DNA from: Verrucomicrobiota bacterium
Lineage (GTDB): Bacteria; Verrucomicrobiota; Verrucomicrobiia; Limisphaerales; UBA11358
Direction of reading: 5' to 3'
Assembly: GCA_028872915.1 (NCBI GenBank)
Contig: JAGWNY010000006.1
Location: 1-64,000 of the forward strand
DNA: 64,000 nucleotides
Shown here: in pieces, positions 1 through 64,000 of the stretch
How the letters are laid out: the number at the start of each line of letters is the position of its first letter
Position numbering within the stretch: the first letter of the stretch is position 1
Notes under the pieces: model-generated
Databases searched by the model: none
Told to the model about the DNA's origin: nothing
Seen by the model: the letters and a program-made list of their open reading frames with translations, nothing else
Program-made: the position numbers and the translations under genes

Positions 1-3000
1 CCGTCCCCGCCAGATTGTCCGAACCGTCGTAATAATTCGTCGTGATCGTCCCCAATGGATCGCTGGAGCCGGTGAGCAGCCCGTCTTGATAACTCTCGCC
101 GGTGGCCCCGCCCAGAGCGTCGCGCGTGCCCGTCAACTCGCCCTGGCTGTCATAAGTGTTCACCGTCGCGTCCCCCAGCGCGTCCCAGTTCGTCAGCAAA
201 TCGCCGTTCGCGTCGTATGCAAACCCGTTCGTGTGCCCCAGCGCGTCCCTCGAGGCCAGCAGCCAGTCGTTCTCGTCATAAACGTAGTTGTTCGTCGCGT
301 AAGGCCGGCCGTCCAGCCACGAGATTTCGTTGGTCTTGTTGTTGTTCGCGTCGTAGGCCATCGTCGTTACATCCCCCGCCGCGTTCGTCTGCGCGATCAC
401 GTTGCCCCGCGCGTCATACACGTAAGTGTTCGTCCCCCCCAGCCGGTCAATCACCACCTCCATGTCGTTCGTCTGCTCATGCACGAATCGCGTCACGTTG
501 CCCTCCGCGTCCTGCACGCCCGTCAGCCGCCCAGCATCGTCGTAAAAATTCTTCGCCACACTCGTCCCGTCCGCGTTGAAAATCCCCGTGATGTAATGCG
601 GAAAAACCGCGTTCGTGTAGCCAAACGAATTCGTCACGTATGTCCCCAACCCCGCCCGATCCACCAGCCGCTCCACCGCAATCAGATTGTCCTGGCTGTC
701 GTAATCGTACTTTACCGCCGGCGGCCCGCTCGCGTCATCCGGATCCGCGATCGAACTGATCAGCCCCTCCGCGTTCCGGTTGAACACGATTGTCCGGCTC
801 GCGCGGTCCGGCGACACGTTTGTAATGCCGCCCGCGCCAATCTCGATCACGCTCCCGTTCCGTTCGTCAATGCTCGACAAATGCGGTCTGCCGTAGGCGT
901 GAACCTTGTACGCGTCAACGCCGTCCGTCGGCCACACATCGTGCGTCAGGAGGTCGTCGCGGCTGATATTATACGTGTTCCCATCCGTTGTCTTGAGCAC
1001 GAAACCAGGAAAGTCGTACGACTGCCACGGCATTCCAGGGTCGTATTTGGCGTCCGATACCCAGTAATACTCCCTGCTATTATCCCCGCCGCTAACGTCC
1101 AGCCCCAACGCCACCTGAAGCCGCGGGTTGTCCACGGGCGTCAGCGTCGCCGTCACCCCCGGCGCAGCCTGCCATTCCGGGTATGCCTGGAAGCCCTGGT
1201 CCAGCGGCGTCAGATAAAAGTAGAACGTCGTCCTTCGCCCATTCGGCAGCGTCAGCGTCACGTCCCAACTGCCGCCCGCCCGTTCGCTAAACGTCTGCCC
1301 CGGCGTGTCCCCTCCTCCGTCGGGCGAGTCCATAACGTCCTGCCGCTGCTCGTCAATCTGCACGTCCATGTCGTCCACCGCCAGCGTCCACCCATACCCC
1401 GTGTCGCCCCGGTCCGCGTCCAGCGAATTATACGTCCGCGTCACCGTCAGCGGTATCCCATTGACCGGTATCACCAAATCCTGCTGGCTGAAGCTGAACT
1501 GCCCCAGCTTCAAGCCCGATTCCAACCGGAACGGCACGTTCGTCTCCGTCGTCATAAAATCGCTCGTCGCCGTCAGGTCCAGCTCATAGACGCCATTTTG
1601 CAACGTCGAAAGATCGCAGTGGCCCAGCAAACCGTTGATGGACTCCCCAACACCAAGCGTCCCGTTCGTCAAATCTTCAATCACTGTCCCGTCTGCTGCG
1701 CAAAGCGACAAGTCCCAATCCCCCCCATAACCGGCCGTGTTCGTGATTTCGCCGTTCACGCTGAACATCCCGTCCTCGACGCCAACCATGTAAGTAAACG
1801 GCGCCGTCACCCCGTCCGCCGTCATGCTGTCAATCGTCGCCACCGGCGGCTGCCCCCCGCCGGAAGGCGGATTCACCGTGATGTCTATCGGCGCCGACGT
1901 GTTCTTCTGCCCAAAGGTGTCAATCGCCACGGCCGTGAAGGCAACGTTCGAGCCGTACGTCGCCGCCCACGCCAGCGGAAACGTCCCGCTTTCCGGCCCG
2001 TTCTCGCCATTGGTCACCGAACCGATCCACGTCGTGCCACGGTAAAACTCCACCCGCGCCATGTGGTTCGACGGAGCCACACAGGCCGTCAACGTGTCCG
2101 AATTCCCCGCCGTCACGGAATAACTGCTCGCCGTCAGCGTCGCTTGCGGCGCGTCCCCTCCGTTCACCGTCATATAAACCGTCGCCCATGCCGTCCCGCC
2201 GCTGCCATCGGAAATTTCATATCGGAATACGTCCGAACCCCGCTCGAAATACGGCGGCGTGTATTCAATTGCGGTCCCGCCGACCGCGATTGCGGCGCTG
2301 CCGTATTGCGGCTTCGTCACCGCGACAATCGTCAGCGGATCCCCATCGGGATCGCTGTCGTTGCTCAATACGTCCAGGACATTGTCGCTGCTGTTCATCG
2401 CCACCGTCTCGTAATCGTCCGCCGCCACCGGCGGTTGGTTCTGGTAAGGCGAAAGCACGTGAATGAAGACGGGCAGGCTCGTGACGATGTTCGAACTGGA
2501 TTCGGCGGCGATGGCCGTCAGCATATAATCCCCCGCCGGCGCGTTCTGCCAGTCCACCGTATAAGGCGGGCCTGTGAAGCTGCCCAGGTTCAGCGGCCCC
2601 TGCGGCGACTCCGCTTGGAGGATGATATTGGTGAACTCGATGCTTCCGTTCGTCTCCGCCGTCACTGTAATATCGGTGGGGGCAATGAAAGACGCGTTGT
2701 TTTGCGGCGACGTCAGTTGTATGGCCGGCCCCTCGCCGGAATTCACGGCGTTGCCGACGAGCGTCAACGCGTAGGATTGATTTTGCGCGGTCTCCTCCGT
2801 ATCCTCGGGGAGCGTGAGTTGTCCAATGGCCATCTCGTTGGAGGACGCGTTGAAGGTCAGTTGCATGGTCGTGGATCGGCCCGGCGGCACCTCAAAATTA
2901 CCAACGGAGGAAGGGGTGGCATCCGGAAACTGTGCCGAAAAATCGCCACATTCAAGTGAGTTGCCAAAATCAGCGTTTGTAACCCCGATGTTTTTTATCA

Positions 3001-6000
3001 ACAGGTTCAGCGTCACGGGAATATTGCTTTGCGTTGTCCCGAAACTCAGCGTGCCGCCATTCGGCACGTTCGTCCCGTCCAGCAGCACCTCAAATGGAGC
3101 GCCCATATATTCGCCGTAGCCGTTGGCGTCTGTCCAGGGTCCGCACGAGAGCGCCGCCGAATAAAAAAGGCCCGTGGAAATCACGCCGCTGTCCGTTCCG
3201 ACCGTCGTCACTTCCACCGTGTATTGCCCCGAATAAGGAAGGGTGAATGGCAGCGCATTGTCAATATTGACAATGCCAGGCGGCGTTTGCCGCTCCTGGG
3301 ACACATCCAATATGTCGTTCGTCGAATCTCTCAAGATTAAAAACAAGTCGCCGCTGCCGGAATTATTTGTATAGTTCACCGCAACCTGCTGATACTGCTG
3401 GCCCGTAAACGTATAATAATTCGCATAATGCGTTTCGCCCGCCACGATGGTCGTGTCCGTGGCGCTGTTCGTCGTCAGTTCGTCGTTGACGGGCACGCCG
3501 CAATCCAGCGGAGTCGGATTCGCAATGTTCGCGTTGTTCGTCACGTTCAGTTGAATCGTCACGTCGCCGTCGGATGTCAATCCGCCGTCGCTGGCCGTCA
3601 GCCGCAAAATATACGTTCCCGGTTGCGTAAAGCTGGCCGTTGCGTTCGTAATGGCCGTATTGTCAAACGTCACCGGCCCAGGCCCGCTCAATTCGATCCA
3701 TTGAACGCCCGGCAAATTCGTCACAACCCCGTCTTCCTTTACCATTCCCTGAAGCTGCACGGAATAAACGTTGCCGGCCGCGTTGGTTGGCAAGGGGGCA
3801 AACCGAAGGCACGCTAAAAAGTTCGTATCCGCAGGCGGCGTTTGCAGCCCGGCTTTAATGATATCATAAGCCTGTCCATCCCAGTGAACTCGCTGCAGCT
3901 CTTCCGGGCCGTAATTGTAATGCGGGTACGCTCTGGTCAGATAATCTCCTTCCTTCCCCTCAAACTGGGCCGCCGGCGCCATCCACAAGTTTGTGCCGTC
4001 GCAATAATATAGGTTTTCGCCCCTTGGAATGGTATCAACCTCCATGCCAGGCCCCTGGCCCCAAATCGTCCCTGAGGTCGTATCCATTTCATAGACAAAT
4101 CCGTTTTTATCCATTGACCAAAGATAAGCGGCTGTATCGCTATCAGATCCGAATTCAGACACTAAAATTTGGCCGGCCATTGGCCCATACTTCTGCTGAT
4201 CATCCGGGGCAACGGCGACTTCCCTGGAATCAAATTCACCCTCACCTGCGCCGCCCCCGGTAGCAAAAAGTCCCACGAATAATGCCTGGCCGTCCGAATT
4301 AATCCTCCATACGCTCCCATCCGCGCCATGAATGCAGATTGCGATCAGATCGCCTCCGAAGACTCCGGTGTCGTCATGACACATTGCGTGAATTGTGTCC
4401 GGCAGAACCACCCACGCATTCCCTTGATCTGCCACCGTTCCATCCGGCTCGATACGCATGATCTCCGAATTTGTGCTGACCGCGAAAATTTCTCCGTTGG
4501 TGAACCCTCCCAGATTGGTGTTGATAACGGCAAACGGAGGGGCCTGGGGAACTACGTAACCGGCCACATAATTTATCCAGTTGGCGGAGAAAAATTTTGT
4601 CGCCGGTCCGCCCGATCCCGGAATCGTGTCAAACTGAAAGCTTCCGTCACTGTTTGCGACCAGCGCAATAAAACCATTGGAAATGGCATAATAATCGAAT
4701 CCCACAATCGCCGCCCCGCCGGAAACGATATTTGTGATGTAAGGCGTCAAGGTGGCCAGCCCCGTCCAGTTCGTTGCCATCACATAGTTTGTGTCGGGTC
4801 CGGCGTTGACCGTCAGCGTCAGGTTCGTCAGCATGGTCACGCTCACGTCGCTGCTGGTCACGTACTGCGAATCGCTCGCCGACAGTTGCAAGACGTAAAC
4901 CCCCGTGGTGGAAAACGCCGCCGTCGTGACCGGCGAATTGGAATTTGCAAACGCAACGCTCGCCGACGGCGGACTGCTGATCACTGTCCACCACGTCGTC
5001 AATTCCCCCCCCACCGGCAGCCCGTCGTCCCATACCAGCCCCGCCAGTTGCACCGCATTGGGCAAGCGATTCGTCTGGTCCGAACCCGCGTCCACCAGCG
5101 GCGGCTGGTTCGTCGGCACAACCTGGATGCTCACCGGATACGATCGCCCCGCCAGTCCCGTGTTGTCCGTCGCCCGGGCCGTCAATGTATAGGCCCCGTT
5201 CGTCACGTTCCGCCACGTTATCGTGTAAGGCGACGTCCCGTTCGTGCTCCCCACCACGTTCGTTCCCTCGTAAAACGTCACGTTCGTAATCGTCGCCCCG
5301 TCAGCCACGGCCGTCGCGCTCATCCCTATGTTCGTCGAATCCAGCGGGTTAATCAGCACCGCCCCGTTCGCCGGACTCACAATGCTCACCGCCGGCAGGT
5401 TCCGCACCGTGTTCGTCACCGGCGCCGACCAGCCGCTGTTCGTGTTCGCGTCCATCGCCAGCGCCTCCAACACGTCCGTGCCGCCCGTCGGCGGCGTCCA
5501 GATCAACTGGTAATCGCCCTGCCCGTTGGTGGACGGCGCGTAGCCCAGCATGTGCCCGTTCACAAAAAATTCCACCCAACGCACGGACGCGCCGCTGTAT
5601 CCCGCCTGCGCCTGCGCGTCAATCGTCACGCTCGACCACGCCGGAAACGTCTGCCCAATCGGCGATACGATCTGCACCTCCGGCCCCAGCGTGAGCACCG
5701 TCACGCCCACCGCGCCCGACGTGTTCGTCAATCCGTAGCCGTCCGTCGCCACCGCCGTCAGCGAATCGGAGCCGGGCGGCGCGTTCGTCCAGTAATACGT
5801 GTAGCTGTTGTTGAGGCTCTGGACGCCTGTTCCAATGCGATTCGTTCCGTTGTAAAACACCACGCTGGCAATGCTGCTGTCCGCCGACGTCGCCGTCGCG
5901 TCCAGCAGGATGGATGAGCCGGCATCCAACGTCGCGCCGTTGGTCGGCGACGTAATCTGGACCTGTGGCAGCCGCCGCACGTGCACCTCGCATTCCGCCG

Positions 6001-9000
6001 TGTTGGTGGCAAATTCGTTGTCCACCCGCAGCCGGAATTGATACGTCCCGTTCGTCGTAAACGTCACCGTCGGCGTCAGCGAATTGGTGTCCGATATCGC
6101 CGCGTATCCCCCGTTCCCGCTCGTCACCCTCCAGAATATGTTCGTCACGCCCGTCACCGGCAGCCCGTCATCCGAAACGCTCCCGTTCAGCGTCGTGTTC
6201 GTGCTCGCGTCCCCCTCCGGCCAGACCAGCGTCTCATCCGGCCCCGCCGAAATCGCCGGAAGCTCCGCCATCATCACATAGACCACCGCCGACGTGCTCA
6301 CGCCCCCGCTGCAATCCCGCGCCACCGCCTCCAGGATGTTCGTGTCCGGCAGCGCGTTCGTCCACGCCAGCGCAAACCGCGTGTTCGCCCCCGGCACCGC
6401 CGTCCCCGCCAGCGTGAAATTCGTCCCGTAATTCGTGCCCGTCATGTAAAAAGCCACGTTCGTCACGTAGCTGTACGCGCTCGACGCCACCGCCCGAATC
6501 GAAATGTTCGTCCCGTACAGGTAAACTGCCTCGTTCGTCCAGCAACTGTTCGTCGGCGATATCATCGAAACCACAGGCCCCGGAGACGGCGGCCCGCTCC
6601 CCCCGCCCCACCCGTTCGTCGTTCCTCCACCCGTCAGGTTCACCGACAGCCACGCCCATGCGCTCATGTTCGTCCCCGCCGCGTTGCTCGCTTCCGCCGC
6701 GTAACCCCCCGCGTCCGACCCCTGCGCGTTCGCCAGCGCCAGCGACGCATTCGTCGCCCCGGCAATCGCCGTTCCATTCTTGAACCATTGATACGCCAGG
6801 TTGGCCGTCCCGATGGCTGAAATGCTGAACGTGGCATTGTCCCCCTGGGTTACCGTCAAACTCGCCGGTTGCTCCGTGATCCATGGCGGCACCAGCACGT
6901 TGAGCGCCGCGCTCGCGTTCGTGCTCCCCGCCACGTTCGTAATCGTCACGGAATACATTCCCGCGTCGTTCGTTTGAACCACCAATTTCGCGTAGCTGCT
7001 GTTCGTCGCGCCAGGGATGCAGTTCGTCACCAGGCTGTTCGTCAGCCACCACTGATAGAACAGCTTGTAGCCCGTCGCCGTCACGCTCAACGTCACGTCA
7101 TCCGCCTGCGTCGCCGTCAGCCCCGCCGGCGCCGTCACCACCCACGGATTCGTGATCACCGTCAGCGTTGCCGTCGAACTGCTCAGGCTCCCAAACAAAT
7201 TCGTCACCGTCGCCTTGTAGCCCCCCGCGTCCGTCCCCGCCACGTTCGTGATCGTCAGCGTCGCCGCGTTCGCGCCGCCGATGCGCCCCCCGTTCTGCAG
7301 CGCCACCCCGTTGCCATACCACTGATAAACCGGATACGTCCCAGTCGTCCCCACGTTGAAACTCACGTTCGTTCCCTGGATTGCCGTCTGGCTTTGCGGC
7401 GAACTCGTGATGCTCAGCGGTGTCGTCACTTCCAAAACCGCGTTGGAACTCGTTACCGATGCGTCCCCGTTGCTCACCACCACCGAGAAAAGCTCCCCGT
7501 CGGCCGACGCCTGCACAACCATATCCGTGTAGCCGGAGGCGTTCGCCCCGGAAATGTTCACCCCATCCAGCCGCCATTGATATGTAAATGGCCCGGCCCC
7601 CGCCGCAACCACAGAGAATGCCGCGTTCTGTCCCTGCGCCACGTTCGTCGTCTGCGGCTGCGAAAGAATCCCCAGGTCCCACGGCGTCTCCCCATTGTTC
7701 ACAATCCCATCCCCGTCCGGGTCCTCCAGATAATCCGCTATCCCGTCCCCGTTGCTGTCCAACGGATTCCCATTGGCGTCCGTCGCCACATAATGGTACC
7801 CAATGTCCACAATGGAGTTGGTTTCCGGCACTTGGCTGGTTTGGGTCGTGAAATGGTAAAGTCCAACCTTGTCCGCCGTCACGTCGCCCGCGTCAATCAG
7901 CGGGCTGCCCGACGGCAGATAAAAGCCCCCAAACCAACTGCTCTGCCAGTTGTAGTTTGTCACAATCACGTCGTGCGCGCCCTGAATGGGCAGTCGCGGC
8001 GCGTTCGTCACAAACGCATTGTAATCGCACGTTAATGCATTCGTGTCTATGCTGAAACTCGTGCCATCGAAGGCGCAGTCATAAATCCGCACCGTACACG
8101 GGGCCGAATTGCCAACGGTCAGCGGATTGAGGTTGTTTCCCCCTTCCACCGTGCAGTTCTCCATCTTCAGGCTCGGCGTGCCATACGTGTTGATCTGCGG
8201 CGGAAACCGGTAAAACAGGCAGTTCGTGTAGGTCACCGCGACATTATATCCGCCGTTGACTCCGTAAAATTCGCAGTCCTTCGCGTCCACCGCAAAATTG
8301 CCGCCCCACTGCCAATAAATCGCATCGTCAAAGTCCCGCGACGAGCATTTCGTGAATTGCATTACCAGATGCGGCGAACTGGCCGAGTACGAGTCGTCGG
8401 GATTGGAGTCGGTAAGGGCAAAACCGCCGCCCACCATCTGCCAGTTCCCATTTCCCCCCTCCTGCACCGTGTCATACCGCGCCAGCCAGCACGGTTCCGT
8501 CGCCGTCCCGTTGAACGCGGCCGTGACGTTTGTATAAAGCATGATGCCGTAGCACGGATACGTGCTCGTGTCATACCACCCCGCCGCCGTCCCAGCCGTA
8601 AACGTCAGATTGGTATAGGCGTTTACGCTGCTGAACACGTCATCCAGCGCGCAATAATGAAACCCCAAATCCGGCGCCGCGTTCGTGTCCCGCGGCACAT
8701 CGGGTGAAAAAGCCGTCGCCGTGGTAAAATTCGTGCCCGCATAAACCACCGGGGGATAGGTGGTCTTCGTGGCAATGTCCGCCAGCACGTCCGCTCCATC
8801 ATCAGTCCCCAGGCCTTTATTCCGAAACGTATTGTCCGCCAGGTAATAGCTCCCCGCGCCAACCGTCTCAAACGGCCAGTTGGAATCCGTGAACGTCGCC
8901 GTCCCAAACGTCGGGCTGTTGTAAAACCCGTTGTGATCGCCCGTCGCGGTGCTATATCCGTCCACGGCAACATTCGTCACGTTCGCCAGAATCGAATTGT

Positions 9001-10840
9001 AAAAATAAGCCGCGACGTTACACTGGTCCACAAGCACGTTGCAGTTGGCAATCGTCGCGTTTTCCACGTAGGCCGCATCCCAGGAGTCGCCCTCAAAGGC
9101 GCAATTGACCCCGCTGATCAACCCGTTGTAGAAATAAACGTCCTGGTAAAAGGCGCTCACCATGCAAAACGCGTTGCTGCAATTTAAAAACTGCGAATCC
9201 CAAACGTTGTAACCCATGTCCACGTCGTTCCCGTCATAAACCGCCGTCGTTGCGTATGAAATCCGCAGGTTCTTCAGCTCGGTCTCGTAGGTGTTTCCGC
9301 CGGTATTGACACTCAGCGCCGGGTCGGCGTAATACCCCGATGGCGAACCGCTCGATCCCGAAATTTGTTCGCCCACCGTATTATCATCGCTGGCCGTGAA
9401 TATCGCCGGACGATACGGCCCCGTCTCGCAAACCACTTGGTTGACATCCAATGAAGCTCCCACCCCGGCATCATACTTAATTACCGTATTCCCTTCAAAT
9501 CGAGCAGTCCCTGAAATCGAAAACGGCCCGGAAACCTCGTATGTCGTGTCCCCCTGAAACGTATAATTCGTCACGCTCCCGCTCACCGTCTGATAATCCA
9601 CTACCACCCCGGGCTTTTCATTCTCGTAGGAGACGAGGTGACAAGTCTCTGAACCCCCCTTCTTGTCGTACGAGACGAGGTGACGAGTCTCTGAATCCCC
9701 CCTCTTATCGTAGGAGACGAGGTGACGAGTCTCTGAACTCCCCTTCTTGTCGTACGAGACGGCACGAGGCGCCCCCAACAAATCTCGAAAGACAACTTTC
9801 GGTTTCCCACCCCCCGGAGCAACCGTAACTTCGCTCCGCCCCTTCCCCAACTCCGCCAACAAATCCTTCAACGATCCAGCCCGCGCCAACTCCGCTCCCT
9901 TCACCCCTCCCGCCTTCGATACCGCCGGCAATCCCTCCAACAGCGGCGCAACCTTCGAATACGGCAATTCCTCCACCAGAAAATGCGCCGTGCTCCCGTC
10001 CGCCTCCGGCACGTCCAGCCAACTCTTGTAAACCCGCGCTCCGCCTCGATGAAATCCACCTCCCACCGCCGCGCCCGCCGACGCCGCGTATGCCCTCCCC
10101 GGAACAAACACCGTCCCCCCAAACTTCAACGTCGTGTCGCTCAACCCGCTCTCCGCATCCACCGCCCCAACCGTCTCTTCCGGCTCGTTCGTCGTCCAAA
10201 ACTCGCTCACCACCTCCACCCGCGACGAAGTCGAAAGCCCCAGCGATTGCGGATCAGGCAATTGCGATTGCAAAACCACGTCCTGTTCCAGCCCCGAAAG
10301 CCGATACACATACTCCACGCTCGCCCCCACCCCCGCAAACGCATTCGGATAAATCGCCTCATTCCGCGCCGCCAGTTCCCCAACACTGTTCGTAATCACG
10401 CCGATAATCACGGAGTTCTTGCCATCCTCCATCACCAGCGCCACCGGCTCATCCCGCAACGTCATTCCATCCGGCGTCTCCACCCTCACACCCCCCTGCG
10501 AAATTTCGCTCGAAAACCACGCTTTCGTACCGCCGCCTAACGCCGCCGCGGACCCATCCGGCAATAGATCAATCTCTTCCTTTGATGGCGTCCATTGGCC
10601 ATTCTTATCTTTGAAATTCAAACCCGTCGTCAACTCCACGTAGCGTCCGATGCGCGGCCTCGCCGTCCCATCCGGCCCCAACTCATACTCCGTCCGCTCC
10701 CACGTGTTATGGTTCGCGCCCCTGGCCACCACCCCCCACGCCGTCGGCGACGGCACCTGCGCCGCGTCCGCTGAAGATAAGAAAAGTCCCGCGCTCGCCG
10801 CCGCCGTCCCAGCCAGCGCAAAAAGAAGTGCCTTTTTCAT
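1..10840 (-). CDS. Giant secreted RHS/YD-repeat protein (partial, C-terminus beyond left edge): signal peptide, parallel beta-helix-like region, Ig-like/PKD-like domains, cadherin-like domain, RHS core
   Basis: Reverse-strand reading from ATG at 10840 (MKKALLFALAGTAAASAGLFLSSADAAQVPSPTAWGVVARGANHNTWERTEYELGPDG...) stays open to position 1. No minus-strand ORF in the track shares this frame. C-terminal part in window reads ...LGQFSFSQQDLVIPVNGIPLTVTRTYNSLDADRGDTGYGWTL... and YD repeats (NFYDDAGRLTGVQDAEGNVTRFVHEQTNDMEVVIDRLGGTNTYVYDARGNVIAQTNAAGDVTTMAYDANNN). Confidence 0.9.
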   Translation of the reverse strand, partial: MKKALLFALAGTAAASAGLFLSSADAAQVPSPTAWGVVARGANHNTWERTEYELGPDGTARPRIGRYVELTTGLNFKDKNGQWTPSKEEIDLLPDGSAAALGGGTKAWFSSEISQGGVRVETPDGMTLRDEPVALVMEDGKNSVIIGVITNSVGELAARNEAIYPNAFAGVGASVEYVYRLSGLEQDVVLQSQLPDPQSLGLSTSSRVEVVSEFWTTNEPEETVGAVDAESGLSDTTLKFGGTVFVPGRAYAASAGAAVGGGFHRGGARVYKSWLDVPEADGSTAHFLVEELPYSKVAPLLEGLPAVSKAGGVKGAELARAGSLKDLLAELGKGRSEVTVAPGGGKPKVVFRDLLGAPRAVSYDKKGSSETRHLVSYDKRGDSETRHLVSYDKKGGSETCHLVSYENEKPGVVVDYQTVSGSVTNYTFQGDTTYEVSGPFSISGTARFEGNTVIKYDAGVGASLDVNQVVCETGPYRPAIFTASDDNTVGEQISGSSGSPSGYYADPALSVNTGGNTYETELKNLRISYATTAVYDGNDVDMGYNVWDSQFLNCSNAFCMVSAFYQDVYFYNGLISGVNCAFEGDSWDAAYVENATIANCNVLVDQCNVAAYFYNSILANVTNVAVDGYSTATGDHNGFYNSPTFGTATFTDSNWPFETVGAGSYYLADNTFRNKGLGTDDGADVLADIATKTTYPPVVYAGTNFTTATAFSPDVPRDTNAAPDLGFHYCALDDVFSSVNAYTNLTFTAGTAAGWYDTSTYPCYGIMLYTNVTAAFNGTATEPCWLARYDTVQEGGNGNWQMVGGGFALTDSNPDDSYSASSPHLVMQFTKCSSRDFDDAIYWQWGGNFAVDAKDCEFYGVNGGYNVAVTYTNCLFYRFPPQINTYGTPSLKMENCTVEGGNNLNPLTVGNSAPCTVRIYDCAFDGTSFSIDTNALTCDYNAFVTNAPRLPIQGAHDVIVTNYNWQSSWFGGFYLPSGSPLIDAGDVTADKVGLYHFTTQTSQVPETNSIVDIGYHYVATDANGNPLDSNGDGIADYLEDPDGDGIVNNGETPWDLGILSQPQTTNVAQGQNAAFSVVAAGAGPFTYQWRLDGVNISGANASGYTDMVVQASADGELFSVVVSNGDASVTSSNAVLEVTTPLSITSSPQSQTAIQGTNVSFNVGTTGTYPVYQWYGNGVALQNGGRIGGANAATLTITNVAGTDAGGYKATVTNLFGSLSSSTATLTVITNPWVVTAPAGLTATQADDVTLSVTATGYKLFYQWWLTNSLVTNCIPGATNSSYAKLVVQTNDAGMYSVTITNVAGSTNASAALNVLVPPWITEQPASLTVTQGDNATFSISAIGTANLAYQWFKNGTAIAGATNASLALANAQGSDAGGYAAEASNAAGTNMSAWAWLSVNLTGGGTTNGWGGGSGPPSPGPVVSMISPTNSCWTNEAVYLYGTNISIRAVASSAYSYVTNVAFYMTGTNYGTNFTLAGTAVPGANTRFALAWTNALPDTNILEAVARDCSGGVSTSAVVYVMMAELPAISAGPDETLVWPEGDASTNTTLNGSVSDDGLPVTGVTNIFWRVTSGNGGYAAISDTNSLTPTVTFTTNGTYQFRLRVDNEFATNTAECEVHVRRLPQVQITSPTNGATLDAGSSILLDATATSADSSIASVVFYNGTNRIGTGVQSLNNSYTYYWTNAPPGSDSLTAVATDGYGLTNTSGAVGVTVLTLGPEVQIVSPIGQTFPAWSSVTIDAQAQAGYSGASVRWVEFFVNGHMLGYAPSTNGQGDYQLIWTPPTGGTDVLEALAMDANTNSGWSAPVTNTVRNLPAVSIVSPANGAVLINPLDSTNIGMSATAVADGATITNVTFYEGTNVVGSTNGTSPYTITWRNVTNGAYTLTARATDNTGLAGRSYPVSIQVVPTNQPPLVDAGSDQTNRLPNAVQLAGLVWDDGLPVGGELTTWWTVISSPPSASVAFANSNSPVTTAAFSTTGVYVLQLSASDSQYVTSSDVSVTMLTNLTLTVNAGPDTNYVMATNWTGLATLTPYITNIVSGGAAIVGFDYYAISNGFIALVANSDGSFQFDTIPGSGGPATKFFSANWINYVAGYVVPQAPPFAVINTNLGGFTNGEIFAVSTNSEIMRIEPDGTVADQGNAWVVLPDTIHAMCHDDTGVFGGDLIAICIHGADGSVWRINSDGQALFVGLFATGGGAGEGEFDSREVAVAPDDQQKYGPMAGQILVSEFGSDSDTAAYLWSMDKNGFVYEMDTTSGTIWGQGPGMEVDTIPRGENLYYCDGTNLWMAPAAQFEGKEGDYLTRAYPHYNYGPEELQRVHWDGQAYDIIKAGLQTPPADTNFLACLRFAPLPTNAAGNVYSVQLQGMVKEDGVVTNLPGVQWIELSGPGPVTFDNTAITNATASFTQPGTYILRLTASDGGLTSDGDVTIQLNVTNNANIANPTPLDCGVPVNDELTTNSATDTTIVAGETHYANYYTFTGQQYQQVAVNYTNNSGSGDLFLILRDSTNDILDVSQERQTPPGIVNIDNALPFTLPYSGQYTVEVTTVGTDSGVISTGLFYSAALSCGPWTDANGYGEYMGAPFEVLLDGTNVPNGGTLSFGTTQSNIPVTLNLLIKNIGVTNADFGNSLECGDFSAQFPDATPSSVGNFEVPPGRSTTMQLTFNASSNEMAIGQLTLPEDTEETAQNQSYALTLVGNAVNSGEGPAIQLTSPQNNASFIAPTDITVTAETNGSIEFTNIILQAESPQGPLNLGSFTGPPYTVDWQNAPAGDYMLTAIAAESSSNIVTSLPVFIHVLSPYQNQPPVAADDYETVAMNSSDNVLDVLSNDSDPDGDPLTIVAVTKPQYGSAAIAVGGTAIEYTPPYFERGSDVFRYEISDGSGGTAWATVYMTVNGGDAPQATLTASSYSVTAGNSDTLTACVAPSNHMARVEFYRGTTWIGSVTNGENGPESGTFPLAWAATYGSNVAFTAVAIDTFGQKNTSAPIDITVNPPSGGGQPPVATIDSMTADGVTAPFTYMVGVEDGMFSVNGEITNTAGYGGDWDLSLCAADGTVIEDLTNGTLGVGESINGLLGHCDLSTLQNGVYELDLTATSDFMTTETNVPFRLESGLKLGQFSFSQQDLVIPVNGIPLTVTRTYNSLDADRGDTGYGWTLAVDDMDVQIDEQRQDVMDSPDGGGDTPGQTFSERAGGSWDVTLTLPNGRRTTFYFYLTPLDQGFQAYPEWQAAPGVTATLTPVDNPRLQVALGLDVSGGDNSREYYWVSDAKYDPGMPWQSYDFPGFVLKTTDGNTYNISRDDLLTHDVWPTDGVDAYKVHAYGRPHLSSIDERNGSVIEIGAGGITNVSPDRASRTIVFNRNAEGLISSIADPDDASGPPAVKYDYDSQDNLIAVERLVDRAGLGTYVTNSFGYTNAVFPHYITGIFNADGTSVAKNFYDDAGRLTGVQDAEGNVTRFVHEQTNDMEVVIDRLGGTNTYVYDARGNVIAQTNAAGDVTTMAYDANNNKTNEISWLDGRPYATNNYVYDENDWLLASRDALGHTNGFAYDANGDLLTNWDALGDATVNTYDSQGELTGTRDALGGATGESYQDGLLTGSSDPLGTITTNYYDGSDNLAGT
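9625..9762. repeat. 42-bp tandem repeat (about 3 copies plus partial), each containing GAGAC-N10-GTCTC inverted repeat, in frame inside the giant RHS gene
   Basis: GAGACGAGGTGAC(A/G)AGTCTCTGAA recurs at 9630, 9672 and 9714, with GAGACGG at 9756. Translates on minus strand as SYDKKGSSETRHLV SYDKRGDSETRHLV SYDKKGGSETCHLV SYENE. Confidence 0.9.
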
Positions 10841-11209
10841 AATGAATGCCTGATTCGCCCGACATCCCGCACCGAACGATCACTTTTCTCTCATAAACCA
10901 AATCCTCATTCAAGACTTTTCTTAAAAAAACTTATCCACACGCGCGATTTTGCTGGAGAGAGAACATCAGCCTCAAAGCGCGCTCAAAGAAGCGGATGGA
11001 GCCGACGGTCTCGGGGTCCCTGCCATCCCGGGTCCGTCCCGTGGCGCCGCGGCGCAGCCGGCGGCCAGGCAGAGCCAGGCGCCGGAGGCAAGGCCAAAAC
11101 CAAGCGATGGGAATATGGGGGATTTCATGGATGAAACGGGTTTTTCTATGGATGTCTAAATGATATTGACATGATTTTTGCCGATTCCCGACGTCTCCCT
11201 GGCTGCTTC

Positions 11210-11240
11210 CGCAATTGACTGCAAATTACTGCAAATGGTG
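11210..11240. repeat. Decamer tandem repeat (consensus GCAATTTACT)
   Basis: gcaattgact gcaaattact gcaaatggtg, period 10; related to repeat at 58230-58289. Confidence 0.65.
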
Positions 11241-11527
11241 ATGAGCGGCGAGAGGCGCGGGCGGCCCGGGCGGGGAAAAGGATGTTTTTTGGCGTGAATG
11301 TGGCCGCGTGGCCTGCCCAACGGGACGGCAGCGGCCCGGCCGGTCTCGCGGTCGTGTTCATACTACGGCTCCATTAAACCACGGGGATGGGAGGAAATCC
11401 ATGAAAAGATATTCAACTGGATTTATCGCGCAAGCTCCTGCAAGGGAACGGGTTCCAAAAAGTTATCTAACTGATTTGGCCCAAGTTGAATAACTTTTCC
11501 GTGGAATTTCAACGCGAATACAGCAAA

Positions 11528-11564
11528 TTCACCACCAAGGCAGGGAGAACACGGAGGGGCGAGG
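11528..11564. repeat. 37-bp direct repeat copy A (CACGGAG-type dispersed repeat)
   Basis: ttcaccaccaaggcagggagaacacggaggggcgagg; near copy at 11651-11687. Confidence 0.8.
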
Positions 11565-11574
11565 AGAGATTTTA

Positions 11575-11603
11575 GACAGGATGACAGGATGAACAGGATG
11601 AAA
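11575..11603. repeat. ACAGGATGA short tandem repeat
   Basis: acaggatgacaggatgaacaggatgaa read directly. Confidence 0.8.
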
Positions 11604-11650
11604 AACAAAGGCGGAACGATTCAAGACGGCAGGCGGTTGCGCAAACGAAT

Positions 11651-11687
11651 TTCACCACGGAGTCACGGAGAACACGGAGGGACGAGG
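11651..11687. repeat. 37-bp direct repeat copy B (CACGGAG-type dispersed repeat)
   Basis: ttcaccacggagtcacggagaacacggagggacgagg. Confidence 0.8.
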
Positions 11688-11729
11688 TCCCGGGAGATCA
11701 CAGGGACACAGGAAACGATGGAATTTTTT

Positions 11730-12896
11730 TCAGACGGTGATTTTTTTGCCGGTGCGGGAGGCTTCGTAGATGGCGGTGATGATTTTGATGTCGCGGAGGC
11801 CCATTGCGCCTGGGACGGGGGTGTGGCGTCCGGTATGGATGCAATCGGCGAAATCGTCCATCTGCCAGGCCTGCTGATAACAATAATGGCCGTCGAAGGG
11901 GCCGGGCACGGGATAGACGAGGGGGCCGCGGCTGGTCATGACCCGGCCGACGTGATAGGTGAAAGCGTGATTTTCAAAATCAATCCAGCCTTTGTCGCCG
12001 TCGGCGCGGAAGGTATCGGAAACGTGATCGAAGCTGGTGATGCCATTGCAGATGGCGCCGTTGGGAAAGTTGAGGGTAAAATCAATGGTTTCCTCGACTT
12101 GGTTGAACAAATCGGGCCTTTGTTTTGGGGGTTCATGGGCGGTGACGGAAACGGGCGCCAGCCCGGTGGCCATGCATGCGCCTTGAATCACGTAAATGCC
12201 GAGGTCCATGAGCGGACCGCCGCCGGCGAGCTTCTTATCAATGCGCCAAGCCCAGTTTTTGAGGACGAAACCGCGGTCACCGGACATTTTCATGAAATCG
12301 CCGAACTCGCGATCGCGCTGGAGACGCATTAGTTCCTTGCAATAGGGGTCGAAATGGCAGCGATAACCGATGGACAACCGGACGCCGGCGTTGTGGCAGG
12401 CGTCAATCATGGCCTGGCAACCGGCGACGGTGGCGGCCATGGGTTTTTCGGAAATGACGTGTTTGCCGGCTTGCGCGGCGCGAATGGAAAATTCGGGATG
12501 GAGGGCGGGGGGCGTGACAACATAGACGATGTCAATGTCCGGATTATCAGCCAGACGATGCATGGTGTCGTAGGTGTAGAGGTTTTTTTCGGGCAGGTTG
12601 TATTTGGCGGACCAAGCCTTGAGTTTGGCGGGATGGCCGCTGACGGCACCGGCGAGGCGACAAAGTTTTGTACATTGGAGGGCCGGGGCGAGTTCGTTGG
12701 CGGCATAGCGTCCGAGGCCGAGGAGGGCGACGCCCAGTTTCTTCCGGCCTTTGGCCAGCTTAGAGAGGGCGTTGGTTTGGGCGGCGAGGGCGCCGGGCAG
12801 AGCGACACCGGCGGCGAGGGCGGCGGCGCCGATGGAAAGGCGGTGAAGGAATTGGCGGCGCGATTGAGGGTGTCCAGGAATTTTCACAGGGATCAT
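11730..12896 (-). CDS. Gfo/Idh/MocA family oxidoreductase (glucose-fructose oxidoreductase-like) with Tat-like signal
   Basis: SRRQFLHRLSIGAAALAAGVALPGALA leader; GVALLGLGRYAANELAPAL Rossmann motif; HVISEKPMA motif; GGPLMDLGIYVIQGA. Confidence 0.9.
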   Translation of the reverse strand: MIPVKIPGHPQSRRQFLHRLSIGAAALAAGVALPGALAAQTNALSKLAKGRKKLGVALLGLGRYAANELAPALQCTKLCRLAGAVSGHPAKLKAWSAKYNLPEKNLYTYDTMHRLADNPDIDIVYVVTPPALHPEFSIRAAQAGKHVISEKPMAATVAGCQAMIDACHNAGVRLSIGYRCHFDPYCKELMRLQRDREFGDFMKMSGDRGFVLKNWAWRIDKKLAGGGPLMDLGIYVIQGACMATGLAPVSVTAHEPPKQRPDLFNQVEETIDFTLNFPNGAICNGITSFDHVSDTFRADGDKGWIDFENHAFTYHVGRVMTSRGPLVYPVPGPFDGHYCYQQAWQMDDFADCIHTGRHTPVPGAMGLRDIKIITAIYEASRTGKKITV

Positions 12897-15800
12897 GGGG
12901 TTGATTTTTTCGCGGGCGGCTGCGATTTGATGAAAACGATATAGGCGTTTGCCTGCTTGATGCTGTCGTCGGAAGTGTTGGAGCCGAGCGTGACGCTTTC
13001 CTCATCGGATGAGCCGTGGCGGAAGAGTTGCATGGGAACGCCATTGACGGTGATGGCGACGCCTTTGAGTTCCTTGAACTGGCGGGCAAGCCACTCGGGA
13101 ACCGGCAGGCGGGTATCGTGGGCGACGTAAACATCGGTGCGGCCGGGATCGGCAATTTGTATCAAGTCAGCCGCATCATAGAGACTGTCGGCATCGGGCA
13201 GTCGGAGCCAGTCGGCGCCGGATAACACGTCGGGCAGATTGGCAAAGGTGAAGTTTGTGTCGGAATAAACGCGGCAGCCATCGGCGGCATTGGTCTGGAG
13301 GTTTGCGCCGGGAGTGGGGCCGGTGTAGGCAAAGGATTCGGTGTAACGGCCCACCCAGGGGACGTTGCCGGAGAAAGAGGTGACGGTGATGGGGGGAACG
13401 GGTTTTTGGAGGGCGGCCCAGGAGGGATGGATGCCGGGCAATCGGACAGACGGAAGGGGCGGCATGCGCCAGGAAAAGGCATCCTTCCAGGGGAACCGAT
13501 GGGAAACGATAGTCACGGACGCGGAATTGAGGCCGGGGCAGGCGGCGGCGACCTTGATTCGGCCCGGGCGCAGGGTGGAGCGGACGGCAACGCGATTGAC
13601 GCCGCATTCGAGGTCCAGATGTTTTTTATTGATGGTATTGGTTTGGCCGCTGTTGTAACCGCCGCGCCAGACAGCGGGGCCGGTGCAGGTGAAATTGACG
13701 CGCCGCTGGAAGGTGGGGCAGCGCTCGCCTGATGAGTCCACGGCTTCCACGTCAATGAGGGCGACGTCCGAACCGCAGGCGCGCAAACCGCCCGGGCCGG
13801 TCATGACAGTCATCCGCAAGGCGACGGGCGGGCCGGCGGTGCGGATGGAGTCCATGACGACAATGGCGCCATGATTGTAGCCGACGGCCTTGAGGAGGCC
13901 CGGTTGGAAGAGGACGTTCGTAAAGGTGAAAAGATAGGTGTCGGAACGGCTGCCGAAGCCAAGCGATTTGCCGTTGAGCAGGAGTTGAACGCGCCGGCAA
14001 TTGGAGGCGACATAGACATTTTTAACCGTGCCCGGCGGGTAGGTCCAATGGCCGATGATGTGGACGGCGGGACGATTGAGCCACATGGCCTGGCAAACAT
14101 AATAGGCCTGCTTGGGGAGGCGGACGGCATCCACTTCGCCGCTGGCGCGGTCCACTTCGGTGGTGTTGCGGCCGCCGCTGGTGGAATCGGAGAAAATCCA
14201 ATTGGCGCCGCCGCAATGGTTGGGAGCGCCGAGCTTGTCCACGTAGTTTTTAATTTCGTTGACGGCGAATTGCTCGGAATTGAGGTTATAGCTCTGGCCC
14301 TTTTGAAGGGCCGCGTAATTGGTGTTGGGCGGCGAGAAAGCGTCCCAGACGCGGCGGGGAGATTCTTCGCGGTCGTATTCGCCCTCGATGACGGGCAGGC
14401 GCGGGGCTTCATGGCTGCCTTCGGTGCCGACGCTCACGTCCATGTAATGGGCGGTGATTTTATCGGCGCGGCGGAAGGCAAGGGCGCGGCCGCCGAAGGG
14501 ATCGTATTTCTCGAAGTAACCGCGCAACTGGGCGGCATGGGCGGGGGTAACCTTTTGATTGCCGGCTTCCCAGACGAGAATGGAGGGATCGTTGCGATAG
14601 AAAATGATGTCGTCGCGAAAGGCGCGGGCGCGGACGGTCCAGGCGGCCTTGATGGTGTCGTGTTCGCCATCCACGCCGGGCTGCTCGACGCCCAAGCCCA
14701 GTTCATCGGAGCTTTGAATTTGGGCTGGACCGGCGGCGCAATGGCCCCAGCGGATCCAGTTGCCGCCGGCCTGTTTCATCAATTGAATGGTGTAAAATTG
14801 CATCCAATCGGGCATGGCATCGCCCAAGCCGGGCCATTCATCCATGGGTTTTTGGCCCCAACCGTGGAGCTTGACATGATGGCCGTTGATCCAGAAGCCG
14901 GTTTTGACGCTCCAATGGACGGCGCGGATGCCAAAGGGGATGTCGCACACGTCGGCAATTTTGCCGTCGCTCTTCAGGACGATGCGGGCGCGATAGAGAT
15001 AAGGATAATCCTGTTCCCACAAACGTGGATTTTGGAGGATGGCGGAAGCGGCAAACATCGAGTGAGCACCGGGGAAAAGAGTGTTATCATGGGCGGGCAT
15101 GGGGGTGAGCGAGAGGACATTGATGCCGTGGTGATCGAGGATTTGGACGGAGAGGTCGGCGCGGAGTTGGGAGGGGCCGTCGTTTTCCACCGGGACCTGG
15201 ACGTTGAGGACGGCGGATTTGACGGAGATGTTCGTGGCATAGATGTAAGGGCCTTCTGTTTTGAGAAAATCATACAAGGGCAGCGAAACGTGGAGGGGAT
15301 CGGTCACGATAAGTTTGACGTCGCGATAGATGCCGCCCATGGCAGGATGCCACTGGGGATTGTTCCAGGGAATTTCGCCGGCGGTCAGTTGGGAGACTTT
15401 GTCGGGGATCAGAGCGTTGAGTCTGGCGAGGCGCCTGGCAAGGGCCTTGATGCCTTCGGGACCATTGTTTTTTTTCGCCCCTTTTGGGGGCATAGGATTG
15501 AACATGAACGTGTTGTCGCACATGACGGCCAGCACGTTTGTGGTGCCGATGTTCAAGCCGGGGGTGAGATCGAAACCAAAGGGCAGGAAGCCGTTTTTGC
15601 AAGCGCCCAGGCAATGGCCGTTGAGATAGACTTCGGCCACCTGGCGGACGGCATCAAATTCGATATAGACTTTTTTGCCGCGCCAGGATTTGGGGGCGGT
15701 AAAGGTTTTGCGATACCAGGTGCGGCCGCCCCATTGGTTGGTCTCGCCACGGAGGCCGGGAAGGTTAAAGTTATCGAAGGTATCGGTGTCATTGTAGGTG

Positions 15801-16012
15801 TGGGGCGTGGAAACGGCGGTCCAATTACGGTCATCGAAGCCGGGGGCCTGGGCGTTGGTTGGGTCGGAGCGGATGAATTTCCAATCGGGATTGAAGTTGA
15901 GGGTCTGGCGTCCGGCGGCGCGGGCGGGCGCGGGAATGGAGATCAAGCCGGCAATAATGATGGCAACGAGGGCGAATGCGGTCTTGGGGGAATTTTGTCT
16001 GGGATTCTTCAT
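12893..16012 (-). CDS. Glycoside hydrolase family 2 (beta-galactosidase-like) secreted protein
   Basis: Signal peptide MKNPRQNSPKTAFALVAIIIAGLISIPAPARA; sugar-binding domain (WRGKKVYIEFDAVRQVAEVYLNGHCLGACKNGFLPFGFDLT); TIM barrel NDPSILVWEAGNQ...PVIEGEYD. Start chosen at 16012 rather than the track's 16117. Confidence 0.88.
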   Translation of the reverse strand: MKNPRQNSPKTAFALVAIIIAGLISIPAPARAAGRQTLNFNPDWKFIRSDPTNAQAPGFDDRNWTAVSTPHTYNDTDTFDNFNLPGLRGETNQWGGRTWYRKTFTAPKSWRGKKVYIEFDAVRQVAEVYLNGHCLGACKNGFLPFGFDLTPGLNIGTTNVLAVMCDNTFMFNPMPPKGAKKNNGPEGIKALARRLARLNALIPDKVSQLTAGEIPWNNPQWHPAMGGIYRDVKLIVTDPLHVSLPLYDFLKTEGPYIYATNISVKSAVLNVQVPVENDGPSQLRADLSVQILDHHGINVLSLTPMPAHDNTLFPGAHSMFAASAILQNPRLWEQDYPYLYRARIVLKSDGKIADVCDIPFGIRAVHWSVKTGFWINGHHVKLHGWGQKPMDEWPGLGDAMPDWMQFYTIQLMKQAGGNWIRWGHCAAGPAQIQSSDELGLGVEQPGVDGEHDTIKAAWTVRARAFRDDIIFYRNDPSILVWEAGNQKVTPAHAAQLRGYFEKYDPFGGRALAFRRADKITAHYMDVSVGTEGSHEAPRLPVIEGEYDREESPRRVWDAFSPPNTNYAALQKGQSYNLNSEQFAVNEIKNYVDKLGAPNHCGGANWIFSDSTSGGRNTTEVDRASGEVDAVRLPKQAYYVCQAMWLNRPAVHIIGHWTYPPGTVKNVYVASNCRRVQLLLNGKSLGFGSRSDTYLFTFTNVLFQPGLLKAVGYNHGAIVVMDSIRTAGPPVALRMTVMTGPGGLRACGSDVALIDVEAVDSSGERCPTFQRRVNFTCTGPAVWRGGYNSGQTNTINKKHLDLECGVNRVAVRSTLRPGRIKVAAACPGLNSASVTIVSHRFPWKDAFSWRMPPLPSVRLPGIHPSWAALQKPVPPITVTSFSGNVPWVGRYTESFAYTGPTPGANLQTNAADGCRVYSDTNFTFANLPDVLSGADWLRLPDADSLYDAADLIQIADPGRTDVYVAHDTRLPVPEWLARQFKELKGVAITVNGVPMQLFRHGSSDEESVTLGSNTSDDSIKQANAYIVFIKSQPPAKKSTP

Positions 16013-16022
16013 GCGGGAAGGA

Positions 16023-17375
16023 TTATTTCCGCGGCAAATAGCGGTGGGGTTGTTTTCCATAAAAGTGCATGTCGGCAAAGTCCAGGAAACGGCGCCAGTC
16101 CTGGGGAAGGATGTCATGCTTGCCGGTATGGGTCTGGAAACCGATGTCGTGCATGACGGGCACGTCGAGGGGCGGCGGGGGGAAACTTTCGAGGACGGAA
16201 GAATTCAAGACGGCGTTGCCGGGGGGCAGGTTGGAGACGACGGTTTCTTCGCCGAAGAGGCGATAGACGGGGCCGGCGGCAATGGCGGCCTCAAATTCGC
16301 CGCGGGGATCGGACCACTGATCGAGGCTGCCGGTGTTCAAATAGAGCGGACGGGGCGCGATGAGGGAAACGAGCATGTGCGAATCCACCGGCATGGAAGG
16401 AATGCGGTTGCTCCATTGGAGAAAATTGGGGCAGAACTGATACGGAAAGGCTTTTGACATGCTGGTGACGGTTTCGCCGTAATTGCGGCGCGAGAGGGAG
16501 GCACCCATTTCACCGGAGGAACTGGCGATGACCAGGGGGAAACGCGAGTCCTGCGCGCCTTCCCACAGGGCGGTCTTTCCGAGGCGGGAATGGCCGAGCA
16601 TGATGACGCGGGCGGGGTCAACGTTGGTATCGGTCAGCAGATAATCCAAAATTCGGCTGGCGCCCCAAGCCCAGGCTGAGATGGCGCCCCAAGCGTCGGG
16701 CACGGCATTGGGAGCTTGGCCGGGCTTGAGAAACAGGGCGCGGACGCCGTATCTCCATCCCGAGCCGTCCGCGAAATCAGGTTCGATATCATTGTAATCC
16801 ACCAAGGCGATGCCGTAACCATCGGCGATGATCTCATTTACAGGCCAGTTGTGGGATTTTCCGCGGACGACTTTGCGGGGTGGCGGAACCAATTTGTCCG
16901 TCTTGCGGTTCCAAGTTGGATAGACGGCGACGAGGGGATCAGGAACGTCGCGGTAATTGGGGTCAAAGGAGAGGCAAAGAAACGTGGGCGCGCGTTCCTT
17001 GTCGGCGGGGGTATAGAGGAGGACGTGGAGAACGACGCGGTTGGTGGAGATGGGGCTGAACAATTCGATGTTGATTTGTTTGCGGATGGCGTGGCCGCCG
17101 AGGGCATGGGTGTCCACGTCCCAAACGCGCGCCACCGCTTTACAGGCCGGGGGACTTTTGCCGTAAATGTATTCCTTATAGAGGCTCAAAATTTCCGGGC
17201 GGCGGAGGGCCAGCCATTGATTGGTGTTGGCGACGCGGCGGCCGTCCGACATGAGGAGGGGATCGGGAAGGGTATAGGTTCCGACCTTGGATTCGTCGTA
17301 GTTGGGATGAAATCTGGCGTGGGCCGGGACAAGGCTTGCAAGAAGGATGGCGGCAAGGAGGGTGATTTTTTTCAT
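16023..17375 (-). CDS. Alpha/beta hydrolase, carbohydrate esterase family 15-like (glucuronoyl esterase)
   Basis: Signal MKKITLLAAILLASLVPAHA; GHSRLGKTALWEGAQDSRFPLVIASSSGEMGASLSRRNYGETV nucleophile elbow; APRPLYLNTGSLDQWSDPRGEFEAA. Confidence 0.82.
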   Translation of the reverse strand: MKKITLLAAILLASLVPAHARFHPNYDESKVGTYTLPDPLLMSDGRRVANTNQWLALRRPEILSLYKEYIYGKSPPACKAVARVWDVDTHALGGHAIRKQINIELFSPISTNRVVLHVLLYTPADKERAPTFLCLSFDPNYRDVPDPLVAVYPTWNRKTDKLVPPPRKVVRGKSHNWPVNEIIADGYGIALVDYNDIEPDFADGSGWRYGVRALFLKPGQAPNAVPDAWGAISAWAWGASRILDYLLTDTNVDPARVIMLGHSRLGKTALWEGAQDSRFPLVIASSSGEMGASLSRRNYGETVTSMSKAFPYQFCPNFLQWSNRIPSMPVDSHMLVSLIAPRPLYLNTGSLDQWSDPRGEFEAAIAAGPVYRLFGEETVVSNLPPGNAVLNSSVLESFPPPPLDVPVMHDIGFQTHTGKHDILPQDWRRFLDFADMHFYGKQPHRYLPRK

Positions 17376-17422
17376 AGTAGTGCAGAACCTTTTTGACAGA
17401 CGGATGCGAGGGGCGGGTGGTT

Positions 17423-18970
17423 TCAGGGGTGAACCGGTTTTGAAGGGATGAGCTTGACAATGGCCGCGCTGGACGGGGGCATGGCGATAAAGATGGGAAC
17501 GGACGCGCGCTGGGACGGAATGGGCAGAGGGCGCCAGGAACCGTTCCATTTGCCGCGGTTTGAAATGGCAGAATTGCCCAAGGTTTCTCCCGACGTTGCG
17601 GCAACGTTGTTGTCCGGCGCCAAGAGGTAGAGAATTTCGGCCCGCGACCAACGCGCCCGGGGCGTGACGATGGCCAGCCGGCTGCCATGGGCGACCGGGC
17701 CATGGCCCTGGTTGATGAGGGTGACATAGACGGCATCGCGGCCCAAGACGCCGTAGGCGGCAAGATTCAGGTTTGTGTCGAGATTCTGGACGTGAACCGG
17801 AAGGATTTTTCCGTGGCCGCCGAGATCGAACGCCTTGATTCCGTAACCGAGCGGGCGGACGTTAAAGCCATTTTCTGAGGTGAAAAAGGCAGTGTATTTG
17901 GAGGGGCGGAGGGAGTGGCCGGCGGCGACCTTGTCGCCGGTGTGGAAATTCAGGCCCGCTGCGCCGTGGGCGGCCCACCAGTGCATGAAATGGAGGCCCC
18001 AAAGGGCGGCGGCAAAGGTATCGCTGACGCCGGCGGCGCCGCCGTTATAGTAATTATTGACCTCTTCCAGGCGGCAGGGAAGGCCGTTGGAAAGGGCCGC
18101 GGGCACGAAGCTGTCATAGAACGACTGATACACACGTGTGAAGCGGGGGGACAACATGCGATCAATACCAATGGCCGGAGAGGGGACCTTGTTGCCGGCA
18201 CCGCCGGGGTAAAGATGTTCGGTAATCAGGGTGACATGATCGGGCCGTCCAAAATCGCGCATGAAGTCCACCGCCCATTTGCCGTTTTTATGGACGCTTG
18301 GGCCGCAAAATTCGGCGTTTGGGGCGGCCGCAACGATGGCGTTTTCAAATGACTTCCAATTGGCGGCATAGAGCGAGTAAGGATAATTTTCGCGGCGGAC
18401 GGTTGGAGGGCCGCCCGCGGCCGGGGCGTTGGTGACGGCGATTTTGTAGGCGCTTGGCTCCTGGCCGATGGAGAAGCAGGCCATTTGGGCGGCATAACGG
18501 TCCATGATGTATTTGGCGGTCTGGGCATCGGCGGAAGGGTTGCCGCCCAGAAGGCGGAGGCAATAAATGACCTTCACATTGGCGGCTTTGGCAAAGGCAA
18601 AGAGGCTGTCCAAATCGGCGCGGTCGGGGAGATGATTGGCGTCGCGATCGGAGCTGTTGCCGCCAATGCGCAGGCTCCGAATGCCGAGGGTGCGGAAGAG
18701 GTTGAGGAGGGGTTTATTGCCGGGCCGGAAATAGCGGAGGCCATTGGCGTCCGGGAGCAGTTGACTGGCTTCAAAGCTCAAACCGATGAAGTCCCGCGGG
18801 AGCGAGGCGCCGGGATGGGCGGTATCCACGCGCACGACGACCGTTTGCGAGAGAGCGGCGGATTGGGGGCGTTGCGGCTCGGAAGGCGATGCCGCAGCGG
18901 CGGCTGGAGGGCGGAAAAGAGCAGGAAGGGACGCCAAGGCAATGAATGTGAACACCCCGTGACATTTCAT
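17423..18970 (-). CDS. Glycoside hydrolase family 79-like (beta-glucuronidase/heparanase-like) secreted protein
   Basis: MKCHGVFTFIALASLPALFRP signal; FIGLSFEASQL, LRIGGNSSD, CFSIGQEPSAY, LEEVNNYYNGGAAGVSDTFAAALWGLHFMHWWA. Confidence 0.75.
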   Translation of the reverse strand: MKCHGVFTFIALASLPALFRPPAAAAASPSEPQRPQSAALSQTVVVRVDTAHPGASLPRDFIGLSFEASQLLPDANGLRYFRPGNKPLLNLFRTLGIRSLRIGGNSSDRDANHLPDRADLDSLFAFAKAANVKVIYCLRLLGGNPSADAQTAKYIMDRYAAQMACFSIGQEPSAYKIAVTNAPAAGGPPTVRRENYPYSLYAANWKSFENAIVAAAPNAEFCGPSVHKNGKWAVDFMRDFGRPDHVTLITEHLYPGGAGNKVPSPAIGIDRMLSPRFTRVYQSFYDSFVPAALSNGLPCRLEEVNNYYNGGAAGVSDTFAAALWGLHFMHWWAAHGAAGLNFHTGDKVAAGHSLRPSKYTAFFTSENGFNVRPLGYGIKAFDLGGHGKILPVHVQNLDTNLNLAAYGVLGRDAVYVTLINQGHGPVAHGSRLAIVTPRARWSRAEILYLLAPDNNVAATSGETLGNSAISNRGKWNGSWRPLPIPSQRASVPIFIAMPPSSAAIVKLIPSKPVHP

Positions 18971-19124
18971 ATAGAAGGGCCTCATTTGAGCGGATACGGC
19001 GCCGGGGCGCAAACATTTTTATGGCAAAGAAAATAACCGGATAGAATATCCGTTCAAAAGCTCCGGTTTTGGCAGGCAAATTGCTATCGTAACGATTTGT
19101 AGTATATTACCGATAAATCTTAAG

Positions 19125-21932
19125 ATGCGAGGCGTCCGTACAACCGGGATAGCTTTGTTTGTTGTTCCAACGATTCTGTGTCACGGAGTGGGAACGAATG
19201 CGTTGTCTTTTGGCCCGCTGAACCCGCGTCCCCTTTTGATCGGCCAACCTGTGAGCCGGGAGGACGCAGGGGAATGGGTCACGGTCGAAGGCACGGTGAC
19301 GTTTCTTTCGCGGGAGGGGCGGAGGACGTATCTCGAGGTGAGGTCCGAATCTGGAAGCATGCCGGTGGAAGTGGCTCACGGCGCGGGCTTTCTGACTGGT
19401 TTGATGCTGGACGGCCGGGTGCGGGTGAAGGCCGTGTGCGAGCCTGTGTACAACGCGGTGGAGCAGCAATGGGTGGGCAGCCTTGCGGCGACGAACGTGA
19501 ATGATTTCACACTGCTTCAAGTTCCCGAAGAAACGTGGCGGCGGATACCGCTCATGGCGATTGACAAGGTGAAGCCGGCTGAACATCCGGCGGACTTTCA
19601 TCTGGTGGGGCGGGTGGAATCGGTGGAACTCAGACGATCATTTGTGCTTTCGGATGGGACGAATGAGATAACGGTGGGATTCCAGAGGGCATCGGAAGAC
19701 ATGGACGGGCAGCAGATTGAGGCATTGTGCGGATGGCAGATCAAAAAAGGCGCGAGGAAATTGGAGTGCGGGCTGTGGCGTCCTTACGCATCGCCGCAGA
19801 GTCCGGCGGCACTGCCGGTATTGACGAGCGCGGCGCAGATACGGTGGTTGCAGCCAAGCGAGGCGGAGCGGAAATATCCGGTGAGGATCCATGGAGTCAT
19901 CACGTATAAGTCATCGGATGGCAAGGCGAATATTCAGGATGGGACGGGAGGTCTATTGCTGGCGCATCTTGGCCCGACTTCAATGGAGAATGTCACGGCC
20001 GGCGACTATTGCGAAGTGGACGGGACGACGGAGCGCGGCGAATTTTCACCAGTCGTGCGACCCAGGAAGATAAGGGTGCTGGGCAAGGGACAATTCCCCG
20101 AGGCGGTATTGGCGGATTGGGACCAATTGATTAGCGGAGGTTTGGACGCTGAATGGGTACAGATTGACGGGGCGGTTTTATCCGCGGGGCACAACAAGTT
20201 GAAGATACACGTGCAAGGCGGCTCGGTGGAGTGCTACATCCGTGGCAACAATCCTTATTATTATCCGGGCGCCATTTTGCACGTACGGGGTGTGGTTTTG
20301 GTTGCACATCACCGGGACGGTCGAATTTCCGGGGTGACGGTGAATGTGCCGGGGCAACAGTTTGTGGCGGTGGAAATGAGACGGCCGCGGGGTGTTTTTT
20401 CGATTCCGATGACGCATATTGGGGATTTGTTCCGGTACAAGCCCGACCAGGGAAGCGAGGAGCTGGTGAGAGTCCGCGGGCAGGTGATTCACGCAGGGTA
20501 TGAGGAGTGTTATCTGATGGATGGGGCAAGCGGGATGCGTGTGGTTACGACCAAGGCGCTTCACGCGGAGCCGGGGGACATCGTTGAGGTGGTGGGGTTT
20601 CCAGTGATAAAGAATCCATTTGGCCAGCCAACGGTGACTCTCCAGGCGGCATTTATACAAGACGCGGGTCATGCAACGCTGGGGGCGCCGGTCGCAGTGA
20701 CGGCGGACGCCCTGCTCAATCCGGCGCATAACGATACGCTGATTCGGGTGAGCGGGCGATTGCTAAATATAAGTTCCTTTCCCAACGTGCAACTTTTGAA
20801 ATTGCAAACCGGGTCGCTGGTGTACCAGGCGCGGCTGGACTCAGGCAAGACGCCGCAGTTTCTTCCAGGCAGCATCCTGGACCTGACCGGGGTCTATGCC
20901 GCCGGGTCCAATCCATCCATTCCGTTTCAACTTCTGATCAATTCGTCCAATGACATTCATCTACTGGCCCCGCCCTCGTGGTGGACGCAGCAGCGGGCGA
21001 TGGGGACAGTGATAGGGATGGGGGGATTGATCGTGCTGGCGGTTGTGTGGATTGCGGTATTGCGGCGGGAGGTGAAGAAACGCACCATTGAATTGTCCGC
21101 GGCGAACCACGTTTTGACCAGTGAGATGGCCGAGCAGCGGCGGACGGAAGTCGAGCTAGTGCAAACGCGGTCGGAACGGCTGCTGGAACAGGAGCGCGCC
21201 CGGATTGCCCGCGACCTGCACGAGGAATTGGGCAGCCGCGTGGCGCGGCTGGTACTGCTCAATGACTGGGCGGTAAAAGGTCCCGCCTCGCCGGAAGCTG
21301 TTACGGACCACGCGCGCGAAATTTCGGCGGCGGCGCGGCAGATGATTCAATCGCTGGATGAAACAATCTGGGCGATCCAACCGGGCCATGACACCCTGCC
21401 CCACCTGTTCAATTACGCCGGCGAATTTGCCACGGAATTCCTAAAGCTTTCGGGGGTGCGCCACCGCCTGGATTTTCCGGATTATTTGCCCGCCCGCGCG
21501 GTTAGCGCGGAAACCCAGGACAGCGTCTTTCTGGCCCTCAAGCAGGCGCTCAAGAACGCCGTCCGCTATGGCCACGCCACCGAGGTGCGGCTGACTGCCT
21601 CCCTGGCGGAGGAATCGGCAACACTCACCATTCAGGACAATGGCCGAAGGCGGGAACAGGATCCGGCCACGCTATCCGCGGACATTTTGGCAAGCGCGCG
21701 CGCGCGGCTCGAAGAGGCTGGCGGGCGGCTGGACGTGGAAAGCATCGTTGACAATGGAACGCGGGTGAGCCTGACGTTTCCATTGATTGCGTGCAAGGAT
21801 CCATCGAACGGCACGAATGGATCGAGCGGCTCGAGCGGCTCGAATGGATCGTCCCACCAACAGACGAATGGAGCGGCCCGGAACGGCGCGGCCAAAAACG
21901 GAAACAACGGAAACGGCCACGCGCATTTGTAA
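19125..21932 (+). CDS. Membrane sensor histidine kinase (HisKA_3-type) with repeated OB-like extracytoplasmic region
   Basis: Signal/N-terminal segment; repeated VRVRGQVI..YLMDGASGMRVVTT..PGDIVEVVGFPV-type units; TM GTVIGMGGLIVLAVVWIAVL; ERARIARDLHEELGSRVARL; HATPase-like C-terminus GGRLDVESIVDNGTRVSLTFPL. Confidence 0.85.
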   Translation: MRGVRTTGIALFVVPTILCHGVGTNALSFGPLNPRPLLIGQPVSREDAGEWVTVEGTVTFLSREGRRTYLEVRSESGSMPVEVAHGAGFLTGLMLDGRVRVKAVCEPVYNAVEQQWVGSLAATNVNDFTLLQVPEETWRRIPLMAIDKVKPAEHPADFHLVGRVESVELRRSFVLSDGTNEITVGFQRASEDMDGQQIEALCGWQIKKGARKLECGLWRPYASPQSPAALPVLTSAAQIRWLQPSEAERKYPVRIHGVITYKSSDGKANIQDGTGGLLLAHLGPTSMENVTAGDYCEVDGTTERGEFSPVVRPRKIRVLGKGQFPEAVLADWDQLISGGLDAEWVQIDGAVLSAGHNKLKIHVQGGSVECYIRGNNPYYYPGAILHVRGVVLVAHHRDGRISGVTVNVPGQQFVAVEMRRPRGVFSIPMTHIGDLFRYKPDQGSEELVRVRGQVIHAGYEECYLMDGASGMRVVTTKALHAEPGDIVEVVGFPVIKNPFGQPTVTLQAAFIQDAGHATLGAPVAVTADALLNPAHNDTLIRVSGRLLNISSFPNVQLLKLQTGSLVYQARLDSGKTPQFLPGSILDLTGVYAAGSNPSIPFQLLINSSNDIHLLAPPSWWTQQRAMGTVIGMGGLIVLAVVWIAVLRREVKKRTIELSAANHVLTSEMAEQRRTEVELVQTRSERLLEQERARIARDLHEELGSRVARLVLLNDWAVKGPASPEAVTDHAREISAAARQMIQSLDETIWAIQPGHDTLPHLFNYAGEFATEFLKLSGVRHRLDFPDYLPARAVSAETQDSVFLALKQALKNAVRYGHATEVRLTASLAEESATLTIQDNGRRREQDPATLSADILASARARLEEAGGRLDVESIVDNGTRVSLTFPLIACKDPSNGTNGSSGSSGSNGSSHQQTNGAARNGAAKNGNNGNGHAHL

Positions 21933-21943
21933 GAAGGGCTGGC

Positions 21944-23140
21944 TTACAACTTCTCCGGCTCGCGCATCAATTCGCCGATGCGTTGAAGCAATCGTCCGGC
22001 GGCGCCGCCATCGAGCACGCGATGGTCGAAACTCAACGTGAGATTGGCTTCCATAATGGGAACGAATTGGGCTTTGACAGAATCCCAGTGCGGCTCGTGA
22101 CGCGCCGCGCCCATGCCCAGGACAAGGGTTTGTTCGGGGAGCGGTATGGGCGTGGCCCATTCCAAGCCGAAGGTGCCGAAATTCGTGACTGTGGCGATGG
22201 AGCCGCCGGTGGCGTTGACGGGGAGTTTGCGCTCGCGCGCCAACGCAACGAGTTCATTGTATGGGGCGACGAGGTCGTTGAGGGACTTTTTGTCGGCCTG
22301 GCGAATGACCGGCACGAGGACGCCGTCCTCCGCCTCGACGGCAAAACCGATGTCAATGGCCGATGGATGAACGATTTTGCTGCCGACGAGCCGCCCGGCG
22401 GGGGCGCTGTTTTCGGCCAGGGCCACCGCCAACGCCCGCAAGGCGCACAATGCCGGACCGGGTTTGGGGCGGCTGACTTTGCGGTAGGCAAAGAGCGGAT
22501 CGAGGCAGACGGGCATGCCGACGTGCGCAATCGGGCGGGTCCAACTCCGGCGCATGGCGTCCGCCACCGATACGCGCATGGAAGAAGCGTCGCTGATTTT
22601 TTGCTTTTCGAGAAGGGCGATGAATTTCTCAAAATCCTCGACGGTCACGCGCCCGGCGGCGCCGCTGCCCGCGACTCCAGAAAGATCGGCGGCGTGGAGT
22701 CCCAATTCGGTCATTCGGGCCTTGAGACGCGGCGAGAGATAACTGGCGCCGCGGGCGTTGGCCGGAACGGGCAGGCCGCGCACGGTGGGCTGGACGCGAG
22801 CGTGGCTTCCGCCATTGCCGGCCGGGGTGGCGGGGTGTTCCGCGTCGCCCGATTTTGCGACGGGCGCAACGTCCAGGCCCAGGCGCGCTGCTTCCTGCAG
22901 GCTGGCTTCGATGTGTCCGAGGACGGCGCCGACCGGATAGCTTTGCTGCAAGCGCCCGGTCAAGTCCATGAGGCGTCCGGTGCAAGGGGAGGTAACGGTC
23001 ATGGTGGCCTTGTTGGTCTCGACTTCGATCAGGTTTTGGTCGGCGGCGACTTCCTGGCCCGGTTGAACGAGGTAGGAAACAATGTTGGCCTCGGCGATGG
23101 ATTCGCCGAGTTGCGGCATGATGATGGGGATCAGGGGCAT
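21944..23140 (-). CDS. 2-oxo acid dehydrogenase E2 (dihydrolipoamide acyltransferase)
   Basis: Lipoyl domain IEVETNKATMTV; peripheral subunit-binding domain; DHRVLDGG active-site motif. Confidence 0.93.
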   Translation of the reverse strand: MPLIPIIMPQLGESIAEANIVSYLVQPGQEVAADQNLIEVETNKATMTVTSPCTGRLMDLTGRLQQSYPVGAVLGHIEASLQEAARLGLDVAPVAKSGDAEHPATPAGNGGSHARVQPTVRGLPVPANARGASYLSPRLKARMTELGLHAADLSGVAGSGAAGRVTVEDFEKFIALLEKQKISDASSMRVSVADAMRRSWTRPIAHVGMPVCLDPLFAYRKVSRPKPGPALCALRALAVALAENSAPAGRLVGSKIVHPSAIDIGFAVEAEDGVLVPVIRQADKKSLNDLVAPYNELVALARERKLPVNATGGSIATVTNFGTFGLEWATPIPLPEQTLVLGMGAARHEPHWDSVKAQFVPIMEANLTLSFDHRVLDGGAAGRLLQRIGELMREPEKL

Positions 23141-23147
23141 GGTCGGA

Positions 23148-24113
23148 TCAATGTCTCAAGAGATTTCTGGCGGCGGCGGCGACGCTTCTGGCTGTCGGCC
23201 GATGGGCAGCCCATAAATTCGGATGGTAGGGCACGGGGGTATCCCTGGCATTGAGGCGTTGAGGGGGCACGTCGAGCAGGTCCAATCCTTCCGCAGCGAC
23301 GCGGGCGATGATTTCGGCGGTAACGCCGCCCCAGGGCCAAGCCTCGCCCAGGCAAAGCAATTTTCCCGTGCGCGCCACCGAGGCGATGACGGTGTCGGTG
23401 TCGAGGGGTTTGACGGAACGGAGGTCCACGATTTCCGTTTCCCATCCTTCGTCGGAAAGTTCGGACGCGGCTTCGAGGGCTTCGTGGACCATCACGCCAT
23501 AGGTGACGACGGTCAAATCGCGGCCTTCGCGGGCGATGCGGGCCTTGCCAATGGGGATGGCTTCGCGCGGAAGTTTTTCGGCCTTGAGATGGTAATAGAG
23601 CAACTTGTGTTCGCAGAAGATGACGGGATCATCGAGGGCAACGGCCTCGATCAACATCGAATAGGCATCTTCAACCGTGGCCGGGGTGAGGACGATGAGG
23701 CCTGGAAAATGGGCATAAACGGCCTCCGGGCACTGGCTGTGGAAGGGGCCGCTGCCCGATGTCGCGCCGAAAGGCAGGCGCACGGTGATGGGGCAGGGAA
23801 CGTTTGTGCGCCAAAAGAGGGTTGCGGCCTGGTTGACAATCTGATTGAAGGCGACGGTGGAAAAGTCGGCGAATTGCATTTCGATGATGGGTCGCATTCC
23901 TTCTATGGCGGCGCCAACGGCAAGGCCGACAATGGCATCCTCGGAAATCGGCGCGTCCAAAACTCGTCCGGGGAACTCGAGGGCGAGGGTCTTGGTGGCT
24001 TTGAAGGCGCCGCCAAAGCGGCCGACGTCCTGTCCATAAATGAAGACGCGCGGATCGTCGCGCAGAACGCGCGCCTGGGCTTCGCGGATGGCTTCCAAAT
24101 AGGTGATGGTCAT
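23148..24113 (-). CDS. Pyruvate dehydrogenase-type E1 component, beta subunit
   Basis: MTITYLEAIREAQARVLRDDPRVFIYGQDVGRFGGAFKATKTL; DAPISEDAIVGLAVGAAIEGMRPIIEMQFADF. Start taken at 24113. Confidence 0.93.
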   Translation of the reverse strand: MTITYLEAIREAQARVLRDDPRVFIYGQDVGRFGGAFKATKTLALEFPGRVLDAPISEDAIVGLAVGAAIEGMRPIIEMQFADFSTVAFNQIVNQAATLFWRTNVPCPITVRLPFGATSGSGPFHSQCPEAVYAHFPGLIVLTPATVEDAYSMLIEAVALDDPVIFCEHKLLYYHLKAEKLPREAIPIGKARIAREGRDLTVVTYGVMVHEALEAASELSDEGWETEIVDLRSVKPLDTDTVIASVARTGKLLCLGEAWPWGGVTAEIIARVAAEGLDLLDVPPQRLNARDTPVPYHPNLWAAHRPTARSVAAAARNLLRH

Positions 24114-24117
24114 TGCC

Positions 24118-25176
24118 TCAGGACTTGCGGGCGGGCATGTTATCCCCTTGATTTCCCTCGTCGCCCTCGGCCAGATGGCCGCAGGAAATCGCCGTCCAAT
24201 TTTCGGCAAAAGGATCGGGGGCCGGCTCGCGCTGGACCTGGGCGACGGTTTCATCAATCTCGCGGACGACTTCACGGCGCATCGAAGCGAGCGTGGAGGC
24301 ATCGAGCCATTCCCGGCGCAGGAGCGTCTCCTCGGCGGCTTTGAGGCAATCGCGGCCCAGCGGAGAATTTTTCAATTTCGGGTCCACGTAATCGGCGGTG
24401 TCATGTTCACCATGGCCGCAGAGGCGGAGGAGGCGGGCAACAACCATTTGGGGGCCGCCGCCGTGGCGGGCGCGCAAGACGGCTTCACCGAGCGTCTTCA
24501 AGCAGGCGAAGAGATCGGTGCCATCCACGTTCTGCACTTCGACACCGTAACCGATGGCCCTATCGGCCAGGCTTTCGCAGGCGAACTGTTTGGACGTAGG
24601 GGTTGAATAAGCGTATTGGTTGTCCGCGACCACGAGCACAAGCGGCAATTTTTCGACGGCGGCCTGGTTGAGGGCTTCGTGGAAGGCGCCGGTGGAAGTG
24701 GCTCCGTCGCCGATGGAGGCGGCGCCGACGGTTCCGTGGCGGTTTTGCAATCTGCGGGCGAACAACATGCCATTGACCACGGAAATCATCGCGCCAAGAT
24801 GGCTGATCATGGGCAGGGAACCTTCCAGGGGCTTGCCGCGGTGAACGTTGCCGTCGCGGCCGCGCATCGGCCCCAGGGCCGAACCCATGTGAGTGCGGAC
24901 GGCATCCAGGACGGTTTCACCAAAAGCGAGGCGGCCGGCGGCGTCGCGGATGAGCGGGGCAAAAATATCGTTCTTTTTAAGGGAAATGCCGATGGAAACG
25001 CTCAAGGCCTCCTGACCGCGGCCCAGAAAGACGCCGCCATGAATCTTGCCGGCCCGGTAAAGGGCGGCAAATTTGTCATCGAGGAGCCGCGCCAGGAGCA
25101 TGAAGCGGAAGGCGGCCAGAATGGTCTTGCGGAACGCCGCATTTTCGGCGCGGGCCTCCAGAACGGGTGGCGACAT
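24118..25176 (-). CDS. Pyruvate dehydrogenase-type E1 component, alpha subunit
   Basis: GAASIGDGATSTGAFHEALNQAAVEKLPLVLVVADNQYAYSTPT (TPP-binding GDG...N motif); RMLLARLLDDKFAALYRAGKIHGGVFLGRGQEA. Confidence 0.93.
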   Translation of the reverse strand: MSPPVLEARAENAAFRKTILAAFRFMLLARLLDDKFAALYRAGKIHGGVFLGRGQEALSVSIGISLKKNDIFAPLIRDAAGRLAFGETVLDAVRTHMGSALGPMRGRDGNVHRGKPLEGSLPMISHLGAMISVVNGMLFARRLQNRHGTVGAASIGDGATSTGAFHEALNQAAVEKLPLVLVVADNQYAYSTPTSKQFACESLADRAIGYGVEVQNVDGTDLFACLKTLGEAVLRARHGGGPQMVVARLLRLCGHGEHDTADYVDPKLKNSPLGRDCLKAAEETLLRREWLDASTLASMRREVVREIDETVAQVQREPAPDPFAENWTAISCGHLAEGDEGNQGDNMPARKS

Positions 25177-25225
25177 GATGGGAATGCTATCATTTTTTTT
25201 GCCGGTGTTGCAACCGAAAGTTATG

Positions 25226-26719
25226 TTACATGCCTGCCGCGGCCTGTTTTCTTAATTCGGTTTTGAGGATTTTGCCGGTGGCATTTTTCGGGAGGGCGGG
25301 CATGAAAACAATCCGGCGGGGGACTTTGTAATCGGCCAGTTTGGACCGGATAAATTGCGAAAGGGCGTTTTGATCCAGCGTTTGGCCTTCCAGCGCGGAG
25401 ACATAAGCGGCCGGCTGCTCGCCCTTGCGGGCATCGGGAACTCCGATGACGGCCGCTTCCTTGACGCCCGGGAACTGGTAAATGATTTCTTCAATCTCGC
25501 GCGGATAAACGTTGATGCCATTGACCAGGAGCATGTCTTTTTTGCGATCGGTGATGTAATAATATCCGTCGGCGTCGCGGTGGCCCACGTCGCCGGTCAA
25601 AAGCCAGCCGTTGCGAAGGGCCTTGCGGGTTTCTTCGGGTTGATTCCAATAGCCCATCATGACATTGCCCCCGCGGACGCAAATTTCGCCCGTTTGGTTG
25701 TCGGCGAGGAGGGTTCCCTGATCGTTCTGCACGCTCATTTCGACCCTGGGAATGGGAATTCCAATGGAACCGGGTTTGCGAAGGCCGTGGAGGGGATTTT
25801 TTGAGACGACGGGGCTGGCTTCGCTCAAGCCGTAGCCTTCGATCAGCGGCGTCTTGAATTTTTCCTCAAAATCCCTGAGCGTTTGCACGGGCAAGGGCGC
25901 GGAACCGCTGATGAAGATGCGAACGGGGAGCGGTGAGGGGATCGAGGCGGACAGCAGCATCCGATAAAAGGACGGCACGGCGGGGAGAATGGTCGCGCGG
26001 TGCGAAAATAATTCCTGCAACATTGCGCGGGGCGGATGGAGGGATTTGACCAGCACGATGGAGCCGCCAATGATGAATGGGAGAAAAATGCCGACGGTGA
26101 GCATGTAGGTGTGAAACAAGGGCAGGATGACGGCCAGGCAATCCTCCGGGACGGCCTCCAAAACGATGCGGCAACTTTCGACGTTGTGGAGAAGGTTGCC
26201 ATGGGAAAGCATGGCGCCCTTTGGGCGGCCGGTCGTGCCGGACGTGTAAATGATCACGGCCAGGTCGGACTCGCAGCGGGCGGAAGGCGGGAGCGGCCCG
26301 AAGGACGAAGGTTGGAGGGCGTCAAAATCCTCAACCCGAAGAAATTTGAGCGAAGGCCTTGCGGATGCCAATTCGCCTTGGTGAACGGAAAGGGCGGCGT
26401 CCGTAATGACGGTATCAATGCCGCCATCATTGAGAATGTAGGCGACCTCGGCAGGCTTGAGAAAATTGTTGATGGGCACGACGACGGCGTCGGCCATAAG
26501 GATTCCAAAAACAGCGGGGACAAATTCGGGGCAATTTTTGAGCCAGACAGCCACCCGGCTGCCCGGAACAACGCCGGAGACGTTTTGCAGGCGCGCGGCC
26601 ACGCGGCGGGATTGTTCGAGCAATTCGGCGTAGGAAATCCGGCGGTTGTCTCCCCAAAATATGGCGTTTTTTTGCGATTGTGTCCGGGCGCAATTTGAAA
26701 AAGCAGTGGCCAGATTCAT
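25226..26719 (-). CDS. Long-chain acyl-CoA ligase / AMP-dependent synthetase
   Basis: IIYTSGTTGRPKGAMLSHGNL; EGYGLSEASPVVS; LTGDVGHRDADGYYYITDRKKDMLLVNGINVYPREIE. Start taken at 26719. Confidence 0.93.
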   Translation of the reverse strand: MNLATAFSNCARTQSQKNAIFWGDNRRISYAELLEQSRRVAARLQNVSGVVPGSRVAVWLKNCPEFVPAVFGILMADAVVVPINNFLKPAEVAYILNDGGIDTVITDAALSVHQGELASARPSLKFLRVEDFDALQPSSFGPLPPSARCESDLAVIIYTSGTTGRPKGAMLSHGNLLHNVESCRIVLEAVPEDCLAVILPLFHTYMLTVGIFLPFIIGGSIVLVKSLHPPRAMLQELFSHRATILPAVPSFYRMLLSASIPSPLPVRIFISGSAPLPVQTLRDFEEKFKTPLIEGYGLSEASPVVSKNPLHGLRKPGSIGIPIPRVEMSVQNDQGTLLADNQTGEICVRGGNVMMGYWNQPEETRKALRNGWLLTGDVGHRDADGYYYITDRKKDMLLVNGINVYPREIEEIIYQFPGVKEAAVIGVPDARKGEQPAAYVSALEGQTLDQNALSQFIRSKLADYKVPRRIVFMPALPKNATGKILKTELRKQAAAGM

Positions 26720-26819
26720 CGGCGAATGGTAGAAACAGCGCGTGCTGTTTTGCAAGCGGCCAATCTTTTGGGAAACTGATGAAGCGCCCGCAGAGTAATG
26801 ACTGTGGAATGTTGGCAAC

Positions 26820-27875
26820 GTGATAGATACTGAAGAACAGTTGGCGGAATTTCTGCCGAGATTGCGGGCGGCCGCGTGGGTGGCATTGGACACGGAGGCG
26901 GACAGCCTGCATGCCTATCCGGAAAAAGTCTGTCTGATTCAAATCAGCATCGCCGGAGAGGATCGTCTCGTTGACCCGCTGGCAGCCATCCAATTGGACC
27001 CGCTGCTGGATGCCCTCAACGCCCATGAACTCATCATGCACGGCGCCGATTACGATTTGCGGTTGCTGGAAAAGCATCATCAATTCATCCCCTCGGCGAT
27101 ATTTGACACAATGCTGGCGGCGCGATTGCTGGGCGAGCGGCAGTTTGGTTTGAGGGCATTGGTCGAGAAATTTCTGGGGGTCACGCTGGATAAAGGCCCG
27201 CAAAAGGCGGATTGGGCGCAACGACCATTGACGCCGCGAATGGATGCTTACGCCCGAAACGACACGCATTATCTCAAACCGCTTGCCGACCGCATCCGGG
27301 TGGACCTCAAAAAGAACGGGCGGCTGGGATGGCACCAGGAAACGTGCGCCCAACTGATTGCCGATTGCACCGGGCCGCAAGTGGTGGACGCGGACACGGT
27401 CTGGCGCGTCAAAGGCAGTTCCATCCTGGGTCGCCCCGCCCTTTCCGTGCTGCGGAGGCTGTGGGAATGGCGCGAAGAGGAAGCCGTTCTGGGGAATCGC
27501 CCGCCGTATTTTGTGCTCAAGCACGAGACCCTCGTCAATCTCGCCGAGGCGGCGGCGGCACATCGTCCATTCGATTCCTTTTTGCCCGCCAAGATGTCGC
27601 CGCGGCGGCGCGCCGGGCTGGCCAAAGCCATTCGGAATGGCCTTTCCGTTCCGGCGGAAAGCCATCCGCAACTGCTGCGCCGAAAACTGCATCGGCCCTC
27701 GGAGGATGAATTTCAGCGTTATCAACAATTGGAGCAGCGGCGAAACGCGCGGGCGCAAGAACTGGGCATTGATCCGACTCTCATCGCCAGCCGGGCGATG
27801 CTCGGCGACCTGGCGCGGGACTGGGAAAAGCACGCGCCGGAGTTGATGACATGGCAGAGGGAACTCTTTGAATGA
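26820..27875 (+). CDS. rnd: Ribonuclease D
   Basis: VALDTEADSLHAYPEKVCLIQIS (DEDD exo I), MHGADYDLRLL, YARNDTHYLKPLADRI, HRDC-like C-terminus. Confidence 0.9.
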   Translation: MIDTEEQLAEFLPRLRAAAWVALDTEADSLHAYPEKVCLIQISIAGEDRLVDPLAAIQLDPLLDALNAHELIMHGADYDLRLLEKHHQFIPSAIFDTMLAARLLGERQFGLRALVEKFLGVTLDKGPQKADWAQRPLTPRMDAYARNDTHYLKPLADRIRVDLKKNGRLGWHQETCAQLIADCTGPQVVDADTVWRVKGSSILGRPALSVLRRLWEWREEEAVLGNRPPYFVLKHETLVNLAEAAAAHRPFDSFLPAKMSPRRRAGLAKAIRNGLSVPAESHPQLLRRKLHRPSEDEFQRYQQLEQRRNARAQELGIDPTLIASRAMLGDLARDWEKHAPELMTWQRELFE

Positions 27876-28810
27876 CCGCCCTGGAACGATTTATCGCGAC
27901 GGGCTGGAAAGGCGCCGCGTGCGAGCCGCTGGCCCATGACGCATCGGCGCGAAGATATTTCCGGCTGCGAAACGGCGGGCGTACGGCCATTGTGATGGAT
28001 GCTTCCAACGCCCGCGCCAGCATCGCGCCTTTTGCGCGCATCAGCGGGCATCTACAGCGGCTTGGTTTCAGCGCGCCGGCGATCCTGCAACGGGACGATG
28101 CCGGCGGCTTTTTGTTGCTCGAGGATTTCGGTGACGACAATTTTTCGCGCCTGTTGGAAAATCCGGATAAGACCGAAAGGCTTTTAGCCCTGGCGGTGGA
28201 CGTGCTGGCGGCCTTGCACAAGCATTCCGAAGCGATACCCACCGGACTACGCGCGTATGGCCCGGAAGAAATGCTCGCCGACCTGGAGTTGTTTTTGGAA
28301 CAGTGGCCAACGCCGGAAAACGGGAAGCAGGCATTCAGAAAAGCCTGGCTGGAAGCCTTGCCGCAGGCCCATCGCGTCCCCGTCTCGCTCCTGCTGCGCG
28401 ATTACCATGCCGCCAACCTGATGTGGCTGCGGGAGCGCGAGGGAATCCGACAGGCCGGTCTTCTGGATTTTCAGGATGCCTGGCAGGGACCGGTGACCTA
28501 CGATTTGGTGTCGCTTCTGGAAGACGCGCGGCACGATCTGTCCCCTGCCCTGCGGGAAAAGATGAAGGAACGTTATGTGGGGAATTTTTCACATTTGAAT
28601 CGGGAGATTTTTGAAACTTCGCTGGCGATTTTGGCGGCATTGCGGCACACCCGCGTACTGGCGATCTTCGAAAAGTTGAACCGTCAAGGCAGGACGGATT
28701 ACAAAAAGTTTCATTCACCGCGCGTGAGACGCCTGCTGCAAAAGGCGCTTGGCCACCCTGCGCTTCGGGGGGTTCAACAGTGGTTTTGCCAATATGCGCC
28801 CCGGAGTTAA
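27872..28810 (+). CDS. amgK: AmgK-like amino sugar kinase (N-acetylmuramate/N-acetylglucosamine kinase), phosphotransferase family
   Basis: HDASARRYFRLRNGGRTAIVMDA; FLLLEDFGDDNF; LLLRDYHAANLMWLRE; GLLDFQDAWQGPVTYDLVSLLEDARHDL; neighbour of MurU-like gene; ATGA overlap with rnd. Confidence 0.82.
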   Translation: MTALERFIATGWKGAACEPLAHDASARRYFRLRNGGRTAIVMDASNARASIAPFARISGHLQRLGFSAPAILQRDDAGGFLLLEDFGDDNFSRLLENPDKTERLLALAVDVLAALHKHSEAIPTGLRAYGPEEMLADLELFLEQWPTPENGKQAFRKAWLEALPQAHRVPVSLLLRDYHAANLMWLREREGIRQAGLLDFQDAWQGPVTYDLVSLLEDARHDLSPALREKMKERYVGNFSHLNREIFETSLAILAALRHTRVLAIFEKLNRQGRTDYKKFHSPRVRRLLQKALGHPALRGVQQWFCQYAPRS

Positions 28811-29528
28811 CAGGGCCATGATCCTGGCCGCCGGATACGGCGTCCGATTGAGGCCATTAACGGATCGGATGCCCAAGCCGCTGGCGCCGGTTGCCGGACA
28901 GCCGATGATTGGCTGGGCGCTGGCCAGGCTGGCGGCGTATGGAATCAAGGAAGTGGTCGTGAACGTATCGCATCACAAGGATCAACTTGTGGCGTGGTTG
29001 CGGGCGAACAGCGGATTTGAATTTAGAATATCCGAAGAGGCTGAACCGCTTGAAACCGGCGGCGGATTGAAAAAGGCGGCCCCGCTATTGGGAAACGAAC
29101 CGTTTTTCGTGGTCAATAGCGACATTATCTGGCAGGACGAGGGCGAACCGGCGCTGGAACGGCTGGCGCGGCATTGGGACGGGGCGGCAATGGATTTTTT
29201 GCTGCTGGCGCAATCCAAGACGGCGGCCGTGGGCCATGACAAGGGCGAGGACCAATTGTTTGTGACGGAGGCGAACACAATCGGATGGAGCGAAGCGCAG
29301 GCGCCTTACATTATCGCGGGAATCGGCATCATGCATCCGCGCGTTTTAGCCGGCGCGCCGGATGGAAAATTTTCGGTCAAAGTTCTCTGGCTCGAGGCCA
29401 TGAAGCGGAAGCGGCTGTTTTGCGTGCCACATCAGGGCCGCTGGTTTCAGACAGGGACAATTGAAGACATCCGAAAGGCCGAGGCGCTGCTGGCCGGAGT
29501 TGGTGGACAGGGTGAGCGGGCAGGGTGA
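28794..29528 (+). CDS. murU: MurU-like N-acetylmuramate-1-phosphate uridylyltransferase (nucleotidyltransferase family)
   Basis: MILAAGYGVRLRPLTDRMPKPLAPVAGQPMIGWALARLAAYGIKEVVVNVSHHKDQL; overlaps end of amgK. Confidence 0.82.
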   Translation: MRPGVNRAMILAAGYGVRLRPLTDRMPKPLAPVAGQPMIGWALARLAAYGIKEVVVNVSHHKDQLVAWLRANSGFEFRISEEAEPLETGGGLKKAAPLLGNEPFFVVNSDIIWQDEGEPALERLARHWDGAAMDFLLLAQSKTAAVGHDKGEDQLFVTEANTIGWSEAQAPYIIAGIGIMHPRVLAGAPDGKFSVKVLWLEAMKRKRLFCVPHQGRWFQTGTIEDIRKAEALLAGVGGQGERAG

Positions 29529-29535
29529 GAGGCTG

Positions 29536-30741
29536 TCACCGGACCACTTCAAAGGCGAAGCCCTTGAGATATTCCGTTTCCGGGATCATGGGAATCACCG
29601 GATGGTCGGGGGACTGTGAATAAACGGCGAGGCGCCGCAAAATCCGGCGTGTGTCGAACGCCGCGGAAAGCAACGTGTCCTGAAATAATCCGGACGGCAC
29701 GTGATGCGAGCAGCAGAACGAAGCGAGGATACCGCCGGTCTTCAAGAGCTTGAGCGCCCGCAAATGGATTTCCTTGTAGCCGCGAAGCGCATCCGGCACG
29801 GACGCGCGATTGCGCGTGAATGAGGGGGGGTCCAGGATGATGAGGTCGAATCGCGGAATTACTTTTTCATGGGGTTGGACGGCGGTGTTCGCCTTCAGCC
29901 AGTCGAAAACGTTTGCGGCTTCAAACGAACATTTGCCGGCAAGGCCGTTCGCCGCGGAGTTTCGCCTTGCCGCCTCGATGGCTTCGGCGCTTTGGTCGAG
30001 GAAATGCACGCGAGCCGCGCCGGCGCGGGCGGCGTGCAGGCCGAAACCGCCCAGGAAACTGAAGCAATCGAGGACCCGCGCGTCCGGGAGAAGGGAAACG
30101 CATTGGGCCACGGCCTGATAATTTGTTTGCTGGTCCAGATACAAGCCGGTTTTGTGGCCGGCGGCCAAATCGGTTTCAAATTTCAGGCCGTTCAAGGTCA
30201 CCCATAAAGGCCCTTCAAATGCGCCGGACAAAAGACCGACGGCGGGCGCGAGGCCCTCGAATTTGCGCGAGGCCACGTCGCTGCGTTCCACGATGGCGCG
30301 CGGCGAAAAAATTTTTTCCAGAACGCCTGCAACCAGCGCCTTGCGCTTTTCCATGCCCAAGGCCGAAATTTGCAGCACCAGAACGTCCTCGTATTTGTCC
30401 ACGATGAGGCCGCTGAGAAAATCGGCTTCGGCATTGACGACGCGAAACGAGGAGGAGGCGGGCAGGCGTTTCCGGCGGAGCGCAAGGGCGGCGCGAATCC
30501 GTTCCTCAAAAAACGCTTCGTTGATATCCACGCGCTCCGGCGAGAGCACGCGCACGTGGATTTTCGATTTTGAGTTGAAAAAGCCGATGCCCAGGAAGCG
30601 CTGGCGATGGTCCTTGACCTGGACGATTTCGCCATCGGCCGGCGTTTGCGTCATGCGCAGGATTTCGCCCTGATATATCCAGGGATGACCGGCGACGACG
30701 CGGTCGGCTGCGCCGGGCTTCAAGTGGACGGTGGCGTTCAT
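29536..30741 (-). CDS. Class I SAM-dependent rRNA large-subunit methyltransferase (RlmI-like, PUA domain)
   Basis: MNATVHLKPGAADRVVAGHPWIYQGEI (PUA), FLSGLIVDKYEDVLVLQI, VLDCFSFLGGFGLHAARAGA, FDLIILDPPSFTRNR. Start taken at 30741. Confidence 0.88.
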   Translation of the reverse strand: MNATVHLKPGAADRVVAGHPWIYQGEILRMTQTPADGEIVQVKDHRQRFLGIGFFNSKSKIHVRVLSPERVDINEAFFEERIRAALALRRKRLPASSSFRVVNAEADFLSGLIVDKYEDVLVLQISALGMEKRKALVAGVLEKIFSPRAIVERSDVASRKFEGLAPAVGLLSGAFEGPLWVTLNGLKFETDLAAGHKTGLYLDQQTNYQAVAQCVSLLPDARVLDCFSFLGGFGLHAARAGAARVHFLDQSAEAIEAARRNSAANGLAGKCSFEAANVFDWLKANTAVQPHEKVIPRFDLIILDPPSFTRNRASVPDALRGYKEIHLRALKLLKTGGILASFCCSHHVPSGLFQDTLLSAAFDTRRILRRLAVYSQSPDHPVIPMIPETEYLKGFAFEVVR

Positions 30742-30886
30742 TCCAGACAATTCAACCACGGACGGATGGAAATGGACATGGATTTTCCCGGCAAAATTGA
30801 AACCTCCGGGCCGTAGCGGGCTTAAATTTCCCCAAAAAAAATGCTTGCAAGATGGCCGCAAGAGGCGGATAGAAAGGTTAAAGCCT

Positions 30887-31336
30887 ATGAAAACGAGCGT
30901 CCCCATCAGCACGTTGCTATTCCAAAAAGGGTCCAAGGTGTGGTCCATCGCCCCGGAGGCCACCGTTTTTGACGCCATCAAATTGATGGCCGAAAAGAAC
31001 ATCGGCGCGTTGACCGTCATGTCGCATGGCCTGCTGGCAGGCGTGTTCACGGAACGGGATTATACCCGCAAGATTGCGCTGGCGGGAAAAACGTCGCGTG
31101 AAACGCAGGTCAAGGAGATTCTTTCGGGCAAAATGGTGACGGTGGGGCCGGATGAATCCATTGACAGTTGCATGCGGCTGATGACCGAGAACCGCGTGCG
31201 CCACCTGCCGGTGGTTCGAAACGACGAAGTGCAGGGCATTGTTTCGATTGGGGATTTGGTGAACTGGATTATTTCGACACAGGACGCCACCATTGCGCAG
31301 ATGGAGCAATACATTGCCGGCGGCGTGACGGCGTAG
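30887..31336 (+). CDS. CBS domain-containing protein
   Basis: MKTSVPISTLLFQKGSKVWSIAPEATVFDAIKLMAEKNIGALTVM...HLPVVRNDEVQGIVSIGDLVNWII; two CBS motifs. Confidence 0.92.
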   Translation: MKTSVPISTLLFQKGSKVWSIAPEATVFDAIKLMAEKNIGALTVMSHGLLAGVFTERDYTRKIALAGKTSRETQVKEILSGKMVTVGPDESIDSCMRLMTENRVRHLPVVRNDEVQGIVSIGDLVNWIISTQDATIAQMEQYIAGGVTA

Positions 31337-31343
31337 GCCACAG

Positions 31344-32144
31344 TCAGGATTTTCCGGGATTGGAGGGGGGTTGACGGCGATGGACCTTGCCGACGGCGGC
31401 TTGGTCCACGGGCTTGATGATGAGACTGTCAATGTTCACATGCGCCGGACGGGAGGCGATCCAAACCAGCGTTTCGGCGATGTCCCGCGCGGACAAGGGA
31501 ATCGTGCCTTCATAAACTTTTCGCGCCTTTTGGACGTCGCCTTTGAAACGGACGATGGAAAATTCCGTTTCGGCCAGGCCGGGGTCCACGGTGCCGACAC
31601 GAATTCCCGCGCCGAGCAATTCCAGGCGCAGCGCGGTGGTGATTTGCCGTTCGGCGGCCTTGGCCGCGCAATAGACGGAACCGCCCTCATAAGCGGTGTG
31701 GCCGGCCACGGAGCCGATATTGATGATGGTCGCGCCGGCGTCATGGGGCATCAGCGGAAGGGCGGCGCGGGTGACGCGCAACAGGCCAAGCACATTGGAT
31801 TGAATCATGGCTTCCCAATCGCCGTCCTTGCCTTCGGCCACGGTGTCCAGTCCATGCGCTCCGCCGGCGTTGTTGATGAGCACGTGCAGTGGCTGGCCGG
31901 CAAGTCTTTCGCGAGTCCGTTGGACGAACGTTTCCACGCTGCCGGTTTTTGACACATCCAAGGCATGAGCATACGCCTCGGCGGCCCCGGCGGCTTTCGA
32001 TTCGCGGGCAACGTCTTTCAAACGATCCACGCGACGGGCACCCAGGAGCAGGCGGGCGCCCTGCGCGCCAAAGGCGGCCGCGGCCGCGGCGCCGAAACCG
32101 CTGGAGGCGCCGGTGATGAGAATCCATTTGTCCTTCAGAGACAT
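31344..32144 (-). CDS. SDR family oxidoreductase
   Basis: MSLKDKWILITGASSGFGAAAA; INNAGG; YEGGSVYCAAKAA (YxxxK). Confidence 0.93.
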   Translation of the reverse strand: MSLKDKWILITGASSGFGAAAAAAFGAQGARLLLGARRVDRLKDVARESKAAGAAEAYAHALDVSKTGSVETFVQRTRERLAGQPLHVLINNAGGAHGLDTVAEGKDGDWEAMIQSNVLGLLRVTRAALPLMPHDAGATIINIGSVAGHTAYEGGSVYCAAKAAERQITTALRLELLGAGIRVGTVDPGLAETEFSIVRFKGDVQKARKVYEGTIPLSARDIAETLVWIASRPAHVNIDSLIIKPVDQAAVGKVHRRQPPSNPGKS

Positions 32145-32237
32145 GGGACGAAGGTGAAAGGGCGGGTCAAGAATGTGAAGCAAAAAAAGGAACGCCCGAT
32201 GAGGATGGGCGCAGAGCGCGAGGTATTGGCAGCCATG

Positions 32238-32936
32238 TTATTGGGCGCCGGAGAGCAGGACGACAAATTCTCCCTTGAGGGGGCGTTTTTTTGCGATTTC
32301 CAGAAGTTCGGCGGGTTTGCCGCGGAGAAATTCCTCGAATTTCTTGGTGAGTTCGCGCGCCAACACGACCTGACGATCTGGAAAAAGGTCGTTGAGTTCG
32401 GCCAGGAATTTTTCAACGCGAAAGGGAGATTCATAAAAAACGAGCGTACCTTGGATGGATTTGAGGGATTCCAGTTTGTTGCGGCGGCGGCCGGATTTAT
32501 GGGGCAGAAAGCCGACGAAATGAAATTCGGCGGCAGGAAGGCCGCCCGCGGTCAGGGCGGCGACGAGGGCGCTGGGGCCTGGAACGGGTTCGACGCGCAG
32601 GCCCGCGGCCAGGACGGCTTGGACGAGGCGTTCGCCCGGATCGCTGATGCCGGGGCTGCCGGCATCCGTGATGAGGGCGATTTTTTCGCCGCGGCGAAGG
32701 CGTTCGATGATGTCGCGGCCGCGGCGGGTTTCATTGAACTGAAAACAGCTCAAGAGGGGTTTGGAGATTTCAAAATGGGCAAGCAGCCGGGCGGAATGGC
32801 GGGTGTCCTCGGCGGCGATGACATCGCATTGGCGCAGGACGCGGAGGGCGCGGAGTGTGATGTCCTCCAGGTTGCCAATGGGCGTGGCGACAAGGTAAAG
32901 TGTTCCGGGAACAAGCGGCGGCAATGGGGCGTCCAT
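32238..32936 (-). CDS. rsmI: 16S rRNA (cytidine(1402)-2'-O)-methyltransferase
   Basis: LYLVATPIGNLEDITLRALRVL; IAAEDTRHS; ALITDAGSPGISDPG; VEPVPGPSALVAAL. Confidence 0.93.
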   Translation of the reverse strand: MDAPLPPLVPGTLYLVATPIGNLEDITLRALRVLRQCDVIAAEDTRHSARLLAHFEISKPLLSCFQFNETRRGRDIIERLRRGEKIALITDAGSPGISDPGERLVQAVLAAGLRVEPVPGPSALVAALTAGGLPAAEFHFVGFLPHKSGRRRNKLESLKSIQGTLVFYESPFRVEKFLAELNDLFPDRQVVLARELTKKFEEFLRGKPAELLEIAKKRPLKGEFVVLLSGAQ

Positions 32937-32966
32937 GCCTTGACTTAAGCAGAAAAATGAGGGGAA

Positions 32967-33302
32967 ATGAATTTGAAAATGAAATCGGCGTTAAATTTTT
33001 CCATTGTTTTGGTGACGGTTCCGGACATGAAAACGGCGCGGGGCCTGGCGAGGGCCGCATTGGGGGCGCGGCTGATCGCGTGCGCGAACATTGTGCCAAA
33101 GGTGGAGTCGCATTATTGGTGGCATGGAAAGATGGAATCGGGAGGGGAGGCGCTGGTGATTCTGAAGACGACGAGGCGGAAACTGGCGGCGCTGGAGAAG
33201 CTGGTGGTGGAAAAGCATCCTTATGACACGCCGGAGTTTCTGGCGCTGGGCGTCAAGGCGGGAAACAAGCGGTATTTGGAATGGCTGGGAGGGTTTTCGT
33301 GA
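32967..33302 (+). CDS. cutA: Divalent cation tolerance protein CutA
   Basis: ARLIACANIVPKVESHYWWHGKMESGGEALVILKTT...HPYDTPEFLAL. Confidence 0.92.
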   Translation: MNLKMKSALNFSIVLVTVPDMKTARGLARAALGARLIACANIVPKVESHYWWHGKMESGGEALVILKTTRRKLAALEKLVVEKHPYDTPEFLALGVKAGNKRYLEWLGGFS

Positions 33303-33364
33303 ATGGCCCGCCATATAAACCCACAAAATTTTTTGTTTGAACGCGAGCGGGGCGGGCGTAGATT

Positions 33365-34078
33365 TTGCGTGTGAACCCGACGGAAGCCGAAACGTTCATG
33401 CTGTTGGCCGCCCACGTGCTGGCGCTGGTGGTGGCATTGTTGATTTTCGGCATTTTATATTTGCGGCAGCGGCGGGCGGCGCCGGCACAACCGGCGGCGG
33501 CGCCGCAACCGGCGGTTTTGTTTTCGCGGCCCGGCGCGCAGCGTCCGGCGTCATGGCTGGCCGTGCGGGGGGCAACGCCTGAAGCGGTCCGTCGGGCGCT
33601 GGAACTGAACCGCTGCTCGCCATGCTCGTGGACGGAAGGGATGGCGGGGGATCACGAATTTTTCATCAGCCCGCGGCTGAACGGCTGGGTGATTGTCAAG
33701 GGGCTTGGCGTTCCGAATCCAGGCGAAAACGTGGACGTGTGTTTTCATTTTTTAACAGGGTTGAGCCGCAAGCTTGGGCACGTGCAGTTTTTTCACGCGG
33801 AGACCGGCGGGTATCATCACGCCTGGGCGCGACTGGATGACGGTTATGTGACGCGGGCGTACGCGTGGGCCGGGGGCACAGTCTGGAGGCAGGGGGACCG
33901 CACGGTGGCCGAAACGGAACTGCGAATGAAGTGTTTTGATTACGGCGAGGAGACGTTTGCGGAAAAAACGGTGATGGCCAATTGCGACAAGGTGCCGTTG
34001 CTGGCGGCGCGCTGGAGCCTGGACCCGGCGCGCATCCGGATGTTAAAAACGATGAACGGGATCGCGGGAGTGCCGTGA
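33365..34078 (+). CDS. Hypothetical protein with N-terminal transmembrane helix
   Basis: Open reading frame with TM segment FMLLAAHVLALVVALLIFGILYL; codon-sized gap to cutA; start codon uncertain (TTG/GTG). Confidence 0.65.
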   Translation: MRVNPTEAETFMLLAAHVLALVVALLIFGILYLRQRRAAPAQPAAAPQPAVLFSRPGAQRPASWLAVRGATPEAVRRALELNRCSPCSWTEGMAGDHEFFISPRLNGWVIVKGLGVPNPGENVDVCFHFLTGLSRKLGHVQFFHAETGGYHHAWARLDDGYVTRAYAWAGGTVWRQGDRTVAETELRMKCFDYGEETFAEKTVMANCDKVPLLAARWSLDPARIRMLKTMNGIAGVP

Positions 34079-34158
34079 GATGATCGGGCGGGGCCGGCCG
34101 CCCGCAAAAACGGACAAGCGGGCCATGCCACCCAAAATTCCACCGGCTGAATGTCTGC

Positions 34159-34599
34159 CTACGAGGTTTTGTCGGCGCCGGATTTGGTTTCAGGCACCGC
34201 GGTTTCAGCGGGTTTGGATTCGGCGGGGGCGGCTTCCGGCGCGATAAATTCGACCCATTCTAGAATGGCGCGTTGAGCTGAATCGCCCTGGCGCTGGTTC
34301 ATTTTGACGATGCGGGTGTAGCCGCCATTACGGTCCTTGAAGGCGGGGGCAATCTCCTTGAACAGGATTTTGACGGCATCTTCCTGATGGAGCCTGGCGG
34401 CGGCGAGGCGGCGATGATGGATGGCGCCTTTTTTTCCCAGTGTGACCATTTTTTCGGCGACGGAGCGGGCGGCCCTGGCCTTGGCGACCGTGGTGGTAAC
34501 GCGCTTGTGCTTGATGAGGCTGCAAACGAGGTTGGCGAGCATGGCGTTGCGATGCTCGGAGGTGCGGCCCAATTTGGCTGTTCGTTTGAGATGTCGCAT
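34159..34599 (-). CDS. rplQ: 50S ribosomal protein L17
   Basis: MRHLKRTAKLGRTSEHRNAMLANLVCSLIKHKRVTTTVAKARAAR. Confidence 0.96.
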   Translation of the reverse strand: MRHLKRTAKLGRTSEHRNAMLANLVCSLIKHKRVTTTVAKARAARSVAEKMVTLGKKGAIHHRRLAAARLHQEDAVKILFKEIAPAFKDRNGGYTRIVKMNQRQGDSAQRAILEWVEFIAPEAAPAESKPAETAVPETKSGADKTS

Positions 34600-34602
34600 A
34601 AA

Positions 34603-35619
34603 CTAGAGGGCGGCCGCCTCTTCGGCGGGGGCGTTTTCCAGCAGGCCCGGCTCGAATGTCATGCCGAGGGCCAGGCCGAGGGAGGCGAGTTTGTCCTTGA
34701 TTTCGTTGAGGGATTTTTTGCCGAAGTTTCTGTACTTGAGCATTTCCTGCTCGGATTTCATGGCCAACTGGCCGACGGTGGTGATGTTGGCGTTGTTGAG
34801 GCAGTTGGCGGCGCGAACGCTCAACTCAATTTCGTTCACGCTCATGTTCAGGAGCTTTTTGATGCGGGTCTTTTCCTCGTCCTGTTTATCGGCGGCTTCT
34901 TCAAATTCGATGGCGTTCTTATCGTAAAGGGCGAAGACATCGAGGTGTTTTTGGAGGACAACGGCGGCCTGGGTGAGGGCGTCGTCGGGCGAGAGACGGC
35001 CGTCGGTCCAGATTTCAATGATGAGCTTGTCGTAGTCGGTGCGGTTGCCGACGCGTGCGGCTTCGACGTTGTAACGGACGCGGGTGACGGGTGAAAAGAG
35101 AGAGTCAATGGCGACGACGCCGATGGGCTGGCCGGGTTTCTTGTTCTCGTCGCTGGGGCAAAAGCCGCGGCCAATTTTGACGGTCAACTCCATCTCGAAC
35201 TTTTTCTTTTTGTCGAGGGTGCAGATGTGCTGGTCTGGGTTGACGAGTTCGACGTTTTGGTTGAGCTGGACATCGGCGGCAGTGACGGGGCCTTCCTTGT
35301 TGACGGAGAGGAGGAGGGTTTGTTCGTCGCGGGTATGGGCCTTGAATTTGACCTTTTTGAGGTTCAAAACGATGTCGGTAACATCTTCGACGACGCCGTC
35401 AATGGTGGTAAATTCGTGCATGGCTCCATCCACCTTGATGGAGGTGATGGCGGCGCCTTCCAAGGAGGAAAGCAGGACGCGGCGCAGGGAATTGCCGATG
35501 GTGTGGCCGTAACCGGTTTCAAACGGGTCGGCGACAAATTTGGCGTAGGTGGCGGTGGCGGTGGGTTCCTCTTTTTGCAGCCGCCGGGGCATTTCAAAAC
35601 GTCCGAGTCTAACTGGCAT
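34603..35619 (-). CDS. rpoA: DNA-directed RNA polymerase subunit alpha
   Basis: FVADPFETGYGHTIGNSLRRVLLSSLEGAAITSIKVDGAMHEFTTIDGVVEDVTDIVLNLK; alpha-CTD present. Confidence 0.97.
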   Translation of the reverse strand: MPVRLGRFEMPRRLQKEEPTATATYAKFVADPFETGYGHTIGNSLRRVLLSSLEGAAITSIKVDGAMHEFTTIDGVVEDVTDIVLNLKKVKFKAHTRDEQTLLLSVNKEGPVTAADVQLNQNVELVNPDQHICTLDKKKKFEMELTVKIGRGFCPSDENKKPGQPIGVVAIDSLFSPVTRVRYNVEAARVGNRTDYDKLIIEIWTDGRLSPDDALTQAAVVLQKHLDVFALYDKNAIEFEEAADKQDEEKTRIKKLLNMSVNEIELSVRAANCLNNANITTVGQLAMKSEQEMLKYRNFGKKSLNEIKDKLASLGLALGMTFEPGLLENAPAEEAAAL

Positions 35620-35781
35620 GGTGTCCTTTCAACAATTTTAATCTGACCGCGCCGGCAATTTATTCCCGCGCCGGGGCAGTCCGTATAATTGTTTCATTTT
35701 TGCCGCCAGGGAGCCGGGGCCGGGACCGCTGCTGATGGAGCGGCGGCGGGCCGAACGGCGATTGGCGACGGTTTGTTCATG

Positions 35782-36390
35782 TTAACGGGAATAAAATTCG
35801 ACGACGGCCTGTTCATTGGCGATGGGCTGGATGTCCTCGCGGGTTGGAATGCGCATGACAGAGCCTTTGAAATCTTCCTCGTTCAACAGGAGCCAATCGG
35901 GCACGGCGCGGCTGGCAGCGAGTTCGAGGTTGCGGGTGGCAAGCTGGCGGGAGACGTTGTTGTTTTTGATTTCGACAACGTTGTTGACCTTGAGGCCATA
36001 GGAGGGAACGTTGACTTTGCGGCCATTGACCAGAACGTGGCCGTGGGAGACCATCTGCCGGGCGGCGGCGCGAGTATTGGCGAAACCGAGGTGATAGACG
36101 ACGTTGTCCAGGCGGGTTTCCAGGATTTGGAGCATTTGTTCGCCTGTGACGCCGCGGCGTTTCAAGGCGCTGAGATAGACGCGGCGGAACTGGCGTTCGA
36201 GAAGGCCGTAGTAATACTTGAGCTTTTGTTTTTCGATGAGGCCCAGGCCGTAATCGGTGGCTTTGCGGCGGGACTTCGGGCCATGAACGCCGGGACCGTA
36301 GTTGCGGCGCTCCAGATATTTCGTGGGGCCAAAGATGGGAATGCCGAACCGGCGGCTGATGCGAACACGGGGACCTGTATAACGAGCCAT
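35782..36390 (-). CDS. rpsD: 30S ribosomal protein S4
   Basis: MARYTGPRVRISRRFGI...RRGVTGEQMLQILETRLDNVVYHLGFANTRAAARQMVSHGHVLVNGRKVNVPSY. Confidence 0.97.
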   Translation of the reverse strand: MARYTGPRVRISRRFGIPIFGPTKYLERRNYGPGVHGPKSRRKATDYGLGLIEKQKLKYYYGLLERQFRRVYLSALKRRGVTGEQMLQILETRLDNVVYHLGFANTRAAARQMVSHGHVLVNGRKVNVPSYGLKVNNVVEIKNNNVSRQLATRNLELAASRAVPDWLLLNEEDFKGSVMRIPTREDIQPIANEQAVVEFYSR

Positions 36391-36419
36391 TTTGGATGGT
36401 TGTAAGTTAAGAGTTAAGA

Positions 36420-36977
36420 TTAGACGCGGCGCTTTTTGCGGGGACGGCAGCCGTTATGGGGCACGGGGGTTACGTCCTTGATGGCGCTGATTTCCAAGCC
36501 GACGGCCTGAATGGCGCGAATGGCGGATTCGCGGCCCGAACCCGGGCCTTTGACCCGGATTTCAACTTCCTTCATTCCATGAGCCATTGCCTGGCGGGCG
36601 GCGTCCTGCGCCACCTGCTGTGCCGCATAGGCGGTGCTTTTGCGGGAGCCTTTGAAGCCGACCCGACCGGCGGTGGACCAGCCGATCAGGTTGCCGTGGG
36701 CATCAGTGATGGAGACCTGGGTATTGTTGAAGGTGGCCAGGATGTTGACAATGCCGGCAACGACGTTTTTGGCGTGCTTGGCTTTGACAATTTTTTTTCC
36801 GGCGGCATCCTCGCCGAGAAGTTCGGCGGCGGTGGGAGCGACGCCGGCTTCGACAGCCGGGGTTTCCGCAACGGGCACAGCTCCGGAAGGCGCAGCCTTG
36901 TCGGCGCGCTTTTCCCTGGGCTGTTGGAGCTTTTCCTTTTTCCCGGGTTCGTTGGGCTTTTTGGTTTCGTCAGCCAT
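36420..36977 (-). CDS. rpsK: 30S ribosomal protein S11 with about 55-65 aa N-terminal extension
   Basis: [40 protein letters not shown]...[19 protein letters not shown]-terminal K/E/A-rich region. Confidence 0.96.
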
Positions 36978-37001
36978 TTAAGGATGGTGGGTTATGGTTG
37001 A

Positions 37002-37397
37002 TCAATGGATGCCTGTCTTGGCCTGGGGATTGCGCACCACGCCAACGGTCTTGCGCGGACCTTTGCGCGTGCGGGCGTTGGTCTGGGTGCGCTGGCCGCG
37101 GACGGGCAAACTGCGCGCGTGCCGTATTCCGCGATAGCATTTGATGGCCTGGAGGCGCTTGAGGTTCATGCCCAGTTCACGGCGCAAATCGCCTTCAATG
37201 ACGTATTTGCCTTCCTGGATGGCATGAACGATCTGGGAAAGCTGCTGTTCGGTGAGGTCTTTGGCGCGGATGGCGGGGTCAATGTTGGCGCGTTCGAGGA
37301 TTTCCCTCGAATTGACCGGGCCAATGCCGTAGATGTAGCGCAAGGCAATGTCTATACGCTTGTTGGGGGGGACTTCGACTCCGATGATGCGGGCCAT
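37002..37397 (-). CDS. rpsM: 30S ribosomal protein S13
   Basis: [40 protein letters not shown]...[26 protein letters not shown]. Confidence 0.97.
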
Positions 37398-37495
37398 GAA
37401 AGAATCAGTGGTTAAAGGTTAGGGGCCGGGCCGGGCGGGCGGCGCGGCGGATATTCATATTTGGCATGGTCATATTTGGCATGGACGATTTTATT

Positions 37496-37609
37496 TCAGC
37501 CCTGGCGCTGTTTATGGCGTTTATTGGAGCAGATGACGCGGATGACGCCGCGACGGCGGATCACCCGGCAATGCTCGCACATTTTTTTCACTGATGCCCT
37601 GACTTTCAT
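37496..37609 (-). CDS. rpmJ: 50S ribosomal protein L36
   Basis: Below ORF-track cutoff; reverse-strand reading [37 protein letters not shown]; 4-bp overlap with infA. Confidence 0.95.
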
Positions 37610-37827
37610 GTTTTATTCGTTTCAATCACGCGCCCCACGCTCAAATCGCAAGGCGTCAATTGTAATTTGACGGTGTCTCCGGCCTGGATGGCCGCGGCAT
37701 CCGTTTTCATTTTTCGCGGGACATACGCCGTGAGGCGATGTCCGTTTTTCAATTCCACGCGCAACGTGCCGTTGGCGGCAACCTCGATCACGTGACCTTC
37801 AACTTTGAAAGGGTCCGCGCCGGGCAT
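37606..37827 (-). CDS. infA: Translation initiation factor IF-1
   Basis: [65 protein letters not shown]. Confidence 0.93.
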
Positions 37828-38564
37828 GTCAAAATTTCCGGCTGGTCGTCGGTAACGAGGACGGTATGCTCAAAATGAGCGGACAGTGAACCATCCTGGG
37901 TGACAACTGTCCAGCCATCTTTCAAGATTTTTACGCCAGGCCGGCCGGCGTTGACCATGGGTTCGATGGCGATGGTCATGCCCGGCTGCAGCCTTTGATT
38001 GCTTTTGCGATCCACGAAATTGGGCACTTGCGGCTCTTCATGCATGGAGCGCCCGACACCGTGACCGACAAATTCGCGCACCACGCTGAAGCCATTGTCC
38101 TCGACGTGTTCCTGGATGGCGCGGGAGATGTCGGTGACGCGATTGCCGGGCCGGGCGGCGGCAATGCCCAGGTCGAGGGCCTGCTCGGTGACATCCAGGA
38201 GCCGTTGCGCGAGCACGCCGCAGCCGCCCACGGCGACCGTCCGGGCGTTGTCACCAATGAATCCCTTGTAACTGACGCCTGTGTCCACGCTGACAATGTC
38301 CCCGAATTGGAGTTCACGGTCGCCCGCGAGGCCGTGAACGACTTCATCATTGACGGAGAGGCAGACGACACAGGGATAGCGGCGATAGCCCAGGAACGCG
38401 CTTTTTGCGCCATGGGATTTGATCCGCGCGGCGGCGAAATCGTTGACGTCGCGAGTGGCAATGCCCGGTTTGATGAACGCGGAAATTTCGTCCAGGACTT
38501 CGGCGGCGACGGCGCAGGCCTGGCGCATGAGCTTGAGTTCGTCCTGAGTCTTGATTTTGATCAT
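37788..38564 (-). CDS. map: Type I methionine aminopeptidase
   Basis: IKIKTQDELKLMRQACAVAAEVL; SVNDEVVHGLAGDRELQFGDIVSVDTGV; GHGVGRSMHEEPQVPNF; IAIEPMVNAG. Confidence 0.96.
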   Translation of the reverse strand: MIKIKTQDELKLMRQACAVAAEVLDEISAFIKPGIATRDVNDFAAARIKSHGAKSAFLGYRRYPCVVCLSVNDEVVHGLAGDRELQFGDIVSVDTGVSYKGFIGDNARTVAVGGCGVLAQRLLDVTEQALDLGIAAARPGNRVTDISRAIQEHVEDNGFSVVREFVGHGVGRSMHEEPQVPNFVDRKSNQRLQPGMTIAIEPMVNAGRPGVKILKDGWTVVTQDGSLSAHFEHTVLVTDDQPEILTCPARTLSKLKVT

Positions 38565-38567
38565 TGC

Positions 38568-39950
38568 CTAGAAGCGTCCACGAAGACGTCCCTTTTTGAG
38601 GAATCCGTCGTAATGACGCATGAGCAGGTGGGATTCAACCTGGCGCATCGTGTCCAGCAGAACGCCGACGGTGATCAACATGCTGGTGCCGCCGAAGAAC
38701 TGGGAAACGTACATGTCCACGTTCATCTGGCGGGCCAGGAAAATGGGAATCGTGGCGATAATGGTAAGGAAAATGGCGCCGGCGAGCGTGATGCGGCTGA
38801 TGATTTTGTGGAGGTATTCACTGGTGCCCGGTCCGGGACGGACGCCGGGGATATAACCGCCGTTTTTCTTCAAGTCATCAGCAATTTGAATTTCGTTAAA
38901 TTGCGTGGCGACCCAGAAATAGGAAAAGAACAGAATCATGAGCGCATAGACAATCATATAAGCGGGCGCGCCATAATTGAGGGCGCCAGCCAGCGACTCA
39001 AACTTGTCCTTGAGGAAGGGGACGGTGGTGTGAGTGGCCAGATAGCCGAAGAGCGGGCCGGGAAACATGAGGATGGACTGGGCAAAAATGATGGGCATGA
39101 CGCCGGAGTAATTAACCATCAGAGGCATGAAAGACGTGCCGCCGGCATACATTTTGCGGCCGACGACGCGCTGGGCGTATTGAACGGGGATTTTTCGCTG
39201 GGCTTGCGTCACGGCAATGACACCGCCGACGACAAAGATCATGAGGGCTATGAGCATGATGCCCAGCCCCATGAGCCTATGCTGGGCATGGGCGCCACCG
39301 AACATGTCCACGAGGCCGCGGCCCGCGTATGGCAGGCGGGTCAGGATGCCCACGGTGATGATAAGGGAAACGCCGTTGCCCACGCCGCGTTCGCTGATCT
39401 GTTCGCCAAGCCATACCAGGAGCATGGCGGCAGCGGTCATGACCAGTATCGCCAAGGCAATAAAGACGAAGTGATTGTCAAACAGGACGAGTTGTCCCTG
39501 AAAGCCGGGAAAGGAGATTTGCGGCGTTACCCAGCGGCTGGCGAAGTAGTAGCCCTGGAACAGGCAAATGGCCACGGTGAGATAACGGCCATACTGGATG
39601 ATTTTCGCGCGGCCGCCCTCTTCGCGGGCCAGCTTGCTAAGCCGCGGGACAACAGCGGTCATCAACTGGAGAACGATCGTGGCGCTGATATAGGGCATGA
39701 TACCGAGGGCGGCAATGGCGCAACGTCCCATTGCGCCGCCGGCGAAGGTATTGTACATGCCCATGATTCCGCCGGTGCCAGCCGTGTTCTTTTGAAGGTA
39801 GAGTCCCAATGCGCCGGCATTGATGCCAGGGATGGGAATGAAGGTTGTCAGGAGGAATATGCCCAGCAGGCCGAGGGTAAAGAGGATGCGAGACTTCAGC
39901 TCCGGAATTTTGAAGCAATTGGCGAAGGTGTTGAAGATATTGCGGAGCAT
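38568..39950 (-). CDS. secY: Preprotein translocase subunit SecY
   Basis: ARTNTERNAL secY order plus ILFTLGLLGIFLLTTFIPIPGINAGAL; GIMPYISATIVLQLMTAVVPRL; ADDLKKNGGYIPGVRPGPGTSEYL. Confidence 0.97.
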   Translation of the reverse strand: MLRNIFNTFANCFKIPELKSRILFTLGLLGIFLLTTFIPIPGINAGALGLYLQKNTAGTGGIMGMYNTFAGGAMGRCAIAALGIMPYISATIVLQLMTAVVPRLSKLAREEGGRAKIIQYGRYLTVAICLFQGYYFASRWVTPQISFPGFQGQLVLFDNHFVFIALAILVMTAAAMLLVWLGEQISERGVGNGVSLIITVGILTRLPYAGRGLVDMFGGAHAQHRLMGLGIMLIALMIFVVGGVIAVTQAQRKIPVQYAQRVVGRKMYAGGTSFMPLMVNYSGVMPIIFAQSILMFPGPLFGYLATHTTVPFLKDKFESLAGALNYGAPAYMIVYALMILFFSYFWVATQFNEIQIADDLKKNGGYIPGVRPGPGTSEYLHKIISRITLAGAIFLTIIATIPIFLARQMNVDMYVSQFFGGTSMLITVGVLLDTMRQVESHLLMRHYDGFLKKGRLRGRF

Positions 39951-39964
39951 GGGTCAGGCGGGAA

Positions 39965-40453
39965 TCAGGAGGCGGCGGGTTTTGGGGCGGTGGCGGGCGC
40001 CGCCTTGGGCGGAGGAATTTCGCAGGAACCGCCTTTGGCTTCGATTTTCGACTTTGCGGAGGCGCTGAAGGCGTGGGCGCAAACGACGAGTTTTTTGGAT
40101 AGCTGGCCGGCGCCGAGGATTTTAATGCCCGTAGCGTGGCCACTGGCGAGGCCGGCGGCGCGAAGGGCGGCCTCGTCCACGCGGGCACCATCGTTGAAAC
40201 GATCCAAATCACCGACATTGACCACAATATAGCGGATGGCAAAGCGGGCGTTGTTGAAGCCGCGTTTTGGAATGCGGCGGATGAGGGGCATCTGGCCGCC
40301 TTCAAATCCTATGCGGATGCTGCTGCCGGAACGGGCGGTCTGGCCCTTGCCGCCGCGCCCGGAGGTTTTGCCATGGCCGCTGGATTCGCCCTGGCCGAGG
40401 CGTTTGCGGCGATGGCGGGCGCCGGGGCGGGGTTTGAGATCGTGGAGTCGCAT
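39965..40453 (-). CDS. rplO: 50S ribosomal protein L15
   Basis: MRLHDLKPRPGARHRRKRLGQGESSGHGKTSGRGGKGQTARSGSSIRIGFEGGQMPLIRRIPKRGFNN. Confidence 0.97.
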   Translation of the reverse strand: MRLHDLKPRPGARHRRKRLGQGESSGHGKTSGRGGKGQTARSGSSIRIGFEGGQMPLIRRIPKRGFNNARFAIRYIVVNVGDLDRFNDGARVDEAALRAAGLASGHATGIKILGAGQLSKKLVVCAHAFSASAKSKIEAKGGSCEIPPPKAAPATAPKPAAS

Positions 40454-40465
40454 GTAAAAAAAGAT

Positions 40466-41080
40466 TCAGGTTTGAGCGGGAGCGGGAGCGATTTCGGCGG
40501 CGGGCGCGGGTTTGCCAAGTTCAATGCCGCGGGCCTTGTAAATGTCTTCGCGCCGGCGGAGGTTCAAGAGGGCGTTCAGCGTGGCTTTGACAACGTTTGC
40601 GGCGTTTTTGGCGCCCAGGGACTTGGTGAGCACGTCCTTGACGCCGGCGGATTCCAGAACGGCGCGGACGGTTTTGCCGGCAATGATGCCGGTGCCGGGA
40701 GAAGCGGGGCGGAGCAGGACTTTGGCGCCGCCGTATGCGGAAAAAACTTCGTGGGGAATCGTGGCGTCTTTGAGGGAAACGGGCAGCATGTGGTTGCGGG
40801 CCAATTCACTGCCCCGCTTGATGGCGTCGGCGACTTCACCCGCCTTCCCGAGGGCGTAACCGACGCGTCCGCGTTTGTCGCCAACGACAATGAGGGCGGA
40901 GAAATTGAAACGGCGCCCGCCTTTGACGACTTTGGCGGAGCGATTGATATAGACGACTTTTTCGGTCAGTTCCTCGGAGGAGCCTTCAAAAGCGTTTTCA
41001 GGAACGTTGGAAGCAGGGCGGCGGCGGTTGCGCTGGCGCGGCTGGGGTTCTTCTCCGGCACTTTTTTCGATTTCAGCCAT
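40466..41080 (-). CDS. rpsE: 30S ribosomal protein S5
   Basis: EKVVYINRSAKVVKGGRRFNFSALIVVGDKRGRVGYALGKAGEVADAIKRG. Confidence 0.97.
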   Translation of the reverse strand: MAEIEKSAGEEPQPRQRNRRRPASNVPENAFEGSSEELTEKVVYINRSAKVVKGGRRFNFSALIVVGDKRGRVGYALGKAGEVADAIKRGSELARNHMLPVSLKDATIPHEVFSAYGGAKVLLRPASPGTGIIAGKTVRAVLESAGVKDVLTKSLGAKNAANVVKATLNALLNLRRREDIYKARGIELGKPAPAAEIAPAPAQT

Positions 41081-41120
41081 CGTGTATAAGAGTTAAAGGT
41101 TCAAATGGGTTCAAATTGCG

Positions 41121-41480
41121 CTAAAATTTCAGTCCGGCTTGACGGGCGGCGTCGGCCAGGGCCTTGACCTTGCCATGATAGAGGCGGCCGCCCCGATCGA
41201 AAACCACCTGGGTGATGCCTTTTTCGAGGGCGGTTTTCGCGGCGAGCGCGCCGATGGCCGTGGCGCCGGCGACATTGGCCGACAGGGAGGAGGCGCCACC
41301 CTTGCCAATGGTGGACGCGGCGGCGATGGTGCGTCCGGCCTGATCGTCAATGAATTGAACGTGGATGTTCTCGTTGGAGAAACACACAGCCATGCGGGGG
41401 CATTGGGACGTTCCGGAAATCTTCTTGCGGATGCGCCAGCGACGCAGTTGCTGGAGTTGATGTTTCTTTTGCGTTTTCAT
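41121..41480 (-). CDS. rplR: 50S ribosomal protein L18
   Basis: [31 protein letters not shown]-type L18 core (read as [45 protein letters not shown]); [28 protein letters not shown]. Confidence 0.96.
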   Translation of the reverse strand: [119 protein letters not shown]

Positions 41481-42013
41481 TGAACGGTTTTGCCTTCCTT
41501 GCGCTGGACATGTTCGCCGAGGTAGCGAACGCCCTTGCCCTTGTAGGGTTCGGGCGGATAAAAGCCGCGGATTTCAGCCGCCACGAGGCCGACGAGCCGT
41601 TTATCGGGCCCTTCGATGGTTAGCTTGGTGTTTTCCTCCACGGTGACCTTGATCTGGTCGGGAATCGGATAATGGATGGGGTGGGAAAAACCGAGGGAGA
41701 GGTTGACGATTTTGCCCTGAACGGCGGCCTTGAAGCCGACGCCCTGGATTTCGAGTTTTTTGACGAATCCATCGCTGACGCCCTTGACCATGTTCCAGAC
41801 GAGGGCGCGGCCGAGGCCGTGCAAGGCCTTCGCCTGGGCGTCGTCGCCGTCCCGATGAACCTGGGCTTTGCCATTTTCAACGGTCAGGCGGGTGCGGGGA
41901 GGCAGTTCAAGCTGCAATTTGCCTTTAGGCCCTTCAACGGACACTTTCCTGCCCGAAACGTCCATTTTGACCTTGGGCGGCAGCACAACGGGAATTTTTC
42001 CAATTCGGGACAT
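41477..42013 (-). CDS. rplF: 50S ribosomal protein L6
   Basis: MSRIGKIPVVLPPKVKMDVSGRKVSVEGPKGKLQLELPP; GPDKRLVGLVAAEIRGFYPPEPYKGKGVRYLGEHVQRKEGKTVQ. Confidence 0.96.
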   Translation of the reverse strand: MSRIGKIPVVLPPKVKMDVSGRKVSVEGPKGKLQLELPPRTRLTVENGKAQVHRDGDDAQAKALHGLGRALVWNMVKGVSDGFVKKLEIQGVGFKAAVQGKIVNLSLGFSHPIHYPIPDQIKVTVEENTKLTIEGPDKRLVGLVAAEIRGFYPPEPYKGKGVRYLGEHVQRKEGKTVQ

Positions 42014-42043
42014 GAGAATTACATTCGTTGAATCATGGCACAA

Positions 42044-42430
42044 TTACCAGACGTAGCACAGCAATTCCCCGCCAAGATTCTTTTTGCGGGCCTGTGTATC
42101 GGTCATGATGCCTTCGGAAGTGGATAGGACCGCCACGCCCAAGCCACCGCGGACGCGGGGAATTTCAGTGGCACCGACGTAACGGCGCAGACCGGGGCGG
42201 CTGACGCGTTTCAGCCCTTCGATGACGCTTTTCCTGCCGGTGTATTTCATCCTGACCTTGATTTTCTTGATGGAGGCGCCATCCACGGAAACCTCGGCCA
42301 CGTATCCTTCGCGTTTCAAAATCTGCGCGAGGCTTTCCTTGAGGCGCGAGTGCGGGATTTCGACGACGGGCAGCAAGGCGCGTCCGCCGTTTCGCAGGCG
42401 GGTCAACATGTCTGAAATGGGATCGGTCAT
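42044..42430 (-). CDS. rpsH: 30S ribosomal protein S8
   Basis: MTDPISDMLTRLRNGGRALLPVVEIPHSRLKESLAQILKREGYV; GGLGVAVLSTSEGIMTDTQARKKNLGGELLCYVW. Confidence 0.97.
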   Translation of the reverse strand: MTDPISDMLTRLRNGGRALLPVVEIPHSRLKESLAQILKREGYVAEVSVDGASIKKIKVRMKYTGRKSVIEGLKRVSRPGLRRYVGATEIPRVRGGLGVAVLSTSEGIMTDTQARKKNLGGELLCYVW

Positions 42431-42516
42431 AAAATCAATGAAAAAGGCAAAATGGAGTTTGTCGCGAAAACCTTTTCATTTGTCATTGTTGCCTTCTTTT
42501 TGCTTTTCGATGGTTC

Positions 42517-42786
42517 TCACCAGCTTGCTTTCACCACGCCGGGGATCAAGCCGTTGAGGGCGGCTTCGCGAAAGGTCAGGCGCGAGACGCCAAATTTGCG
42601 GATGTAGCCGTGACGGCGCCCGCTCATGGCGCAACGGTTGACCAGGCGCGTGGGGCTGGCGTCCCGCGGCAACTTGGACAGGCCGGCGTAGTCCCGCCGG
42701 GCCATTAAATCGGCGCGAATGGCGGCGTATTTCTTGACCGTGGCAGCCTTGCGCTTGTTTCGTTCCAACCATGATTTTTTGGCCAT
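42517..42786 (-). CDS. rpsN: 30S ribosomal protein S14 (zinc-independent form)
   Basis: [89 protein letters not shown]. Confidence 0.96.
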
Positions 42787-42833
42787 AAAATTCAGTTCGT
42801 TTTTTGACGCCGGTGTTCGATACCGGCGATTTT

Positions 42834-43376
42834 TCATTTTTCGGCAAAGGGGAATCCCATCATTTTGAGCAATTCGATCGCTTCGTCATTGGTGGTGGCA
42901 CTGGTGACAATGGTTACGTCCATTCCCTGCGTGCGCTTGATTTTGTCCAATTCGATTTCGGGGAAAATGGTCTGGTCGGCGACACCGAAGGTGTAATTGC
43001 CGCGGCCGTCGAATTTGCGCGGGGAGAGGCCGCGAAAATCACGGATTCGGGGCAGGGCGGCGGCCACGAGGCGGTCAAAGAACTCGTACATGGCGTCGCG
43101 GCGCAGGGTGACGCGGCAGCCGATGGGCTGGTACTGGCGCAGCTTGAAATTGGCGATGCTGTGCCGGGACTTGCAAATGGCCGGCTTGCGTCCGGTGATG
43201 AGCGAGAGGTCCTTGGCGGCGTCTTCGACGGCGCCTTTTTCGAGCGAGGCGCTTACACCCATGTTGACGACGATTTTTTCGATGCGCGGTATCTGGTGGA
43301 GATTGGCGTAGTTGCGCTTTTGTTTGAGCGCGGGCGCCACTTCATTTTTATATTTTTCGTAAAGTCTGGCTTTCAT
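42834..43376 (-). CDS. rplE: 50S ribosomal protein L5
   Basis: [56 protein letters not shown]. Confidence 0.96.
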
Positions 43377-43411
43377 TTTTTATTGCCACGGATTTTGCCG
43401 TGGCTTCGAGT

Positions 43412-43660
43412 TCACTCGGCGGCCTTTTGGGCCTCCGGTTCGGCCTTTTTAAGATTCGAAAGGTGGATGGTGCCTTCGCGTTCGACGATGGCGCCTTGGG
43501 GATGCTGCTGGCTCTTGCGGGTGTGCCGCTTGATGAGTTGCAGTCCTTCCACAATGGCGCGCTGTTTGCCCGGAAAAACGGCAATAATTTTTCCGCGCTT
43601 GCCCTTTTCCCTGCCGGCCAGCACCACGACTTCATCGCCTTTCTTAACGTGACATTTCAT
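43412..43660 (-). CDS. rplX: 50S ribosomal protein L24
   Basis: [50 protein letters not shown]. Confidence 0.96.
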
Positions 43661-43682
43661 TGAAAATTTGGGTTGGTTTGGA

Positions 43683-44048
43683 TCAGATGACCTCGGGCGC
43701 CAGCGAAATGATTTTCATGAATTTCCTGTCGCGCAATTCGCGGGCGACCGGACCGAAAATGCGGGTTCCCTTGGGGTTTAATTCCTTGTCAATGATGACG
43801 CAGGCATTGCGGTCAAAGCGCAAATAGGAGCCGTCGCCGCGGCGAATGGGACGCCGGGTGCGGACGATGACGGCATCGTGGACCTCGCCTTTTTTGACGG
43901 AACCGTCCGGGGCGGCGTCCTTGATATGGACCTTGATGACGTCGCCGATGCCGGCATAGGTCTGGTTGCGGCCCAGGACGCCGATGGCCCAGGCGATTTT
44001 CGCGCCGGTATTGTCGGCAACGTCCAAACTGGAACGAACTTGCAACAT
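43683..44048 (-). CDS. rplN: 50S ribosomal protein L14
   Basis: [66 protein letters not shown]. Confidence 0.97.
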
Positions 44049-44064
44049 AAATCAGGTTTTCAGG

Positions 44065-44391
44065 TCATCCGCGGGCCGGGGCGGCGGCCGGTTCGGCCGG
44101 GGCGGCGGCTTCGGTCGCGGCGCGCCCGACAATTTCAACGAGGCGCCAGCGTTTGAGCCGGGAAAGCGGACGGGTTTCCTGGATGCGCACGGTATCGCCG
44201 ATTTTAGCCTCGGATTTTTCGTCGTGCGCGTAAAATTTCTTGTAGGATTTGACGACCTTGCGAAAGCGGGGATGTGGAAAACGGCGTTCGACGCGCACGA
44301 TGATGGTGCGGGTCATTTTGTTGGAGACGACCTCGCCAATGCGTTCCTTACGGGCGCCGGAGGCGGTGGTATGGTTCGGTTCCTGGGACAT
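44065..44391 (-). CDS. rpsQ: 30S ribosomal protein S17
   Basis: [75 protein letters not shown]. Confidence 0.96.
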
Positions 44392-44392
44392 T

Positions 44393-44590
44393 TTATTTCG
44401 ATTTGTTTCTCAATTCGGAGATTCGCGTTTCGACCCGGGCGATGTCCCGGCGCAGCAACCGCAGCCGCGCGGCCTTTTCCAACTGGGCGCTGGCCTGCTG
44501 CAAACGCAGGTTGAACATTTCGTGACGCAGGTCGCGGCCCTTGACGGACAACTCAACGAGCGTCATGTCTTTTAATTCGTTAAACTTCAT
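44393..44590 (-). CDS. rpmC: 50S ribosomal protein L29
   Basis: [63 protein letters not shown]. Confidence 0.95.
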
Positions 44591-44605
44591 TGTCGTGATG
44601 CGCGA

Positions 44606-45025
44606 TCAACCGATGCGATGGCGCGAAATAAACCTTGTTTTAATGGGCAGCTTGGTGGCCGCCAGGCGCAGGGACTCGCGCGCGATTGCCTCCGGAATGC
44701 CATCCACCTCAAACAAGACCGTGGCCGGCCGAATCACGGCGACCCAGGATTCAACGGGCGCCTTGCCCTTGCCCATCCGGGTTTCGAGCGGCTTTTTGGT
44801 AAACGACTTCTGCGGGAAAATGCGGATCCACATCTTGCCGCGGCGTTTCATGTTGCGGGCCACGGCCACGCGGGCGGCTTCGATTTGTTTGGTATCCATC
44901 CAGCAGCGTTCCAGGGCCATCAAACCGTATTCGCCAAAGGCGACGGTATTGCCGCTGCGGGCGACGCCGGCGCGGTTGCCGCGGTGCATCTTCCGATATT
45001 TGACTCTGGCCGGTTGCAATGGCAT
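44606..45025 (-). CDS. rplP: 50S ribosomal protein L16
   Basis: [20 protein letters not shown]...[80 protein letters not shown]. Confidence 0.97.
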
Positions 45026-45048
45026 AAAATTTTTCCCTTAAATTTCCG

Positions 45049-45735
45049 TCAGGCTTCGTTGTTTGTTCGCATGGCCGCGCCGGTTTCGGCGGGTTGTTCG
45101 TTCTTCTGCGGTTTATTTTCACCCCGGCAAATCCAGCATTTGATGCCCAGCTTGCCATAAACGGTCAACGCCTCGGCAAATCCGTAATCAATATTGGCGC
45201 GCAGGGTGTGGAGCGGGACGCGGCCCCAGTGATACATTTCCACGCGGGCCAGTTCCGCCCCGCCCAGCCGCCCGGCGGCGCGCACTTTGATGCCCTCGGC
45301 GCCGAAATCGCGCGCGGTCTGAAGGGCCTTTTTCATGGCGCGGCGGAAGGACACGCGGCGTTCCAACTGGACAGCGATATTTTCCGCCACCAATTGAGCG
45401 TCCAATTCGGGAGTCTTGACCTCCACAATATCCACATACACTTCCTTGCCGGTCCGGAGGCTCAATTCCTCCTTGATCTTGTCAATTTCCGCCCCTTTGC
45501 GTCCGATGACGACGCCGGGACGGGCGGTGAGGATGGTGACGCGGCAGCGGTTGGCGGCGCGTTCGATCAAAATTTTCGGGACGGAAGCGGTTTCGAGTTT
45601 TTTCTTGAGCAAGTCGCGGATTTCGCGGTCTTCGTTGAGGAGTTGGCCGAACTCCTTTTTTCCGGCAAACCATTTGGAGCGCCAGTCACGATTGATGGCG
45701 ACGCGCAGGCCGATTGGATTTGTTTTTTGGCCCAT
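45049..45735 (-). CDS. rpsC: 30S ribosomal protein S3
   Basis: [64 protein letters not shown]. Confidence 0.97.
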
Positions 45736-45812
45736 AGATTTAACGCAGGCCGGCCGGCGGCGCCGGTGCGGATGCGTTTGATGGTTGTTGCGGAGGAATT
45801 TTCATTGAGGAT

Positions 45813-46157
45813 TTATCGGGGTGGAATTTCGTCGGACAGGGTGATTTTTACATGGCAGCGGCGTTTGATGATGGGGCCAGCGGAGCCGCGCGCCTTGGGG
45901 GTAAAACGTTTAATGCTCGCGGCCGTTCCGGCCACGGCTTCCTTGATGAGCAATGTTTCGGGCCGGAGTTTTTTGTTGTTTTCGGCGTTGGCAATGGCGG
46001 ATTTCAAGGTCTTGGAAACCACGCGCGCGCCCTTGCGCGGTACCACGGCCAGGACGGACTGGGCCGCAAGCGCCGGCAACCCCTGGATTTGCCGCACCAC
46101 TTCGCGCATCTTCTGCGCGGACATCGGAATGTTTTTGGTAATCGCGAAAACTTCCAT
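45813..46157 (-). CDS. rplV: 50S ribosomal protein L22
   Basis: NIPMSAQKMREVVRQIQGLPALAAQSVLAVVPRKGARVVSKTLKSAIANAENN...FTPKARGSAGPIIKRRCHVKITL. Confidence 0.96.
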   Translation of the reverse strand: MEVFAITKNIPMSAQKMREVVRQIQGLPALAAQSVLAVVPRKGARVVSKTLKSAIANAENNKKLRPETLLIKEAVAGTAASIKRFTPKARGSAGPIIKRRCHVKITLSDEIPPR

Positions 46158-46161
46158 AAAA

Positions 46162-46443
46162 TTATTTCGCTTCCGCCTTGGCGGTGTGGGCGCCGTGCTT
46201 CTTGAAGACGCGTGTGGGCGAAAATTCGCCCAAGCGGTGCCCGACCATGTTTTCGGTCACGAAGACGGGATTAAAAATTTTGCCGTTGTGAACGTTGAAC
46301 GTCAGCCCGACAAAGTCGGGAGTGATCATCGAACGCCGCGACCACGTCTTGATCGGCGTCTTGGACTTGGCTTCCCTGGCCTTCTGGATTTTTTCCAGCA
46401 AGGGGAAATCCACAAACGGACCTTTTTTTATCGAACGTCCCAT
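46162..46443 (-). CDS. rpsS: 30S ribosomal protein S19
   Basis: [19 protein letters not shown]...[53 protein letters not shown]. Confidence 0.97.
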
Positions 46444-46462
46444 ACTTCAGTTTTGTGATTGT

Positions 46463-47317
46463 TCATTTGATCTTGATCGGCAGGCCATTGCGCCGGACCA
46501 CGATAAAGCGGTTGGACGGTTTGTATTTGGCGCGGGTCTTGCCGCCCTTGGCAATCTTGCCCCACGGGGACATCAACTGCTGCCAGCCGCCGCCGGATTT
46601 GGATTTGCCGGCGCCGCCGCCATTGGGGTGGTCCACCGGGTTGCGCGTGACGCCACGGTTGATGGGTCGAATGCCGCGATGGCGGGAACGGCCCGCCTTG
46701 CCCAAAATAATGTTTTCGTGCTCCGTGTTTCCCACCTGGCCGATGGTGGCGTAGCATTCCTCGTTCACCCGGCGAATTTCGCCCGAAGGCAGGCGCACTT
46801 GCGCGTAGCCGGCATCGCGCGACATCAGGGTCGCGGCGCTGCCGGCCGAACGAACCACCTGGCCGCCCCGGCCGGGAATCAATTCGATGTTATGAATGGA
46901 AAGCCCCACGGGAATGGCCTTGAGCGGAAGGGCATTGCCCACTTCAGGCTGGGCGGACGGACCGCTGGAAATTTTTACGCCAACCTTGATGCCCACCGGA
47001 GCGATGATGTAACGCTTCTCGCCATCGGCATAGTGCAGCAAGGCCAGCCGCGCGGAACGGAGCGGATCGTATTCAATGGCGGCAACGGTGGCTTCAACGC
47101 CATGCTTGTTGCGCTTGAAATCCACCAGGCGGATTTTTTGCTTGTGACCGCCACCGATGCCCCGCGCCGTAACCCGGCCATAGGCGTTGCGTCCGCCGGT
47201 TTTCTTGCGAATTTCGACCAGGGACTTCTCCGGGACGGTCTTCGTAATATCGCCGTAATCGGCGATCGTAATGTATCGCGTGGACGGCGTCAGCGGTCTA
47301 AATGTTTTAACTGGCAT
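46463..47317 (-). CDS. rplB: 50S ribosomal protein L2
   Basis: [71 protein letters not shown]...[19 protein letters not shown]. Start taken at 47317. Confidence 0.97.
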
Positions 47318-47361
47318 AAAAAAATGCATTTCAGCAGGAGGTCGGGGGGCCATCATTCCTA

Positions 47362-47379
47362 TCGCCGAGTATCCGGCGA
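47362..47379 (-). promoter_or_regulatory. Short hairpin in the rplB 5' region (possible leader structure)
   Basis: TCGCCG-agtatc-CGGCGA perfect 6-bp stem, about 45 nt upstream of rplB start; no motif match known to me. Confidence 0.25.
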
Positions 47380-47541
47380 ACAGTTCTCGGTCCGCTTAAG
47401 CTGCTGTCCTCAAGTCCCTTTGGAAAAGAGGAGCGAACAAAATATCAGACGGGGGAGGGATTGCAAGCGGTTTTTTCAAGAAAATTTGGGACGGCGACCG
47501 CCTCCAACGCCGCTTTTACCTGCAATCGGCCGCGGGTTCCG

Positions 47542-48660
47542 TCATTGCCGGACGTTGATGAGCGTTTTGATGGAGTTGTTGGCGACGGCGGCGGAATTGA
47601 ACCAGGCGGGGAGCTGGCTCAATGCGCATTCGCCACTCACGAAGTCGGCGGCGCGAACGGCGCCTGACTCGATGAATTCCAGCGCGCGGCGCACGGAGCG
47701 GGGCGTATGATGAAAGCTCGCGATGAGCTTGAGGTTTGAATAATGGATTCGCTGCGTATCCAGCGCAACCATCGTTCCCGCCGGGCAGCCGCCGAAGAAA
47801 TTGACGGTGCCTCCCTTGCGGACCAACGCCACCGCAGCCTCCCATGTCTCCGCCCGCCCAACCGCTTCGATGACTGTGTCAAAGCCCGGAAAATCGTGGT
47901 GAACGGGCACGGGGCCATGACCGGAATCATAACGGGACGGCCCCGGCTCGCGCCGGGCGGGGGCGTGGGCCGGCGCCTGCGCTTGAATTTTTTGCGCCAG
48001 ATTCTTTCCGTCCCCCACGTCCACCACGTGGGCCGCGCCAAGTTTTCTGGCCGACTGCAGCCGCGTGGCGTGCCGGCCGGCCACGGTCACGTGGCAGCGG
48101 ATGCGGTTGGCCAGGGCGGTAAACATGAGACCGACCGGGCCGGCGCCAATAATCAAAACGTTCTGGCCGGCGCAGAGAGCCGAGTCTTCGATCCCTTGCA
48201 CCACGCAGGCCAGCGGTTCGGTCAAGGCGGCGTCACGGAAATCGGTCTGAGGTTTCAGGCGCAGGAGGTTCTTTTGAGCCAGGCGTTCAGGAACCGTGAT
48301 TGTTTCGGCATACGCGCCATTGAGAAATTGCAGGTCATCGCAAAGATTTTCCTGGTGGTGAACGCAAAAGAAACATTTGCCGCAAGGGGCCGAATTGGCC
48401 GCCACCACGCGGTCGCCGATCTTCCAGCCTGCTTCCGAGGCGCCCTCGCCCAGGGCGCAAATGACGCCCGCCATTTCATGGCCAAAGCGGGAAGGCGTCG
48501 AGATCATTTTCGCATGGTAACCTCTCTCAAAAACTTTCACGTCTGTGCCGCATGTCAACGCCGCCTCGATGTGCATGCGAACTTCGCCGCGTTTCAAAGG
48601 CTCTGGCGAAACCTCTTCAATACGCACGTCTCCCCTTCCATGTAAGATGGCGGCTTTCAT
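47542..48660 (-). CDS. Zinc-dependent medium-chain alcohol dehydrogenase (sorbitol/threonine dehydrogenase-like)
   Basis: GHEMAGVICALGEGA; APCGKCFFCVHHQENLCDDL structural zinc Cys set; NVLIIGAGPVGLMFTALA; GTVNFFGGCPAGT. Confidence 0.92.
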   Translation of the reverse strand: MKAAILHGRGDVRIEEVSPEPLKRGEVRMHIEAALTCGTDVKVFERGYHAKMISTPSRFGHEMAGVICALGEGASEAGWKIGDRVVAANSAPCGKCFFCVHHQENLCDDLQFLNGAYAETITVPERLAQKNLLRLKPQTDFRDAALTEPLACVVQGIEDSALCAGQNVLIIGAGPVGLMFTALANRIRCHVTVAGRHATRLQSARKLGAAHVVDVGDGKNLAQKIQAQAPAHAPARREPGPSRYDSGHGPVPVHHDFPGFDTVIEAVGRAETWEAAVALVRKGGTVNFFGGCPAGTMVALDTQRIHYSNLKLIASFHHTPRSVRRALEFIESGAVRAADFVSGECALSQLPAWFNSAAVANNSIKTLINVRQ

Positions 48661-48851
48661 GTGGACAGTATATTGATGAACAGCCGACTCGCAACTTTTT
48701 TGGAGAGCTTTTTGGACAGGGACCAGTCCGGTGAGACTGGATCTGGCCAAAGAGATGGACAAGCGGCGGATGTCATAATATCCTCATCGAGAGAAGCTTG
48801 AAAAGAGGGCATTGCCGCTTGTCGGAATATGTGAGATAATCTAATAGAACC

Positions 48852-49697
48852 ATGAGCGACTTCAAATTTGCCTGCCCGGTGTGCGGCCAACACGTCAAAG
48901 TGGATTCGTCGCAGGCAGGCACGCAGATGCAATGTCCGACATGCTTCCAGAAGGTCACGGTGCCGCAGGCGCCCGCCACGGAGGAACAGAGGTGGATTCT
49001 CAAGGGAACCGTCAAGGGTGACCGGCCCAAGGCGGAGATCGCGCCCGGAACCGCGGGGCCACCGCAAAAAATCCCGCATGGCATCACTCCGGTCGCGTAT
49101 TATCTGCTTTGGTCCTTGGTTTTTGCAATCGCCATCGGCGGCGCAGCGGTGTTTTTACCCGTATTTTCGTCTCACCATACTTCGCCCCAAGCGATGCCAA
49201 CGAACGCCGTTCCAGTAAAGGCTGCCCCGGTGGTCATGGCGCCTCGGGCCAACGACACGAACTGGATGCTGGATTTGAGCGGCGCCACGGTTCCGGACAG
49301 TCCCGCCGCGGGACGGATTCACGGGCATGATTTTATTCTGGGACGGGCGATATTGGAGGACGGCACGTTGACGTTGCGGGAAGGGCAGGAAGGCCCACTC
49401 ATACTGGCCATTCGAATCAATTTCGGCGGCGTGCGACCCGAAGCCCTGGCCGGACAATCCGTGAACATCGCCACCAACGCGCCCATGGCGGCGCGCATCG
49501 TCCTCATCTGGCCCGAAGGCGATGAAGTGGACCGGGCAAGGCTGGAGGGCGGTTACGCCATGCGGCTGGATTTTGGAAAGGTGCATGACAGGCATATTTC
49601 GGGAAAACTTTATTTTTGCGCGCCGGACAACGCCAAAAGTTACATTGACGGGAGCTTCAATGCCCAGATATACAAACCGCGCCGTCACCACGGATAA
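48852..49697 (+). CDS. Hypothetical protein with N-terminal zinc-ribbon and one TM helix
   Basis: FACPVCGQHVKVDSSQAGTQMQCPTCFQKVTV (CxxC...CxxC); TM YYLLWSLVFAIAIGGAAVFLPVF. Confidence 0.75.
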   Translation: MSDFKFACPVCGQHVKVDSSQAGTQMQCPTCFQKVTVPQAPATEEQRWILKGTVKGDRPKAEIAPGTAGPPQKIPHGITPVAYYLLWSLVFAIAIGGAAVFLPVFSSHHTSPQAMPTNAVPVKAAPVVMAPRANDTNWMLDLSGATVPDSPAAGRIHGHDFILGRAILEDGTLTLREGQEGPLILAIRINFGGVRPEALAGQSVNIATNAPMAARIVLIWPEGDEVDRARLEGGYAMRLDFGKVHDRHISGKLYFCAPDNAKSYIDGSFNAQIYKPRRHHG

Positions 49698-50202
49698 CCC
49701 CGAAGTTGCCATTGTTCGCCTGCTGGCCCGCCGCAAACTCACGCTGGCCACCGCTGAATCCTGCACCGGCGGTTTCATTGCCCACCGGATAACCAATGTG
49801 CCGGGCGCGTCGAAGGTGCTTTACGGAGGCATCGTGGCCTACGGCAATCGGGCCAAGATCAAATTTTTAGGCGTGCGCGCCCGCACGCTGGAACGGCACG
49901 GCGCCGTGAGCGCGCCAACCGCGCGCGAGATGGCCGAAGGCGCGCGAAAGAAATTCGCGACCGATTTTGCCATCGCCGTCACCGGCATTGCCGGGCCGGG
50001 CGGCGGGACAAAAGCCAAGCCGGTGGGAACCGTGTTTGTCGCGTTGGCTGGAGGGAAGAAGACGCAAGTAGAGAAAAAATTCAATCCCTTTGGGCGGCTC
50101 CTATTTAAAAGGGCCGCCGCGAGCCAGGCGTTGAAGTTGCTTATGACGGCGCTTCAGAATTCGCGGAGGCCGTCATCCACCCTCCGGTTGCCACGCCCTT
50201 AG
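49660..50202 (+). CDS. pncC: CinA C-terminal domain / nicotinamide-nucleotide amidohydrolase PncC
   Basis: TLATAESCTGGFIAHRITNVPGASKVLYGGIVAYGNRAKIKFLGV; AVTGIAGPGGGTKAKPVGTVFVAL. Start at 49660 overlaps upstream gene by 38 bp. Confidence 0.9.
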   Translation: MPRYTNRAVTTDNPEVAIVRLLARRKLTLATAESCTGGFIAHRITNVPGASKVLYGGIVAYGNRAKIKFLGVRARTLERHGAVSAPTAREMAEGARKKFATDFAIAVTGIAGPGGGTKAKPVGTVFVALAGGKKTQVEKKFNPFGRLLFKRAAASQALKLLMTALQNSRRPSSTLRLPRP

Positions 50203-50334
50203 CCGGGACCATGCGGTTGGGAGGAAAGTGATTGCGTTGTCGCCCGTTTCAGAGCGCCGTTTCAGGCGCGAGCGTGGCGATGTTTCAAAAATTTGATTTT
50301 GCGCTTTGAATGCCGTCTGTTTAAAATTCGCCGC

Positions 50335-50901
50335 ATGAAAGTCAAATTACTGTTTCTGGCAACCGTTCCATTCATTGTGTCCCAGGCCGCATGGGCCGGC
50401 CCCACCGCCTTTCAACTGGCGAAAATGGGCGACAAATACGTCGGGGAACAGTCCAAGGACAGGGTTGTGCAGATTCGCTCGGAAAGGTCCGTTGGCAGCC
50501 TCACACCGGACATCTGGTACGTGGTTTATTACGATCCCGACGCGACCTTCAAATCCGTCCAGGTCAAATTTGGCGCCGGCAGGGAAATGTCCGTCACCCA
50601 TCCCTGGCGCGTTTTGGAGATGGCCAGCAACGCGCACAAAATCTTCAACACAGCCGGGCTGAAGGTGGATTCGGATAAAGCCCTGTCCATCGCAACCTCC
50701 CAGCCGCTTCTCAAAGACCTCAAACTCAAGTCCACCCAACTTTTTCTGATGCACACCGATCTGGGACCGGAATGGAAGGTCCAATTATGGGCAGCCAAAC
50801 TGGACAATTCCGGCACCCAGGCCGACATCGGCGTCGTGGTCATTTCGGCGACGGACGGGTCCGTGGTTCAGAGCGATTTGCACCCCGAACACGTCCAATA
50901 A
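50335..50901 (+). CDS. Secreted hypothetical protein
   Basis: Signal peptide MKVKLLFLATVPFIVSQAAWA; no family recognised with certainty. Confidence 0.65.
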   Translation: MKVKLLFLATVPFIVSQAAWAGPTAFQLAKMGDKYVGEQSKDRVVQIRSERSVGSLTPDIWYVVYYDPDATFKSVQVKFGAGREMSVTHPWRVLEMASNAHKIFNTAGLKVDSDKALSIATSQPLLKDLKLKSTQLFLMHTDLGPEWKVQLWAAKLDNSGTQADIGVVVISATDGSVVQSDLHPEHVQ

Positions 50902-50907
50902 TCGGCG

Positions 50908-51666
50908 ATGCTTTTGTCACGTTGCTGCGCCGTCATTCCCTGTTTCAATGAAGCAGCGACGATTGAAAGCGTTGTCGCCGGTGTCAAGCGGCTTTTGACG
51001 GCTGTCATCGTGGTGGACGACGGATCGGAGGATGGCGGCGGCGCGCTGGCCGGCGCGGCCGGAGCGAAGGTGATTGTCCTTGAGCGCAATCGCGGCAAAG
51101 GAGCCGCGCTACGCGAGGGCTGGCGTTGCGCCCGGCAGGCCGGCTTTGATTGGGTCCTCATGCTGGACGCAGACGGACAACATTCTTCGGAGGATATTCC
51201 CAAACTCTTCGAGTGCGCTCGCCGCACGGGCGCGTTGCTGGTCGTCGGAAACCGGATGAAACAATGCGGGCGCATGTCCCCGTTGCGCCGTGTGGTCAAC
51301 CGCCGGATGTCCGGGCATCTTTCGGCGTTGACCGGCGTGGCGGTGCCCGATTCGCAGTGCGGCTTCCGCCTGGCGCATTTGCAAACGCTGCTGGATTTGC
51401 CCCTGACCGCCAACCATTTTGAAATTGAATCCGAGATGATTACGGCGTTTGCCGCCGCTGGCGAAACCATCGCCTTTGTTCCCATCGCGGCCCTTTCCAA
51501 GAACCGGCCCAGCAAAATCCGCCCGCTCCTGGATACGGCGCGGTGGTTTTGGTGGCGGCTGCGGCAGCCGGCGGCCCTTCGGGCCGCCATGACTCCCACC
51601 CTTGGGGGAGAGCGCCGTGGCGCGGGGGGATTCCCGGTTCACGGAAAGGGAGCGATCACGCCGTGA
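50908..51666 (+). CDS. Glycosyltransferase family 2 (dolichyl/polyprenyl-phosphate sugar transferase-like)
   Basis: VIPCFNEAATIESVVAGV; VIVVDDGSEDGG; NRGKGAALREGW; VLMLDADGQHSSEDIPKL; GNRMK. Confidence 0.9.
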   Translation: MLLSRCCAVIPCFNEAATIESVVAGVKRLLTAVIVVDDGSEDGGGALAGAAGAKVIVLERNRGKGAALREGWRCARQAGFDWVLMLDADGQHSSEDIPKLFECARRTGALLVVGNRMKQCGRMSPLRRVVNRRMSGHLSALTGVAVPDSQCGFRLAHLQTLLDLPLTANHFEIESEMITAFAAAGETIAFVPIAALSKNRPSKIRPLLDTARWFWWRLRQPAALRAAMTPTLGGERRGAGGFPVHGKGAITP

Positions 51667-51971
51667 ATGTTCTTGTCCGCAAAATCGTTGTGCTGACCGT
51701 GGTGACGGTGCTGTTTGGCTACTTTTACGGCTGGGCCGCCCCGCGGGCGTTTCCCAATGGCCGGTCGGGATTCGCCTACGGACTGTTGCACGGCGCGCTC
51801 ATGCCCATTGCGCTGCCGAGCCTGGTCATCGGCCGGGACGTGCCGATTTACGCCACGGATAATTCCGGACGCGGCTACAAGATCGGATACATTTGCGGAA
51901 TCAACGTTTGTGGCTTCGTATTTTTCGGCTCTCTTTTCTGGAAGCCAAAAAAGATGGGCGCCCGCAAATAA
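51663..51971 (+). CDS. Small membrane hypothetical protein
   Basis: GTG start overlapping stop of GT2 gene; MNVLVRKIVVLTVVTVLFGYFYGWAAPRAF; multiple hydrophobic segments. Confidence 0.55.
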   Translation: MNVLVRKIVVLTVVTVLFGYFYGWAAPRAFPNGRSGFAYGLLHGALMPIALPSLVIGRDVPIYATDNSGRGYKIGYICGINVCGFVFFGSLFWKPKKMGARK

Positions 51972-52134
51972 GCCGCCGCCTCCCGCCAAAGAAATCATAA
52001 ATTTCAACCGCAAAGGGGCGAATGGTTTCCACGGGACGTTGCCATTGTTCACCCAGCCTCGGTCAACGGTTGCTTTTGGCGCGCTACGCTGCGAATTTTT
52101 AACAAAGGAGGAACAGGTTGAGCGCGGGCGTCTT

Positions 52135-52854
52135 TTACAAAATCCAGTTCCGAAAGATTTCAATCACATTCAACGCGCCGCCGGCCCAATATTCATTGGG
52201 CGGCAGCCAAAACGTCCGCCGCGAGCGCTGATACAGCAGTTGCGCCGGCTGGGCGGGGCGATTTGGATCGTAGGCCGAAAAGCGGACTTCATCCCCGATT
52301 TCGGCTCCATCGAACAGAATCATGCCGTGATTGATCGTCAGGGATGGAAATGTCACCAGATGGACGATGGGCGAAAATCCGTTTTGGATCCCGGCAAGCA
52401 ATTTAGCCGAGGCGCGATTTTGATTCCGTCGCGAGAGGGGAAAGAGCATCCGCCAATGGCTGCGCAACACATAAGAGCGCCACGCCCCGCCACAGGCCGC
52501 TTTCAATAATTTTTCCCGCGCACGGCTGAATTCGCGCAGGCACGAAAATCCGGGGATTTCAAGCGGCTTCGCCGACGGCACCCGGGGATTGCCGGCGAGG
52601 ACGCGGCGCACCAACATGCGGCAGGTTTCATCGTCGGCCGCCGGCTGTTGCGGCGCGAAGCGGGCATGGTAAAGAAACTGGCGGGCGGCGCGGGCCAGCA
52701 CGAAGCAGCGATGGGCGTAATCGGGCCTGGGCTGCCGCTTTTTGAAACTCATTGCGCCGGTTGCCGGGTCCGGGCGGTATTCCCACAACAGTTCATTGGC
52801 GAACGCAAACGTATCGAGGTCAAATTCAAAACGTCGTGGAGTTTTCGTCGTCAT
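52135..52854 (-). CDS. Hypothetical protein
   Basis: 239-aa ORF on minus strand, divergent from 52900 gene; coherent protein sequence, no recognised family. Confidence 0.6.
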   Translation of the reverse strand: MTTKTPRRFEFDLDTFAFANELLWEYRPDPATGAMSFKKRQPRPDYAHRCFVLARAARQFLYHARFAPQQPAADDETCRMLVRRVLAGNPRVPSAKPLEIPGFSCLREFSRAREKLLKAACGGAWRSYVLRSHWRMLFPLSRRNQNRASAKLLAGIQNGFSPIVHLVTFPSLTINHGMILFDGAEIGDEVRFSAYDPNRPAQPAQLLYQRSRRTFWLPPNEYWAGGALNVIEIFRNWIL

Positions 52855-52899
52855 GGGAATAATCTAACGGAAATCTAAATTCATCGCCGCCCGCTGACA

Positions 52900-54147
52900 A
52901 TGCTTTACAAACGCTGGACAAGGACCGCCCGCCTACACCGGAACGAGCCGGCATTGCGCGACGCCGCCGCCGGACGCCATTGGACATTCGGCGAACTTTT
53001 TGAAGCCGGCGAAAGGGAAAAAACCGGCCCGGCGTCCGCGGTTTTTCCTTCCGGCCATTCGCCGGAATTCATCCTCCAGGTCCTTGCCGGATGGCGCGAA
53101 GGCAGGGTGCTCTGCCCTTTGGAACCGGGCCAGGCGCACCCTCTGCTTTCCGGCGCGCCGGCACATTGCGTTCATTTCAAGCGCACCTCCGCCACCACGG
53201 GCGGCGCGCGCCTGATCGCCTTCACCGCAAGGCAACTGGCGGCGGACGCCGACCAGATAGTGCGCACGATGGGCCTGCGGTCGGACTGGCCGAACGTTGG
53301 TGTGATTTCTCTCGCGCATTCGTATGGATTTTCCAATTTGGTCCTGCCACTGCTGCTGCACGGCATTCCGCTGGTGCTGGCGGCCGGACCGCTTCCCGAA
53401 ATGGTGCGGCGGGCGGCTGGCAGCGAAGGAAACGTCACGATTCCGGCGGTGCCGGCGATATGGCGGGCGTGGCATGAGGCCCGCGCGATTCCGGCAAATA
53501 CACGGCTGGCCATATCCGCCGGAGCGCCTCTGTCCTTGAAACTGGAGCAGGAAATTTTCAAGGCCGGCGGCTTGAAAATCCATAATTTTTATGGCGCTTC
53601 CGAATGCGGCGGCATCGCTTTCGACGCCTCCGACGCGCCGCGTGAGGACGCTGCAATTGCCGGAATGCCGCTGGACGGTGTCCAGGTATCCCTCAACGAG
53701 GACGGCTGCCTGATCGTTCAGAGCGATGCCGTGGGCGAAACCTATTGGCCGCCGGCGCCGCCTTCGCCGGGCAACCGCGTTTTTCAAACGTTCGATCTCG
53801 CTGAATTGAAGGACGGAAAAGTCCTTCTGCACGGCCGGCTCAATGATTTGATCAACGTCGCCGGACGCAAAGTTTCCCCCGAAACCATTGAAAGCGTCCT
53901 GCTCTCGCATCCGGCAATCCGCGATTGTTTGGTCTTGGGCGTGCCGAGCCGGGACAAGGAGCGGGGGCAAACCATTGCGGCGATTATCGCGTCGGACGCG
54001 GCGGCGGAGGAATTGAAGGCGTTTGCGCTGGAACGAATGCCGGCATGGCAGGCGCCGCGCCTCTGGCATTTCGTGGATTCATTGGAATCCAATGCGCGCG
54101 GAAAACTTTCGCGGGCGCAATGGCGAAAAAAATTCGGCGGTTCGTGA
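52900..54147 (+). CDS. Compact AMP-binding (acyl-CoA synthetase-like/ANL) enzyme
   Basis: HNFYGASECGGIAFD; NRVFQTFDLAELKDGKVLLHGRLNDLINVAGRKVSPETIESVLLSHPAIRDCLVLGVPSRDKERGQ; ARGKLSRAQWRKKF. Confidence 0.85.
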   Translation: MLYKRWTRTARLHRNEPALRDAAAGRHWTFGELFEAGEREKTGPASAVFPSGHSPEFILQVLAGWREGRVLCPLEPGQAHPLLSGAPAHCVHFKRTSATTGGARLIAFTARQLAADADQIVRTMGLRSDWPNVGVISLAHSYGFSNLVLPLLLHGIPLVLAAGPLPEMVRRAAGSEGNVTIPAVPAIWRAWHEARAIPANTRLAISAGAPLSLKLEQEIFKAGGLKIHNFYGASECGGIAFDASDAPREDAAIAGMPLDGVQVSLNEDGCLIVQSDAVGETYWPPAPPSPGNRVFQTFDLAELKDGKVLLHGRLNDLINVAGRKVSPETIESVLLSHPAIRDCLVLGVPSRDKERGQTIAAIIASDAAAEELKAFALERMPAWQAPRLWHFVDSLESNARGKLSRAQWRKKFGGS

Positions 54148-54192
54148 CGGCGTCTCACTGCGACACGAATGACCTCATCCGTGCGACAGACA

Positions 54193-54214
54193 CCCTCTCC
54201 CAAAGGGCAGAGGG
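54193..54214. terminator. Hairpin between convergent genes (possible bidirectional terminator)
   Basis: CCCTCT-cccaaagggc-AGAGGG inverted repeat between 54147(+) and 54264(-); no clear T-tract. Confidence 0.35.
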
Positions 54215-54263
54215 AATTGTCCAGCGGTTCCAAGGCCCAATGCGGGAATTCTTGGGGGAAGTT

Positions 54264-57200
54264 TCACCCCGCCTGCGCCACCGGTTCTTGTTTTGCCGGG
54301 TCGTCGTTTTCCTTGCGGAATTTCACGCTGACGATCTTGCTGACCCCATGCTCTTCCATCGTCACGCCGTAGAGGACGTTGGCCATGGCAATGGTGCGCT
54401 TGTTATGGGTGATGATGATGAATTGCGACTGCGCGATGAAACGTTGCAGGACCTTGACGAAGCGGAGGATGTTGGCCTCGTCAAGGGCGGCATCCAATTC
54501 GTCCAAAACGCAGAACGGACTGGGCTTGACCTGGTAGATGGAAAAGAGGAGCGCGACAGCCACCATGGTCTGCTCGCCGCCGGACAACAGGGAAATGCTT
54601 TGTTGCTGTTTGCCGGGCGGGCGGGCCGTGATTTCAATGCCGCTTTCGAGCACGTCATTGGCATCGGACAGGACGAGGTCAGCCTTGCCGCCGCCGAAAA
54701 CTTCGCCAAAGAGCGTTCGGAAATTTTCCCGCACTTTTTCGAACGTTTCCAGGAACATCCGCCGGGTCTGGGTGTTGATGCGTGAAATGACTTCGAGCAA
54801 CTGCGCCTTGGCTGAGACCAGATCGTCATGCTGTTTGGAGAGGAACTGGTATCGCTGTTCGGTTTCCTCGTATTCCTCAATGGCGACCAGGTTCACGGGG
54901 CCGATTTCATCGAGCCGCTGTTGCAGCGCTTCGATCTGCCGGACCACGGCGTCCCAGTCCGTGGCGGCGCCGCTGGCGGCCATTTCCTCCGGCGTCAGGG
55001 TTTGGACCCGGGCCGGCCCTTCGTCGGCAAACGTGATGGTGATGCACTCGCTGCGGACGTCGTCCAGTTGCACGTGGTATTTCTGCTGAATCCGGTCGCG
55101 GAGGTTCTGGACGGACATGTTATTCCGGGCCAGTTCAACTTCGACCGCGCCGCGGCGATTTTGCAGTTCCGTAAGGCCGCCGCGCTGCGAGCGCAATTGT
55201 TCTTCGCGGCAGGCAATGTCGGATTCCTGCGAATTTTTTTGCCCGATCAATTCGGCGGCGAGGGCGTTGACCTGCTCATGCTCATGCGCCAGCCGTTCCA
55301 TTTGCTGGCGCGATTCCTGGATTTCCAACCCCGCCTGCTCGCGCCGGGCAACGACCGCCTCGATTTCACCGCGCCGCTGGGCGGCAAGCTGATTCAATTC
55401 TTCAATCCGCCGCCCCAGCGCCTCTTGCTGGCGGCGAAACGAGGCCAGGAGTTGTTCCTCCGCCGCCAGCGCCACGCGGCTTTCAGTCAGGGCGGCGTTG
55501 GCCGTCTCGCGCGCGGCCCGCAGACTTTCCACGCCGGCGGTCAGCGCGGACGTGCGCTCGCGGCTTTCGCGTTCGCGCGCTTCAAATTCGGCCAGTTGCC
55601 GGAGCAGCGAATCGCGTTTTTGCATGCCTTCCTTTTCCTGGGCGGCGAGGCTTTGGACCTCGAAGAGGACGGTCTCAATTTTTTGCGCGAGCAGACGGGA
55701 GGAATTTTGGAGCGCGCGGAATTCCCCTTCGCGCGTGGCGATGGCCACTTCCTGTTCGCGCAGTTCCCCCTGCGCCTCCTGCAAGCCCGCCTGCAAGCCG
55801 GTTTGCTCGGCCTGCAACGCGCCGCGATTGCGGGAGGCTTCGGCCACGCGCTGTTGCATCTCGGCCAGTTCGCTTTCCAGTTCGGAAATCTGGTTTTTGC
55901 GGCCGAGGATGGAAGCGGGCGCCTTGGGATTGCCGTGGCCGTTGAGGTAACCGCCGGTATAGACCCCGTGGCGGCTGAGCAGATCGCCGGAAAGCGTCAC
56001 GAAATCGCAGCCGGCATGGCCGTTTTGGATTTGCGCGGTGGCGGTGGCCAGGTCCGATGCGATGAACGTGCGGCCCAGCAGGGACTTTAAAAGTTTTTCA
56101 ACCGACGGATCGCTCTGGACAACGCTCAAGGCATGAACAATGCCGCCGGCTGGAAGCGCCTCCCCGCCCGTTTGGGCGCCGGGCGCCATTTCGCCCTCGA
56201 ATGCAAGCTGTTTTTCATCCGCGGGGCGCTGCATAGCCAGCGCCGCCACGCTGGCGCGTCCCGCCTTGTTGGCATTGAGATCGGCGAGGATTTCCTGCGC
56301 GGATTCCGGCTGCTCGGTCAGCACCAATTGGAGGTGATGGCCAAGGGCGTTTTCCATTGCCACGACAAACCGTTCCGGCACGCGGATGTGATCGGCGAGG
56401 GAACCAATGACGGCGCGGCCGGCGTCGCGCGAGCGAAGGGCGGCCACGGCGCCGGCGTCGAAGCCCTCGCGGGAGCGTTCCAATTGTTCGATGACGCTCA
56501 AGCGCGACCGTTTGGCGGCCTGTTGCTGCAACATTTCGTCCTGTTCAACAGAGGAACGGGCCAATTCCTCCTGGACCTGCCGAAGGCGTTCCTGCCGTTG
56601 TGTCACGGCTTCGCGCCGGGCCTGGGCATTGAGCTTTTCCGCTTCAACGGACATTGTAAATTCTCCCAAGCGGGCATCCAGAAGGGCGCGTTCCTCTTCA
56701 AGCTGCGCTTTTTCCGCGGAAAGCTTCTCCAGGCGGACGGCGTTGCCCTGCTTTTGAAGTTCCAAGGCGGTCATCTCGTTGCGGATCCGCGTGAGGTCCT
56801 GGGCGGCGGTGAAGGCGGCCGACTGCGCCTGGCGCAGTTGTTCCTGAGTATCTTTCAGGCGGTTTTCCACGTCGGCAAGAGCGGCCTGTCGTTTTTCCAG
56901 GGCATCGCGATGCGCCGCCAGCGCGGCCTCGGAACCGGATAGATTGCCGGCTACCACCGCCAACTCTTCCCCGGCAGCGTGGCAACGTTCGCCGGCCTGG
57001 GCGATCTCAGCCAGCGCGCGGGAATTCTGTGATTCAAGTTCTCGCAGCCGTTCCTCATTGTATTGGATGCGGCTCTCATGCCGTCCGGCTTCCGCCTTCA
57101 ATTCCAGTCCGCGTTGTTGCCGCGCCGAAACCTCGTGTTCGAGCGCCATGAGCCGCTCGCGCAATTGCCGGATTTCATCTTCACGCCCCAGCACTTCCGC

Positions 57201-57995
57201 CGCGCCGGCCTCGATTTGCTGGCGCAATTTTTCCGCCTCGGCATTTTTGGCGGTAAGCTCCGCTTGCAAGACGTCGAACTGATGCCGCGCGAGTTGCGTT
57301 TCGAGGTGTTGCAGTTCGAGGGAAATTTGTTTGTAGCGCCGCGCCTTGCCCGCCTGCCGCTGCAACGAACCGATCTGCCGTTTGACTTCCCGGATGAGAT
57401 CAGCCACGCGCAAGAGGTTTTGATCGGTGTATTCGAGTTTGCGAAGCGATTCCTTTTTTTGGGATTTGAATTTCGTGATACCCGCCGCTTCCTCGAAAAT
57501 CATCCGCCGGTCTTCCGGTTTGCTCGAAAGAATCTGGGTGATATGGCCCTGCGCCAAGATGCTGTAGCTGGCGCGGCCCACGCCCGTGCCCATGAACAAT
57601 TGCTGGATGTCCTTCAGGCGGCAAGGCGTGCGATTCAAAAAATATTCGCTGGCGCCATCCCGGAAAATGCGGCGGGTGAGGGTGACCTCGTCATAGGCCA
57701 TTTCCACGCCGGCGGCACGCAGATTTTCCGCGTCCGCGCCGCCCAAGGTCAGCGAGACTTCGCCCATGCCCATGGGTTTGCGTCCATCGGTGCCGTTGAA
57801 AATGACGTCGGCCATTTCGCCGCCGCGCAAGGCCTTGGCGGATTGCTCTCCGAGGACCCAGCGGATGGCATCTGAAACATTCGATTTGCCGCAGCCGTTG
57901 GGGCCGACGATGGCGGTGACGCCCGGCTGAAAATTCAGCGCCGTCTTGTCCGCAAAGGACTTAAAGCCAAAAACGGTCAAATTTTTGAGGTACAT
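54264..57995 (-). CDS. smc: Chromosome segregation protein SMC
   Basis: MYLKNLTVFGFKSFADKTALNFQPGVTAIVGPNGCGKSNVSDAIRWVLGEQSAKALRGGEMADVIFNGT; coiled coil; LSLLSGGEQTMVAVALLFSIYQVKPSPFCVLDELDAALDEANI-type signature. Start taken at 57995. Confidence 0.96.
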   Translation of the reverse strand: MYLKNLTVFGFKSFADKTALNFQPGVTAIVGPNGCGKSNVSDAIRWVLGEQSAKALRGGEMADVIFNGTDGRKPMGMGEVSLTLGGADAENLRAAGVEMAYDEVTLTRRIFRDGASEYFLNRTPCRLKDIQQLFMGTGVGRASYSILAQGHITQILSSKPEDRRMIFEEAAGITKFKSQKKESLRKLEYTDQNLLRVADLIREVKRQIGSLQRQAGKARRYKQISLELQHLETQLARHQFDVLQAELTAKNAEAEKLRQQIEAGAAEVLGREDEIRQLRERLMALEHEVSARQQRGLELKAEAGRHESRIQYNEERLRELESQNSRALAEIAQAGERCHAAGEELAVVAGNLSGSEAALAAHRDALEKRQAALADVENRLKDTQEQLRQAQSAAFTAAQDLTRIRNEMTALELQKQGNAVRLEKLSAEKAQLEEERALLDARLGEFTMSVEAEKLNAQARREAVTQRQERLRQVQEELARSSVEQDEMLQQQAAKRSRLSVIEQLERSREGFDAGAVAALRSRDAGRAVIGSLADHIRVPERFVVAMENALGHHLQLVLTEQPESAQEILADLNANKAGRASVAALAMQRPADEKQLAFEGEMAPGAQTGGEALPAGGIVHALSVVQSDPSVEKLLKSLLGRTFIASDLATATAQIQNGHAGCDFVTLSGDLLSRHGVYTGGYLNGHGNPKAPASILGRKNQISELESELAEMQQRVAEASRNRGALQAEQTGLQAGLQEAQGELREQEVAIATREGEFRALQNSSRLLAQKIETVLFEVQSLAAQEKEGMQKRDSLLRQLAEFEARERESRERTSALTAGVESLRAARETANAALTESRVALAAEEQLLASFRRQQEALGRRIEELNQLAAQRRGEIEAVVARREQAGLEIQESRQQMERLAHEHEQVNALAAELIGQKNSQESDIACREEQLRSQRGGLTELQNRRGAVEVELARNNMSVQNLRDRIQQKYHVQLDDVRSECITITFADEGPARVQTLTPEEMAASGAATDWDAVVRQIEALQQRLDEIGPVNLVAIEEYEETEQRYQFLSKQHDDLVSAKAQLLEVISRINTQTRRMFLETFEKVRENFRTLFGEVFGGGKADLVLSDANDVLESGIEITARPPGKQQQSISLLSGGEQTMVAVALLFSIYQVKPSPFCVLDELDAALDEANILRFVKVLQRFIAQSQFIIITHNKRTIAMANVLYGVTMEEHGVSKIVSVKFRKENDDPAKQEPVAQAG

Positions 57996-58229
57996 GATTT
58001 TGACTCGGCCCAATGAAACCGCAATGGGCAGCCCAAGTAAAGGAAAAACCACAACATAATGCGGTTTTTACCCGTTGCAGGCACAACTAATTGGGTGAGG
58101 AACCGTGATTGGCGCTGTGCCGACAACTGCATTACTTCTTTTCAATTGCCAATCAGTTCCTTTATACGCCTGGATCGGGTTTTGTCAACCCTTTTTGGAC
58201 GCGATTTGAAGAAAAGGAGATGTGCAGCC

Positions 58230-58289
58230 TAAATTTACTGCAATCCACTGCAATTTACTCAAATTTACTCAAATTGAGGGCAATTGGCG
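58230..58289. repeat. Decamer tandem repeat, about 6 units (consensus GCAATTTACT)
   Basis: taaatttact gcaatccact gcaatttact caaatttact caaattgagg gcaattggcg. Confidence 0.75.
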
Positions 58290-58431
58290 CAGGTTGGCTT
58301 TGGACCGGCGGGGTTTTTTGATTCCGCGGTCGGGTATGTCAAAGAGCAGGCCCGTGAGGGCTTTCGGGGAGGACTGTAGCACGGAGCGTATAATAATGCA
58401 ACAACAATTTTAAAAATTCGTTCACTTTTTT

Positions 58432-58675
58432 TCGGTGCGTCCGCGAACGCCGTCCGCAGGCACGTCTGGATGGCCCTGCTGGCTTACCTCTTGTTGCGCT
58501 TCCACGCCTGGCTGGGCCGCTGGAGCCACAGTTCACGCGGCACTTTGCCCTGATCCGCTCGGCCCTCTGGCAAAAACTCGATTTGAGCGGTCTCCTGGAA
58601 AGCTGTGGAACAGCCAAAGGCGGCGGACGCTTCCTGGCCCGCCCCGAACAAGCCTATCTGCCCGGCTTCAGATGA
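58432..58675 (+). pseudogene. Frameshifted C-terminal fragment of an IS4-like transposase
   Basis: Frame 1: ANAVRRHVWMALLAYLLLRFHAWLGRW; continues in another frame from about 58530: FTRHFALIRSALWQKLDLSGLLESCGTAKGGGRFLARPEQAYLPGFR*. Matches the general appearance of IS4-family C-termini. Confidence 0.75.
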
Positions 58676-58928
58676 TCCTGTGGGACAGCCGGTGCCTCAA
58701 CGACTCAAATTCTTAAACCGATTTTTCATTGCACCATCCGGTTTTCAGGCAAATCCGCCTCCGTTGGCCGCGGATTCAACCGCTATTGGCCGGCACTGAT
58801 TTAGAAATTTACCGCGTCCTGAAACAATTCGTGATGCTGCCATCCGCCTTCACTGGGTTTCGGCGTGACGGGAAGGGCGGATTCTGCGACGTCGAGAACT
58901 TTGCTGACGCGACCTTGATAGATGCGGT

Positions 58929-59939
58929 TCATTTTGGATTATTGGTTGAACGCGGGCGCCAGGGCGGGATTTTCAGGCGGCGGCGGTGGTGGGACACGCC
59001 GCTTAACGTCCGATTCAACTGACGCGCGATTTTCGGGTCGGGGCGCGTGCCGAGCAATTTTTCTTCGGCCGCCGTCCAATCCCGCAACTTGGGATCGGCT
59101 TTGGGAATGTGCAGCAATTCGCGGCGTTGGGTGACAGCGAGAACTGAACGACTAATCCGGCGGGCGACTTCTGAATCCGGCGCTGTTCCGAGCAATCGGA
59201 GTTCATCTGTCGTCCAGGAGACACGCGATTTTTTAGGACCAACATAGGCGGGAATATTCTGCGACCGGCGTTTGAACATTGCGACGTGTGGCGGGCAGCC
59301 GATTTGTTCGGCAGCTTCCCTGTCGGACATGGTTCCCAGCAGGGCGAGTTGTTCTTGCGTCCAGACGTGGCGCGTCGGCGAAGGAATACGCAGGCGGATG
59401 CGGCGTTTATGAACGGAAACAACCGATCGGCCAATTCGCCATGCCACTTCGGTGTCCGGCATGGCGCCCAACAGTTTGTCCTCGGCGGGCGTCCAGGGGT
59501 GAAAGTCCGGATTGCAGAAGGGGATGCCAAGTTTCAGGCGTTTGTGGCGCACGTCTTTGACGGTGCGGCCGGTCAACTCGGCGACTTTGCGGTCCGGGTA
59601 ACAGCCCAGCATGGCAATCTCGCCGGGTTGCCACTGGTGATAATCGGGACGCTTGAAGGGAATGCCAAGCTGGCGCCGGCGATAGGCGACTTGATAGCGG
59701 GGCCGTTTGAGCAGCATGGCGACTTGTTCATCCGGACGGTCACCGAGGAGTTTATCGTCATCGGGGCTCCATTTTTTGAGGAAGCGGATGTGCCTGAGAT
59801 TGCGGCGGACGATAACCGCCTCGACGGTACGACCAAGTTTTCTTGCGATGGCGCGATCCGATTTAGTTCCCAATAACTGTTCTTCTTCCGCCGTCCAGGG
59901 ACGTTTGTTCCGCGGCGCCGCGGGATTGAGGTGGTTCAT
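58929..59939 (-). CDS. Protein made of seven tandem Myb/SANT-like helix-turn-helix modules
   Basis: Seven units of about 44-48 aa: W(T/S)..E..LLG..(P/S)D..(I/V)A..(I/L).R....V..RR..L.IP. Confidence 0.8.
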   Translation of the reverse strand: MNHLNPAAPRNKRPWTAEEEQLLGTKSDRAIARKLGRTVEAVIVRRNLRHIRFLKKWSPDDDKLLGDRPDEQVAMLLKRPRYQVAYRRRQLGIPFKRPDYHQWQPGEIAMLGCYPDRKVAELTGRTVKDVRHKRLKLGIPFCNPDFHPWTPAEDKLLGAMPDTEVAWRIGRSVVSVHKRRIRLRIPSPTRHVWTQEQLALLGTMSDREAAEQIGCPPHVAMFKRRSQNIPAYVGPKKSRVSWTTDELRLLGTAPDSEVARRISRSVLAVTQRRELLHIPKADPKLRDWTAAEEKLLGTRPDPKIARQLNRTLSGVSHHRRRLKIPPWRPRSTNNPK

Positions 59940-59974
59940 GGTGGGGACGTTTTTGCCCGGTTACAGGTGAATCC

Positions 59975-62900
59975 TCACGGTGTGGAGAGACGATAGAATT
60001 TGCTGCTGACGCCCGTGGCGCTCTGGTCAATAAATTGGAACAAACCATCGGGACCAGCAACGTTGGTGGCAATCACCTCCCATTGCGGGAGAGGCAGGCT
60101 CAAATTGGCGGTTGCCCACAGCCGGTTCGTGCTGCCGGGAGTGCCGGCCAGATACACGGTCGCGGGTCCGCCGGCGCTGTTGGAGATGCCGTAAGCGTTG
60201 GGTTCCAGCAGCACCGTCAAGTTCGCCACGGCGCTCGTGGCGCTGCCGAACAGGTTGTTGACGATCACCTGATAGTGGCCGTCGTCGTTGGTGATGACCG
60301 GCCCGAAGGACAACCCGGCATTCGTCGCTCCGGCCAGGAGGGTGTTCGTATTGAAATACCATTGGTAATCCAGTCCCAAGCTTCCCGTTGCCGACACACC
60401 AAAATTGGCCGTGTCGCCAATGGGCAAGGTCAAGTCGCCAGGGTTGCTGGCGATGGCCGGCGACGCGATATTGGCTGCCGCAAAGTACGCGGACGGCTTG
60501 CCACCCGCCGTGGTGAAATTGCCTCCCGCAAACAAGGTATTTCCCGACACCGCCAGAGCGAGAACGTCGGCGTTCATCCCCGAACCCAAGGCTGACCAGG
60601 AACTGCCGTTCCATTCGGCGATGTTTGTGGCCGCCACGCTGCCTGCTGTCCTGAATCCGCCTCCCACAAACAAGTTGTTTCCCGATACTGCCAGAGCGTT
60701 AACGTAGGGGTTGGGGTTTATTTCCGAACCCGAAATCCCCGAACCCAAGGCTGACCAGGCACTGCCGCTCCACTCGGCAATGTTTGTGGCCGACACGCCG
60801 CCCGCCGAAGTGAAATTTCCTCCGACAAACAAGTTGGTTCCCGACACCGCCAGAACATAAACGCCGCCGTTGATCCCCGAACCCAAGGCCGACCAGGCAC
60901 TGCCGTTCCATTCGGCAATGTTCGTGGCCGCCACACCGCCCGCCGTAGTGAAACTTCCTCCGGCAAACAAGTTGGTTCCCGATACCGCCAGAGCGAGCAC
61001 TTGGCCATTCATTCCGGAGCCCAAGGCTAACCAGGAACTGCCGTTCCATTCAGCAATGTAATTGGCCGACACGCCGCCTGCCGTGGTAAAATAGCCTCCC
61101 GCAAACAAGTTGGTTCCCGACACCGCCAGAGCATTAACGCCGCTGTCGCTGTTCATCCCCGAACCCAAGGCCGACCAGGAACTGCCGTTCCATTCGGCAA
61201 TGTAATTGACCCACACGCCGCCTGCCATCGTAAAGGCGCCTCCAGCAAACAAGTTGGTTCCCGACACCGCCAGAGAGAAAACGTAGTAGTCCATCCCCGA
61301 ACCCAAGTCCGACCAGGAACTGCCGTTCCATTCGGCGATGAGGTTGGCCGCCACACCGCCTGCCGTGGTAAAATAGCCTCCCGCAAACAAGTCGGTTCCC
61401 GACACCGCCAGAGCGTTAACGTAGTAGTCCATCCCCGAACCCAAGTCCGACCAGGAACTGCCGTTCCATTCGGCGATGTAGTTGGTCGCCACGCCGCCCG
61501 CCATGCCGAACTCACCTCCCGCAAACAAGTTGGGTCCCGACACGGCCAGGGCGAAAACGCCGCCGCTAGCGTCGCTGTTCATCCCCGAACCCAGGGCTGA
61601 CCACAAACTGCCATTCCACTCGGCGATGTTCGTGGCCGACACTCCACCCGCCGTCGCGAAACCGCCTCCCACATACAAGTTGGTTCCCGACACCGCCAGA
61701 GCATAGACGTCGCTGTCCATCCCCGAACCCAAGGCTGACCAGGAACCGCCGTTCCATTCGGCGATGTAGTTGGCCGCCGCTCCGCCCGCCGTGGTGAACT
61801 GACCTCCCGCAAACAAGTTGGTTCCCGACACGGCCAGGGCGAAAACGCCGCCGTTAGCGTTGTTGTTCATCCCGGAACCCAAGACCGACCAGGAGCTGCC
61901 GTTCCATTCGGCGATGTAGTTGGCCGCCCCTCCGCCGGCCGTCGTGAAATTTCCTCCCGCAAACAAGTTGGTTCCCGACACCGCCAGAGCGAAAACAGTG
62001 TGATTCATCCCCGAACCCAAAGCCGACCAGGAACTGCCATTCCACTCGGCAATGTCATTGGCCGTCACTCCGCCCGCCGTGCCGAACCATCCGCCCGCGA
62101 ACAAGTTGGTTCCCGACACCGCCAGAGCGAAAACGCCGTAAACGGCGTAGTTTATTCCCGAACCCAAGGCCGACCAGGAACTGCCGTTCCACTCGGCAAT
62201 GCAATTGGCCGACACGCCGCCTGCCGTGGTAAAATAACCTGCCGCAAACAAGTTGGTTCCCGACACCGCCAGAGCCCTAACGATGCCCTTCAACCCCGAG
62301 CCCAAGGCCGACCAGGAACTGCCGTTCCATTCGGCGATATTATTGGCCATCACATCGCCTGCGACGGTGAAACTGCCGCCGACGTAAAGGTTGCCGGAAC
62401 CATCGGCGGCAGTGGCATAAACGGTTCCATTCACACTGGGCGCGCTAAAACTACTCATCCAATTGGCATCGCTAAACGTCGGGTCAATCCGCACCGGATA
62501 TTCCGCCGCCGCATCCTCCACCACCACCGCCAGCCGGCTGGCTGACAGCACTTCCATTCTGGCCGCCAGTTCCCTGCCCCGCGCGTCCACCGCCCTCAGC
62601 CGGTTATAGACCATCTGCCGTCCGCCGTCGGCCAAAACGAGCCGCGCCCCGCCGGGCATTGCCTCAGCCTTCGCTCCGTCCACTTCCAACTCCAGCCGCA
62701 CGGGGCCGCTGCCTTCTGGCCGCCGTTCAATCACAAAATCCTGCCGCAACCCGTCAATGCCCGCCGAATATTCCTCCGTCAATCCCGGACGGATGAACAG
62801 CGCCCTTTGCCCGTCCACCTCCGCCTTTCCGGACCGCGCAAGCAATTGGGCGCCGGCGCGCCCCATCGCCCGCGCCACCACCCGAAACGGCTCGCCTTTG

Positions 62901-63193
62901 CTCCCATCTTTCGTGGAAACCAGCCACAAGCCTTGCGTTGTGACGCGGCCCTTCAGCCGCTGAAACACGCACCGCAACGTCGCGCCGCCGGGACTGGCCG
63001 CAACGGCCAAGCCGTTCCCGGAATATTGTTTTCCCGCCATCGCACCGATTTGATCGAACGGAATGGCGGCGGCATGAGCCGCAGTGGCCGCCTTGTGAGC
63101 CGCGGGAACGGCCGCTGGTCGGGCGTGAGAGTTGAGGGTTGCGAGCGCCGGCAAAGCCAGCACGATGAGCAGATTTTGAATTTTCAGTTTCAT
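59975..63193 (-). CDS. Secreted protein with about 14 propeller-like repeats, an Ig-like domain and a C-terminal ...SSKFYRLSTP tail
   Basis: MKLKIQNLLIVLALPALATLNSHA signal; repeats ALAVSGTNLFAGGNFTTAGGVAANYIAEWNGSSWSALGSGM; Ig-like PGDLTLPIGDTANFGVSATGSLGLDYQWYFN. Confidence 0.88.
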   Translation of the reverse strand: MKLKIQNLLIVLALPALATLNSHARPAAVPAAHKAATAAHAAAIPFDQIGAMAGKQYSGNGLAVAASPGGATLRCVFQRLKGRVTTQGLWLVSTKDGSKGEPFRVVARAMGRAGAQLLARSGKAEVDGQRALFIRPGLTEEYSAGIDGLRQDFVIERRPEGSGPVRLELEVDGAKAEAMPGGARLVLADGGRQMVYNRLRAVDARGRELAARMEVLSASRLAVVVEDAAAEYPVRIDPTFSDANWMSSFSAPSVNGTVYATAADGSGNLYVGGSFTVAGDVMANNIAEWNGSSWSALGSGLKGIVRALAVSGTNLFAAGYFTTAGGVSANCIAEWNGSSWSALGSGINYAVYGVFALAVSGTNLFAGGWFGTAGGVTANDIAEWNGSSWSALGSGMNHTVFALAVSGTNLFAGGNFTTAGGGAANYIAEWNGSSWSVLGSGMNNNANGGVFALAVSGTNLFAGGQFTTAGGAAANYIAEWNGGSWSALGSGMDSDVYALAVSGTNLYVGGGFATAGGVSATNIAEWNGSLWSALGSGMNSDASGGVFALAVSGPNLFAGGEFGMAGGVATNYIAEWNGSSWSDLGSGMDYYVNALAVSGTDLFAGGYFTTAGGVAANLIAEWNGSSWSDLGSGMDYYVFSLAVSGTNLFAGGAFTMAGGVWVNYIAEWNGSSWSALGSGMNSDSGVNALAVSGTNLFAGGYFTTAGGVSANYIAEWNGSSWLALGSGMNGQVLALAVSGTNLFAGGSFTTAGGVAATNIAEWNGSAWSALGSGINGGVYVLAVSGTNLFVGGNFTSAGGVSATNIAEWSGSAWSALGSGISGSEINPNPYVNALAVSGNNLFVGGGFRTAGSVAATNIAEWNGSSWSALGSGMNADVLALAVSGNTLFAGGNFTTAGGKPSAYFAAANIASPAIASNPGDLTLPIGDTANFGVSATGSLGLDYQWYFNTNTLLAGATNAGLSFGPVITNDDGHYQVIVNNLFGSATSAVANLTVLLEPNAYGISNSAGGPATVYLAGTPGSTNRLWATANLSLPLPQWEVIATNVAGPDGLFQFIDQSATGVSSKFYRLSTP

Positions 63194-63334
63194 AGGATTG
63201 TCCTGGTTTCATCGCCGCGCATCCGCCAAACGGCCTATCGAAAGTCAGGACGAAGGGGATGGCGCGCGGAAGCGGCAGATTTTGCGCGGCTGTTATCACG
63301 GCGATATCGAAGTCTGGCGCTGTATTGAAAAAAG

Positions 63335-63419
63335 TGGTGCGGATAGCAGGACTTGAACCTGCACGGGTTGCCCCACTACCACCTCAAAGTAGCGTGTCTG
63401 CCAATTCCACCATATCCGC
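63335..63419 (-). tRNA. tRNA-Leu (anticodon GAG), CCA encoded
   Basis: Reverse complement GCGGATATGGTGGAATTGGCAGACACGCTACTTTGAGGTGGTAGTGGGGCAACCCGTGCAGGTTCAAGTCCTGCTATCCGCACCA; acceptor and T-arm pair; anticodon loop TTGAGGT; long variable arm. Confidence 0.93.
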
Positions 63420-63704
63420 GCCATTGTTTTACAGGGGTTTTGCTTTGACCAATTGTTTTTGGGCCACCACGGCGCCACCGAGGAGCCGCGGCAAAACTAA
63501 CATAATGAAGCAGCGAGGAGGACGAAAAGCAAGCCCTTTGACGGGACAGATTGAAACTCGCCGCGCTTGCCTCCCCGAATTTTCGCTGGTAGGCTGCCAA
63601 CCGCCAGCGAATTTGCGCAACACGACAATGGCGCCGCAAAAAACCCCGCCGCCGCCGAGGAATCGCCGCGGCAGAAGAACCGGATTCAGGCAATCGCCTT
63701 GCCA

Positions 63705-64000
63705 TTGAAAACCTACTTTGTCACCGGCACGGACACGGGCGTGGGCAAGACCGTCCTGACCGTGTTGCTCGCGCGATTTTTGCGCGGGCGTGGCATTGCC
63801 GCGGCAGCGATCAAACCCGTTTCCTCCGGCCGGCGCGGGGACGCGCGCCAATTGTTCCGGGCCATGGACGGGGCGCTGCCGCTGGATGATATCAATCCGT
63901 GGCATTTCGGCGCGCCGTTGGCGCCGGCATTGGCCGCGCGGCTGGAAGGCAAAAAAATTCTCCTGGGCGACGTTCTGGCCCACTGCCGCCGGATGCGAAA
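63705..64000 (+). CDS. bioD: Dethiobiotin synthetase (partial, runs off right edge)
   Basis: KTYFVTGTDTGVGKTVLTVLLARFLRGRGIAAAAIKPVSSG; TTG start at 63699 or 63705. Confidence 0.85.
   Translation, partial: MKTYFVTGTDTGVGKTVLTVLLARFLRGRGIAAAAIKPVSSGRRGDARQLFRAMDGALPLDDINPWHFGAPLAPALAARLEGKKILLGDVLAHCRRMR

Follow-up and report, generated by a model that had tools for sequence, protein, structure and literature searches.

To our knowledge, the bacterial proteins known to consist purely of modular DNA-reading units are mainly TALE-like. In TALE-like and zinc-finger arrays alike, recognition residues vary by unit, the number of units is variable and a long composite site is expected. Helix-turn-helix (HTH) domains are also used in series: Reb1 and other multi-Myb proteins chain three-helix DNA-binding domains, the D5 protein of phage T5 is a DNA-binding protein with HTH units, four units of the kind described here come after the nuclease in GIY-YIG homing endonucleases of Vibrio phages (PHROG 7168), and TnsD of Tn7 chooses a long DNA site by means of several C-terminal HTH domains in one chain (PMC10293859). 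Here we describe a gene of a Verrucomicrobiota bacterium, located in a 64,000-nucleotide stretch of DNA (the window), the product of which (the window protein) contains seven HTH units. It shares with TALE-like and zinc-finger arrays the features given above, whereas its units are HTH of ~46 aa rather than TALE helices of 34 aa or fingers that bind zinc. The TnsD proteins of Tn7-like transposons differ from it in possessing a TniQ core and a zinc finger and in having no regular repeat; a match of the array family to PF15978 was weak and was seen in a Vibrio phage relative only. Judged from its sequence and those of its relatives, the window protein is probably a modular, sequence-specific reader of double-stranded DNA, and its most fitting place is among the modular DNA-reading arrays, as a new variant built from HTH units.

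The array gene, its units and their predicted fold

The gene and the units that it encodes are as follows.

58929..59939, minus strand: array protein, ORF with ATG start, 336 aa, pI 11.0, 39 kDa
59784..59897, minus strand: HTH unit 1, residues 15-52, exposed helix-3 residues V E I V N
59658..59771, minus strand: HTH unit 2, residues 57-94, exposed helix-3 residues R Y A Y R
59520..59633, minus strand: HTH unit 3, residues 103-140, exposed helix-3 residues V K R H L
59382..59495, minus strand: HTH unit 4, residues 149-186, exposed helix-3 residues V V H K I
59250..59363, minus strand: HTH unit 5, residues 193-230, exposed helix-3 residues P H M F R
59103..59216, minus strand: HTH unit 6, residues 242-279, exposed helix-3 residues V L T Q E
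58965..59078, minus strand: HTH unit 7, residues 288-325, exposed helix-3 residues L S S H R

The units begin at W15, W57, W103, W149, W193, W242 and W288 and follow the pattern W-T-x-x-E-x-x-L-L-G-T-x-x-D-x-x-[VIL]-A-x-x-[LI]-G-R-[ST]-x-x-x-V-x-x-R-R-x-x-L-x-I-P. Their spacing of 42-49 aa is wider than the 44-48 aa given in an initial reading of this DNA made without database searches (the sequence-only reading). Unit-against-unit scores (BLOSUM62, local) ranged from 49 to 100 in all 21 pairs, compared to a mean of 18 and a maximum of 38 for shuffled units, and AlphaFold2, applied to the protein with 16 relatives, predicted 21 helices, three in each of the seven units, at a mean pLDDT of 85.8. 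These results bear out the seven diverged units of the sequence-only reading, which had quoted the unit sequences correctly, and the three-helix architecture with a basic third helix that it had assigned to them: over more than 420 units, the mean net charge is +2.7 in helix 3 and -1.0 in the acidic helix 1. The predicted arrangement between units is loose (pTM = 0.38), so that unit orientation is not fixed without DNA and a single continuous DNA path is unproven. No domains other than the units were seen in the window protein. In a codon-level comparison, every site class had a dN/dS well below 1 in each homologue pair that permitted the measurement; because of this, and because counterparts exist across many genomes, the array gene is not an artefact.

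Relation to described families

No model of Pfam, NCBIfam or PADLOC lies above its cut-off for the window protein. Among phage protein families, PHROG 323 (labelled transcriptional regulator, phage T5 D5-like) matches it at 3e-37 over four stretches and PHROG 11492 (unknown) at 3e-20, which makes PHROG 323 the nearest and sole named home of the protein. The term undescribed, used in the sequence-only reading, is thus mostly right: it holds for the first three collections, the exception being the match to PHROG 323. T5 D5 itself matches the 46-aa unit model weakly, at a total of 3e-5 over weak stretches (best single stretch, 0.016), and is therefore at most a distant cousin of the array: the profile match is significant and D5 has DNA-binding HTH units, but it contains no regular 46-aa array. 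Full-text searches (HTH arrays, T5 D5, TALE-like screens, polydactyl proteins) found no prior description of the family, and the portions of PMC11417379 and PMC5472282 that were consulted do not describe it.

The array possesses the tandem three-helix HTH repeats of Myb/SANT proteins (seven of three helices each), and the sequence-only reading had called it Myb/SANT-like. Membership in that family was rejected: PF00249 reached 16.6 bits over 12 residues, below its gathering cut-off of 24.4, and of the three tryptophans of a Myb repeat just the first is kept (97%), helices 2 and 3 being without one. The Myb label is a resemblance, not a membership. A sequence search of the PDB with the single window protein gave no match, a profile search returned B-Myb alone (0.019), and Foldseek against the PDB found nothing significant; its best hit, Reb1 (E = 0.09), shares chained three-helix DNA-binding domains with the array, which does not have the tryptophan pattern of Reb1 and other multi-Myb proteins. 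Relatives of the window protein do lie above the cut-off for the homeodomain-like HTH_23 (PF13384). A TALE-like repeat (33-35 aa, two helices and a two-residue variable pair) was considered and set aside, since the array units have 42-49 aa and three helices, with the variable residues spread over helix 3.

Helix-3 residues within and between arrays

Counting the tryptophan of each unit as position 1, the exposed face of helix 3 comprises positions 25, 26, 29, 30 and 33. The scaffold residues W, L, G, D, A, V and R hardly vary across 442 units, in which these five positions rank among the most variable (entropy, 3.6-4.0 bits). In 436 units they form 405 distinct combinations, and in showing no simple residue code the array differs from TALE-like and zinc-finger arrays. 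Because variability alone may mean an absence of constraint, units within an array were compared with counterpart units, i.e. units in the same slot of a related array, using a unit alignment that left out the five exposed positions. At 0.5-0.7 identity elsewhere in the unit, exposed helix-3 residues were identical at 215 of 1965 positions (11%) within arrays and at 80 of 130 (62%) between counterparts, versus 30% and 35%, respectively, for other variable surface positions; the p value of this contrast (3e-39) is not to be taken literally, because the pairs are not independent. In a scan of single positions, with the five exposed ones again excluded from module matching, 9 of the 11 top-contrast positions fell in 24-34. 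When pairs were binned by scaffold identity and array families were bootstrapped, helix-3 identity was ~64% in counterparts and ~10%, the chance level, within arrays, compared to 53% and 23% for other surface positions. The difference between the two differences had a 95% interval of 0.12-0.34, with imperfect matching, as mean scaffold identity was 0.79 in counterparts and 0.69 within arrays. The sequence-only reading had noted that helix-3 residues differ between units, and the chance-level identity within arrays upholds this; the survey of variability that it had suggested indicates that the exposed residues behave like specificity residues, varying by unit while being kept by slot.

Individual pairs show where this behavior is found. 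The six-unit array of the Pseudomonas plasmid pQBR103 and that of the Pseudomonas plasmid pPma4326F, 90% identical, have changed at 0 of 30 exposed helix-3 sites and at 10 of 66 other surface sites. Two Paraburkholderia pairs have changed at 5/40 and 13/45 helix-3 sites versus 35/84 and 51/98 other surface sites, and the Paraburkholderia and plasmid pairs pooled gave an odds ratio of 0.26 (p = 8e-6). An additional Paraburkholderia pair from within one genome, outside of the first set, resembles these conserved pairs (identical at 36 of 50 helix-3 sites and 50 of 110 others). Verrucomicrobiota counterpart pairs taken alone gave no excess of helix-3 conservation over other surface positions (odds ratio, 0.96), and some change faster at helix 3, e.g. 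L044/L101 (13/20 versus 18/44). Thus, recognition residues that appear to be kept by slot and varied by unit are clear in Proteobacteria but not, relative to other surface positions, in Verrucomicrobiota alone. This mixture suggests that targets have been conserved in some lineages and that retargeting has occurred in others.

Helix-3 residues that vary by unit and are nevertheless kept by slot are the hallmark of a DNA reader that is modular and sequence specific, and they bear on an alternative in which the array is a coater of DNA or an architectural protein with little sequence preference, like the abundant D5 of phage T5, units having been added for avidity. The best named family is D5-like, D5 is annotated as a DNA-binding protein required for replication and late transcription, and the pI of the window protein is high, all as such a coater should be. 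It would, however, have helix-3 residues that are similar between units or drifting, instead of residues at chance level within arrays that are held between counterparts, and D5 matches the unit model just marginally; we consider this reading improbable. Some HTH and SANT folds bind RNA or protein, and the helix-3 pattern would also fit specific targets of either kind, as it cannot tell ligands apart. That the array specifically binds structured RNA or proteins, and not duplex DNA, is nonetheless very improbable, given a basic helix 3 in HTH geometry, the PF13384 matches of relatives and the fusion to a DNA nuclease in phage relatives. The polydactyl DNA-reading array of the sequence-only reading survives as a modular HTH array with a specificity-like helix-3 pattern, divested of its Myb/SANT membership.

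Distribution, and gain and loss of units

The family is scattered and largely unnamed, occurring in Verrucomicrobiota, Planctomycetota, Paraburkholderia, Pseudomonas plasmids and Vibrio phages. Counting arrays of at least three units, we collected 81 distinct arrays of 3-11 units, i.e. the window protein and 80 related ones; the search for units across genomes and the survey of repeat number that had been proposed thus revealed counterparts in many genomes. The 3.19-Mb genome of the bacterium itself encodes more arrays on three other contigs (C47, C13 and C44), and a further contig (C87, locus L157, ~54986-55123) holds a degraded one-unit fragment of the array gene (144 bp, 79% identity) that takes in 18 bp 5′ of the ATG and is then out of frame or lost. 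The distribution is patchy, with matches in 12 of 59 near relatives, in 11 of 385 genomes from the class and, with another query, in 2 of 390 genomes of a phylum-wide sample. When named genomes were scanned with a pattern, matches came from Verrucomicrobiota, Planctomycetota, Paraburkholderia, Stenotrophomonas, Hydromonas, an acidobacterial MAG and an omnitrophotal MAG. In a single verrucomicrobial genome, 11 contigs hold matches. Eighty plasmid records, mostly from Pseudomonas, and nine phage records, some with an annotated GIY-YIG nuclease, also contain matches, viral relatives being undersampled. The units of L047, L070, L074, L095 and L098, from Verrucomicrobiota, Planctomycetota and Acidobacteriota, are joined to a domain that has no name (PIPWP...LILCGDLVRAV..ES..A..HWGV...V..WRRALGV).

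Three related plasmids carry one array in versions of nine, seven and five units, the outer units of which match one to one, while the shorter versions are without different internal blocks. In the nine-unit array, two adjacent units resemble a tandem duplicate that is 70% identical elsewhere and changed at four of the five helix-3 residues. By these alignments the units are evolutionary modules, whole units being gained or lost between matching plasmid arrays. An identical 19-mer, TTCTGGCACACCTTAGGTG, which contains the palindrome CACCTtAGGTG, lies upstream of the array on three plasmids that were compared (L036:5921, L117:2940 and L118:2939), and other groups of plasmid arrays have different conserved upstream blocks. 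On a Pseudomonas rhodesiae plasmid (L118 / L161), the IS21-family element ISPre4 splits the array gene after the fifth unit.

Genomic surroundings and nuclease-bearing relatives

The array gene starts ~35 nt after the stop of a gene for a 1072-aa repeat protein, both on the minus strand, and the two may therefore be cotranscribed. The repeat protein (59975-63193, minus strand) is made of many near-identical units (AEWNGSSWSALGSGM...), has no NCBIfam match and is specified by 11.4 copies of a 138-bp DNA repeat (78% matches). An SMC gene lies 876 nt downstream of the array gene. Eight relatives do not share the region upstream of SMC, and an empty site could therefore not be shown; no neighbour or operon partner recurs in more than three of the fetched array loci; hence the context gives no role. 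The only neighbours common to three loci (L016, L017 and L066; L077, L082 and L094) resembled, by eye, a ParB-like protein and a tyrosine recombinase.

In the Vibrio phage relatives, a GIY-YIG nuclease comes first and the array units follow. The window protein has no Pfam match to the GIY-YIG catalytic domain, and the statement of the sequence-only reading that no effector domain is present holds for it, though not for these phage proteins. The fusion favours DNA reading, as a DNA-targeting role is to be expected there. It also raises the alternative that the array is one half, the targeting half, of a nuclease or mobile element, being either a homing endonuclease decayed by loss of GIY-YIG or a protein acting in trans as TnsD does for Tn7. 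Plasmid relatives are common, one of them adjoining a resolvase, and TnsD selects its site with several C-terminal HTH domains (PMC10293859), which accord with such a role. Against this, no enzyme recurs beside arrays in more than three fetched loci, no integrase or tyrosine recombinase was matched on the array-bearing contigs of the bacterium's own genome, and the arrays without an enzyme are the majority and are kept under purifying selection. We regard a targeting half as improbable, slightly more so than a DNA coater, and retain the DNA reader as the preferred interpretation.

Proposed mode of action and significance

We propose that each unit would serve as a minimal three-helix HTH with helix 3 in the major groove, making base contacts via exposed positions 25, 26, 29, 30 and 33, and that the near-constant linkers would string the units along DNA, yielding a long composite site that we estimate at ~3-4 bp per unit and >20 bp overall. 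DNA binding, the register of the units along DNA and the length of the site are predicted in this scheme, as is the regulatory role. With no effector, the array would act by occupancy, at a few sites, and might repress or activate transcription or form a roadblock. A regulatory role of this kind is tentative, and our best guess is a regulator or roadblock linked to mobile DNA. The nucleoid or anti-mobile-element function put forward in the sequence-only reading found no support, and many relatives are themselves on plasmids and phages. It is conceivable, if rather unlikely, that the family is a prokaryotic counterpart of the polydactyl zinc-finger proteins, consisting of widespread, mobile and rapidly retargeting pure HTH arrays that could be recombined or reprogrammed unit by unit, each unit reading a few bases of its own.

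If our interpretation is true, these arrays would represent a second, HTH-based kind of modular reader, which is compact and metal-free, has up to 11 units and bears natural signatures of retargeting, and they would provide a new scaffold for the study and construction of long-site DNA binders. They would also raise the question of what uses plasmids, phages and soil bacteria make of such addressable proteins, a question that the conserved plasmid arrays make immediately testable in a laboratory Pseudomonas.
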